This document shows positions 1 through 45,483 of a stretch of 45,483 nt of DNA, one piece after another (positions within the stretch are counted from its first letter, which is position 1; every line of letters begins with the position of its first letter). The position numbers were made by a program, and so were the translations under genes. The DNA is taken from assembly GCA_900318405.1 (NCBI GenBank), contig ONKP01000009.1, positions 1 to 45,483 on the forward strand, given 5' to 3'. The stretch is from an uncultured Eubacteriales bacterium (GTDB lineage Bacteria > Bacillota > Clostridia > Lachnospirales > Lachnospiraceae). The notes beneath the pieces are model-generated. The model did no database searches, was not told where the DNA came from, and was given only the letters and a program-made list of their open reading frames with translations.

Positions 1-66
1 CCAACACACGTATAACACCCGCCTGCTTGCGCGGCGCGGACATTAATTACGTGTATCACAGATACT

Positions 67-189
67 ATGATAACAGTCCTCGTCAATGAAAACAATCCGA
101 TTTCTCAGGATTTTTATGACTCCGTCATCAATTCCCTGCAGCTTGCCATACACGAACCGCTGAGACAGAGGATCGTGATGAACTACTAG
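67..189 (+). other. orphan short ORF, probable gene end fragment
   Basis: A 40-codon open frame starts at ATG 67 and ends at TAG 187-189. The frame stays open upstream only to a TAA at 13-15, and no ribosome binding site precedes the ATG. The translation begins MITVLVNENNPISQ and ends RQRIVMNY. I do not recognise the family. It could be the 3' end of a gene broken when the neighbouring insertion-sequence remnant arrived, or chance coding. Confidence 0.2.
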
Positions 190-197
190 ATCGTAAA

Positions 198-377
198 TTA
201 ATTAGCTGCACCAACTGACGGCTCAAAATCTTCCATCTTGTACTTCCAATGGTAGACAACGGGTGTCTCGTTGACTTCTTTGAAATATTTGTAGATGCAA
301 TCAATCAGTTCCTGCTTTGTTGCAACCCGGATGCCGCGCAACATTTGCCGTGTCATCTTACCGAAAAAGCCCTCAAT
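198..377 (-). pseudogene. IS630-type transposase, C-terminal remnant
   Basis: On the minus strand the frame reads IEGFFGKMTRQMLRGI, continues through VNETPVVYHWKYKMED, and ends at a TAA (198-200). This is the C-terminal end of an IS630/Tc1-like DDE transposase, where an (I/V)EGFF(S/G)K(M/L) block follows the catalytic region and an HWKYK or NWSY block lies near the end. Just upstream the frame is interrupted by a TAG (complement of 378-380), and the sequence there shows a small duplication and frameshift. The catalytic DDE residues and the N-terminus are gone, so this is a dead fragment of about 60 codons. It shows that a mobile element once inserted at this edge of the core block. The plus-strand ORF over it (249-440) is an antisense shadow. 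Confidence 0.75.
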
Positions 378-423
378 CTATCTACCTCAATGGTTCAAGA
401 TAAATCTCTTTGCTGTAAATTGA

Positions 424-621
424 CGTTTTCAATTATATAGTGGCATAATAAAAACGTTTGCTGACTACGAGTTTGCTCTGAGATTTCCTGTTAAATATTA
501 TCAGATTATGATGAAGGCAACATTGCAGATATTCCAAAGGTATCTGTTGAGTCATAATGAAAGAAATTCAGAGCTTTGGCAATATCTAAATGAGACAACG
601 AGAAGTGAATTGACAAGATGA
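424..621 (+). pseudogene. unrecognised ORF end, coupled to the PPTase gene
   Basis: A frame open from 424 to a TGA at 619-621 gives a plausible protein C-terminus (FALRFPVKYYQIMMKA, then QRYLLSHNERNSELW, ending TTRSELTR). The only in-frame ATGs (508 and 511) would leave about 37 codons and have no clear ribosome site. The stop overlaps the next start as ATGA, the usual form of translational coupling in an operon, and the next gene has no good ribosome site of its own. I infer the 3' end of a former gene in the same operon as the phosphopantetheinyl transferase, probably truncated when the adjacent transposase remnant inserted. Family not recognised. Confidence 0.35.
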
Positions 622-1343
622 TTCAGATTATCAGCTATACGGGATCTGACAGAAACAATCGTGCGGAAGAGCTTCGCCGTGCCTTTGCAGCGTGTTTTGG
701 AAGCCATGTGAAGATGCCACAGATGCAGAAAACTGCGAAGGGAAAGCCGTATTTCATCACAGCGGAAGATGAACCGCAGATTTTTATGTCGATCACGGAC
801 AGCGGGCCGTGGCGCATGATCGCCTTTTCTGACAGCGAGATTGGGATTGACCTGCAGTTATGCCGGATGCATGGGGCCGGCTCAGAGGAAGACAACTGGC
901 GGAAATGTATGGCAATTGCGAAGCGCTTCTTTCATCCGGCAGAATATGCATGGATCTGCGGTGGTAAAACACCATTGTATGATTCGGATCGGACTGGTTT
1001 GAACAGGGAAGTGTTGTTCAATGATTTAGATCGATCAGGTACAGATGGAGAGGCATTTTCGAATGATGAGGAGAAATGCATTCGAGTGCAGATCCGGCGC
1101 TTCTTCCGCATCTGGACGGCGCGGGAGGCATATGTTAAATTCACGGGGAATGGCTTCGACGGATCGTTCAGCTCTTTCGATGTGCTTCATGACTTTCCGG
1201 AACTTCGGTTTGATTATCCGGAGACCTATGAGGGAAATATGCTCTGCGTGTGTCACAGAAATGCGGAACCCATAGCGCTGAAAGAACTGCCGGTCCCGGT
1301 AAATGTGAGCACAGCTGTGCCTTCTTCGGATAAACGAATATAA
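618..1343 (+). CDS. 4'-phosphopantetheinyl transferase, Sfp type
   Basis: Enzymes of this family move the phosphopantetheine arm of coenzyme A onto a serine of acyl or peptidyl carrier proteins in the cytoplasm. The 241-residue protein has the expected blocks: GIDLQ at 76-80, KRFFHPAEY at 102-110, and WTAREAYVK at 166-174, whose Glu170 and Lys174 correspond to the magnesium- and substrate-binding residues of Sfp. In Sfp the first block is GIDIE; here the second acidic position is Gln80, a variation worth noting. An unusual insert of about 40 residues (115-155) separates the second and third blocks. The start overlaps the preceding stop (ATGA). Two acyl carrier proteins are encoded in this window and are plausible substrates. 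It could equally be the housekeeping AcpS replacement or serve a lost biosynthetic cluster. Confidence 0.85.
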   Translation: MIQIISYTGSDRNNRAEELRRAFAACFGSHVKMPQMQKTAKGKPYFITAEDEPQIFMSITDSGPWRMIAFSDSEIGIDLQLCRMHGAGSEEDNWRKCMAIAKRFFHPAEYAWICGGKTPLYDSDRTGLNREVLFNDLDRSGTDGEAFSNDEEKCIRVQIRRFFRIWTAREAYVKFTGNGFDGSFSSFDVLHDFPELRFDYPETYEGNMLCVCHRNAEPIALKELPVPVNVSTAVPSSDKRI

Positions 1344-1392
1344 ACCGACAAGTCAACTGTTGTATGACAAAATTTGTGAAAGGATTCGAATC

Positions 1393-2751
1393 ATGTCAGT
1401 CAGACTGATTGCATTTGATCTGGATAATACGTTCCTGTATGATGCTGATACGGTGAGCAGAGGGAACAGGGAGGCACTGGAGGATGCCGCCGCGGAACAT
1501 GTCATGACAGCGATCGCCAGCGGACGGGTTTTCACATCCCTTCCGGCTGCCGTGCTCGCTGTGCCATCCGTCGAATATGCGATCACATCTAATGGTGCGG
1601 CTATTTATAAGCTGCCAAAAGAGGAGGGAAGATTGGATGAAAACGGGCGTTTCGATGCGGACAGATGTTTTACCCATGCCAGGTGCATCCACAGAATTTC
1701 ACTGCCTGAGGACAGAGTCCGCGCGATCATGAAATTATTGGAGGAGTATCCGTCGGATCGCTATCCGGTCTCGTTCGAGACATTCATCAACGGAAAAGCA
1801 TACAGCTGCGAGGATTACATCCGACGTCCGGAGAGATATGGCCTTTCGCCTGCCTATATCGAATATGTGCGGACGACGCGGACGATGGTCGCCGATATGC
1901 GACAGTTCATTCTGGATCACGCGGACACCCTTGACGGGCTGGATCTTCAGATCGGGGATCCCGCGGTCAGAGATGAGATCCGGAGCCGCCTGATGGCTGA
2001 GGTGCCGGATATCTATATTACCGCCTCCGTTTCCAACCGGATCGAGATGAGCAATGCCAGTGCGGGAAAAGCAGCCGGCCTTCGCTATCTCATGAATATC
2101 CTTGGCATTAAGAAGGGAGAGACGGCGGCTTTCGGTGATGCGGATAATGACATCGACATGATATGTGCCGCGGGAACCGGCATCGCGATGCGCAACGGAA
2201 CACCTTCCTGCAGAAAGGCCGCGGACTATGTGACAAAGGCCTGCCGCGAGGATGGATTTGCCTGGGCGGTGCATGGAAGGCTCGGTATACGGAACAGACG
2301 TGCCGAGAAGGAAAAATATATGCGTGCGGCGCTGAAGGAAGCCGGAAAGGCGGAAGCTCTGGATGAAGTCCCGGTCGGCTGCGTGATCGTAAAAGACGGA
2401 AAAATTATCGCCCGCGGGTACAACCGCAGAAATGCCGACAGGAGTACACTGTCGCACGCAGAGATGACAGCGATCCGAAAGGCCTGTTGTGTGCTCGGAG
2501 ACTGGAGACTCAGCGGCTGTACGATGTATGTGACGCTGGAACCATGTCCCATGTGCGCCGGAGCAATCGTCCAGTCGAGGATCGACCGCGTAGTGATCGG
2601 CGCCAGGAGTGACAAATCCGGCAGCGCGGGCACCGTCGTCGATCTGCTCCATACGGATGGATTTGATCATCAGGTGGAGACGGAGTTCGACGTGCTCGGC
2701 GACGAATGCAGGAAGCTGCTGAGCCATTATTTTTCACAGAAGCGCAAGTGA
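1393..2751 (+). CDS. HAD-IIB phosphatase fused to TadA tRNA adenosine-34 deaminase
   Basis: One 452-residue polypeptide carries two enzymes. Residues 1 to about 300 are a Cof-type HAD hydrolase: motif I DLDNT (9-13), motif II around AIASGR, a conserved lysine in NASAGKAAG, and motif IV FGDADND. Residues about 303-452 are a complete TadA-like deaminase with His355-Ala-Glu357 and Pro-Cys385-x-x-Cys388; the 30-residue spacing between the zinc ligands matches TadA. TadA converts adenosine to inosine at the wobble position of tRNA-Arg(ACG). The start at 1393 is preferred over ATG 1360 because GAAAGGA lies 8 bases upstream and the HAD motif follows immediately. No stop or frameshift separates the halves. 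No other tadA is seen in this window, so this may be the cell's only copy. The phosphatase substrate is unknown. Confidence 0.88.
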   Translation: MSVRLIAFDLDNTFLYDADTVSRGNREALEDAAAEHVMTAIASGRVFTSLPAAVLAVPSVEYAITSNGAAIYKLPKEEGRLDENGRFDADRCFTHARCIHRISLPEDRVRAIMKLLEEYPSDRYPVSFETFINGKAYSCEDYIRRPERYGLSPAYIEYVRTTRTMVADMRQFILDHADTLDGLDLQIGDPAVRDEIRSRLMAEVPDIYITASVSNRIEMSNASAGKAAGLRYLMNILGIKKGETAAFGDADNDIDMICAAGTGIAMRNGTPSCRKAADYVTKACREDGFAWAVHGRLGIRNRRAEKEKYMRAALKEAGKAEALDEVPVGCVIVKDGKIIARGYNRRNADRSTLSHAEMTAIRKACCVLGDWRLSGCTMYVTLEPCPMCAGAIVQSRIDRVVIGARSDKSGSAGTVVDLLHTDGFDHQVETEFDVLGDECRKLLSHYFSQKRK

Positions 2752-2883
2752 TGTGGTTGTTCCGACAGGTGCCTGAAATGTGAAAAAGCACGTGGGGCTG
2801 ATGAGACGCGTAACTGGTAAAATGTCATTGTGAACTGAAATCAGAGAAGGACAGAAACAGCCGCTGAGTGGCAGAGGGAGTAT

Positions 2884-3705
2884 ATGGGATATCAACTGAT
2901 CGCATTTGACATGGATGGGACACTGCTGACTTCGGATAAGAGAGTAACGGAAGCGTGCCGGGAGGCCATCGCCGATGCTGTGGCTGCGGGAAAAGATGTG
3001 GCCATCTGTACAGGCCGTCCGGTTGCCGAACTGCGGCCGTACGATCAGATCCTGCAGGACGTCCGTTATGAGATCTGCGAGTGCGGTACGCTGATCTACG
3101 ACCGCATAGACAGGAAGATCTTACTCCGGCATACGCTTTCGCCGGAGGTCATACCGGATATTCTGCGCATCATTCCGCTGGAAGATATCATGCCGCAGGC
3201 GATGATCATGGGTGAATCCTACGTCAATGCGAAGGATGTCGTCAGGATGCCGCATTTCAATATGGCGGTTTATGCGTCGCTGTACGCGGAAGTTGCCACA
3301 AGGAAAGAAAATGTCGCCGAAATGATACGCCAGCATCCGGAGGGGATTGAGAAGATCAACCTTTATCATGCTTCCGTGGAGGGAAGAGCACGAACCAGGG
3401 CGAGGATCAAAGCCATGCATCTGCCGGTTGACTGCCTGGATTCGGAGATCTCGACACTGGAGATCAGTCCCTCCGGCTACTCCAAGGGAACGGGACTGGA
3501 GGATCTGGCACACAAGCTCGGTATACCGATCGAGCAGACGATCGGCGTCGGGGATGCGGACAACGATGTGCCGCTCCTGCAGGCAGCCGGTCTCGGACTC
3601 GCCATGGGCAACGCCAACGAACACGCGAAAGCAGCGGCAGACGCCGTCCTTCCCGACTGCGACCACGATGGCTGCGCTTACGCGATCCGGCATTACCTGC
3701 TCTGA
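2884..3705 (+). CDS. Cof-type HAD-IIB hydrolase
   Basis: A 273-residue cytoplasmic phosphatase of the HAD superfamily, subclass IIB, whose members dephosphorylate sugar phosphates, flavin or pyridoxal phosphates. Motif I is FDMDGTLL (8-15), motif II is in ICTGRP, the motif III lysine is in GYSKGTGL, and motif IV is GVGDADND followed by AMGNA, all standard and intact. GAGGGAG precedes the ATG. It stands about 130 bp after the HAD-TadA fusion and resembles the HAD half of that protein in layout, so the two may be old paralogues. The substrate cannot be read from sequence. The short gap 2752-2883 holds no other gene that I can see. Confidence 0.9.
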   Translation: MGYQLIAFDMDGTLLTSDKRVTEACREAIADAVAAGKDVAICTGRPVAELRPYDQILQDVRYEICECGTLIYDRIDRKILLRHTLSPEVIPDILRIIPLEDIMPQAMIMGESYVNAKDVVRMPHFNMAVYASLYAEVATRKENVAEMIRQHPEGIEKINLYHASVEGRARTRARIKAMHLPVDCLDSEISTLEISPSGYSKGTGLEDLAHKLGIPIEQTIGVGDADNDVPLLQAAGLGLAMGNANEHAKAAADAVLPDCDHDGCAYAIRHYLL

Positions 3706-3719
3706 TTTTTGAAAAGTGT

Positions 3720-3748
3720 TTGCACTGTACATGCCGGTATGCTATAGT
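3720..3748 (+). promoter_or_regulatory. sigma-A promoter of rpsO
   Basis: TTGCAC, a 17-base spacer and TATAGT give a good housekeeping promoter about 100 bases before rpsO. Transcription should begin near 3755, leaving a leader of about 90 bases. Confidence 0.7.
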
Positions 3749-3776
3749 TAGACGGTATGTTGATTCAACCCGGGTT

Positions 3777-3804
3777 CGGAAACCGGAAACTCCGACCGTT
3801 TCCT
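3777..3804 (+). promoter_or_regulatory. hairpin in rpsO leader, possible S15 autoregulatory element
   Basis: The leader can fold GGAAAC (3778-3783) with GTTTCC (3798-3803), enclosing CGG/CCG. Many bacteria control rpsO by S15 binding its own leader, through several unrelated RNA folds. I see the hairpin; the regulatory role is inferred from position only. Confidence 0.3.
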
Positions 3805-3845
3805 GATCCGCGGCGATTATTTTTCAATTTAAGGAGGATCTGATT

Positions 3846-4112
3846 ATGATCACAAAAGAGAAGAAGCAGGAGATTATCAGCGAGTACGCAAGAACTGAGG
3901 GAGATACCGGTTCACCTGAGGTACAGGTAGCTGTTCTCACAGAGCGCATTGCAGAGCTCACAGAGCATCTGAAGAGCAATCCGAATGACCATCACTCCAG
4001 AAGAGGACTTCTGAAGATGGTTGGACAGAGAAGAGGCCTTCTGGCTTATCTGCAGAAAAAGGATATCAACCGTTATCGTACGCTGATCGAGAAACTGGGT
4101 CTCCGTAAGTAA
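3846..4112 (+). CDS. rpsO: 30S ribosomal protein S15
   Basis: S15 binds the central domain of 16S rRNA early in small-subunit assembly and forms bridge B4. The 88-residue product is of standard length and has the family blocks [31 protein letters not shown] and LVGQRRGLL-like [12 protein letters not shown], ending in the typical GLRK. AAGGAGG sits 8 bases before the ATG. It has its own promoter and terminator and precedes pnp, a common bacterial arrangement. Confidence 0.98.
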
Positions 4113-4125
4113 TCAGAACAAAACG

Positions 4126-4154
4126 GGGCGGGCTGCTTTTTGCCTGCCCTTTTT
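4126..4154 (+). terminator. rho-independent terminator after rpsO
   Basis: GGGCGGGC (4126-4133) pairs with GCCTGCCC (4142-4149), with one G-U pair, followed by five T. It lies 14 bases after the rpsO stop and 55 bases before pnp, so it may act as a partial terminator between the two genes. Confidence 0.8.
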
Positions 4155-4208
4155 GTGTGTAAGAAACTTTTTTAAATGGCATTCGCCGAGAAGCAAAAAG
4201 GAGAAAAA

Positions 4209-6353
4209 ATGGAAGAAAACGCAACATTCTCTACGAAACTTGAAAACAATTACAAGACTTACACGATGGATCTGGCAGGCAGACCGCTGAAGATTGAGAT
4301 CGGCAGAGTCGGCAAACAGGCCAACGGATGCGCCTTCATGCATTACGGTGATACAACCGTTCTCTGCACGGCAACGGCATCCAAGGAGCCGAGGGAAGGC
4401 GTTGATTTCTTCCCGCTCTCTGTGGAATTTGAAGAAAAAATGTATTCCGTCGGCAAATTCCCGGGCGGATTCAACAAGCGTGAGGGCAAGGCTTCTGAGC
4501 ACGCGATCCTGACATCCCGTGTCATCGACCGTCCGATGCGTCCGCTTTTCCCGAAGGATTACAGAAACGATGTCACCCTGAACAACATGGTCATGAGCGT
4601 TGATCCGGCATGTGATCCGGAAGTTGTTGCCATGCTGGGTGCTTCCCTTGCCACATCTATTTCCGATATCCCGTTTGACGGCCCCTGCGCTGCTACTCAG
4701 ATCGGCCTGATCGACGGTGAGTTCGTCATCAACCCCGGCTATGACAAGAAGGCACAGTCTTCTCTGGCTCTGACCGTTGCTTCTACCAGAGACAAGGTCA
4801 TCATGATCGAGGCAGGTGCTGATGAGCTTCCCGAAGCAAAAATGATCGAAGCCATTTACCTCGCAGACAGCGTCAATAAGAAGGTCATCGCATTTTTTGA
4901 TCAGATCGTCGCTGAGTGCGGCAAGCCGAAGCACAGCTATCAGAGTGCTGCGATCCCGCAGGAGCTGATGGATGCGATTCACGCTGAGGTTCCGGATGAG
5001 GAGATGGAGAAAGCGGTATTTACCGACGACAAGCAGACACGTGAGAAGGCCGTTGATGCCATCCAGCAGCGTCTGGCTGAGAAATTCGCTGATAATGAGG
5101 AGTGGGTATCACTTCTTGGTGACGCCCTGTATCAGTATCAGAAGAAGACCGTTCGCCGTATGATCCTGAAGGAGCATAAGAGACCGGACGGCCGTGCGAT
5201 CCGTCAGATCCGTCCGCTCGCAGCAGAGATCGATATCATCCCGAGAGTTCATGGCTCTGCCATGTTCACCAGAGGACAGACACAGATCTGTGATGTCGTG
5301 ACGCTGGCACCGCTTTCTGAGGCACAGAAGGTAGAGGGCCTGGATGACCATATCACAAAGAAGAGATATATCCATCAGTACAACTTCCCGAGCTACTCCG
5401 TAGGTGAGACAAAACCTTCCAGAGGACCGGGACGTCGTGAGATCGGCCACGGTGCACTGGCTGAGAGAGCTATCCGCCCGCTGCTTCCTTCTGAGGAGGA
5501 GTTCCCGTATGCGATCCGTGCCGTATCCGAGACCTTTGAGTCCAACGGATCGACTTCACAGGCTTCTGTCTGCGCTTCTTCCATGGCACTCATGGCAGCA
5601 GGCGTACCGCTGAAGAAGCTCGTAGCCGGTATTTCCTGTGGTCTTGTGACCGGCGATACCGATGATGATTACCTGGTACTCACCGATATTCAGGGACTCG
5701 AGGATTTCTTCGGTGATATGGACTTCAAGGTAGCCGGAACACATGACGGCATCACAGCTATCCAGATGGATATCAAGATCCACGGCCTGACCCGTCAGAT
5801 CGTTGAGGAAGCTATCTCCAGATGCAAGGATGCGCGTGAGTACATCCTCACCAATGTCATGGAGCCGGTGATCTCCAAACCGCGCGCTGCGGTCAGCGAG
5901 TATGCACCGAAGATCGAGCAGATGAAGATCGATCCTGACCGCATTGGCGATGTAGTCGGCAAGCAGGGCAAGAACATCAATGAGATCATTGCCCGCACCG
6001 GCGTCAAGATCGATATCGAAGAGGATGGCTCCGTATCCGTCTGCGGCACAGACCGTGCGAAGATGGATGAGGCAGAGAAATATATCCGCACCATCTGCAC
6101 AGAGTTTGAAAAGGGCATGGTGCTTACCGGAAAGGTTGTGAGCATCAAGGAATTCGGCGCATTTGTTGAGTTTGCACCGGGCAAGGAAGGCATGGTACAT
6201 ATCTCCAAGATCGCCAAGGAGAGAATCGATCACGTAGAGGATGTCCTCACACTTGGCGATACCGTCAAGGTCGTATGCCTCGGCAAGGACCGCATGGGAA
6301 GACTGAGCTTCTCCATCAAGGACTGCCCGAAGGACGCTGAGCCGATTAACTGA
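4209..6353 (+). CDS. pnp: polynucleotide phosphorylase
   Basis: PNPase degrades RNA 3' to 5' by phosphorolysis, releasing nucleoside diphosphates, as a trimer often linked to the degradosome. The 714-residue protein has two RNase PH domains (roughly 10-230 and 320-550; the second contains FTRGQTQ and the GRREIGHGALAERA block), a KH domain near 560-615 (GDVVGKQGKNINEI, a clear GxxG loop), and a C-terminal S1 domain (GKVVSIKEFGAFVEF, GMVHISKI). Length matches the family. ATG 4209 is preferred over 4176 because AAAGGAG lies just upstream and the product then begins at the usual point. It follows rpsO directly. Confidence 0.98.
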   Translation: MEENATFSTKLENNYKTYTMDLAGRPLKIEIGRVGKQANGCAFMHYGDTTVLCTATASKEPREGVDFFPLSVEFEEKMYSVGKFPGGFNKREGKASEHAILTSRVIDRPMRPLFPKDYRNDVTLNNMVMSVDPACDPEVVAMLGASLATSISDIPFDGPCAATQIGLIDGEFVINPGYDKKAQSSLALTVASTRDKVIMIEAGADELPEAKMIEAIYLADSVNKKVIAFFDQIVAECGKPKHSYQSAAIPQELMDAIHAEVPDEEMEKAVFTDDKQTREKAVDAIQQRLAEKFADNEEWVSLLGDALYQYQKKTVRRMILKEHKRPDGRAIRQIRPLAAEIDIIPRVHGSAMFTRGQTQICDVVTLAPLSEAQKVEGLDDHITKKRYIHQYNFPSYSVGETKPSRGPGRREIGHGALAERAIRPLLPSEEEFPYAIRAVSETFESNGSTSQASVCASSMALMAAGVPLKKLVAGISCGLVTGDTDDDYLVLTDIQGLEDFFGDMDFKVAGTHDGITAIQMDIKIHGLTRQIVEEAISRCKDAREYILTNVMEPVISKPRAAVSEYAPKIEQMKIDPDRIGDVVGKQGKNINEIIARTGVKIDIEEDGSVSVCGTDRAKMDEAEKYIRTICTEFEKGMVLTGKVVSIKEFGAFVEFAPGKEGMVHISKIAKERIDHVEDVLTLGDTVKVVCLGKDRMGRLSFSIKDCPKDAEPIN

Positions 6354-6430
6354 TGTGAATCCGTCAGAAGTATGCGTCAGCTGAATATATGCATCAGATG
6401 GAACTGATCTGACGTTTGCGAAAACGCAGG

Positions 6431-6461
6431 AACTGCCGCACGGAGAGTGCGGCAGTTTTTG
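6431..6461 (+). terminator. rho-independent terminator after pnp
   Basis: AACTGCCGCAC and GTGCGGCAGTT form an 11-bp stem around GGAGA (6442-6446), running into TTTTT. It is the strongest terminator in the window and lies about 77 bases after the pnp stop. Confidence 0.93.
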
Positions 6462-6533
6462 TCAGAAATATTCGCAGCGAATGTACGGGGATAAAAAAGC
6501 ATCCCATTATCACATGATGCAGGTGTCATAAGT

Positions 6534-6612
6534 ATGATAACAGTGTCAATAAGTCATTCACCCACTTTTGCACAAGTGCAACGTGGGTGATGACTTTTGA
6601 CACTGTTATCAT
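6534..6612. repeat. 79-nt nearly perfect palindrome before dut
   Basis: Three nested arms pair almost end to end: ATGATAACAGTGTCA (6534-6548) with TGACACTGTTATCAT (6598-6612); AAGTCATTCACCCAC with GTGGGTGATGACTT, one base bulged; and TTGCAC with GTGCAA around a two-base AA loop. It is not followed by a T-run, so it is not a normal terminator, and it ends about 20 bases before the dut ribosome site. It could be a small palindromic mobile repeat, a processed RNA, or an RNase III target in the dut leader. Confidence 0.85.
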
Positions 6613-6642
6613 CACATAATCACAGATACAGGAGGATCGGGT

Positions 6643-7080
6643 ATGCAGATCAGGGTAAAAAAACTTTCGGAGACAGCCAAGCTGCCCACGAGAGGCAGCA
6701 GTTCAGCTGCCGGCTACGACCTGTATGCGGATATCGAGGAGAAGACTGTGATCGCTCCGCATACGACAGTCATGATCCCCACGGGACTTTCCATGGAAAT
6801 TCCCGAGGGATATTTCGGCGCTATTTTTGCAAGGAGCGGTCTGGCGGTGAAAGAGAACCTGCGTCCGGCCAACTGTGTGGGCGTCGTGGATTCCGATTAT
6901 CGCGGACAGTTTATGATCGCACTGCACAACGACAGCGAACAGGATCGTATCGTGGAACCGGAAGAGCGCATTGCACAGCTTGTGGTGATGCCTTATCTCC
7001 CGGTGGATTTCGTGGAATCGGATGAGCTCAGCGATACAGCGCGCGGGGCCGGCGGGTTCGGAAGCACGGGGACGAAGTAA
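6643..7080 (+). CDS. dut: dUTP diphosphatase, trimeric type
   Basis: Hydrolyses dUTP to dUMP and pyrophosphate, keeping uracil out of DNA and supplying dUMP for thymidylate synthesis. The 145-residue protein carries all five family motifs: SSAAGYDLYA, PTGLSMEIPEGYFG, ARSGLAVKENL with GVVDSDYRG (containing the catalytic Asp of motif 3), the RIAQLVV block, and the C-terminal arm RGAGGFGSTG that closes over the active site. AGGAGG lies 8 bases before the ATG. It has no close partner gene, and the long palindrome before it may act in its leader. Confidence 0.97.
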   Translation: MQIRVKKLSETAKLPTRGSSSAAGYDLYADIEEKTVIAPHTTVMIPTGLSMEIPEGYFGAIFARSGLAVKENLRPANCVGVVDSDYRGQFMIALHNDSEQDRIVEPEERIAQLVVMPYLPVDFVESDELSDTARGAGGFGSTGTK

Positions 7081-7108
7081 AAAGATCATGAAATACGACG
7101 AAAGAGCT

Positions 7109-7207
7109 ACTGGTTACTCTTTGTCAGATACTGTCACACAGATAGACTTCCAGCCTCGATGTGAGACAGTGGCTGTGGCAACATCTGGACTACAGCTATA
7201 AATATAC
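7109..7207 (+). repeat. imperfect repeat copy A (partner at 8803-8900, inverted)
   Basis: About 100 bases here match, in reverse complement, 8803-8900. Identical islands include ACTGTCACACA, TAGACTTCCAGCCTC and a TGGCAA..TCTG.ACT block, in the same order and spacing. Inside it, ACTGTCACACA pairs with TGTGAGACAGT (one mismatch) around a loop holding the TAGACTTCCAGCCT core. Each copy sits upstream of, and in the same orientation as, an adjacent small gene (7610 on plus, 8604 on minus), so a shared leader or a pair of element ends are both possible. Confidence 0.7.
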
Positions 7208-7269
7208 AATCAGTATAAAAATATATTGCATATTCTAAGTATATATATTATAGTTTAGATATGCGGACG

Positions 7270-7297
7270 GAGCGCCGACACAGAGCCGGCGCTCTTT
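7270..7297 (+). terminator. possible terminator after dut region
   Basis: GAGCGCCG (7270-7277) pairs with CGGCGCTC (7287-7294) followed by only TTT. Strong stem, weak T-tract. It lies 190 bases after dut in an AT-rich stretch. Confidence 0.5.
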
Positions 7298-7377
7298 CTG
7301 TATCCATTCATCATCACTTGCAGTTTTGAGGGGATCTGCAGTGTGCATGTCTTATCCATTCTCAGAAAATTTCCGGG

Positions 7378-7562
7378 ACACGTCTTTACGGCGACACTGA
7401 TCTGCGCCGTAAACACATCTTCAGAACGGGCACAGGATCTGTGCCGGCAACATTTCTTTAGGACGGGCATGGGATCTGTGCCGGAAAGACATATCTTAAA
7501 ACAGGCACAGGATCTGTGCCGGCATGACACATCTTAAAACGGGCGCAGAATTGTGCCACAGG
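7378..7562 (+). repeat. tandem array of five degenerate 37-39-bp palindromic units
   Basis: Five units repeat at spacings of 39, 37, 38 and 38 bases. Each has an ACACATCTTAAAAC-like lead followed by a dyad of the type GGCACAG-GAT-CTGTGCC (best at 7429-7445 and 7504-7520). The first unit has diverged to ACGGCG..CGCCGT, so the bases differ while the pairing is kept. The array ends about 40 bases before the GTG start of the next gene. Both parts of the unit repeat, so it is a tandem array and not a CRISPR. Confidence 0.85.
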
Positions 7563-7609
7563 TCACATTATCATGCAGGGATATCCCCCTGCGGTCAGAG
7601 GAGGTATGA

Positions 7610-8245
7610 GTGGTGAAAAAACTGAACAGTGATGAGATTCGGGTGTATCTGATGAAGTCTGCCAATATGAAGGAGAGACATGCGAGAATCGGACTTCTGG
7701 AGAAGTGCATGGAAGCCGCGGCAGCCTCCTGCGGGCCGGCTCTCTATGAAAGTCCGGCAGAGGAGGCCGTCGGAAATGCTTTCCAGGTGCGTGATGATGC
7801 AGCATACCGCTGCCGGGGTTCATCTGCCGATACACACGGTGGGCAGAAACCCTTATCCAGCGTAACGGAACACGGCGGGCAGAGGCCGTCATACGGAGCA
7901 GCGGATGAGGTACAGGACCCTGTCCGGCTGCTGCGGACACGGGAATGGGAGAACAGTCAGATCATTCAGCGGCTGATGGTGTGCATGTCCGTACTGCCGG
8001 AGAGGGAACAGGATGTTCTTGTCACATTTTTTCTTCAGAATATGAGCTATGCTGAAGCCATCGGAGAACTGGTGAGAAAATGGAAACGGCAGGAGACGAT
8101 GATCCTCGTCTGGCGGAAGAGGGCACTGGATGAACTCTGTGAGATATACAATTCGGACAGGACCATGCAGGAAATCCCCGGAACAGCGGTCAGCTGGGAC
8201 GCGCGCAACGGACGCGTGAAAATCGAGCCGCTGTTCCTCAAATGA
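7610..8245 (+). CDS. hypothetical protein with sigma-region-4-like C-terminal half
   Basis: A 211-residue protein I cannot name. The start is GTG 7610 (or GTG 7613), chosen because AGAGGAGGT lies 5 to 8 bases upstream. Residues about 1-45 look helical and basic; 46-105 are low-complexity and probably disordered; 118-180 (containing MSVLPEREQDVL, NMSYAEAIGEL and WRKRALDEL) resemble region 4 of sigma-70-like or phage sigma-like proteins, a helix-turn-helix that would bind DNA, though the recognition helix (VRKWKRQETMIL) is not standard. The gene is preceded by an array of palindromes that could be operator sites, and faces the DUF1292 gene across a shared terminator. Base composition matches neighbours. 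Confidence 0.6.
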   Translation: MVKKLNSDEIRVYLMKSANMKERHARIGLLEKCMEAAAASCGPALYESPAEEAVGNAFQVRDDAAYRCRGSSADTHGGQKPLSSVTEHGGQRPSYGAADEVQDPVRLLRTREWENSQIIQRLMVCMSVLPEREQDVLVTFFLQNMSYAEAIGELVRKWKRQETMILVWRKRALDELCEIYNSDRTMQEIPGTAVSWDARNGRVKIEPLFLK

Positions 8246-8262
8246 GAAGCTGTCGGAAAATT

Positions 8263-8295
8263 CGCCGGGATGTTGGGAAAGCTGACATCCTGGCG
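8263..8295. terminator. bidirectional terminator between convergent genes
   Basis: CGCCGGGATGT (8263-8273) pairs with ACATCCTGGCG (8285-8295), 11 bp with one G-T pair. The stem abuts the minus-strand stop at 8296. T-tracts are short on both sides, so termination may be partial. Confidence 0.5.
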
Positions 8296-8604
8296 TTATT
8301 CTTCAAATGAAAAATTATCGGTTTCGCCGTCGTCAAACAGCTGATGAAATACCTCAGATGCGTGCGCGTATTCTTCTTCGTTTTCGATATTGTCCAGGAC
8401 CGGACCGCCTTCGCTGTCAAGAGAAAAACGCAGCAGATATCCCTTGCCATCGGAAGTGTCGCCTTCCGGAATGAGGACAATGTACTTCTGGTCATTGATT
8501 CTGAAGATCATCACGATCTGGCAGGAGACTTCTGCGCCGTCTTCCAGCTGAATTGAGATTCTCTCCTTGTCGGTTTCTATTATTTCAGTGACTTCGTTTT
8601 CCAT
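8296..8604 (-). CDS. DUF1292 family protein
   Basis: A 102-residue acidic protein beginning MENEVTEIIE and containing the DUF1292 core (ISIQLEDGAEVSCQIV, then YIVLIPEG and YLLRFSLDSEG), followed by an acidic tail. DUF1292 proteins are common in Bacillota, often near the Holliday-junction resolvase RuvX/YrrK and alaS, and have no established function; here the gene stands alone. ATG 8604 is chosen over a longer frame to 8724 because AGGAGAA lies just upstream and the family begins here. It converges on the sigma-like gene. Its 5' region contains a 32-bp tandem duplication and a copy of the 100-bp repeat. Confidence 0.85.
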   Translation of the reverse strand: MENEVTEIIETDKERISIQLEDGAEVSCQIVMIFRINDQKYIVLIPEGDTSDGKGYLLRFSLDSEGGPVLDNIENEEEYAHASEVFHQLFDDGETDNFSFEE

Positions 8605-8740
8605 AAATCTTCTCCTGTGTCGGTGGATAAATTTCATCGGATGACAATGACTGCCTGCACATCGAAAGACGTACAGAGACGACTGGCAAATATGATCGGA
8701 TATGTCGAACATATCTGTTACCACAATACAGCATGTTTCG

Positions 8741-8804
8741 GATGATCGCCAGATGTATTTTCCAATATCTGTGATGATCGCCAGATGTATTTTCCAATAT
8801 CTGT
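8741..8804. repeat. perfect 32-bp tandem duplication
   Basis: The unit beginning GATGATCGCCAGATG and ending CCAATATCTGT occurs twice with no gap or mismatch (8741-8772, 8773-8804). A perfect match suggests a recent duplication. Each unit holds a weak CAGAT/ATCTG dyad. It lies in the 5' region of the minus-strand DUF1292 gene. Confidence 0.95.
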
Positions 8805-8900
8805 ATGTATAATGTTACAGTTCAGACATTGCCAGAGCTACAGAACACATGGAGGCTGGAAGTCTACATGTGTGACAGTGGCTGGCAAAGAGAGAACAGT
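8803..8900 (-). repeat. imperfect repeat copy B (partner at 7109-7207)
   Basis: Reverse complement of 7109-7207 with scattered mismatches; the core TAGACTTCCAGCCT is on the minus strand at 8853-8866. ACACATG and CATGTGT flank the core and can form a stem. With copy A it brackets the sigma-like and DUF1292 genes as inverted repeats about 1.8 kb apart. The rest of the 376-bp gap 8605-8980 holds no gene; TGTATAATGTTA occurs twice (near 8806 and 8904), possibly -10 elements, without clear -35 partners. Confidence 0.7.
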
Positions 8901-8980
8901 AACTGTATAATGTTATTCATGAACCACCGGTTTATGCATTGATAAAAGATGAAGTAACAGGCGGGCAGCAGGACGGAATG

Positions 8981-11671
8981 ATGGAAAAACATCTGGTTAC
9001 AGGAATACTTGCACATGTGGACGCGGGAAAAACAACGCTTTCGGAGAGCATGCTGTATATATCGGGGGCTATCCGGAAGCAGGGCCGTGTGGATCACGGA
9101 GATTCCTTTCTGGATACGAACCACATGGAGCAGGAGCGCGGCATTACAATCTTCGCGGGACAGGCACAGCTGACATATGGCGACATGTGTCTGACGCTGC
9201 TTGATACGCCCGGCCATGTGGATTTTTCTCCGGAGATGGAGAGAACGCTGATGGTGCTCGATGCGGCTGTTCTCGTGATCAGCGCACCGGACGGAGTAAC
9301 CGGTCAGGTGAAGACACTCTGGAAGCTGCTGAATTATTATGAGATCCCTGTTTTTCTGTTCGTCAACAAGATGGATCAGGATGGCATGGATCCTGCGCTG
9401 ATCATGCAGGAACTGAAGCGTGAGCTCGGCAGTGCCTGCGTGCGTTTTCAGGGACCGCAGATCACGCCTGAAAATGAAGAAGATATTGCCGTCTGCGATG
9501 ACGGACTTCTCGAACGCGTGCTGGGAGGAAAGCCGGTAACGGATGAGGACGTCTGCCGCCTGGTCGCCGGACGGCGTATGTTTCCTGTGTGCTTCGGTTC
9601 CGCATTGCATAACGAGGGCGTCAGGGAACTGCTTGAGGTGATCGGCCGATATTCTGCGGATCCGCAGTGGCCGGAGGAATTATCTGCGCGTGTTTTCCGT
9701 ATCACACATGATGATAAAGGCAACCGTCTGACCTGGATGAAGATCACGGGAGGAACGCTCCATGTAAAAGACGTCCTGCCGGGTGGATCAGAGCTCCGCA
9801 AGGTCGATCAGATCCGCGTCTATGCGGGCAGGACATTCACTGCTGTACAGCAGGCAGAAGCCGGGACGGTCTGTGCGGTACTCGGGTTTTCGGATACCCG
9901 TGCGGGCGAGATCATAGGAAACGGCGGCGATGAAAATGGTGAGCCGCCGATTCTTCAGCCTGTTTTTACAAAAAGCATTCTGATGGAACCGGATGAGGAC
10001 AGATCACGCGTGCTGCACTGCCTGCAGATGTTGGAAGAGGAAGATCCGATGCTCCATGTGCGTTCGGATCCGAAGACTGGGGATCTGACCGTCCAAATCA
10101 TGGGCGATGTGCAGACGGAGATTCTTCAGAGAGAGGCAGAGGAGCGGTACGGAATCAGGATTGGATTCGGACCGGCTTCGCTGGTCTATAAGGAAACAAT
10201 CGCTGCGCCAACCGAGGGGGTGGGCCATTATGAGCCTCTCCGCCACTATGCGGAGGTGCATCTGCTCCTTGAGCCGGCCAGTCGCGGCACGGGACTTACG
10301 TTTTCTTCTGTGCTGAGCACGGATGTGCTGTCACTGAACTGGCAGAAGATGATCCTGTCGGTGCTGGAGAGCTCTGAACTTTGCGGTGTACTTACAGGTG
10401 CAGGTGTCACAGACCTGCACGTGACGCTGATCGGCGGCAGAGCGAGCGAAAAACATACGGAGGGCGGTGATTTCAGGCAGGCAACACTGAGGGCGTTCCG
10501 CCAGGGGCTGATGATGGCGGAGAGTATTCTGCTGGAGCCCTGCTATGATCTCACGGCTGTTATCCCTTCGGAAAACAGCGGGCGCTTTCTCACGGACATC
10601 CGTCGGATGGACGGGACTGCTGAGGTGACGGCTTCTGACGGTAAGACAGATGAAATTTCAGGCCGCATACCTGCCGCTTCCCTCGGCGACTATGCGGCAG
10701 ATGTGCGTGCCTATACCCATGGGGCAGGGTCAGTTTCCGTATCACCGGGCGCCTATGAGCCGTGCCGGAATCCGGAGGATATCATTCTTGCCTCCGGTTA
10801 TGATCCGGAGGCCGATCTTGAAAATACACCGGATTCCGTTTTCTGCTCTCATGGCGCAGGCATGGTTATTCCATGGGATCATGTACGCGAATACATGCAT
10901 GTGGATACGGGATTCCGCTTTCCGTCTGCCAATTCTGATCAGGAGGAAAAGACGTCATCGGCCGAAACAGTGTCGGATGGTTACGGAGATCAGACACGGG
11001 GACTGACGCCCGGCGAAATTCAGAGCAGAAAAAAGAGCGCCGGCAGTGATGACTGGCATGCGGAGGAGCGAAGAAGGGCTGCCGGTGAGGAAGAACTGAA
11101 GCGCATCTTTGAACAGACCTATGGAGAGGGATCATGGACGACGCCGCTGCATAATGAACAGAATGAAAGAAATGCACTGGCGGGGATCCGGTCAGGCAGT
11201 GAGAAAAAGCCGCATATTCCCGGCAGGAAGAAAACAGGAAAGGACGATTACCTTCTGGTTGACGGGTACAACATTATTTTTGCCTGGGAGGAACTCCGGG
11301 AGCTCGCTTCCCGCAATCTGGATGCGGCGAGAGACAGACTGATCGAGGTGCTTGAGGGATTTCAGGGTACCCGGAGCGGATACCTGATCCTCGTCTTTGA
11401 TGCTTACAAAGTTCGCGGCGGTCAGCGGGAAGTTTACCACAGAGCCAATATGGACATTGTGTATACGAAAGAGGCGGAGACAGCAGACACTTACATCATG
11501 AAGACAGCGCATAACCTGAAAGACAAGGGAAATGTCACGGTAGCCACCTCGGACGGCATCATCCAGATGATCATCTTCGGTGCCGGTGCCCGTCGAATGT
11601 CGGCGCGGGAACTTGAGGATGAGGTCATACAGTCTGCGGAGGATCTCCGCAGCAGGTACAACCTGGAGTGA
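8981..11671 (+). CDS. EF-G/TetM-like translational GTPase fused to Rae1/YacP-like NYN endoribonuclease
   Basis: An 896-residue fusion. The N-terminal part is a ribosome-binding GTPase of the EF-G/TetM/TetO class: G1 AHVDAGKTT (11-19), switch ERGIT (52-56), DTPGH (75-79), NKMD (129-132) and a G5-like GSAL, then translation-factor domains II to V ending near residue 640. A charged linker (about 650-754) follows. Residues 755-896 are a NYN/PIN-fold nuclease closely like B. subtilis Rae1 (YacP): LLVDGYNIIFAW, LVFDAYKVRGG, YTKEAETADTYI, VATSD, FGAGARRMSAREL, with the acidic residues retained. Rae1 is known to cut mRNA in the ribosomal A site during translation; the fusion would bring such a nuclease to the A site on a GTPase. 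Starts at 8978 or 8981 follow AGGACGGA; a TTG at 8939 is less likely. Tetracycline resistance is possible by homology but not the simplest reading. Confidence 0.87.
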   Translation: MEKHLVTGILAHVDAGKTTLSESMLYISGAIRKQGRVDHGDSFLDTNHMEQERGITIFAGQAQLTYGDMCLTLLDTPGHVDFSPEMERTLMVLDAAVLVISAPDGVTGQVKTLWKLLNYYEIPVFLFVNKMDQDGMDPALIMQELKRELGSACVRFQGPQITPENEEDIAVCDDGLLERVLGGKPVTDEDVCRLVAGRRMFPVCFGSALHNEGVRELLEVIGRYSADPQWPEELSARVFRITHDDKGNRLTWMKITGGTLHVKDVLPGGSELRKVDQIRVYAGRTFTAVQQAEAGTVCAVLGFSDTRAGEIIGNGGDENGEPPILQPVFTKSILMEPDEDRSRVLHCLQMLEEEDPMLHVRSDPKTGDLTVQIMGDVQTEILQREAEERYGIRIGFGPASLVYKETIAAPTEGVGHYEPLRHYAEVHLLLEPASRGTGLTFSSVLSTDVLSLNWQKMILSVLESSELCGVLTGAGVTDLHVTLIGGRASEKHTEGGDFRQATLRAFRQGLMMAESILLEPCYDLTAVIPSENSGRFLTDIRRMDGTAEVTASDGKTDEISGRIPAASLGDYAADVRAYTHGAGSVSVSPGAYEPCRNPEDIILASGYDPEADLENTPDSVFCSHGAGMVIPWDHVREYMHVDTGFRFPSANSDQEEKTSSAETVSDGYGDQTRGLTPGEIQSRKKSAGSDDWHAEERRRAAGEEELKRIFEQTYGEGSWTTPLHNEQNERNALAGIRSGSEKKPHIPGRKKTGKDDYLLVDGYNIIFAWEELRELASRNLDAARDRLIEVLEGFQGTRSGYLILVFDAYKVRGGQREVYHRANMDIVYTKEAETADTYIMKTAHNLKDKGNVTVATSDGIIQMIIFGAGARRMSARELEDEVIQSAEDLRSRYNLE

Positions 11672-11686
11672 AACCATGCGTATACC

Positions 11687-11715
11687 TTGTTGACAATAAA
11701 AACAGGTGTTATAAT
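11687..11715 (+). promoter_or_regulatory. promoter of the flavodiiron gene
   Basis: TATAAT at 11710-11715 has TTGTTG 17 bases upstream, or TTGACA at 14 bases, which is too short for normal use. The roughly 100-base leader holds a small perfect hairpin, GTTGCC/GGCAAC (11763-11780), not followed by T residues. Confidence 0.6.
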
Positions 11716-11821
11716 GGCGACGTCGGGAAACAGAAATGCTTTTCTGTACCCGATTTCAGACAGTTGCCAGAGTCGGCAACGACTGATCATATGTTGACAG
11801 GTTCCTACAGGAGGGGCAGAA

Positions 11822-13021
11822 ATGTACAATATTAAGCAGATTACCGATGACCTTTACTGGGTGGGAGGAAATGACAGAAGGCTGGCACTTTTTGAAAATG
11901 TCTATCCGATACCCGGTGGCGTTTCCTATAACAGCTATGTGCTTATCGATGAGAAGACGGTACTTCTTGATACCGCTGACAGTGCGATCACAGAGCTTTT
12001 TACTGAGAATGTGAAGGCCGCGCTGAACGGGAGAAAACTGGACTATATCATTATCAACCACATGGAGCCTGACCACAGCGCATCTCTTCAGCGGATTGCA
12101 GATCTTTATCCGGAAGCAAGGGTTGTGACGAGTGCAAAGGCAAAGACCATGATCCAGCAGTATTTTGATTTCGACATGAGCCGCGTGGATACTGTCGCCG
12201 AAGGAGATACACTGACGACAGGACGCCATACGCTGACATTCGTCACCGCGCCGATGGTTCACTGGCCGGAAGTGCTCTTCACCTTTGATACGACAGACGG
12301 CACGCTGTTTTCCGCAGATGCTTTCGGTACCTTCGGTGCGCTGGGCGGCAATATTTTTGCCGATGAAGTCAATTTCGAGACGGAATGGCTGCCGGAGGCA
12401 AGAAGATATTATACGAATATCGTCGGCAAGTACGGGCCGCAGGTGCAGAAGGCGCTGGCGAAGGCGGGCGGACTGGACATCCGGCGGATCTGCCCGCTGC
12501 ACGGACCGGTGTGGAGAGAAAATATCGGCTGGTTCATTGACAAGTATGCGCACTGGGCAGCTTATCAGCCGGAAGATAAAGCAGTCGTTGTTTTTGTTGG
12601 ATCTGTCTACGGACATACGGAGAACGCGGCAGAGGTGCTGGCTTCGGCTATTGCCGATGAGGGTGTGCGTGATGTCCGGGTCTATGACGTATCCGTAACA
12701 GATGCTTCGTATCTGGTAGCGGAGGCGTTCCGCGCCAGTCATCTGGTTTTTGCCTCTGCAACGTATAATAATGAAATCTTCACGAAAATGGAGCAGTTCC
12801 TGATCGAGCTGAAAGAGCACGCCTTCCGCGGTCGTACTGCAGCCGTCATTGAAAACGGCACCTGGGCGCCGCAGGCCGGTAAAAAAATCTGTGCCATGCT
12901 CGGGGAGATGAAGGATATGACGATCCTAGAACCGCAGGTGACGATCCGTTCCGCGGCAAAGGAATCGCAGAGAGAGAGCCTGGTGGAACTGGCCAAAGCT
13001 GTTGCAGCGTCCGTAAAGTGA
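11822..13021 (+). CDS. A-type flavoprotein (flavodiiron protein, FprA family)
   Basis: Cytoplasmic enzyme that reduces oxygen to water or nitric oxide to nitrous oxide, protecting anaerobes. The 399-residue protein has an N-terminal metallo-beta-lactamase-like diiron domain with the complete ligand set His80-x-Glu82-x-Asp84-His85, His147, Asp166 and His227, and a C-terminal flavodoxin domain from about 252 that binds FMN (VGSVYGHTENAAEV). There is no C-terminal rubredoxin or flavin reductase extension, so it is a class A protein needing a separate electron donor. A GGAGGGG site precedes the ATG. It is followed by a TetR-type regulator on the same strand, which may or may not control it. Confidence 0.95.
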   Translation: MYNIKQITDDLYWVGGNDRRLALFENVYPIPGGVSYNSYVLIDEKTVLLDTADSAITELFTENVKAALNGRKLDYIIINHMEPDHSASLQRIADLYPEARVVTSAKAKTMIQQYFDFDMSRVDTVAEGDTLTTGRHTLTFVTAPMVHWPEVLFTFDTTDGTLFSADAFGTFGALGGNIFADEVNFETEWLPEARRYYTNIVGKYGPQVQKALAKAGGLDIRRICPLHGPVWRENIGWFIDKYAHWAAYQPEDKAVVVFVGSVYGHTENAAEVLASAIADEGVRDVRVYDVSVTDASYLVAEAFRASHLVFASATYNNEIFTKMEQFLIELKEHAFRGRTAAVIENGTWAPQAGKKICAMLGEMKDMTILEPQVTIRSAAKESQRESLVELAKAVAASVK

Positions 13022-13102
13022 CCTGCTTTGTTCCGACACAGACGAATTGAGAAACTTACTTCTTGATGGACAGATAAGCCGGAAGAGCCGGTATGGATAT
13101 TT

Positions 13103-13669
13103 ATGGCAGATGCGAACGTAACAAAGGAAGCGCTTGCGGATTCACTGAAAAAGCTGATGAAGGAGAAGCCGTTCGAGAAGATCAGCGTCATTGATATCTG
13201 CGAAGGATGCGGGATGAACCGCAAGAGCTTCTATTATCATTTCAAGGACAAATATGATCTGGTCAACTGGATCTTCTATACGGATTTTATTCTCACGGTA
13301 AGCGGTCAGCATTTTGACAGCGGCTGGGAACTCCTTGCGGCGACTGTGGAGATGTTCAGCAGAGACCGGTCTTTTTACAAGTGCGCGCTCGAGATCGAGG
13401 GACAGAATTCCTTCCGCGATTATTTTTTTGAGAGCACACTGCCGATTTTCGAACTCTTTATGCCGAGGAGCGAGGGTGAGACGGAAGAGGAGAGGATGAT
13501 CAGCATCCATTATCTGAGTGCGGCTTTTCTGACAATTCTCTATGAATGGCTTGAAGAAGGGAAAAAACAGACGGCCAGAGAATTCATTGAATCTCTCAGA
13601 CATCTGGTGCAGAAGCTTGCACAGACCAACAGCCTTTGGCTTTCGGGCGCAAAAAAACAGCTGATGTAA
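13103..13669 (+). CDS. TetR/AcrR-type transcriptional regulator
   Basis: A 188-residue DNA-binding regulator. Residues 5-50 form the TetR helix-turn-helix (LADSLKKLMKEKPFEKISV, DICEGCGMNRKSFYYHFKDKYDL, with the family YYHF..K motif). The C-terminal part, with NWIFYTDF early and an FLTILYEWLEEG block late, matches the variant found with DhaS-like regulators (PF14278 type). The ligand cannot be read. The ribosome site is weak. It lies 80 bases after the flavodiiron gene and converges on the radical-SAM-like gene; its stop codon lies in the loop of the shared terminator. Confidence 0.88.
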   Translation: MADANVTKEALADSLKKLMKEKPFEKISVIDICEGCGMNRKSFYYHFKDKYDLVNWIFYTDFILTVSGQHFDSGWELLAATVEMFSRDRSFYKCALEIEGQNSFRDYFFESTLPIFELFMPRSEGETEEERMISIHYLSAAFLTILYEWLEEGKKQTAREFIESLRHLVQKLAQTNSLWLSGAKKQLM

Positions 13670-13683
13670 GTCAGCTGTTTTTT
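13651..13683. terminator. bidirectional terminator between convergent genes
   Basis: A-run plus CAGCTGA (13658-13664) pairs with TCAGCTG (13671-13677) plus T-run; the loop TGTAAG contains the TetR stop. The minus-strand stop (TGA at 13671-13673) lies in the other arm, so both genes end inside one hairpin. A degenerate duplicate of the right arm with its own T-run follows at 13691-13707. Confidence 0.92.
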
Positions 13684-14750
13684 GCGACGTCAGTCGGCTG
13701 TTTTTTGTGCTTTGGCAGTGCTATCTCAAACAGCTGGCGCAGGGAGACCGTATGGCGGAAATCGGTAATGACGCCATTGTTTGTGCGGATGTCTCCGTTT
13801 TCAAGAAGCTCCAGGTAAAGGCCTTCCTCATCTTCGGAAACAGTTTTGTATACCTGCATACTGTCACTGACGGCATCAAAAAGCACGATCGGGTACTCGG
13901 GGTGCATCCTTTCATTCCTGCAGAATTTGGCGACACGGCGGCAGTTGCGCGGGCTGCACGTGTCATCGCTGATCAGAAGGGCAAAGGCAGGGGACAGGCT
14001 GGCAAGCGACGCTACCTTGCTGCCGCTGATCCAGTCGGCGGCATCCTCATTGCTGTAGAAAGCGTAAACACTGTAAAGGGATTTCTGTTTCTTCATGGCT
14101 GATACATTGTGCTCGGTCGTTGCCACATCGATCGGAAAGAGAAACATGGTATTGGTGCACTGCCGGATGGCGGCCAGATCACATTCCCTGAGCAGATAGT
14201 CCGGCATGACCAGCATGAAGGCGCAGTCGTGGAAGGAAGAGATCACATCGCAGAGCTCCCGAAGACAGGAACAGTTTCCTGAAATGCGGATCGTATAAAT
14301 ATAGATACCCATCATCTGACCCTGTACAATGCAGTTGTTGATCTCATCGACAGTCAGTGTTTCAGGAATCTGAGGGTCAATCCGGAGGTTCAGACACCAG
14401 GGAATATGGTAATTGACGGTTGCCTCAATATCACGGATTTTCTTCCCGCCGAAGGTCAGACCGCAGTAGCCGAAATTGATGCCGAAATCCTTGATGTTCT
14501 GACGGGAAGTGTTGCGCAGTGTGTTTTCAATCGTAGTATAATAAGGACTCTCGTCGTTGCGCAGCAGATCCTGGACCATACCGAGGATTTCGTCCAGAAA
14601 GCGGCCCTTGTTGAACATGCGGGCCATGTCGGTCAGCTTTCGAAGACTTCTTTTCGGGTCTTCCTCGATCTCGCGGATACCGCGGTCGACGGTAGAATCA
14701 ATAATGGCCTTGGTTATGGGATTGGGATGTTCTGAAGAATTCATTGACAT
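13671..14750 (-). CDS. radical-SAM-like protein lacking the iron-sulfur motif
   Basis: A 359-residue protein whose frame matches a family of clostridial radical SAM proteins I recall: a helical N-terminal region, an IPW..N.RIDP strand (116-126), an LTVDEINN helix, QGQMMGIYIYT (143-153), HPDC-like FHDCAFM, and a C-terminal LELLENGDI block followed by SLRQLFEIAL. In active members the RIDP strand leads into CxxxCxxC and the YIYT strand into GGEP. Here RIDP runs directly into QIPETLTVDEI with about 18 residues and all three cysteines missing, and GGEP is replaced by RISGN. It should not bind the cluster and is probably a pseudoenzyme. ATG 14750 follows AAGGAAATAC; a longer frame to 14843 lacks a site. 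Role unknown. Confidence 0.7.
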   Translation of the reverse strand: MSMNSSEHPNPITKAIIDSTVDRGIREIEEDPKRSLRKLTDMARMFNKGRFLDEILGMVQDLLRNDESPYYTTIENTLRNTSRQNIKDFGINFGYCGLTFGGKKIRDIEATVNYHIPWCLNLRIDPQIPETLTVDEINNCIVQGQMMGIYIYTIRISGNCSCLRELCDVISSFHDCAFMLVMPDYLLRECDLAAIRQCTNTMFLFPIDVATTEHNVSAMKKQKSLYSVYAFYSNEDAADWISGSKVASLASLSPAFALLISDDTCSPRNCRRVAKFCRNERMHPEYPIVLFDAVSDSMQVYKTVSEDEEGLYLELLENGDIRTNNGVITDFRHTVSLRQLFEIALPKHKKQPTDVAKNS

Positions 14751-14905
14751 GTATTTCCTTCCATATTTATACTCTGTACGTGCACTTTCGACGTCAGTCA
14801 AAACTTTTTCCGTGCACAGCAGATGATGACTTTTAACAGTCATTATAAAGCGATTGATCCGGAAGTCATAGGGACAGATTTCCGTGTCTGCCTGAAAATT
14901 TTTGC

Positions 14906-14934
14906 TTGCGCGGAACAGAGCAATATGCTATGAT
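14906..14934 (+). promoter_or_regulatory. promoter of rpsF-rpsR
   Basis: TTGCGC, 17 bases, TATGAT, with TGC directly before the -10 (extended -10). About 85 bases of leader follow. Confidence 0.65.
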
Positions 14935-14968
14935 ATTGCATCGTGAGGTTTGAAAAAACCCATGTTCC

Positions 14969-15001
14969 TTGCTTTCCCAAAGACCAAGGGAAGGCCAGCA
15001 A
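14969..15001 (+). promoter_or_regulatory. rpsF leader hairpin, candidate S6:S18 binding site
   Basis: TTGC-TTTCCC pairs with GGGAAG...GCAA around AAAGACCAA, just before the rpsF ribosome site. The S6:S18 complex is known to bind a conserved hairpin in rpsF leaders in many bacteria. Position and size fit; I could not verify the conserved bulge. Confidence 0.35.
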
Positions 15002-15024
15002 ATGTCCAAAAGGAGGATATACAG

Positions 15025-15315
15025 ATGAACAATTATGAACTGGCACTGGTCGTCAGCTCCAAAATCGACGATGAAACCAGAAATGCCGTCGTAGAAAAAG
15101 CAAAGGGTTACATCACCCGCTACGAAGGTACAATCGGTGAAATCGACGCGTGGGGCAAGAAAAAACTCGCGTATGAGATTCAGGATGAGCGCGAGGGCTA
15201 TTATTACTTCATCCCGTTTACAGCAGCTCCGACAGCTCCGGCTGAGATCGAGAGACATGTACGTATCATGGACAACGTACTTCGTTATCTGATTGTTCGC
15301 ACAGACGAGAAGTAA
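15025..15315 (+). CDS. rpsF: 30S ribosomal protein S6
   Basis: S6 pairs with S18 on the platform of the small subunit. The 96-residue product has the family start [12 protein letters not shown], the [11 protein letters not shown] block and the C-terminal VLRYLIVRT, at standard length. AAAGGAGGATATACAG precedes ATG 15025; a longer frame to 14950 lies in the leader and is rejected. It is followed 20 bases later by rpsR, with no ssb between. Confidence 0.98.
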
Positions 15316-15335
15316 ATCTAAGGAGGATTAAAGTA

Positions 15336-15650
15336 ATGGCAGAGACCAATGCAAATACTGAAGCAGTAACAGAAACAAGCGCAGCTCCGGCAAGAACTGA
15401 AGAGAGACCGGCAAGATCCGAGGCTCCGAGAAGAAAACCGCAGAGAAGAAGAAGGAAAGTATGCGTTTTCTGTGGCAAGGACGCTGTGATCGACTATAAG
15501 GATACAGCAACACTGAGAAAGTACATCTCTGAGAGAGGAAAAATCCTTCCCAGAAGAGTAACCGCTAACTGCGCAAAGCATCAGAGAGAGATGACTTCCG
15601 CCATCAAGCGTGCAAGACATCTGGCAATGCTTCCGTACGTTGAGGACTAA
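15336..15650 (+). CDS. rpsR: 30S ribosomal protein S18 with long N-terminal extension
   Basis: S18 binds S6 and 16S rRNA. From about residue 40 the 104-residue protein is a standard S18 ([48 protein letters not shown]). It keeps cysteines 43 and 46 and a later Cys-x-x-His, suggesting a zinc-binding form. The first 38 residues are an extra low-complexity tail: acidic and Thr/Ala-rich, then Pro/Arg-rich. S18 is usually near 80 residues, so this is longer than most. AAGGAGG lies before the ATG. Confidence 0.97.
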
Positions 15651-15656
15651 AAGCAG

Positions 15657-15687
15657 CAGGGCTTCCGCATGGAGGCCCTGTTTTTTT
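15657..15687 (+). terminator. rho-independent terminator after rpsR
   Basis: CAGGGCTTCC (15657-15666) pairs with GGAGGCCCTG (15671-15680), one G-T pair, followed by seven T. The first repeat copy begins at the very next base. Confidence 0.93.
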
Positions 15688-15740
15688 GCGCGAGCAGTGA
15701 GCCACATCCGCACACGAAGTGTGTGAGTGTGGCGAACGCC
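15688..15740 (+). repeat. 53-bp dispersed hairpin repeat, copy 1
   Basis: Starts GCGCGAGCAGTGAGCC and ends GTGTGGCGAACGCC, with CCACA/TGTGG and CACAC/GTGTG arms around a GAA loop. Nearly identical copies lie at 15766-15818 (one base differs) and, inverted, at 24731-24783. Between copies 1 and 2 a perfect GACCGAC-GAA-GTCGGTC hairpin (15747-15763) has the same GAA loop. Confidence 0.92.
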
Positions 15741-15765
15741 GCGACAGACCGACGAAGTCGGTCAT

Positions 15766-15818
15766 GCGCGAGCAGTGAGCCACATCCACACACGAAGTGT
15801 GTGAGTGTGGCGAACGCC
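15766..15818 (+). repeat. 53-bp dispersed hairpin repeat, copy 2
   Basis: Direct copy of 15688-15740 with period 78 bases. It ends 11 bases before the ftsW -35 element. No gene is present in 15651-15924. Confidence 0.92.
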
Positions 15819-15829
15819 ACAGCTAACTT

Positions 15830-15858
15830 TTGACACACCTGCTCATGTGGTATACTAT
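15830..15858 (+). promoter_or_regulatory. promoter of ftsW operon
   Basis: A perfect TTGACA with TACTAT at 17 bases (or TATACT at 15 bases). Probably drives ftsW, acpP and the sirtuin-like gene, and perhaps gltX through polA, since no terminator is seen between them. Confidence 0.7.
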
Positions 15859-15924
15859 ATTGACAACAGTGCTGGAAAAGAGAGCACACAACCATCGAAA
15901 GGTTTCTGAGGAGCATCCCGTTTC

Positions 15925-17148
15925 ATGAAACAGAAGAAAAATAAAACCAGACGCGTCAGGCCGGAATACTTCGACTACAGCCTGCTGGCGTGTGTCATTA
16001 TTCTCATCTTTTTCGGACTGGTCATGCTCTACAGCGCCAGTGCTTACGAGGCTGCGAATGATGCCGGCGTGAAATATGACGGTATGTATTATTTTCGCCA
16101 TCAGCTGCAGTCGGATATCATCGCTTTCATCCTCTGTCTGATCGTTATTTTCTTCGATTATCATATGACCCTGAAGCTTTCGCCGTTCTTTTATCTGCTT
16201 TCCCTTCTGCTCATGGCCATGGTTAAATTCACACCTATGGGTGTGGAGGCTTACGGTGCGAAGCGATGGCTCAGTCTGGGACCGGTGAGCTTTCAGCCTT
16301 CAGAGCTGGCAAAAGTCGCCATTATCATTTTTTTGCCGTACCTCATGATGATGATGGGACGTAACCTGCATACGCGTCGCGGCATAGTTACCCTTATCGT
16401 CGTGAGTGTTCTGCCTGCGTTGGAAGCATATGTCTTTACGGAAAACCTGAGTACGGCTGTCATCATTGCGCTGATCGCGCTGGTGATGATATTTCTTGCA
16501 TCCAGAAAAACGAAGCCGTTTGTCATATTGCTGATTGTTGCGGCGGCGCTCATTGTCTTATTCCTGGTCTACGTGAATGTAAATCTGACAAACAGTTCGG
16601 ATTTCCGTATGCGCAGGGTGCTTTCATGGCTGCAGCCGGAGAATAACATGAATACCGGCGGATACCAGGTGCTGCAGGGCCTCTATGCGATCGGTTCCGG
16701 TGGAATTTTCGGCAAGGGACTCGGCAACAGTACGCAGAAACTGGCGACGATCCCCGAGGCGCAGAACGATATGATCTTTGCTATCATCTGTGAGGAACTC
16801 GGGCTTTTCGGGGCATTGCTCGTGCTCATTCTGTTTGCCTATCTCCTCTACCGCATCATCGTGATTGCCATGAATGCGCCGGATCTGTCGGGCACACTGA
16901 TCGCGGCAGGCGTCTTCACGCACGTGGCACTTCAGGTGACGCTGAACATCTGTGTTGTACTGAATGTCATACCAACGACAGGTGTGACCCTGCCGTTTAT
17001 CAGTTACGGAGGAACGTCAGTGCTGTTCCTCATGGTGGAAATGGGACTGGTTCTCAATATATCGAAGAACATTCGATTCAGCGGCGACGTCGCCGGCAAC
17101 GGCGTTCGTTCATATCATGAAAACAAACCGGAGGTTAAAAATGCTTGA
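15925..17148 (+). CDS. FtsW/RodA/SpoVE-family peptidoglycan glycosyltransferase
   Basis: Integral membrane enzyme that polymerises lipid II into glycan strands together with a class B penicillin-binding protein. The 407-residue protein has a charged N-terminus (KQKKNKTRRVR), about ten membrane helices, and family blocks RWLSLGPVSFQPSELAK, AQNDMIFAIICEELG and the signature PFISYGGTS near the C-terminus. It could be FtsW (division), RodA (elongation) or SpoVE (sporulation); the sequence alone does not decide, and no mur or pbp gene is adjacent. GAGGAG lies about 11 bases before the ATG, a rather long spacing. Its end overlaps acpP by 8 bases. Confidence 0.93.
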   Translation: MKQKKNKTRRVRPEYFDYSLLACVIILIFFGLVMLYSASAYEAANDAGVKYDGMYYFRHQLQSDIIAFILCLIVIFFDYHMTLKLSPFFYLLSLLLMAMVKFTPMGVEAYGAKRWLSLGPVSFQPSELAKVAIIIFLPYLMMMMGRNLHTRRGIVTLIVVSVLPALEAYVFTENLSTAVIIALIALVMIFLASRKTKPFVILLIVAAALIVLFLVYVNVNLTNSSDFRMRRVLSWLQPENNMNTGGYQVLQGLYAIGSGGIFGKGLGNSTQKLATIPEAQNDMIFAIICEELGLFGALLVLILFAYLLYRIIVIAMNAPDLSGTLIAAGVFTHVALQVTLNICVVLNVIPTTGVTLPFISYGGTSVLFLMVEMGLVLNISKNIRFSGDVAGNGVRSYHENKPEVKNA

Positions 17149-17374
17149 AAAGATCAAAAAGGCACTTGCTGAACAGCTGGATGTAGACGAGAGCGAAATC
17201 ACAGAGGAGACGAATTTCAAGGATGACCTGGATGCGGATTCCCTGGATCTGTTCGAACTTCTCACAACGCTGGAAGAGCAGTATGACATTGAAATTCCGG
17301 CAGAGGATATGACAAGCCTGACGACCGTAGGTGCTGTCATTTCCTATCTGAAGGGCAGAGGCATCGAAGACTGA
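17141..17374 (+). CDS. acpP: acyl carrier protein
   Basis: A 77-residue acidic four-helix protein that carries growing acyl chains on phosphopantetheine. The attachment site is Ser34 in DLDADSLDLFEL; the usual DSL is kept. GGAGG precedes the ATG, which lies inside the end of ftsW. It is one of two ACPs here; the other (36256) follows plsX. Lying with a cell-wall polymerase and not with fab genes, this one may be a specialised carrier, so the acpP symbol is provisional. The phosphopantetheinyl transferase at 618 could activate it. Confidence 0.92.
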   Translation: MLEKIKKALAEQLDVDESEITEETNFKDDLDADSLDLFELLTTLEEQYDIEIPAEDMTSLTTVGAVISYLKGRGIED

Positions 17375-17417
17375 TTGAGTCAGTGGAGAAGGTACTGACG
17401 AATGCGGGGGTGAGAGA

Positions 17418-18197
17418 ATGAGTACAGAATTTCTGTCTAAGATTCTGCAGAGAAACTCCAATATCGTATGTCTGCTGGGAAGAGGTCCTGCGGCTGAACA
17501 GGGCTGTGATTTCTACCGGGAGGATTTCATTTATGATATTGAGAACAAATACGGCCGTTCTCCCGGCGAAATCGTTAACAGTACATTTTACAACAACAGG
17601 CCGGAGATCTTTTACCGCTTTTACAGGGAAGAGATCCTGAAGCGCCGTGGTGAGCCGGATGAAGTGAACTATTCTCTGAAGCAGATGGAGGACGATGGCA
17701 AACTGCGCGGTATTGTGACGAGAGGCTTTTTTGACCTGTCCCGCCGCGCCGGCTGCCACAACATCATTCACCTGTACGGGGATATTGATCACAATTTCTG
17801 CCCGCACTGCCATGAAAAATTTGACGCAGATTATATTCTTCGCAATAAACCGATCCCGATGTGTGACAGGTGTGGCCAGATGATCCACCCGGGCATAGCG
17901 CTTTCGGGTGAGATGCTGGACAGTCAGGTCATGACAAGAGCCATCGAGCTGATCTCCTCGGCCGATGTGCTTCTCGTCATCGGAGCGGAACTCGATTCTA
18001 CCCTTGGATCCATGGCCAAATATTTTAACGGCGACTGGCTCTGCCTCGTCAACCGTACACCTCATTACTCCGATGAGACAGCGGATTGCATCTGTATCGG
18101 AAATGTGGCAGACATTATGCACGCAGTGTATCCGTCAGGCAGACCATATGTGCCCTCTGACGCCATACAGGAAGATGAATTACAGGAAGGACAGTAA
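17418..18197 (+). CDS. sirtuin-like (SIR2 family) protein with altered catalytic motifs
   Basis: A 259-residue protein with the SIR2 fold outline: a Rossmann start [14 protein letters not shown] (16-29), a zinc ribbon Cys128-x-x-Cys131 and Cys149-x-x-Cys152, LSGEML (162-167, normally FGE), and [11 protein letters not shown]. Active sirtuins use NAD to remove acyl groups from lysine. Here the GAG of the NAD loop is GRG, the TQNID block is TRGFFD (101-106), and the catalytic histidine of LHG is Tyr120 (LYG). GTS in the late NAD loop is GAE. These changes together point to a non-catalytic NAD or nucleotide sensor, or a different reaction. It sits 43 bases after acpP and 8 bases before gltX, probably one operon. 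Confidence 0.8.
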
Positions 18198-18205
18198 CAG
18201 ACAGT

Positions 18206-19663
18206 ATGAGTAAGATTAAGACAAGATTTGCTCCGAGCCCGACGGGTCGGATGCATGTAGGCAATCTCCGCACAGCACTCTATTCTTATCTGATCGCAAA
18301 ACATGCGGGCGGCAGTTTCATGCTCCGCATCGAGGATACAGACCAGGAACGCTTCGTGGAGGGCGCTCTGGATATTATCTATCAGACACTGAAGGATACA
18401 GGACTGGAACATGACGAGGGCCCTGACAAAGACGGCGGTGTCGGTCCCTATGTGCAGAGTGAGCGCTGCAAGATGGGTATTTACCAGAAATACGCTGAGC
18501 AGCTGATCGCACAGGGCGACGCCTATTACTGCTTCTGCACGGAAGAGAGGCTGCAGAGCCTGAAGCGCACCGTGGCGGGCAAGGAGATCTCTGTGTATGA
18601 CAAGCACTGCCTCCATCTGTCGAAGGAGGAAGTGCAGGAAAAGCTTGCCGCCGGCGTACCCCATGTCATCCGGTTCAACATGCCGACAGAGGGGACGACG
18701 ACGTTCCACGATGAGATCTACGGGGACATTACCGTTAATAACGATGAGCTGGAGGATCTCATCCTCATCAAATCGGACGGATATCCCACCTACAATTTTG
18801 CCAATGTCGTCGACGATCACCTGATGGGTATCACTCATGTGGTGCGCGGCAGTGAGTACCTGTCATCGACGCCGAAATATAACCGCATCTATGCGGCTTT
18901 CGGCTGGGAACCGCCAATCTATGTGCACTGCCCGCTGATCACGAACGAAGAGGGTCAGAAGCTCTCCAAACGCTCCGGCCACTCCTCCTTTGAGGATCTC
19001 CTGGAGCAGGGATATATCCGCGAGGCCGTTGTCAATTTTGTGGCACTCCTCGGATGGAGTCCGGCAGGAGACAGGGAGATCTATTCACTGCCTGAACTGG
19101 TGAAGATCTTCGACTATCACCGCATCAACAAGTCTCCGGCCGTATTCGACATGACCAAGCTGAACTGGATGAACGGCGAATACATCAAGGCCATGGATGA
19201 CGACACGTTTTTCGGTTACGCTGAACCATATCTGAAAAAATATGTGAAGAGGGATCTGGACCTGAGAAAAATTTCCGCCATGGTCCGTACGAGGATCCAG
19301 GTGCTGCCGGAAATCGAGCAGCAGGTCGATTTCTTCAATGAGGTGCCGGATTACAGCACCGAGATGTACGTTCACAAAAAATCAAAGAGCACGAAGGAGA
19401 GTTCTCTCGCCGTACTCCGCGATGTCATTCCGCTCCTTGAGGCACAGGAAAAGTTTGACGGAGACAGCCTGTTTGAGGTGCTCAAGGCATATGCCGCCGA
19501 AAAGGGTTACAAGGTCAACACGGTGATGTGGCCGATCCGCACGGCGCTCTCGGGCAAGGAAGCGACGCCGGCAGGAGCTACAGGGCTTCTGGAAGTGCTC
19601 GGCAGGGAAGAGAGTCTGAACAGGCTCCGCGCGGCTGTTGAAAAGCTTGAGACCGATGTCTGA
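18206..19663 (+). CDS. gltX: glutamyl-tRNA synthetase
   Basis: Charges tRNA-Glu, and in many Bacillota also tRNA-Gln for later amidation. The 485-residue class I enzyme has [19 protein letters not shown] (the HIGH motif is HVGN at 17-20), the KLSKR signature at 252-256, and a C-terminal anticodon-binding region containing [10 protein letters not shown]. Length fits. AGGAAGGA lies upstream. Whether it is discriminating cannot be read safely here. Its last codons overlap the next start. Confidence 0.97.
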
Positions 19664-21494
19664 TCATTTTATGCCTTTCAGTGAATCACAGAAAAAAGCT
19701 GTCATGCACACGGACGGTCCGATGCTCGTCCTCGCGGGACCGGGGTCCGGCAAGACGACGGTCATTACGGAACGTACCGCGCGCCTGACAGAATCAGGAG
19801 TCTCTCCTTCATCTGTTCTGGTTGTGACGTTTACAAGAGCGGCCGCCGCGGAGATGAAGGGGAGATTTTTAAAGAGAACAGAGGGCCGCGCAGCAGGTGT
19901 GGCCTTCGGCACCTTTCACTCCGTTTTTTACGGAATCCTGCGAACGGTTTACCATTTCGGCCCGGGCAGCATCCTTACGGAGAGCAGAAAACTGCAGCTG
20001 CTGGGGGAAATCCTCAATCACACGTGGAACGGAGCTTCGCAGGAAGCGGATCTGCCTGCGCAGGTGGCGAGAGAGATCAGCAGTATTCAGGAGAGCCGGA
20101 CGAACGTCAGTCATTTTTATTCCGCCGTTCTTCCCCAGGAAGTTTTCCGGAAGGTTTACAGCCGGTACGAGGCGTGGAAAGAAGAAAACCGCTTCATAGA
20201 TTTTGATGACATTATTGTTCGCTGCTGCTGCCTCTTTCAGGAGAGACCGGAGGTGCTGAAGCGGTGGCAGGAGCGGTTCCGCTATATTCTCGTTGATGAA
20301 TTTCAGGATATCAGCCCTCTGCAGTACGATGTTATCAGGATGCTGGCGGCACCGGAAAACAATCTCTTCATCGTCGGTGATGATGATCAGTCCATCTACA
20401 GGTTCAGAGGAGCGACACCGGCGATCATGCTTGGTTTCCGCTCGGATTATCCGGATGCGGAGACTGTGGTTCTCGCCGAAAATTACCGGAGTACGCCGGA
20501 GATCATAAGCGCGGCAGGACATCTGATCGCGCACAATAAGAAGCGTTATCCCAAGGATATCCGTGCGGTGAGGAAAACGGGAAAGCCTGTGGAACTTCGT
20601 GCCTATGACAATCCGATGCGGGAGTGCATGGCCATTGCCGGTGAGATGCGGGAGGAATACAGAAAGAACGGGACCGCCTATCGTGAGATGGCTGTGCTCG
20701 CGAGGACTAATGCGGGGTGCCGGCAGGCGGCGGAGCAGATGCTCGCCCTGGAGATACCGTTTCGCATGGGGAGCGGTATGCCGTGTATTTTTGACCACTG
20801 GATCGCAAAGGATCTTCTGGCCTATCTGGATATCGGAGCGGGCAGTACCCGGCGCGCAGATTACCTGCGCATCTGCAACAAACCCAATCGCTATCTGTCG
20901 AGGGAGGCCTTTCATGACTCGCAGGTTTCTTTTTATGCACTCTATGACTGGTACGAGGATAAGGAGTGGATGTGCAGAAGGCTGCAGAGGCTTGAGGATG
21001 ATCTGGGCATGCTGGGACATCTCTCTCCCTACGGCGCCGTGACATATATCCGTAAAGAGATCGGTTATGAACAGTATCTCCGGGAATATGCACTGGAGCG
21101 CCGGATCGATGAGAATGACCTGATCCGGGTTCTTGATGAGCTGACAGAGAGTGCAAAAAATTACCGGACGCTCGATGATTGGAAAGAATCCATGGAGAAA
21201 TTCCGGGAGAAGCTCGCGGAACAGAAGCACGAGGATGATGACAGAGACAGCGTCACCATAGCCACACTTCACGCTGCCAAGGGAACGGAGTATGACGATG
21301 TGTGGATCATCGATGTGAATGAGGGTTTCATCCCTTATCACAAGGCCGTCCTGGATGAGGAGCTCGAGGAAGAGCGTCGCATGCTCTATGTGGGCATGAC
21401 GAGAGCGAGAAAACAGCTCACGCTCTGTCAGGTTCGCACCAGGTATGATAAAAAAACGGAGCCGTCGAGATTTCTGAAGGAGATTTTTACATGA
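19656..21494 (+). CDS. UvrD/PcrA/Rep-type SF1A DNA helicase
   Basis: ATP-driven 3'-5' helicase. The 612-residue protein shows motif Ia/I GPGSGKTT (27-34), [59 protein letters not shown] and [11 protein letters not shown], all intact. It is shorter than PcrA or UvrD (about 720 residues) and lacks the C-terminal UvrB/RNAP-interaction tail, so a distinct small UvrD-like branch is likely. ATG 19656 overlaps the gltX end by 8 bases; ATG 19671 is an alternative. The stop overlaps the next gene as ATGA. Likely works in repair or clearing forks, in line with polA two genes on. Confidence 0.93.
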
Positions 21495-21889
21495 GCAGGA
21501 GCGATTACATCGACAGAAGCAATGACATCAGCTGTCAGAGGGCAGGCGAGCTGATCCCCGGCTATCTGAACAGGGATCTCCGGCCGAGAGACATGCGCTG
21601 TCTGCTGAAGCACCTCAGGACCTGTACCAGATGCCGGGAGGAGCTGGAGACGAATTTCATGATCCAGACGACGATTCAGTATATGAATACGGATATCAAC
21701 GGTTCGATGGATCTGAAACAGCTTTTCCGCGATGATCTGCGGCAGCAGGAAGAGGCGCTGATCAGAAGCCACAGAACACGCGGCACCCTGATATGCATCG
21801 CCATTGTGACCCTGATTCTCCTTACCCTTACTGTGATGGATATTACGGGGCTGTTTCACATCACGGTATTTTTCGACAGAATTTTCTGA
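21491..21889 (+). CDS. zinc-finger (anti-sigma-like) single-pass membrane protein
   Basis: A 132-residue protein with an N-terminal ZAS/zf-HC2-like zinc site, ISCQRAGELIPGYLNRDL followed by HLRTCTRCREEL (His41, Cys45, Cys48, with Cys15 upstream), and one membrane helix at about 97-117 near the C-terminus. Such proteins usually bind and hold an ECF sigma factor at the membrane. No sigma gene is adjacent. It is translationally coupled to the helicase (ATGA) and 26 bases before polA, an unexpected place. It may bind a distant sigma factor, or be a membrane zinc-finger protein with another partner. Confidence 0.75.
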   Translation: MSRSDYIDRSNDISCQRAGELIPGYLNRDLRPRDMRCLLKHLRTCTRCREELETNFMIQTTIQYMNTDINGSMDLKQLFRDDLRQQEEALIRSHRTRGTLICIAIVTLILLTLTVMDITGLFHITVFFDRIF

Positions 21890-21915
21890 TGATAATCGGT
21901 TCCGGAGGGACAGAT

Positions 21916-24609
21916 ATGAGCGAAAAAATACTTGCTGTTGACGGACACAGCATCATGAACCGGGCGTTTTACGGCATGCCGGATCTGACGGACGGCACAG
22001 GACGCCATACGGGCGCCGTTTACGGCTTCCTGAATACGCTTTTCCGTGTCATGGAAGAGGAAAAACCGCAGTACCTTGTTGTGGCTTTTGACATGCATGC
22101 GCCGACCTTCCGCCATAAGGCCTATGCGGCGTACAAGGGTACGCGCCACCCCATGCCTGATGAGCTGCGGGAGCAGATCCCTCTGATCCAGCAGGTGCTG
22201 AAGGCGATGCGCATCCCTGTCATCACAAAAGAGGGCTATGAGGCGGATGATATCCTCGGAACGATCTCGAGGAAGGCGGAAGCGACAGGCAGAGAGTGCA
22301 CGATCCTCTCGGGGGACCGCGATCTGCTGCAGCTGGCAACGGAGCATACGATGATCCTGCTGCCGAAGACGAAGGGCGGAGAAACCCTGAACCTTCATTA
22401 TCATGCGCAGGACGTCATTGATGAATACGGCATCACACCCGCACAGGTCGTGGAGATCAAGGCGCTGGAGGGCGACAGTGCGGACAATATTCCGGGACTT
22501 CCCGGCATAGGAAAGGTCACCGCGCAGAAGATCCTGCAGCAGTACGGTACGGCGGAGAATGCGCATGATCACCTGGATGAGCTGAAACCGCCCCGTGTGA
22601 AAAAAGCATTTGAGGAACACTGGGACATGGCTGTCCTGTCGCGCGATCTGGCTGAGATTCGGACCAATGCACTGATTGATATCGACTGGGATGAAGCCGG
22701 CGTGAAAGATCCGGGGACTCCGGAAGCAAGAGACATGTTCCGGCAGTTCGGCTTCCGACAGCTGCTCGCCCGCCTTGGCGGGGACACTGCGGAGGAAACA
22801 GAGAAAGCACGGCCGGATGTGAAGATCCTCATGGATTTCGGTGATGTCGACGAGGCTTTTCACCGCATGAAAAATGCATCGGAGGCCGGCATCTGTCTTC
22901 TCTCGGATTTTGACAGGAAGACCCAGAAGGCTGAGATCAGGGGAATCGCCGGTGCTCTCGGCAGGGACGATATTTTTTACATCCCGGTCAACGGATTCGT
23001 CGCACCGAATTTCATCCGCATTGAGCTGACGGAAGCGATCCGGACGGGAAAACTCCGTCAGATCAGCATGTTCGGGGTGAAGGAATTTCTGCGCGCGATG
23101 ACATCGGAGCCGGTCGGCGGCAGTGATGTATATGAGCCGGGCAGGTATTTTGACTGCGGGATCGCCGCCTACCTCCTTGATCCGCTGACGGGCAATTACG
23201 CACCGGATACGATCGGAGCCATGTACATACAGGACATGTCGCTCCCGGCGCCCGAGGAGATCTTCGGCGGGAAGAAAATACCGGCAGCGGCCGACATGCC
23301 GCAGGAGCAGGCGGCGCTGTACGCGGGTGAATCGGCATATGCCGCGCTGGCCTGCAGAAAGCCGCTCGAAGAGGCTCTCAGGGAACAGGGTATGCTGCAG
23401 CTCTTCCGCGATATCGAGATGCCGCTTGTTTTCACGCTCCGCGATATGGAGAGAGAGGGCATGCGGGTGCTGCCGGAGGCGCTTCACGCCTACGGTGAGA
23501 ATCTGACGGACGGCATTGATACCCTGGAGAAGCAGATCTATGAGGAGGCGGGAGAGGAATTCAATATCAATTCTCCCAGACAGCTGGGCGCCGTTCTTTT
23601 TGAGAAAAAGGGACTGCCGGGCGGTAAAAAAACAAAGACCGGCTATTCGACCTCTGCGGATATTCTGGAGCCACTGGCGGCACAGTTCCCGCTGGTACAG
23701 CATGTGCTGGACTACCGCCAGCTCACCAAGCTTCGCTCTACCTATGCGGAGGGGCTGGCCGGAGAGATCGCGGACGATGGGAAGATCCACACGACCTTTC
23801 ATCAGACGATCACAGCCACGGGCAGAATCAGCAGCACGGATCCGAATCTGCAGAACATCCCCGTCCGCGTGGAACTCGGACGGCAGCTCAGAAAGATTTT
23901 TGTGCCGGCGGACGGGTATGTCTACATCGATGCCGATTACTCACAGATCGAGCTCCGCGTGCTGGCGTCGCTGTCCGGCGACCAGAAGCTGATCAGCGCC
24001 TACAGGGACGCTGAGGATATTCACCGGATCACGGCTTCGCAGGTGTTCCACGTTCCGTTCGACGAGGTCACGCCCCTGCAGAGAAGAAGGGCAAAGGCCG
24101 TTAACTTCGGTATTGTCTACGGCATCAGCAGCTACGGGCTTTCACAGGATCTGGGCATCTCAAGGAAAGAGGCGGAAGAGTATATTCAGTCCTATTATGA
24201 GACCTATCCCGGCATCCGGGGTTATCTGGAGGGACTCGTGGCATCCGCCCGCAGCAAAGGCTATACGGAGACGTATTTCGGCCGCAGGAGACCCATGCCC
24301 GAGCTGAAATCCTCCAATTTCATGACGAGGCAGTTCGGTGAACGTGTGGCCAAAAACGCACCGATCCAGGGCACGGCGGCGGATATCATCAAAATCGCGA
24401 TGAACCGCGTGAGCTGCCGTCTGCGGAAAGAGGGCCTCAAGGCAAGGCTGATTCTGCAGGTGCATGACGAGCTCCTCGTAGAGGCGCCTGTTGATGAAGA
24501 GGAGGCTGTGAAACGCATACTCACGGAGGAGATGACGGGGGCAGCCGATCTCGCCGTAAAGATGGAGGTAAGCCTCGGATGCGGCGCCAACTGGTATGAA
24601 GCGCACTGA
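21916..24609 (+). CDS. polA: DNA polymerase I
   Basis: Fills gaps and removes RNA primers. The 897-residue protein has an N-terminal 5' nuclease (VDGHSIMNRAFYG, FDMHAPTFRH, EGYEADDILGT, GDSADNIPGLPGIG), a central region about 300-480 corresponding to the 3'-5' exonuclease, and a C-terminal polymerase with motif A DADYSQIELR, motif B RRRAKAVNFGIVYG and motif C LQVHDELLVE. The DTET metal site of the proofreading domain is not present (the matching strand reads LLSDFDRKT), so proofreading should be absent, as in several other Bacillota. GGAGGGAC precedes ATG 21916; an upstream in-frame extension to 21793 overlaps the previous gene and is rejected. Confidence 0.97.
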   Translation: MSEKILAVDGHSIMNRAFYGMPDLTDGTGRHTGAVYGFLNTLFRVMEEEKPQYLVVAFDMHAPTFRHKAYAAYKGTRHPMPDELREQIPLIQQVLKAMRIPVITKEGYEADDILGTISRKAEATGRECTILSGDRDLLQLATEHTMILLPKTKGGETLNLHYHAQDVIDEYGITPAQVVEIKALEGDSADNIPGLPGIGKVTAQKILQQYGTAENAHDHLDELKPPRVKKAFEEHWDMAVLSRDLAEIRTNALIDIDWDEAGVKDPGTPEARDMFRQFGFRQLLARLGGDTAEETEKARPDVKILMDFGDVDEAFHRMKNASEAGICLLSDFDRKTQKAEIRGIAGALGRDDIFYIPVNGFVAPNFIRIELTEAIRTGKLRQISMFGVKEFLRAMTSEPVGGSDVYEPGRYFDCGIAAYLLDPLTGNYAPDTIGAMYIQDMSLPAPEEIFGGKKIPAAADMPQEQAALYAGESAYAALACRKPLEEALREQGMLQLFRDIEMPLVFTLRDMEREGMRVLPEALHAYGENLTDGIDTLEKQIYEEAGEEFNINSPRQLGAVLFEKKGLPGGKKTKTGYSTSADILEPLAAQFPLVQHVLDYRQLTKLRSTYAEGLAGEIADDGKIHTTFHQTITATGRISSTDPNLQNIPVRVELGRQLRKIFVPADGYVYIDADYSQIELRVLASLSGDQKLISAYRDAEDIHRITASQVFHVPFDEVTPLQRRRAKAVNFGIVYGISSYGLSQDLGISRKEAEEYIQSYYETYPGIRGYLEGLVASARSKGYTETYFGRRRPMPELKSSNFMTRQFGERVAKNAPIQGTAADIIKIAMNRVSCRLRKEGLKARLILQVHDELLVEAPVDEEEAVKRILTEEMTGAADLAVKMEVSLGCGANWYEAH

Positions 24610-24633
24610 TCCGTCTAATGTTCGTGGGCAAGA

Positions 24634-24859
24634 ATACAGATGCCTCCACCCGCAACGCGCTCTCGCCCGTCCTCGACGCAGCAGTGCTAAGTGTGAGAAA
24701 CCAGCTCCGCTGGGTTTCTCACACTGTCGCGGCGTTCGCCACACTCACACACTTCGTGTGTAGATGTGGCTCACTGCTCGCGCAAGCTCATCCTTCGCTA
24801 CGCTCGGATTTGCTAAGCACTGGCGTCTGCGGATGGTTGCGGGTTGGAGGCATCTGTAT
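24634..24859. mobile_element. 226-bp nested palindromic element with 23/24-bp terminal inverted repeats
   Basis: The left end ATACAGATGCCTCCACCC-GCAAC (24634-24656) is matched by its reverse complement at 24836-24859 with one extra T. Inside lie a second pair (GACGCAGCAGTGCTAA against CTAAGCACTGGCGTC), a 15-bp hairpin GTGTGAGAAACCAGC / GCTGGGTTTCTCACAC (24691-24724), and an inverted copy of the 53-bp rpsR repeat (24731-24783). There is no coding sequence. It fills most of the 306-bp polA-coaE gap. It fits a MITE-like non-autonomous element or a composite hairpin RNA. Target duplications are not clear. Confidence 0.75.
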
Positions 24860-24915
24860 CTCTTTACATGTAACGATGTGTGAACAATAATCTACCGTGC
24901 ATTGGGAGCGTATAC

Positions 24916-25536
24916 ATGAAATATATAGGAATTACAGGAGGCGTCGGCAGCGGTAAGAGCCGCGTGCTTTCCTGGCTGGAAGAAAACTGCAGCTGCCGTG
25001 TCCTGCGGTCGGATGATCTGGCGGCGCAGATGATGAAAAAGGGCGGAAGTCTCTGGCAGATTTACAGAGATATTCTGGGTGATGATATCCTGGACGCAGA
25101 AGGGGAGATCGACAGGCCGAAGACGGCGGCGATCCTTTTTCGTGATCCCGGCCTCCTGCAGGAGGTGAACCGACGGACGCACCCACCGGTAAGAAGCGAG
25201 ATCGAGCGGCAGAGAGAGGCAGCGGAGCACGAGGGAAAGGCATTCTTTTTTCTCGAGTCGGCTGTGCTCATCGAGGAAAAATATAATGAAATATGCGATG
25301 AGTTGTGGTATGTTTATGCAGATGCCGATGTGCGCCGCAGGCGGCTGAAACAGCAGCGGGGATACACGGACGCACGGATCGACGCCATGCTGAAAAATCA
25401 GCAGGATGACAGTGTTTTCAGGAACGCCTGCGATTTTACGATCGACAACAGCGGGGATTTCCGTGATACGGAGAGACAGTTATTGGATAAGCTGTCCGGG
25501 TTGAAAGCAGGATCGTCGCACGCGAAGCATGTGTAA
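24916..25536 (+). CDS. coaE: dephospho-CoA kinase
   Basis: Last step of coenzyme A synthesis: ATP phosphorylates the ribose 3'-hydroxyl of dephospho-CoA. The 206-residue protein has the P-loop GITGGVGSGKS (4-14), the RSDDLAAQMM helix, a RTHPPVRSEIE block and VYADADVRRRRLKQQRGYTD. GGGAG precedes ATG 24916. The last residues (KAGSSHAKHV) do not look like CoaE and are encoded by a repeat fragment that recurs near 36572, so the original C-terminus may have been replaced. It supplies CoA, the donor for the phosphopantetheinyl transferase. Confidence 0.95.
   Translation: MKYIGITGGVGSGKSRVLSWLEENCSCRVLRSDDLAAQMMKKGGSLWQIYRDILGDDILDAEGEIDRPKTAAILFRDPGLLQEVNRRTHPPVRSEIERQREAAEHEGKAFFFLESAVLIEEKYNEICDELWYVYADADVRRRRLKQQRGYTDARIDAMLKNQQDDSVFRNACDFTIDNSGDFRDTERQLLDKLSGLKAGSSHAKHV
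25505..25530 (+). repeat. short repeat fragment at end of coaE
   Basis: The stretch around CGTCGCACGCGAAGC matches 36572-36597 at most positions and shares its reading frame (GSSHAK). It overlaps the last coaE codons. Confidence 0.55.
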
Positions 25537-25622
25537 GAAAATCATGCGCACGAAGCAATTTGCATCCTGAACGGTATAAGGCATCATTTTTATGCAGCAA
25601 CAGGAGGAAGGAATCCGGCCAT

Positions 25623-26420
25623 ATGTATTTATGCAGTCTGGCAAGCGGCAGTAGCGGAAATTGCATTTTCGCGGCTTCCGGAGATACCAGTGTCCTGATC
25701 GATGCGGGACTATCGGGAAAAAAAACAGAGGCAGGGCTCAATGAACTGGGTTATACAGGCTCAGACCTCGACGGAATCCTGGTCACGCACGAGCATATCG
25801 ACCATATCAAGGGACTTGGCGTGCTGGCCAGAAAACTCGGTATTCCCATCTATGCCACACATGGAACCATAAAAAAAATAAAGCAGGACGGCAGAATGGG
25901 CAAAGTACCCGATGAGCTGTTCTATGAGGTGGAAGCCGACGAACAGGTGGAGATCGGGGATCTGACAGTGGAGCCATTCACGATCTCCCATGATGCCGCC
26001 GAACCGGTGGGATACCGCATTGCATGCGGCGGCAGTGCCTGTGCCGTGGCGACGGATATGGGCACCTACGACAGCTATGTGATCGGGCATCTGCAGAACC
26101 TGGATGCCGTACTGATCGAGGCCAATCACGATACGAATATGCTTTTTACAGGGCCTTATCCGTATCCGCTGAAGGTACGCATTGCCAGTGATACAGGACA
26201 TCTGTCCAATGAGATGACCGGCAGGCTTCTCGACAGGATCATGAATGACCGCATGAAGGGCATCACGCTGGGGCACCTGAGTGCCGAGAATAATTATCCG
26301 GCGCTGGCCTATGAGACGGTGTGCGATGAGATCAGTGAGGGCGACTGCCCTTATAACGGGAAGGAGCTTCCTATCGAGGTCGCGCCGAGGGACAGAGTCG
26401 GCGTGCCGGTGGAATTCTGA
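25623..26420 (+). CDS. metallo-beta-lactamase fold hydrolase, WalJ/YycJ type
   Basis: A 265-residue cytoplasmic metal hydrolase. The start MYLCSLASGSSGNC is the hallmark of the YycJ/WalJ group, and the metal motif THEHIDH gives His56, His58, Asp60 and His61. Further family blocks are ISHDAAEPVGY, DMGTY and LGHLSAENN. In Bacillus walJ lies by the walRK signalling operon and is linked to coordination of DNA replication with division; here no walRK is near. ATG 25623 is preferred over 25560 because the family begins here; AGGAGGAAGGA lies upstream with wide spacing. The substrate is not known; DNA exonuclease activity is a proposal for relatives. Confidence 0.9.
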   Translation: MYLCSLASGSSGNCIFAASGDTSVLIDAGLSGKKTEAGLNELGYTGSDLDGILVTHEHIDHIKGLGVLARKLGIPIYATHGTIKKIKQDGRMGKVPDELFYEVEADEQVEIGDLTVEPFTISHDAAEPVGYRIACGGSACAVATDMGTYDSYVIGHLQNLDAVLIEANHDTNMLFTGPYPYPLKVRIASDTGHLSNEMTGRLLDRIMNDRMKGITLGHLSAENNYPALAYETVCDEISEGDCPYNGKELPIEVAPRDRVGVPVEF

Positions 26421-26477
26421 ATTTGAAAAACTGATACAGCATTTTGTACGGACCCCGGGTCCGGTGAGGAGATCAGA

Positions 26478-26756
26478 ATGGAAACGAAGAAAACGATCAT
26501 CACGGTAACAGGGAAAGATACGGTCGGCATTATTGCTGCCGTCTGCAACTATCTGGCGGAGAATAATGTCAATATCGAGGATATCTCGCAGACCATTCTG
26601 CAAGGATATTTCCATATGATGATGATAACGGATACCTCCCGCTCGGATAAGAACACGGCTGAGCTTGCAGCGGATCTGGAAAAAGTCGGTGAAAAGATCG
26701 GCGTAGCGATCCACTGCCAGCGCGAAGATATTTTTGACATGATGCACAGAATCTGA
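26478..26756 (+). CDS. ACT domain protein (UPF0237)
   Basis: A 92-residue single ACT domain (IITVTGKDTVGIIAAVCNYLAEN, NIEDISQTI, FHMMMITD). ACT domains bind amino acids or similar small ligands. The protein is the standard partner of UPF0210, encoded 34 bases downstream; the pair is conserved across Bacillota and Archaea, so ACT is probably the regulatory or structural partner. TGAGGAG precedes the ATG. Actual ligand unknown. A small palindrome GGACCC/GGGTCC lies just before the ribosome site. Confidence 0.92.
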   Translation: METKKTIITVTGKDTVGIIAAVCNYLAENNVNIEDISQTILQGYFHMMMITDTSRSDKNTAELAADLEKVGEKIGVAIHCQREDIFDMMHRI

Positions 26757-26790
26757 GACCTCAGATCGATAACCGGAGAAGAGCAGAGCT

Positions 26791-28155
26791 ATGATCAATA
26801 TTTTTGAAGCCAATGAAACAAACAATATGATCGAGAATGAGAATCTTGATGTGCGTACGATCACTATGGGCATCAGCCTTCTCGACTGCATCGATTCAGA
26901 TCTCGACCGCATGAATAAGAAGATTTATGACAAAATAACGACGAAGGCCCGAAATCTCGTGAAGACAGGCGAGGACATCTCCGCAGAGTTCGGCATTCCG
27001 ATCGTTCACAAGAGAATTTCCGTCACACCGATCGCGCTGATCGGCGGTGCCGCATGCAGGACGACAGATGATTTCGTGTCGATCGCAGAGACGCTGGACA
27101 AGGCGGCTCACGATGTGGGTGTGAATTTCCTCGGCGGATATTCAGCACTGGTATCCAAGGGTATGACACCTGCCGATGAACTTCTGATCCGGTCCATACC
27201 GAAGGCACTGGCGAAAACAGAGCTTGTCTGCAGCTCCGTCAACGTAGGTTCGACCAGAACCGGCATCAATATGGACGCTGTCCGTCTGCTCGGTGAAACA
27301 GTCACGAACACGGCGAGGGCAACAAGAGACAATGACTGTCTCGGATGCGCAAAGCTGGTGATCTTCTGCAACGCGCCGGATGACAATCCGTTTATGGCGG
27401 GTGCTTTTCACGGCGTCACAGAGGCAGATACCATCATCAATGTGGGCGTTTCGGGCCCCGGTGTTGTCAAGGCTGCACTGGAAAAAGTGCACGGCGAGAG
27501 CTTTGAGGTGCTCTGCGAGACAATCAAGAAGACGGCGTTCAAGGTGACCCGTGTGGGTCAGCTCGTCGCTCAGGAGGCGTCCCACAGACTCGGTGTTCCC
27601 TTTGGCATTATCGATCTGTCACTGGCACCGACACCGGCGGTAGGAGATTCTGTAGCGGATATTCTCGAAGAGATGGGTCTGGAATCGACGGGTGCACCCG
27701 GAACGACGGCGGCACTCGCGCTGCTGAACGACCAGGTGAAGAAGGGCGGACTGATGGCATCCCATTATGTGGGCGGCCTGTCAGGCGCTTTTATACCGGT
27801 GAGTGAGGATCAGGGCATGATCAATGCCGCCACGAGGGGCTCTCTGACAATTGAAAAGCTGGAGGCCATGACATGTGTATGCTCGGTCGGCCTGGATATG
27901 ATCGCCATTCCGGGAGATACCAAGAGCACGACGATCTCCGGTATTATCGCTGATGAGATGGCAATCGGTATGATCAATGCGAAGACGACGGCAGTACGCC
28001 TTATTCCCGCCATCGGAAAGAAGGAAGGAGACCGGCTGGAGTTCGGCGGCCTTCTCGGCAGTGCGCCCGTTATGCCGGTCAACCGGTTCAGCTGTGACGA
28101 ATTTGTCAGCAGGACCGGACGTATTCCGGCACCGGTGCATTCCTTCAAGAACTGA
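26791..28155 (+). CDS. UPF0210 / PFL family protein (DUF711)
   Basis: A 454-residue protein of the UPF0210 family, whose fold relates it to the pyruvate formate-lyase/glycyl-radical superfamily by structure but which lacks the glycyl radical loop. Diagnostic stretches include [40 protein letters not shown] and [15 protein letters not shown] near the end. No function has been established that I know of. It lies in an operon with the ACT domain gene. GGAGAAGAGC precedes the ATG. The downstream gap to 28311 has no clear terminator, only a weak AGTGAACCGCT/AGCGGTTCGCT pairing. Confidence 0.93.
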
Positions 28156-28310
28156 AGATTTGCATATGCATGTATCAGTGAACCGCTGAACGGTTGTCAC
28201 CCTGGCCGCAGCTGGCGTGCTCCCTCACGACGAAAAACGTACAATGTTTGCCGATCATCTGTGAGAGCGGTTCGCTGTTGACAGGGCCTGCAATAAGTTG
28301 CTGACGTAAA

Positions 28311-29717
28311 CTATTCATTTTTAGCAGATTCGCGTTCCCATCGGATTAAGGGATGCCGGAATTCCTGCGTAAAAGGCTGCCCGGATTTCCGGGCATGCAC
28401 ATATTCATATAGATCAGAAGCAAACAGATCACGCTCGTCGTACATCGTCGGAAGCAGAGCGTTTCCGGCGAGAAGAGGAGCGGTTCCGTTTGCTTTTATT
28501 TGTGTCAGAAGTCCGGCTGATGCCGTACGGAAACCGAGGAGACGGAGGGCTTTCGGGTGAAGGAAGCGCGCATAGTCCTCCTGCGTAATGCCGAGAAGAA
28601 TATGGATCAGCGCCCGGTTTACCTGCGTTCTTGTCGTGTTCCTGGTCTTCAGCAGATCCGCGAACTGGCGGAAGGAGCGGAATTCGCTGCGCAGGTGACA
28701 GATCCGGCGCGCGAGATCATCCGATACATCCAGATAGCGCGTGAGGGAGTCCGGCGTTTCCTTCATCAGCTGATAGATCAGCATGGAGGAAAAATCTTCC
28801 TCTGTCACCGGTACAGCATCAGCAATGCGCGTCGTTGCGGCAGGTGCAGCATCCGTGCTGTGCGTCATTGCAACAGGTGCAGCATCAGCGCTGCGCGTCG
28901 TTGCAGCAGTTGCAGCGTCAGTGGTGTGTCTCGTGAGAATCTGCAGGGTTTCTTCGGGAACCATGCCTCTTAATACCATGGGATCGCTGTCCTTTTCCAG
29001 AAGCGCACGGAGCGAGGAGGCGGAGGCGAAGCTTTCAGATATACCGGCATTTGTCTGCGAATGCGTCGATGTCTGCGAATGTACGGATGTTGAGGAAACG
29101 TTGTTATTAAGTCGGTAAGGAACCGCCGCATCATGCGCCTCACCGGTTCTCAGGATGGTATGGGGCGTGATCGGGCTGCCTGCGCGTCGCAGGGCCATAC
29201 AGTATTCCAGACCGAGCGTGTTGTTCGGACCATCCAGGATACCGGAGGAAGCAAGGGAAGGTTTCGTCCGTCGAAGGGCTTCCATGCGCGCCGCAGGCCA
29301 GGTGAGCCCACTCTTCAGGAGTCCCTGAAGTTCAGACTGAAAATCCGGAGATTCCTCGAGAAGAAGAGAGGACACCTCCGAAAATGCCTGATCGTCCCCG
29401 GATTCGCTGCCAAACCAAAGCTCGTCAACAGCACCGGCAGCCTGAAGAACCGCGATGGCGCCGGCGGCAAAACGACCGGCACTTCCGGCTGCGGAGGCCA
29501 GGGGCAGTTCGATGACAGCGTCGGCACCCGCCGCGAGCGCCATCGACGTTCGTGTATATTTGTTGTAAATGGCGGGGACACCTCTCTGGACAAAGTCTCC
29601 GCTCATGACGACGAGAATATAGCGGGCACCGGAAAGCTTTCTCACCTGATCGAGAAAATACCTGTGTCCGTTGTGGAGCGGATTAAATTCAGCGATGACT
29701 GCAGCGGTTCTGTCCAT
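28311..29717 (-). CDS. tmcAL: tRNA(Met) cytidine acetate ligase
   Basis: TmcAL activates acetate with ATP and makes N4-acetylcytidine at the wobble position of elongator tRNA-Met. The 468-residue protein has the nucleotidyltransferase start AVIAEFNPLHNGHRYFL with the HxGH motif (15-18), SGDFVQRGVPAIYNKYTR and SGILDGPNNTLG. ATG 29717 follows GGGAGGAAGTC; an extension to 29798 is rejected. It is longer than Bacillus TmcAL (about 415 residues) because of a Ser/Thr/His-rich stretch and an 11-residue tandem repeat of the DAAPAATTR type. It is divergent from pta-ackA, whose products interconvert acetate and acetyl-CoA, a fitting context for an acetate-using enzyme. Confidence 0.92.
   Translation of the reverse strand: MDRTAAVIAEFNPLHNGHRYFLDQVRKLSGARYILVVMSGDFVQRGVPAIYNKYTRTSMALAAGADAVIELPLASAAGSAGRFAAGAIAVLQAAGAVDELWFGSESGDDQAFSEVSSLLLEESPDFQSELQGLLKSGLTWPAARMEALRRTKPSLASSGILDGPNNTLGLEYCMALRRAGSPITPHTILRTGEAHDAAVPYRLNNNVSSTSVHSQTSTHSQTNAGISESFASASSLRALLEKDSDPMVLRGMVPEETLQILTRHTTDAATAATTRSADAAPVAMTHSTDAAPAATTRIADAVPVTEEDFSSMLIYQLMKETPDSLTRYLDVSDDLARRICHLRSEFRSFRQFADLLKTRNTTRTQVNRALIHILLGITQEDYARFLHPKALRLLGFRTASAGLLTQIKANGTAPLLAGNALLPTMYDERDLFASDLYEYVHARKSGQPFTQEFRHPLIRWERESAKNE
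28810..28920 (-). repeat. 33-bp tandem repeat inside tmcAL
   Basis: Units begin at 28810, 28843, 28876 and 28909 with exact 33-base spacing (GGTGCAGCATC on the plus strand). The repeat is in frame and codes 11-residue units (DAAPAATTR-like). Probably an unstructured, length-variable loop. Confidence 0.9.
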
Positions 29718-29806
29718 GACTTCCTCCCACCTTTGTTTGCGGATGAATACAAGCATAAACGCAAATCTTCGCCATGTAAATGGTCCGCGACGACGCATTT
29801 AGCGCC

Positions 29807-29835
29807 TTGTTTCACAAAACTAAATGTCGTATACT
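29807..29835 (+). promoter_or_regulatory. promoter of pta-ackA
   Basis: TTGTTT, 17 bases, TATACT, about 95 bases before the pta start. Confidence 0.6.
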
Positions 29836-29928
29836 AATCAAGGCATGTGTCCATCTGTGGGACACAGAGATTTGCACCGGTTTTTTCTGGCCGGCACATG
29901 AGATATTTTTTCATACGGAGGCTTAATT

Positions 29929-30912
29929 ATGTATGGTTTTGGAGCAATGATCGAACAGCTGAAAAAGAATCCCAAGACGATTGTTTTCACCGAGGGAGAG
30001 GATGCGAGAATTCTTGAGGCGGCATCCAGACTCCTTTCCGGAAATTTTCTGAAACCGATCCTGGTCGGGGATCCGGAAAAAATCCGCGCTGCAGCTGAAA
30101 AGGAAGGCTACAATATCCGCGGTGCAGAGATCATCGATCCGCAGCATTACGATGATTACGATGAGATGGTCAGCGAGTTCGTCGAGCTCAGAAAGAAAAA
30201 AGGCATGACAGAAGAGAAGGCAAGAGAGATGCTTCTGCATACCAATTATTTTGGCACCATGCTTGTAAAGATGGGCAAGGCTGACTGCCTGCTCGGCGGC
30301 GCAACGTATTCAACAGCAGACACCGTTCGTCCTGCTCTGCAGATCATCAAGACAAAGCCCGGCTCATCCATCGTTTCATCCTGCTTCATTCTCGTTCGTC
30401 CTTCGGCAACAGGTGACAATGAAGTTCTTGCCATGGGCGACTGCGCGATCAACATCATGCCGTCTGAAGATGACCTCGTAGAGATCTGCGGCGAGATGGT
30501 TAAATGCGCGAAAGTATTCGGTATCGATCCGAAGGTTGCTTTCCTTTCCTTCTCCACACAGGGATCCGCTAAGGATGAATCTGTCACGAAGATGCAGAAC
30601 GCCTGCGCAAAGGCAAAGGTCAAATATCCGGACATCCCGATCGACGGTGAGATGCAGTTCGATGCAGCTGTATCACCGAGAGTAGCACAGACCAAGATGC
30701 CGAACTCCACTGTCGCAGGACATGCCAACACCTTTGTATTCCCTGACATCAACGCAGGAAACATCGGCTACAAGATCGCACAGAGAATGGGTAACTTTGA
30801 TGCTTACGGACCGATCCTTCTCGGACTGAATGCACCGATCAATGACCTGTCCCGTGGCTGCAACGCACTGGAAGTTTATTCCATGGCTATCATCACTGCA
30901 GCACTTGCCTGA
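29929..30912 (+). CDS. pta: phosphate acetyltransferase
   Basis: Converts acetyl-CoA and phosphate to acetyl phosphate and CoA, the first step of acetate formation in fermentation. The 327-residue short-form Pta has family blocks FTEGEDARILEAA, LLGGATYSTADTVRPALQ, INIMPSEDDLVEI, LSFSTQGSAK and GLNAPINDLSRGC. It has no N-terminal regulatory extension. GGAGG precedes the ATG. ackA follows after 42 bases; the pair yields ATP. Confidence 0.97.
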   Translation: MYGFGAMIEQLKKNPKTIVFTEGEDARILEAASRLLSGNFLKPILVGDPEKIRAAAEKEGYNIRGAEIIDPQHYDDYDEMVSEFVELRKKKGMTEEKAREMLLHTNYFGTMLVKMGKADCLLGGATYSTADTVRPALQIIKTKPGSSIVSSCFILVRPSATGDNEVLAMGDCAINIMPSEDDLVEICGEMVKCAKVFGIDPKVAFLSFSTQGSAKDESVTKMQNACAKAKVKYPDIPIDGEMQFDAAVSPRVAQTKMPNSTVAGHANTFVFPDINAGNIGYKIAQRMGNFDAYGPILLGLNAPINDLSRGCNALEVYSMAIITAALA

Positions 30913-30954
30913 ATCTGTTGATTTTACGTTTACATTCCGCTTATGGAGGCAGCA

Positions 30955-32157
30955 ATGAAGGTTTTAATTATCAACTGTGGAAGTTCATCTCTGAAATATC
31001 AGGTTATCGATTCTGACAGCGAAGAGGTTCTGGCAAAGGGACTGTGCGAGAGAATCGGTATTGACGGACGGCTCGTTTATCAGAAGGCCGGCATGGACAA
31101 GGAGATCACCGAGGCATCAATGCCTACACACAAGGAAGCTATTCAGATGGTCCTCGATGCCCTGCAGAATCCGAAGACCGGTGTGATCAAATCCCTGAAG
31201 GAAATCGATGCTGTCGGACATCGTGTCGTACACGGCGGAGAAAAATTTGCATGCTCTGCTCTGATCACGGACGATATGATCAAGGCACTGGAAGAGTGCT
31301 CAGAACTCGCACCGCTGCACAACCCGGCCAACCTGATCGGTATCCGCGTATGCCAGGAGCTCATGCCCGGCACGCCTATGGTAGGCTGCTTCGATACTGC
31401 ATTCCATCAGACAATGCCGCCGAAGGCTTATCTGTATGCGATTCCGATCGAGTACTATGAGAAGTACCAGATCCGTAAATACGGCTTCCACGGTACATCA
31501 CACAGCTTCGTTTCCAAGGAAACAGCAAAATTCCTCGGCCTGGATATCAATCATTCAAAGATCATCGTCTGCCACCTGGGCAACGGCGCATCGATCAGTG
31601 CTGTCAGGGACGGCAAGTGCATCGATACATCTATGGGCCTCACACCGCTGGCAGGTCTATGCATGGGAACACGCTCCGGTGATGTCGATCCTACCGTTGT
31701 AGAGTTCCTCGGCAAGAAGCTGAATCTGGATGCTTCCGGTGTGCTGCAGATCCTCAATAAGAAGTCCGGTGTCTATGGCCTGTCACGTGGTCTGTCCAGT
31801 GATTTCCGTGATCTGTCCGCAGCAGCGGAGAGCGGCAACAAGGATGCACAGAACGCTCTGGAAGTTTTCTGCTACAGAGTAACAACGACCATCGGTTCCT
31901 ATATCGCAGCGCTGAACGGCGTGGATGCCATTACTTTTACCGCCGGAATCGGAGAGAACGATGCTGATGTACGCGCCACTGTCATGAGCAGCTTCGGTTA
32001 TATGGGCATCAAGATCGATCCGGAGAAGAACAAGCTCCGCGGAGAAAATGTAAAGATCTCCACGGATGACTCCAAAGTCGCTGTTTGCGTAATCCCGACA
32101 AATGAGGAGCTCGCGATATGCCGTGACACGGTTGCCATTCTCAACGGCAGAAAGTAA
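30955..32157 (+). CDS. ackA: acetate kinase
   Basis: Transfers phosphate from acetyl phosphate to ADP, giving acetate and ATP. The 400-residue protein has the ASKHA start MKVLIINCGSSSLKYQ, GHRVVHGGEKF, KYGFHGTSHSFVS and TFTAGIGENDADVR. ATG 30955 is chosen over 30943 because TGGAGG then sits at the right distance. Operon with pta. Confidence 0.98.
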   Translation: MKVLIINCGSSSLKYQVIDSDSEEVLAKGLCERIGIDGRLVYQKAGMDKEITEASMPTHKEAIQMVLDALQNPKTGVIKSLKEIDAVGHRVVHGGEKFACSALITDDMIKALEECSELAPLHNPANLIGIRVCQELMPGTPMVGCFDTAFHQTMPPKAYLYAIPIEYYEKYQIRKYGFHGTSHSFVSKETAKFLGLDINHSKIIVCHLGNGASISAVRDGKCIDTSMGLTPLAGLCMGTRSGDVDPTVVEFLGKKLNLDASGVLQILNKKSGVYGLSRGLSSDFRDLSAAAESGNKDAQNALEVFCYRVTTTIGSYIAALNGVDAITFTAGIGENDADVRATVMSSFGYMGIKIDPEKNKLRGENVKISTDDSKVAVCVIPTNEELAICRDTVAILNGRK

Positions 32158-32193
32158 CGCATCAGGTTACAGCATGCAGATGTGAAATAATAT

Positions 32194-32222
32194 TTGACAA
32201 AGCAAATGGGCATGTGTATAAT
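32194..32222 (+). promoter_or_regulatory. consensus promoter of rpmF
   Basis: TTGACA, 17 bases, TATAAT: a full consensus match, about 90 bases before rpmF. Confidence 0.9.
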
Positions 32223-32309
32223 GCTAAAAGTGCGAGTCAGATTACAGACAGTTCTGACAGCAGGAACTGATTTGAAAAAATAGAAGATTACCGCAAGGAG
32301 GTGTTATAA

Positions 32310-32492
32310 ATGTCCATCTGTCCCAAGAATAAATCATCCAGATCTCACAGAGATAAGAGAAGAGCTAACTGGAAAATGGCAGCTCCGAATCTGGTCAGAT
32401 GCAGCAAGTGCGGCGCACTGATGATGCCGCACAGAGTCTGCAAGAACTGTGGAACCTACAATAAGGCTCAGGTTCTGGATGTAGAAGACTGA
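32310..32492 (+). CDS. rpmF: 50S ribosomal protein L32
   Basis: A 60-residue large-subunit protein with the family start (SICPKNKSSRSHRDKRR) and the zinc-ribbon form Cys31-x-x-Cys34 and Cys44-x-x-Cys47. The zinc-containing paralogue is usually the standard one, replaced by a Cys-free form under zinc limitation; no second copy is seen here. AAGGAGG precedes the ATG. In many Bacillota a DUF177 (YceD) gene precedes rpmF; it is missing here. Confidence 0.98.
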   Translation: MSICPKNKSSRSHRDKRRANWKMAAPNLVRCSKCGALMMPHRVCKNCGTYNKAQVLDVED

Positions 32493-32517
32493 TCGTAATT
32501 TCATGATAATGATCAAA

Positions 32518-32547
32518 GAGGCCACCGCATTATGCGGCGGCCTTTTT
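32518..32547 (+). terminator. rho-independent terminator after rpmF
   Basis: AGGCCACCGCA pairs with TGCGGCGGCCT (one A-C mismatch), followed by TTTTT. It separates rpmF from the genes inserted before plsX. Confidence 0.88.
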
Positions 32548-32654
32548 GCGTCGCGGAAAAATCCGTCTTTTATTCCGGGTATCGGGTTAGTATAATATTT
32601 CCAGCGAAACATTTTATCAGCAACACCATATGCCTGTGTACGGAAGGAGCCGCC

Positions 32655-32789
32655 ATGACTTCAGAGGAGTATTGTATAGAATCCCGAGAGGCTCCGTATA
32701 ACATTCTGCATGCACTGCCCGGTGCAGTCTATGCTTTTAACCGGGCCGAAATCACGATATCCCGATATTTATCAATCAGAAATCTGTAG
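32655..32789 (+). CDS. small ORF before the diguanylate cyclase gene
   Basis: A 44-residue ORF with a strong ribosome site (GGAAGGAG, 5 bases before ATG), ending 31 bases before the next gene. The translation contains NILHALPGAVYAFNRAEI, which faintly resembles the start of a PAS sensor domain but ends too soon to fold as one. It may be a leader peptide or the stump of a decayed sensory domain of the neighbouring GGDEF protein. TATAAT with a poor -35 lies near 32591. Confidence 0.4.
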   Translation: MTSEEYCIESREAPYNILHALPGAVYAFNRAEITISRYLSIRNL

Positions 32790-32820
32790 AAATCGCAGGC
32801 GGTGACAGAGGAGAGTGACA

Positions 32821-33996
32821 ATGTACAGTGATATCGATTATCTCATCATATATCTCCTGCTCATGGGAACCTGCATCTGCCTGGTGTCAGTCCTTGGGTT
32901 AAGAATGGATCTGAACCTGGGCGATGCGTCAGAGGTCCGTCAGTTTCGCCGGGTCTCGCTTTTTCTGGTTCTGCAGATGACAGTGGAGAGTATCTGGCGG
33001 GTACATATGTGTACAGGAATGTTCATGCCGATTGCCCTTGCTTACCTGTGTAACTTTCTGGACCTTTTATTCACCGGACTCATGGTGTATTACTGGTTCT
33101 GTTTCCTTGACATGCTGCTCCTCGACTCGGAGGCGAGTCTTCGAAAAGGACCTGTCAGACAGTGGATCGTACGTATTCCGGTAATTCTGATGCTTGCGCT
33201 GGATGTACTCTCTCTGTGGAATCATCAGGTGTTTTATATATCAGATACCGGGATCTATATGCGCGGCGGGCTGTATATCGTCCATTTTCTGTGCCTGATG
33301 TCCTATTACTTTGCCGTGTTTGCGGTTATGATCCGGAGCGTCCGGCAGAAAAATTACGATCACACGGTGTTCCATGCCTCGCTGATGTTTACGACGCTGC
33401 CGTTCTTCGGCGGCATTCTGCAGGGAGTTTTGGGAAAAGCACCATTTACGTCGACATTCTTTTCATTCGGCATGCTTCTGATGTTCATTACCCTTCAGTC
33501 ACAGCAGATCAACACAGATGCACTGACCCAGATAGACAACCGGCGCTGTTTTTTCAGAAAGCTGCAGCAGCAGGTACGTGATGCCTCAAAGGAAGGACAG
33601 ATCTGTCTGGCCATTATCGACATTGACTATTTTAAGTCGATCAATGATAACTTCAGCCATCATGAGGGAGATCGGGCACTGACCACATTTGCAGATGTGC
33701 TGCGCAAAACAGCTGCGGAGGTACCGCACCAGACCGTGGTCGCACGATATGGAGGAGATGAATTTGCGCTGATGTGCGAGGTGGATTCCATGGAGGAGTT
33801 CCGCAGGATCGGCGATCAGCTGAACCGGAATCTGGCACGGGAACGCAAAAACGACGAGCCCTATGAGCTGCACTGTTCGTTTGGTGCGGCGATGCTGGTG
33901 GAAGGGATGACGGCGGAACAGCTGTTGTCGGCAGCGGATAAGGATCTGTACGCGGTCAAGAGAGCTAACCATACAGCGCGCAGAGCTTCCCTCTGA
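32821..33996 (+). CDS. membrane-bound diguanylate cyclase (GGDEF)
   Basis: A 391-residue signalling enzyme that makes cyclic di-GMP from two GTP. About seven hydrophobic segments fill residues 5-225, a membrane sensor of unrecognised type. The C-terminal GGDEF domain has DALTQIDNRRCFF, IIDIDYFKSINDNFSH and the active site ARYGGDEF (GGDEF at 311-315), fully consensus. The inhibitory RxxD site expected five residues before GGDEF is absent (PHQT there), so product inhibition through that site is unlikely. GAGGAGAG precedes ATG 32821. It stands with a lipoprotein gene between rpmF and plsX, which are usually close together. Confidence 0.93.
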   Translation: MYSDIDYLIIYLLLMGTCICLVSVLGLRMDLNLGDASEVRQFRRVSLFLVLQMTVESIWRVHMCTGMFMPIALAYLCNFLDLLFTGLMVYYWFCFLDMLLLDSEASLRKGPVRQWIVRIPVILMLALDVLSLWNHQVFYISDTGIYMRGGLYIVHFLCLMSYYFAVFAVMIRSVRQKNYDHTVFHASLMFTTLPFFGGILQGVLGKAPFTSTFFSFGMLLMFITLQSQQINTDALTQIDNRRCFFRKLQQQVRDASKEGQICLAIIDIDYFKSINDNFSHHEGDRALTTFADVLRKTAAEVPHQTVVARYGGDEFALMCEVDSMEEFRRIGDQLNRNLARERKNDEPYELHCSFGAAMLVEGMTAEQLLSAADKDLYAVKRANHTARRASL

Positions 33997-34093
33997 CAGA
34001 AGTTTTCCCGGATTATGTACGCGGGTCATGTGGCCGTTCAGGGGGCTGAAAGCCATACGATCAGGGGTGATCAGTGCCGCTAAGGGCGCTAAA

Positions 34094-34122
34094 TTGACAT
34101 GAAAATGCGCTCATGCTATAAT
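34094..34122 (+). promoter_or_regulatory. consensus promoter of lipoprotein gene
   Basis: TTGACA, 17 bases, TATAAT. It leaves a leader of about 135 bases with two small hairpins (CCGGAC..GTCCGG near 34138 and GTCCA..TGGAC near 34210). No gene lies in 33997-34263. Confidence 0.88.
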
Positions 34123-34263
34123 TCATAAACTGTGAGCCGGACTGTCCGGCAGTTCCGGTAAAAATAACAGCTGAAATGATAACCGGTACAAACTGCGTAT
34201 TCAACAGGTCCATTTTTTATTTGGCTGGACTTACAGGGATACATAACAAGGGGATATCTAATT

Positions 34264-35100
34264 ATGAAGGGAAATAAAATAACTGGAATGATCGCCGTCG
34301 GTACGATGGCAGCATTGTTTCTCTCAGGATGCTCATTCGACTCTTCCATGCAGAGGATCGTATCCTTTGTCATCCGTGGAGAAGATACGAATAACAGCGG
34401 TGAATCGGTGATCTCCTCTTCTTCGGAGGACGGAGTACCGGTGAACACCAAAAAGTTTGACTCGTCGCTGCAGGCGCCTTCCTTTACGCAGGATCTTTCC
34501 GGGACGATCAATGTGTCCAGCGGAACACCGGTAACTCTGCAGGTTATAGCGGGGGTAGGTGACGGCGGCACGGTCGGATATCAGTGGTACTCCAATTCGA
34601 CGAACGAAAACGGCGGCGGAACGATTATTGAAGGTGCAACGGGATCTTCCTATACGCCGGATACATCGGCAAAGGGTACGACCTATTACTATGTGGTGGC
34701 CATCAACGACCACGGAAGTACGATCAATGAATCGACGAGTTCGACGGAGGCCGTAGCTGTCTGGGATAATATGTACTGGCAGCAGGATGCCGATAACGGC
34801 GGTTACCAGTATCTGAACCATGATGACGGAAGTTATCCGACGTCCTCCACGATGGAGATTGACGGTGTTACCTATACCTTTGATGAAAACGGATATGCAG
34901 TAGATCCATCGACAGGAAACATGATCGATATTACAACAGGTCAGCCGATCAGTTCGGATGCATCCGCATCATCATCGGCAGCACCTGCAGAGGATACTGC
35001 ATCATCTTCATCGGCAGCACAGGATACAGCAGCTTCATCAGGCGGCCAGAGCGCGGATCAGTCGGGTTATGCCGCTCCTGCAGATGATGGAGGACAATAA
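34264..35100 (+). CDS. lipoprotein with Ig-like domain and Ser/Ala-rich tail
   Basis: A 278-residue exported protein. The signal peptide MKGNKITGMIAVGTMAALFLSGC has a lipobox with Cys23, so it should be lipid-anchored outside the membrane. Residues about 75-165 look like a bacterial Ig-like domain (YQWYSNSTNENGG, GSSYTPDTSAKGTTYYYVV). Residues 190-220 (EIDGVTYTFDENGYAVD) resemble a choline/wall-binding type repeat. The last 60 are Ser/Ala/Asp/Gln-rich and probably disordered. Function not recognised; surface binding is plausible. AAGGGGA precedes the ATG. It sits between a diguanylate cyclase and plsX, with its own strong promoter. Confidence 0.8.
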   Translation: MKGNKITGMIAVGTMAALFLSGCSFDSSMQRIVSFVIRGEDTNNSGESVISSSSEDGVPVNTKKFDSSLQAPSFTQDLSGTINVSSGTPVTLQVIAGVGDGGTVGYQWYSNSTNENGGGTIIEGATGSSYTPDTSAKGTTYYYVVAINDHGSTINESTSSTEAVAVWDNMYWQQDADNGGYQYLNHDDGSYPTSSTMEIDGVTYTFDENGYAVDPSTGNMIDITTGQPISSDASASSSAAPAEDTASSSSAAQDTAASSGGQSADQSGYAAPADDGGQ

Positions 35101-35142
35101 AAAATTTGCCTTGTGCAAATCGTGTATAACGGGGAAAATGTC

Positions 35143-36252
35143 ATGAGTAAGCCAGTCAGAATCGTTGTCGACGCCATGGGAGGAGACTATGCTCCTGTGG
35201 AGACGGTACGGGGTGCTGTTGATGCCCTGAAGGAGAATGAAAGAATACAGATTATCCTGACAGGTGATGCGGATGCTGTTCATACGGAGCTTGCAAAATA
35301 CGATTATCCGAAGGACCGTCTGAAGGTTGTGGCGACGTCACAGGTTATCGAGACGGGAGAGCCTCCGGTCGCTGCCATCCAGGGCAAGAGAGATTCCTCA
35401 CTCGTCGTCGGACTGAATCTGGTGCATACGGGCGAGGCAGATGCTTTTGTCTCATCCGGAAGCTCCGGTGCCGTTCTCGTCGGTGGTCAGGCAATTGTGA
35501 AAAAAATACGCGGCGTGCATCGTGCTCCCATGGCACCGGTGATGCCGACGGCTGAGGGCGCGGCACTGCTGATCGACTGCGGAGCCAATGTGGATCCGAG
35601 ACCTCAGCATCTCGTGCAGTTTGCGGTCATGGGCTCTATCTATATGAAGAGCGTGAACGGTGTCAGCAATCCGCGGGTCGCTCTTCTCAATATCGGCGCA
35701 GAGGAGGAAAAAGGTGATACACTCCGCAAGGAGACCTATCCGCTGCTGAAAGCATGCCCGGACATCAATTTTGTCGGCAATATCGAGGCAAGAGATGTGC
35801 CGAAGGGCGGTGCCGATGTCATCGTGACAGATGCTTTTTCCGGGAATATTCTTCTGAAAATGTATGAGGGCGTGGGAAGTGTTATGCTTCATGAGCTGAA
35901 GGACGGACTCACTGCCAATCTGATATCCAAGATGGGTGCTGCGCTTGCACTTCCTTCCCTGAAAAAGATCTTTAAAAAATTCGATATCACCAACTATGGC
36001 GGCGCGCCGCTTCTGGGCCTGAAGGGACTTGTGGTCAAGACGCATGGCAACGCAAAAGCCAAGGAGTTCAAGAATACGATCCTGCAGTGCGTGGCGTTTT
36101 ATGATGAAGACGTCAGCGGAAAGATCATGCAGTATCTCGCTGAAGAGCGCAGTAAAAATGCTGCTGAAGACGGAGCAAAGACTGCAGCATCCGGCGCTGA
36201 GACCGCTCCGGCGGGCCAGTCACCTGAATCTGCGGCAGGCAGAGAGGCGTGA
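35143..36252 (+). CDS. plsX: phosphate acyltransferase PlsX
   Basis: Makes acyl phosphate from acyl-ACP and phosphate, the first step of phospholipid synthesis in Bacillota. The 369-residue protein begins VRIVVDAMGGDYAP and has SSGSSGAVLVGG, LLIDCGANVDPRPQHLVQFA, TDAFSGNILLKMYEG and NYGGAPLLGLKG. A 35-residue Ala/Glu/Ser-rich tail follows the normal end. ATG 35143 is preferred; GGGGA lies upstream. An acyl carrier gene follows after 3 bases. Confidence 0.96.
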   Translation: MSKPVRIVVDAMGGDYAPVETVRGAVDALKENERIQIILTGDADAVHTELAKYDYPKDRLKVVATSQVIETGEPPVAAIQGKRDSSLVVGLNLVHTGEADAFVSSGSSGAVLVGGQAIVKKIRGVHRAPMAPVMPTAEGAALLIDCGANVDPRPQHLVQFAVMGSIYMKSVNGVSNPRVALLNIGAEEEKGDTLRKETYPLLKACPDINFVGNIEARDVPKGGADVIVTDAFSGNILLKMYEGVGSVMLHELKDGLTANLISKMGAALALPSLKKIFKKFDITNYGGAPLLGLKGLVVKTHGNAKAKEFKNTILQCVAFYDEDVSGKIMQYLAEERSKNAAEDGAKTAASGAETAPAGQSPESAAGREA

Positions 36253-36255
36253 CGC

Positions 36256-36495
36256 ATGGAACTGGAATATCTGCAGATCGTGATCGCGGAGGTTCTGCAT
36301 GTGGACCGCCGCGAGGTCACAATGGATTCAACATTTGTTGAAGATCTTGGTGCAGATTCTCTGGATATGTTTCAGATCTTCACCAGATCAGAAGAAAAAT
36401 TTGATATCAGGGTTCCGGATAAGGAATGGCATACCGTCCGCACTGTCGGCGATGCTGTCAGACTCATCCGCGCCGCGAGAAAAACAGACCAGTAA
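36256..36495 (+). CDS. acyl carrier protein (second copy)
   Basis: A 79-residue ACP with phosphopantetheine site Ser35 in DLGADSLDMFQ and the C-terminal TVGDAVRLI helix. It follows plsX by 3 bases, the usual place for acpP in Bacillota. Helix III is divergent (RVPDKEWHTVRTV where EIPDEDAEKI is common) and the C-terminus is basic (RAARKTDQ), so it may be less standard than its position suggests. Which ACP serves fatty-acid synthesis is undecided. Confidence 0.92.
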   Translation: MELEYLQIVIAEVLHVDRREVTMDSTFVEDLGADSLDMFQIFTRSEEKFDIRVPDKEWHTVRTVGDAVRLIRAARKTDQ

Positions 36496-36544
36496 ACTGT
36501 ATAAGTCCGGTTGCAAGAGCAGGCAGCAAGGGCTTGTACAGTTT
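36494..36544. repeat. inverted repeat at end of the second ACP gene
   Basis: AAACTGTATAAG (36494-36505) pairs with CTTGTACAGTTT (36533-36544), one G-T pair, around a 27-base loop. No T-run follows, so it is a weak terminator at best. The left arm includes the last base of the ACP stop codon. Confidence 0.6.
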
Positions 36545-36571
36545 ATATTGTATAAGCTCTTCGAATCGCAG

Positions 36572-36650
36572 ACAGGCTCGTCACACGCGAAGCGGGTTTT
36601 ATCACGTCAGCCAACCACTGACGCCTGCGGAGGTCTCGGCTTGGGAGTCT
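36572..36650 (+). repeat. decayed copy of the right half of the 24634-24859 element
   Basis: GCTCGTCACACGCGAAGC, then CACTGACGCCTGCGGAGG and CGGCTTGG correspond in order to GCTCATCCTTCGCTACGC, CACTGGCGTCTGCGGATGG and CGGGTTGG at 24787-24848. The first block also matches the end of coaE. No gene is visible in 36496-36712. Confidence 0.55.
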
Positions 36651-36712
36651 CCATGTGTTCCGTGGCTCTGGCAGCGTCTGAATTGTAATGTGAATGAGAA
36701 AAGGAATACGCC

Positions 36713-37432
36713 ATGACAGACACAGAGATAAAAAAACTCTCCGAACTGGAAGACCGCATGGGCTATCATTTCAAAAATAAGAAAATTCTTGCGCATGCGC
36801 TGACGCATACCTCCTGGGCCAACGAGAAACACCTTGGACACGCGGGCAGCAACGAGCGGCTCGAATTCCTCGGAGATGCCGTTCTGGAAGCAGTTTCCAG
36901 TGAATTCCTGTATCATTATTACTGCGAACTGCCCGAGGGGGATCTCTCGAAGATCCGGGCAAGTCTCGTCTGCGAACCGGCACTGGCCTATGATGCCAGA
37001 CAGTTCGGTCTGCAGGAATATCTGCGCCTTGGAAAAGGTGAGGAGAGAACCGGCGGAAGAAACAGAGACTCTGTCGTTTCCGATGCGCTGGAGGCTACGA
37101 TCGGCGCTGTTTTTCTGGACGGAGGCTTTGAACCGGCAAAGACGTATATCCTCCGCTATGTCATGGACGATGTGGAACACAAGCAGCTTTTCCACGACAG
37201 CAAGACAAAACTGCAGGAGCTTCTGCAGGCACAGGCGGACGGCACTCCTTCCTATGAGATCACATCGGAGCACGGTCCGGATAACAACAAGACGTTTGAA
37301 GCCTGTGTCAGATCGTGCGGACAGATTATCGGCGAAGGCTCCGGGCACTCCAAGAAGGCCGCTGAACAGCAGGCGGCATATCACGCGCTGATTCAGCTGC
37401 AGAAGACAGAGAAAGACGGCCATGTATCTTAA
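36713..37432 (+). CDS. rnc: ribonuclease III
   Basis: Cuts double-stranded RNA in rRNA maturation and mRNA turnover. The 239-residue protein has the signature NERLEFLGDAVL (47-58) with Glu51 and Asp55, DALEATIGAVFLDGG for the second acidic pair, and a C-terminal double-stranded RNA-binding domain (KTKLQELLQAQADG, GEGSGHSKKAAEQQAA). AAAGGAA precedes the ATG. Overlaps smc by 11 bases, as often seen. Confidence 0.97.
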   Translation: MTDTEIKKLSELEDRMGYHFKNKKILAHALTHTSWANEKHLGHAGSNERLEFLGDAVLEAVSSEFLYHYYCELPEGDLSKIRASLVCEPALAYDARQFGLQEYLRLGKGEERTGGRNRDSVVSDALEATIGAVFLDGGFEPAKTYILRYVMDDVEHKQLFHDSKTKLQELLQAQADGTPSYEITSEHGPDNNKTFEACVRSCGQIIGEGSGHSKKAAEQQAAYHALIQLQKTEKDGHVS

Positions 37433-40400
37433 ATCGATAGAACTGCAGGGATTCAAGTCCTTTGCAACGAAGACAAAACTTGAATTTCATAACGGTGTGA
37501 CCGGTATCGTCGGTCCGAATGGTTCGGGAAAAAGCAATGTCGCCGATGCCGTTCGCTGGGTGCTGGGCGAACAGAGTGCCAAACAGCTCCGCGGCGGGAG
37601 CATGACGGACGTTATTTTTGCCGGAACGGAAAACCGGAAGCCGCTTGGCTACGCCAGCGTCGCGATCACGATGGATAACGTCGACAGGAAACTCAGCTTT
37701 GACGCTGATGAGGTCACGGTATCCCGAAAGCTGTTCCGGTCGGGAGAGAGCGAATACCGCCTGAACGGGCGTATCTGCCGCCTGAAGGACATCAATGAAC
37801 TGTTCTATGATACCGGTATCGGAAAAGAAGGCTATTCAATCATCGGCCAGGGCCAGATCGACAAGATTCTGAGCGGAAAACCGGACGACCGGCGTGAGCT
37901 TTTTGATGAGGCAGCCGGCATCGTTAAATTCAAACGGAGAAAAGCCGAGTCACAGAAAAAACTGGCCGACGAGCAGTCGAATCTCGTCCGGGTCAACGAT
38001 ATCCTTTCTGAAGTCGAGCGCCAGACCGGGCCACTGGAAGAACAGGCCGGCAAAGCGGAAATCTATCTGAACAGGCGCGATCAACTCCGCACAGACGAGA
38101 TCATGCTGTTTCAGATCGATGTGCAGCGCGGGGAAGAACAGGAAAAGGATCTCACGTCAAAGAAACAGATTGCCACGGATCATCTGAAGGAAATTGAAGA
38201 GCAGCTGGAAAAAACACGCAGAGAGTATGAAGAGGTGGAAGTCAGTCTGCAGGAGCTGGACAGCAGCATCGCTGCAGAACGGGATGCGGCGCAGGCTGCT
38301 GCGGTGGAGAAGCAGCAGCATGAGGGACAGGTGAACGTCCTGAAGGAGCAGATCCGGTCAGCGCAGCAGAGCGGGGAAAATCTCCGTACCAGCATGGATT
38401 CTTTGTCGCACGAGAAAGAAGAAAGACAGAAGACTGTTGAGGCCTATCGACAGGAAGAAGAAAAACTGCAGGAAGAACTGCGCACAGCAGCATCAGCCAA
38501 AGATGAGAAGGAAAAGCAGACGGCTTCCATTGAAAAGCAGATGGAGGAGTTTCAGTCGCAGGCGGAATCAGGCAGGAGTGATATTATTCAGCTGCTGAAC
38601 GACCGCTCGACGATCAAAGAGCGGGTGCAGCGCTATGACACGATGCTGGAGCAGATGGAGATCCGCCGTTCCGAGCTGAGTTCCCGTATGCTCGCCATGA
38701 AGGGTGAGACAACGGATGAACAGGAAAAACTGAAGAAACTCGAAGAAGAACTGCACGCATCGGCAGACGCTGCCGCCGACATGCAGCAGGAGATCGATGC
38801 ACTCCAGGAGAAGCTGGCTTCCTGCAAGCAGAGGCTTACGGACGATAACAGCAGACTGGAGGAGGCACAGTCATCCTGGCACAGGGAATCCTCCCGACTG
38901 GAATCCATGCGCTCCGTGACGGAAAATTATGAGGGTTATGCCAACAGTATCCGGAAGGTCATGGAGCTGCGCGACAGAAATCCCGGCATTCATGGTGTCG
39001 TGGCAGACCTCATCCGGACGAAGAAAAATTACGAGACGGCCATCGAGACAGCCCTCGGCGGAGCTCTGCAGAATATTGTGACAGATAACGAGGCGACAGC
39101 CAAATATCTGATCGAATATCTGAAGCGCGGACATTTCGGCAGGGCAACTTTTCTGCCGCTCACAGCCGTGCGGGCGGACAGGCCTTTTGACAATAACCGG
39201 ATCCTCTCGGAAGAGGGTGTGATCGGTATGGCAGACACCCTCGCGGAGAGCGATGATATCTACCGGGGCATTGTCAGCCGACTGCTCGGACGCACCGTGG
39301 TTGTGGATACGATCGACCACGCCATCGCCGCCAGCAGAGAATATCACCAGTCCGTGCGCATGGTCACACTGACCGGTGAGCTCCTGAGCCCCGGCGGTTC
39401 CATGACCGGTGGTTCCTTTAAATATAACAACAACCTCCTCGGCAGAAAACGCCAGATCAGTGAACTGGAACAGCTGACGCGGAAACTGAAGAAGGATATC
39501 GATGGTCTTCAGCAGGACATCACAGATACCAAGCAGATCAGAAATACCGCCAGGGATGATCTCGCCCGGCATACGGAGGAGATGCAGAAGCTCAGCCTGC
39601 GTCTGACGACGGCACGCGTCAATTATGACAACGGACGCAAACGCATGGACTCTCTGAAGGAAGAGTACAATGCCCTCCAGAAGGAAAAAAATGAGATCGG
39701 CCAGCAGATTGATGAGATCACGGAGAAAAATCAGCTGATCGGCGAAGAGCTGACAGATTCGGAGAAATCCGAACAGGAACTGCAGGACAGGGTGCGTCAG
39801 ATGACAGAGCAGTCAGATGCCCTGCAGCAGGAGCTGAAAGACGCACAGGATGCGCAGAATACGGCTGTTCTCTCCTTTAACCGCATACAGCAGCAGCTGA
39901 CATTTACCGACGATAAGATCCGGACGGAGGAGGATGAGATCCGGAAGATCGATGAGCGCACGAAGCAGCTGCAGGCGGACATCACGCGCAGCACGGGAGA
40001 TGCGGCTGACAGGCAGAAGCAGCTGGAGGAGCTTCAGCAGGCGGATGCGGATACAGACAGCAGAATCTCGGAATCCGCTGAAAAAATACAGGCTCTGCAG
40101 GCACAGAAAGAAGAGCTGAATGTCAGTCACCATCAGTTCTTCGAGGACAGGGACAGACTGACCGGCGAGAAGGGTGAGATGGAACAGGAAATCTTCCGCC
40201 TGGCTGATCAGCTGGAAAAGGTGCGGACATCCCGGGATGATCAGATCACAAATCTGTATGAACAGTATCAGATCACACCGGATCAGGCGGAGGACATGCA
40301 TTTTTCTTCCATCCCGGAGAGAAGTGCCCTGAAGAAAGAAATCAGCACGCTCAAATCGGAGATCAATGCGCTCGGTTCAGTCAATGTCAATTCCATCGAG

Positions 40401-40982
40401 CAGTATAAGGAGCTGAAGGAGAGACGCGATTTCCTCAGAACCCAGCACGATGACCTGGTCAGGGCGGCGGATGAACTGAACAATATCATCGCGCAGCTTG
40501 ACGAGGGCATGCGAAAGCAGTTCCGCGGGAAGTTTGAACAGATCCGCACGGAATACGACAAGGTATTCAAAGAGCTTTTCGGCGGCGGTCACGGCGAACT
40601 GCAGCTGGTGGAGGATGAGGATATCCTGGAGGCAGGCATCGTTATCATCGCACAGCCGCCGGGAAAGAAGCTGCAGAATATGATGCAGCTCTCCGGCGGA
40701 GAAAAAGCGCTGACGGCCATTGCATTGCTTTTTGCCATCCAGAACCTGAAGCCCTCACCCTTCTGTCTGCTGGACGAGATCGAGGCTGCGCTGGACGACA
40801 ACAATGTGGGCAGATTCGCCAATTATCTGCACAAGCTGACAAAATATACGCAGTTTATCGTCATCACGCACCGCCGCGGCACGATGGCTGCAGCAGACCG
40901 TCTGTACGGTATTACGATGCAGGAGAAGGGCGTCTCTACGCTGGTATCCGTCGATCTGATCGAATCCCAGCTGGATGCATAA
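37422..40982 (+). CDS. smc: chromosome segregation ATPase SMC
   Basis: Condensin subunit that loops and organises the chromosome with ScpA and ScpB. The 1186-residue protein has Walker [10 protein letters not shown] (31-39), the N-head [15 protein letters not shown], two long Glu/Gln/Lys-rich coiled coils (about 170-500 and 670-1010), a hinge between ([33 protein letters not shown]), and the C-head signature [16 protein letters not shown] (near 1090) and Walker [14 protein letters not shown]. Full length. Confidence 0.98.
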
Positions 40983-41094
40983 CCGGAACAACACGGGTTT
41001 CGCAGTTTATCGTCGCAAAGCCACAGTTCGCCTCTGGCATGCGACATACTTATACATACGACTGGCGTAAAGCCGGAAGACAGGAGAGGAACGC

Positions 41095-42012
41095 ATGGCA
41101 GGATTTTTCAGCCGTCTGTTCAAAGGACTGACCAAATCAAGACAGAACATCAATGAGAATCTCGATGAGGCTTTCGGATGTTCTGAGATCAATGATGAAT
41201 TTTATGAGAATCTGGAAGAGGCGCTGGTCGCCAGTGATATGGGCATCGATACGACGGAGACGGTCATTGAAAATCTCCGGCAGATCGTCGATGATCTGGA
41301 GATCAAAAAGCCGGCCGAATGCAGGAAATACATGATCGACTGCTTCCGGCAGCAGATGAAGACCTCTGCGGATGACTATGCTTTTGAAGAGAAAAGATCC
41401 GTCGTTCTCGTGGTCGGTGTCAACGGCGTAGGCAAGACGACGACCGTCGGCAAGCTCGCTGCTCACTATAAGCACGCCGGGAAAAAGGTCATGATCGCCG
41501 CGGCGGATACCTTCCGTGCCGCGGCCATCCCACAGCTGGAGACGTGGGCCGGCAGAGCCGGTGTCGAGATCATTACCGGTCAGGAGGGTGCTGATCCGTC
41601 CTCAGTTGTGTATGACGCCTGCATGGCGGCGAAATCGCGCGGGACAGATATTCTTCTGATCGATACGGCCGGCAGACTGCACAATAAGAAAAATCTGATG
41701 AATGAGCTCGGAAAGGTATACCGGACGATCAGCAGGGCGTATCCGGAAGCTTACCTGGAGACGCTGCTGGTTCTGGACGGCACCACAGGTCAGAACGCCA
41801 TCCAGCAGGCGCAGAGCTTCTCGGAGGCCGCGCATATTACCGGCCTCGTCATCACGAAGCTCGACGGAACGTCAAAGGGAGGCATCGCTGTGGCTGTACA
41901 GTCTGAGCTCGGTATCCCCGTCAAATACATCGGCGTCGGCGAGCAGCTCGAAGATCTGCAGAAATTCGATCCCGCGGCGTACTGCAATGCACTTTTCGAT
42001 AAGAATTCGTAA
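41095..42012 (+). CDS. ftsY: signal recognition particle receptor FtsY
   Basis: GTPase that docks SRP-ribosome complexes at the membrane. The 305-residue protein is the short form with almost no acidic A domain: N domain 1-95, then G domain with GVNGVGKTT (108-116), AADTFRAAA, DTAGRLHNKKNLMNEL and TKLDGTSKGG. GGAGAGG precedes the ATG. In many genomes ylxM and ffh follow; here threonine ammonia-lyase does. Confidence 0.97.
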   Translation: MAGFFSRLFKGLTKSRQNINENLDEAFGCSEINDEFYENLEEALVASDMGIDTTETVIENLRQIVDDLEIKKPAECRKYMIDCFRQQMKTSADDYAFEEKRSVVLVVGVNGVGKTTTVGKLAAHYKHAGKKVMIAAADTFRAAAIPQLETWAGRAGVEIITGQEGADPSSVVYDACMAAKSRGTDILLIDTAGRLHNKKNLMNELGKVYRTISRAYPEAYLETLLVLDGTTGQNAIQQAQSFSEAAHITGLVITKLDGTSKGGIAVAVQSELGIPVKYIGVGEQLEDLQKFDPAAYCNALFDKNS

Positions 42013-42115
42013 TTTCCGGCGTGTATTGAACACAGCTTCCGAAACGATCGTCGGTGAAAACTGTCAGCCGGTCGTTGGATGGAAATTTCATACAGTTACT
42101 GATGGAGGAGAAGAC

Positions 42116-43342
42116 ATGAGCCAGAAGGAAATGCTGACGCTGGATGCCTTTGAAGAGGCCTCTGAGCTGGTCAGAAAAGTAACGAATGATACATCCCTTG
42201 TCTACAGCGAATATTTCAGCAGCCAGTGCGGCAACAAGGTATGGCTGAAACCGGAAAACATGCAGGTGACGGGCGCCTATAAGATCCGCGGCGCCTATTA
42301 TAAGATCAGCACGATGTCAGATGAGGCGCGTGCCAAAGGACTGATCACCGCATCTGCCGGCAACCATGCGCAGGGTGTGGCCTATGCGGCAAAAGCGTAT
42401 GGCTGTAAGGCTGTTATTGTCATGCCGACGACCACACCGCTGATCAAGGTGGAACGCACACGCAGCTACGGCGCTGAAGTCCTTCTCTGGGGCGACGTGT
42501 TCGATGAGTCACAGGCAAAGGCACTGGAACTGGCGCAGGAGAAGGGATATACCTACATCCCTCCGTTTGATGATCTGACCGTGGCAACCGGTCAGGGCAC
42601 CATCATGATGGAAATCTTCAAGGAGCTTCCTCTCGTAGATATCGTTCTGGTTCCGGTGGGAGGCGGCGGTCTGGCTACCGGCGTATCGACACTGGCCAAG
42701 CTTCTCAATCCGAAGATCCGCGTGATCGCGGTTGAGCCTGCCGGGGCTGCCTGCCTGAAGGCTTCTCTGGAAAAAGGCGAGGTTGTGACACTGCCGGAGG
42801 TCAATACGATCGCCGACGGCACCGCCGTAAAGACACCTGGGAAAACCATTTTCCCGTATCTTCAGAAAAATATTGATGAAGTGATCACGGTGGAAGACCG
42901 GGAGCTTGTCACGGCTTTTCTCGACATGGTAGAAAATCACAAGATGATCGTCGAGAATTCCGGACTGCTCTCCGTAGCCGCCACGCGTCACCTGAAGGAA
43001 AAGGGCAAGCGGGTTGTCTCCGTGCTCTCCGGCGGAAATATGGATGTCATCACGATGTCGACCGTTGTGCAGAACGGCCTGATCGCGAGAGACAGGATCT
43101 TTACCTTCTCGGTTCTGCTGCCGGACAGACCCGGAGAACTCGTGCGCGTGGCAAAGGTCATCGCGGAACAGCAGGGCAATATCATCAAGCTGGAGCACAA
43201 CCAGTTCTACAGCACAAACCGCAATGCGGCCGTTGAACTCCGCGTGACGCTCGAGACCTTCGGGACAGATCACAAAAAACAGATACTTGAAGCGCTGAAG
43301 AAGAACGGGTATACTACGAAAGTCGTCAACACGACGCTGTAA
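42116..43342 (+). CDS. ilvA: threonine ammonia-lyase with C-terminal ACT domain
   Basis: PLP enzyme turning threonine into 2-oxobutanoate and ammonia, for isoleucine synthesis or threonine breakdown. The 408-residue protein has the PLP lysine Lys56 in GAYKIRGA, SAGNHAQG (80-87) and the glycine-rich VPVGGGGLATG loop. From about 325 a single ACT domain (FSVLLPDRPGELVRVAKV) should bind a regulatory amino acid. This layout is between TdcB and the two-ACT IlvA, and is common in Clostridia, so the symbol is provisional. ATGGAGGAGAAGAC precedes ATG 42116; an upstream frame into ftsY is a shadow. Confidence 0.93.
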   Translation: MSQKEMLTLDAFEEASELVRKVTNDTSLVYSEYFSSQCGNKVWLKPENMQVTGAYKIRGAYYKISTMSDEARAKGLITASAGNHAQGVAYAAKAYGCKAVIVMPTTTPLIKVERTRSYGAEVLLWGDVFDESQAKALELAQEKGYTYIPPFDDLTVATGQGTIMMEIFKELPLVDIVLVPVGGGGLATGVSTLAKLLNPKIRVIAVEPAGAACLKASLEKGEVVTLPEVNTIADGTAVKTPGKTIFPYLQKNIDEVITVEDRELVTAFLDMVENHKMIVENSGLLSVAATRHLKEKGKRVVSVLSGGNMDVITMSTVVQNGLIARDRIFTFSVLLPDRPGELVRVAKVIAEQQGNIIKLEHNQFYSTNRNAAVELRVTLETFGTDHKKQILEALKKNGYTTKVVNTTL

Positions 43343-43349
43343 TGTGAAT

Positions 43350-43367
43350 ATCCGCAGCAATGCGGAT
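43350..43367 (+). terminator. short hairpin after ilvA
   Basis: ATCCGCA and TGCGGAT pair around GCAA, 8 bases after the stop, followed by the palindrome GCTGCGCAGC. No T-run, so termination is doubtful. Confidence 0.3.
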
Positions 43368-43466
43368 TGTGCTGCGCAGCAAGGCACGATAACTTCTTTA
43401 CTGCAGCCGGTCTCTGTGTTGTGTACGCCAGTGATTCGGCAGGTATTTGTTACGAGACATCATGGT

Positions 43467-44798
43467 ATGAAGAAAAAGATAAAGATGAAAAAGAGCACGA
43501 AGCTCAGCCTTCTGTTCATTGCGTTCGTCATTGTTCTCACACTGGTCAGTGTGCTGAAGGATGAGAGTGCATCTGAACTGATCGCCAGGATCAAAACCGC
43601 CAATCCGCGGTATCTGATCCTGGCTGTCCTCTGTGTGCTGGGCTTTCTGCTGATGCAGGGCGTGATCATCTATATGATGTGCCGCTCTCTTAACCTGAAG
43701 GAATCTCTGTGGCGCTGCATGCTCATGTCCTTTCACGGTTATTTTTTCTGCAATATCACGCCGATGCAGACTGGCGGGCCTATCATTCAGATTTATGACC
43801 TCCGGAAAGAAGGGGTCAGCGTGCCGACAGCGTGCATGCTGATCTTCAATATGACATTCCTGTTCAAGCTCGTCCTGTTTGTTCTCTCGATCGGCTTTCT
43901 TACGGTCGGGCAGGGAATGCTTGCAGAATATACCGGAAGTATTCATCCGCTGGTCAATATCGGATTTTTCCTCACGATCGCGGTGACGCTGCTTCTGGGA
44001 CTTCTGATCTTTAATACGAAGCTGACGAAGAAGCTGGCCATCCGCGTGTTTGACTGGTCTGTGCGCAGGCATCTGCAGAAGAAAAATATTGAAAAGCGCC
44101 GCGCCAAAATGCTCGACATGTTCGACCAGTACAAGGATGTCGCCGGATTTTTCATGACTCATCTGAAGCTGATGGGCATTCTGCTGCTCCTTACTTTTGT
44201 ACAGCGTTTCCTTTATTTTTCTTCCACCTGGTTTGTCTATAAAAGCTTCGGCCTTTCAGGCTCGGGCTGGCTGACGATCTGTCTGCTTCAATCCCTGATC
44301 AATATCATCGCAGACCTTCTTCCCGTACCCGGCGATGTGGGTGTGGGAGAAATTGTATTCAATGCCGTTTTTGCAAAAATATTCGGCAGCTATCTGTCTT
44401 CCGGCCTTCTGCTGTCCAGGGGTATCACTTACTATGCACAGCTGGTGATCTGCGGCATCATGACCGTGGTGGCGAGCCTGACCTTCCGGTTCGACCGGTC
44501 AAAACTCGGCAGGACAAAAAAGGTATATTACTATCCGCCGGATAAATATGTTCAGGATGATGATATGGATGACGACGTGGAGGATGACGGTAACAGCAGC
44601 CACAGAACCGGACATGGACTGATGGCGCGGCTCGCTGATGACACCGGATTCTCTGACGATGCGCTTGAGGAAGAGTACGGCAGCGAAAGCGGCGCTTCCG
44701 GAGAGGAAGCAGCGGAGGAAGACACAGAAGACGCTGATAAGTACGATGACGGATTTTCTGACGGGGAGGCGGACGATGAGCATCCCGAACAGATCTAA
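43467..44798 (+). CDS. UPF0104/YbhN-type flippase-like membrane protein with acidic tail
   Basis: A 443-residue integral membrane protein of the lysylphosphatidylglycerol-synthase transmembrane-region superfamily (PF03706, AglD/YbhN/MprF N-domain relatives), which includes lipid flippases. About eight membrane helices, with family blocks FHGYFFCNITPMQTGGPIIQ and DLLPVPGDVGVGE. There is no C-terminal synthase domain, so it is not MprF itself. After residue 355 a long Asp/Glu/Ser/Gly-rich tail of about 85 residues follows, unusual for the family. The start is uncertain: 43467 lacks a good site, 43485 is possible. The end overlaps queH by 23 bases. Confidence 0.85.
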   Translation: MKKKIKMKKSTKLSLLFIAFVIVLTLVSVLKDESASELIARIKTANPRYLILAVLCVLGFLLMQGVIIYMMCRSLNLKESLWRCMLMSFHGYFFCNITPMQTGGPIIQIYDLRKEGVSVPTACMLIFNMTFLFKLVLFVLSIGFLTVGQGMLAEYTGSIHPLVNIGFFLTIAVTLLLGLLIFNTKLTKKLAIRVFDWSVRRHLQKKNIEKRRAKMLDMFDQYKDVAGFFMTHLKLMGILLLLTFVQRFLYFSSTWFVYKSFGLSGSGWLTICLLQSLINIIADLLPVPGDVGVGEIVFNAVFAKIFGSYLSSGLLLSRGITYYAQLVICGIMTVVASLTFRFDRSKLGRTKKVYYYPPDKYVQDDDMDDDVEDDGNSSHRTGHGLMARLADDTGFSDDALEEEYGSESGASGEEAAEEDTEDADKYDDGFSDGEADDEHPEQI

Positions 44799-45450
44799 GG
44801 AAAATTATCAGAAGGAGATGGATAAGCTGCTGGAGAGTCTGACGCCGGGAGAGAAACCGCGTCTGCTTCTTCACAGCTGCTGTGCACCGTGCAGCAGCTA
44901 TGTGCTGGAATATCTGTCTCCTTATTTTCAGATTACGGATTTTTATTACAATCCGAATATCACGCCGGAATCCGAATATCGTCATCGGACAGAGGAGCTG
45001 CAGCGGCTGATCCGTGAAATGCTGCCTGACGGCGATGTACATTTTCTTGAGGGACGGTATGAGCCGGAGAAATTTTTTGCGGCTGCAAAAGGACTTGAAA
45101 ACGAACCGGAAGGCGGCGCCAGATGCCTGAAGTGCTTTGAACTGCGGCTCCGTGAGGCTGCGGAAGAAGCTGTTGCCTGTCATTGCGATTATTTTGCCAC
45201 GACACTGACCATCAGCCCGCTCAAAAATGCCGATCACATCAACGCCATCGGACGCAGGATCGCGGAGGAGACGGGGGTGAAGTATCTGGCATCGGATTTC
45301 AAGAAAAAGAACGGTTACAGGCGATCGACGGAGCTGTCCAGGGAGTATCATCTGTACCGGCAGAATTACTGCGGGTGCGTGTTTTCCAGAAAAGAGGCAG
45401 CGCAAAGGTATTCTGCTGACAAACAAATCAGCAGCACATTGGGCGTTTGA
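44776..45450 (+). CDS. queH: epoxyqueuosine reductase QueH
   Basis: Last step of queuosine synthesis in the wobble position of GUN tRNAs, replacing QueG in many anaerobes. The 224-residue protein has the cysteine pattern of the family: LLLHSCCAPCSSY (Cys35, Cys36, Cys39), RCLKCFELRL, and NYCGCVFS near the C-terminus, ligands for iron-sulfur and mononuclear iron. Family blocks DFYYNPNITPESEY and TTLTISPLKNADHIN are present. GGGGAGG lies just before ATG 44776, inside the previous gene. With tadA and tmcAL it makes a third wobble-base modification gene in this window. Confidence 0.95.
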   Translation: MSIPNRSKENYQKEMDKLLESLTPGEKPRLLLHSCCAPCSSYVLEYLSPYFQITDFYYNPNITPESEYRHRTEELQRLIREMLPDGDVHFLEGRYEPEKFFAAAKGLENEPEGGARCLKCFELRLREAAEEAVACHCDYFATTLTISPLKNADHINAIGRRIAEETGVKYLASDFKKKNGYRRSTELSREYHLYRQNYCGCVFSRKEAAQRYSADKQISSTLGV

Positions 45451-45483
45451 AAAAACGGAACATTAATACGCAACAGACAAATC

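Follow-up and report, generated by a model that had tools for sequence, protein, structure and literature searches.

The window, a 45,483-nucleotide stretch of DNA, carries on its forward strand a gene that joins a translational GTPase to a Rae1/YacP-type NYN nuclease (Table 1). The gene is a single open frame of 910 amino acids when read from TTG 8939, with ATG codons at 8978 and 8981 and a stop at 11669–11671. A Pfam scan (hmmscan) placed the domains in the order GTP_EFTU (174 bits), EF-G D2, III, IV and EFG_C, followed by NYN_YacP, confirming the one-frame arrangement of GTPase, linker and nuclease proposed in a first-pass annotation of the sequence. That annotation had named a frameshift as grounds for abandoning the idea; the window gene has none, and other loci are single-frame as well.

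Table 1. Coordinates of the fusion gene and its parts in the window.
Feature	Position	Strand	Evidence or remark
KHT-type translational GTPase and Rae1/YacP NYN nuclease gene	8981..11671	+	ATG 8978 or 8981; frame open from TTG 8939
G domain (GTP_EFTU); AHVDAGKTT, RGITIF, DTPGHVDF and NKMD motifs	8987..9652	+	PF00009, 174 bits; motifs conserved in alignments
Domains II and III (EF-G_D2, EFG_III)	9680..10168	+	Pfam
Domain IV (EFG_IV)	10187..10519	+	Pfam; AlphaFold model
Domain IV tip loop K491-R499, KHTEGGDFR	10451..10477	+	Alignments A1, A2 and TetM; position of TetM PVSTPADFR
Domain V (EFG_C)	10529..10771	+	Pfam
Cys-bearing insertion (C595, C622) and C-terminal helix to H640	10763..10900	+	Conserved in A1/A2; TetM alignment; place of TetM C-terminal helix
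Charged flexible linker	10901..11242	+	Low-confidence model; one predicted helix 692-714, also low confidence
Linker motif EELxxIFExTYG	11087..11125	+	107/117 fused proteins; E705, I709 and T713 nearly invariant in A1/A2
NYN_YacP (Rae1-type) nuclease domain, without the basic C-terminal tail of free proteins	11243..11668	+	Pfam; YacP match; A1/A2

The Pfam domains, a predicted structure and fold matches together identify the first part of the protein as a translational GTPase, with a G domain and domains II–V in the EF-G fold. An AlphaFold model of the window protein, built with 47 sequences, had a mean pLDDT of 84 and a pTM of 0.66; the GTPase domains and the NYN domain were modeled confidently, the C-terminal helix of the GTPase part fell at residues 632–638, and the linker (approximately residues 649–754) was of low confidence with one helix. 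EF-G entries headed the matches in structure searches, and no Rae1 chain appeared among the 50 structure matches listed because the GTPase fills that list. By sequence, the first 600 residues found TetO and TetM as their top PDB matches, and the last 139 residues matched the B. subtilis YacP chains 5mq8 and 5mq9 with an E-value of ~1e-23. The fold and GTPase motifs are those of EF-G and EF-G2, at 22–30% identity in the EF-G rows listed; TetM and TetO, at 30–32% identity, likewise have five EF-G-like domains and a C-terminal helix.

The nuclease half belongs to the same family as B. subtilis Rae1/YacP, a free enzyme that acts in the A site, and shares its acidic motifs. NYN_YacP matched residues 772–907 of the window protein (P0001) with 146.8 bits, against a PF05991 cut-off of 24.6. 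Four aspartates that align with YacP (D761, D807, D836 and D858) are invariant in two alignments, A1 (27 rows) and A2 (47 rows), which disposes of poor conservation of these acids, another objection anticipated by the annotation, and the NYN motifs are kept in 116–117 of 117 fused proteins. Its description of the nuclease as complete holds for the catalytic core and fails for the C-terminus: the Pfam match stops at position 138–143 of 166 because the tail usual in free proteins is missing. Both halves are under purifying selection. In most pairs the linker has changed more quickly than the domains. It measures 67–148 residues (median 80, 117 proteins), a length that by simple arithmetic would bring every part of the A site within reach. 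Its recurrent motif was counted after the search pattern had been tuned; the first pattern found 13.

The architecture is already known, contrary to the annotation's view of it as a candidate new factor: Atkinson 2015 reported that Tet proteins of ten clostridial species had gained a YacP-like NYN RNase domain, which may be a new resistance mechanism (PMC4342817). Compared by description, those proteins have the same architecture and are almost certainly the same family. This was the only account of the fusion that we found in print, although Condon 2018, on the distribution of Rae1, may mention it, and the literature searched yielded no experiments on any fusion member. B. subtilis Rae1 was characterized after that account, as an A-site nuclease that acts on mRNA during translation.

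Antibiotic ribosome protection, with the GTPase removing tetracycline or another drug and the NYN domain adding an RNase step, has been suggested in print (PMC4342817), and the shared fold and the PDB matches to TetO and TetM speak for it, as does the fact that the closest named models are those of Tet proteins. The window protein scored 415.4 bits against the NCBIfam model tet_protect (NF012153), however, well below the cut-off of 775, and five relatives (four unfused and one fused) scored 393–432, so that all six members scanned fell short of a threshold that a Tet(M) control from our sample passed with 880. The EF-G model gave the window protein 268 bits of the 659 needed. In a tree of 84 GTPase rows, the 66 rows of the subfamily separated from 18 Tet-like proteins with support of 100 along a branch with a length of 1.77 changes per site, and the 41 fused GTPases formed one clade, also with support of 100; this tree was made by a quick method, carried long-branch and composition warnings, and had one subfamily row mislabeled by a script. 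The tip of domain IV also differs, reading KHTEGGDFR where TetM has PVSTPADFR. TetM Pro509 has been located in the drug site (PMC8161019), and the residue aligned with it here is Lys491, a lysine in all 47 rows of A2. Residues 491–499 are invariant in A2; in A1, K491 is nearly invariant and E494 varies. Finally, the fusion differs from TetM and TetO in the cysteine-bearing insertion before its C-terminal helix, and it bears no sign of mobility. On score, tip residue, tree and context we rejected a Tet resistance gene, and we regard drug protection by the fusion as unlikely. The initial assignment to an EF-G/TetM class was accordingly too loose, since the GTPase does not group with the Tet proteins and has no counterpart of the proline in the TetM drug site. 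Judged by sequence, it belongs to a distinct subfamily, outside the Tet resistance proteins, with fused and unfused members.

The fusion, known and little noticed, proved to be common, gut bacteria included. NYN_YacP was found in 251 of 392 genomes of the window's class and was missing from the other 141. Taking frame length as a proxy, 129 of the 392 genomes had only a fusion-length frame (≥700 aa), 112 had only a free NYN frame (≤230 aa, for a protein of ~170 aa), eight had intermediate frames, and one (G299) had both forms; 40 of the fusion-length genomes were checked by sequence. The report of Atkinson 2015 covered ten species, filed the proteins as Tet and suggested a resistance role, whereas here about one genome in three of the class sample has a fusion-length frame, and the GTPase branches apart from the Tet proteins. 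One further genome (G307) has a 27-aa NYN_YacP end piece under the family cut-off that our script counted as free. Five of the eight intermediates were available as sequence: four (L158, L161, L162 and L170) are pieces of GTPase plus NYN, and the fifth, in G301, is a free-type NYN without GTPase; G164, G196 and G311 were judged only from their position near a contig end. Second NYN matches in G123, G184 and G220 fall under the family cut-off.

The near-absence of genomes with both forms bears out the expectation that fused genomes would lack a free yacP. The host genome of the window, 91.7% complete, contains a single NYN_YacP domain, that of the fusion itself. Within the family to which the window belongs, 18 genomes were sampled: 17 with a fusion-length frame and one, G221, with the free form. 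Because most families in the 392-genome sample are all fused or all free, the near-exclusion partly reflects shared ancestry; genus g33, with two fused genomes (one by length only) and two free ones, shows both forms inside one genus. Outside the class, at least 12 of 299 genomes of the phylum have frames of 877–909 aa, by frame length only.

The GTPase and NYN lie in one frame at all 40 loci that we read, which were picked for a long frame; at one of them (L045) the first ~55 residues are missing from the frame. In the genome collection as a whole, the best 80 of 590 confirmed loci come from Lachnospiraceae, Oscillospiraceae, Anaerovorax, Fusibacter and others, and in every one the alignment to the query begins at residue ≤31 and extends to ≥875. 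A single-frame test was passed by 76 of these 80; the other four, two of which lie at contig edges, have an 829–940 aa frame with NYN that fails the test's pattern for the G1 motif. Given the intact frames at the 40 loci read and the full-length matches of the best 80, we rejected a sequencing or frame artifact.

Fused and free nucleases differ at their C-termini. Rae1 of B. subtilis is free and without a GTPase, and its free relatives mostly carry a basic, helical LEKxRR tail that the fused proteins mostly lack: it was present in 36 of 41 free-labeled rows and in 3 of 119 fused rows, and is absent from the window protein. Two of the free-labeled rows (L161 and L170) are fused-gene pieces, and two genomes were entered twice. 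In the subset used for trees the tail was present in 36 of 37 free and 2 of 43 fused rows, with the pattern widened afterwards to take in L157. If Rae1 proper is taken as a stand-alone protein of ~170 aa with this tail, a definition that comes from our observation of these sequences and not from the literature, the window protein is not Rae1 proper. The R166P allele of B. subtilis Rae1 is a presumed loss-of-function allele (PMC6613710), and by its numbering R166 would lie in the basic tail.

In a tree of the full NYN domain, the fused rows formed one group with a single free intruder (L166), and they formed one group in 18% of bootstrap trees. In a core-only tree, from which tails were removed and to which missed free rows were added, the free rows L157, L166 and L167, which all end in the tail or in a variant form, lay inside the fused group, and the fused rows came together in 0% of 200 bootstrap replicates. 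An AU test did not reject a single fused clade (p-AU 0.169). By sequence, then, the fused NYNs may or may not share one origin. Tail loss accompanies fusion in no more than four tree-independent contrasts, one of them on well-supported branches, which is too few for a p value. Fission rather than fusion was also considered: the free NYNs of G221, G238 and G145 lie inside the fused group, and with a single fused clade not rejected either direction is possible there.

Two genomes of the window's own order, G221 (L157, L177) and G238 (L166, L179), have an unfused subfamily GTPase and a free NYN elsewhere in the genome. As their free NYNs group with the fused ones, they appear to be a two-gene version of the fusion.

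Unfused members of the GTPase subfamily are not confined to such genomes. A search with the fusion profile, covering 254 genomes (the 112 with free NYN, G307 and the 141 without NYN) and two of the eight intermediates, found them in at least 18 of the 112 free-NYN genomes and at least 8 of the 141 NYN-less genomes; the counts are lower bounds because part of the search scored no more than 11–15 candidates per genome. They are mostly frames of 624–729 aa scoring 690–897 bits, with a partial match in G153 and one split over two frames in G215. Since unfused GTPases occur in genomes without NYN_YacP, the subfamily therefore has a function independent of the nuclease. These occurrences are what would be expected if the joining were passive, with the NYN domain an ordinary Rae1, the GTPase doing its own job and the fusion merely co-expressing the two, and a long, faster-evolving linker would fit that as well. 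Against it, the fusion spans many families with a recurrent linker motif, and fused proteins mostly lack the free-form tail, which is the pattern predicted if the GTPase took over targeting; we consider passive joining unlikely.

The cysteine-bearing insertion before the C-terminal helix is also present in unfused members, and those aligned keep both C595 and C622. Across A1 and A2, C595, C622 and H640 show little or no variation; for H624 this holds in A2 only. A metal site in this region (10763–10900) is possible.

Relatives of one unfused GTPase of the subfamily, at 42–53% identity to it, occur on Ligilactobacillus salivarius megaplasmids (for example, NZ_CP117984.1:127208-129082) and in Paenibacillus cellulosilyticus (NZ_CP054613.1:2094154-2096106). 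In the L. salivarius records they are called either 'translation factor GTPase family protein', the name that NCBI also gives the Monoglobus member of the fusion family, or 'TetM/TetW/TetO/TetS family'. Because these relatives carry both names, the resistance annotation looks unreliable, and genes called 'TetM/TetW/TetO/TetS' on chromosomes or megaplasmids may be members of this subfamily rather than tetracycline resistance genes. TetB(P) was suspected as the nearest resistance relative of the subfamily, which the records listed did not show: there was no Clostridium record among the 38 matched by that unfused GTPase.

We know of no account of how bacteria select stalled ribosomes for mRNA stripping, or of how Rae1 picks its ribosomes. 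We hypothesize that the fusion works as a single-chain mRNA nuclease directed to ribosomes, in which the GTPase brings a Rae1-type nuclease to those with a vacant A site, in place of free Rae1; we hold this to be moderately probable. Domain IV of EF-G and TetM reaches the decoding center, and Rae1 and domain IV of EF-G-type factors occupy the same A site. The first-pass annotation overlooked this steric conflict: domain IV and a Rae1-like nuclease both claim one A site and so must alternate. Because they share it, we favor an order in time in which the GTPase docks, hydrolyzes GTP and leaves, and the nuclease follows. The GTP form would bind a ribosome with a vacant A site, placing the tip of domain IV, KHTEGGDFR, in the decoding center; on GTP hydrolysis domain IV would leave and free the A site; and the nuclease, tethered by the linker from the C-terminal helix, would enter and cut the A-site codon. 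The truncated mRNA would then allow the ribosome to be passed to a rescue pathway such as tmRNA. The near-exclusive distribution suggests that the fusion stands in for free Rae1 in these bacteria, and the loss of the tail would fit a GTPase that has taken over the targeting once done by the tail. That the protein binds ribosomes, is controlled by GTP and cleaves mRNA is all inferred from anatomy and distribution.

Several points weigh against this ribosome-directed nuclease: unfused GTPases exist in at least 26 genomes, NYN_YacP is missing from over a third of the genomes sampled in the class, and the two halves would compete for the A site. The exclusion of free by fused forms is partly ancestry, independent tail events are few, and the fused NYNs may stem from more than one fusion or fission event. 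One could instead imagine a maturation factor whose GTPase brings the NYN domain to precursors of rRNA or tRNA or to intermediates of 30S assembly. A role for the NYN domain in rRNA and tRNA maturation has been proposed (Anantharaman and Aravind 2006, as cited in PMC4342817), and LepA, a relative of EF-G, has been connected with 30S assembly (PMC12787274). The characterized NYN_YacP protein, B. subtilis Rae1, however, acts on mRNA during translation, and NYN_YacP is dispensed with altogether in the NYN-less genomes of the class; we think maturation very unlikely.

That a GTPase–Rae1-type fusion is widespread and long-lived points to GTP-controlled delivery of the nuclease, which would be testable with one purified protein. 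A bolder form of the ribosome-directed nuclease, which we offer tentatively as possible and rather doubtful, is a GTP-clocked surveillance nuclease. Here the GTPase would time A-site vacancy by one hydrolysis cycle, such that only persistently stalled ribosomes receive the tethered Rae1; the fusion would have replaced free Rae1 and its putative docking tail across much of Clostridia, and in the unfused KHT GTPases we would see the older partner, a sensor of vacancy that does not cut. One chain would then be both stall sensor and mRNA cutter.

A few observations concern individual loci and their surroundings. At L158 (G202:C1:1370537-1373245), in a single-contig genome, in-frame stops, reported as two TAG codons, break the fusion frame; one lies close to where the segment matching residues 14–280 of the window protein ends. 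Decay and TAG recoding are both possible. Two unannotated records labeled 'Bacteriophage sp.' from human feces (H31, MT835563.1:5421-7958, and H32, MT835514.1:15279-17759) encode 96–97% of the fusion at 45–47% identity to that of the window, either as host DNA in the assembly or as a carried gene. A mobile or phage gene is otherwise unsupported, with query coverage of ≥80% in 2 of 72,556 plasmid and 2 of 50,697 phage records. Nor did the neighborhoods offer an operon partner as a functional clue: in a survey of 118 loci including the window, from which a script dropped three loci, the largest neighbor family, ABC-transporter-like by sequence, occurred in 15 loci (window included) and had no fixed place. 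Elsewhere in the window, a 390-aa ORF on the reverse strand (13671–14843), with no Pfam match at E 0.001, adjoins a gene for a TetR-type regulator.
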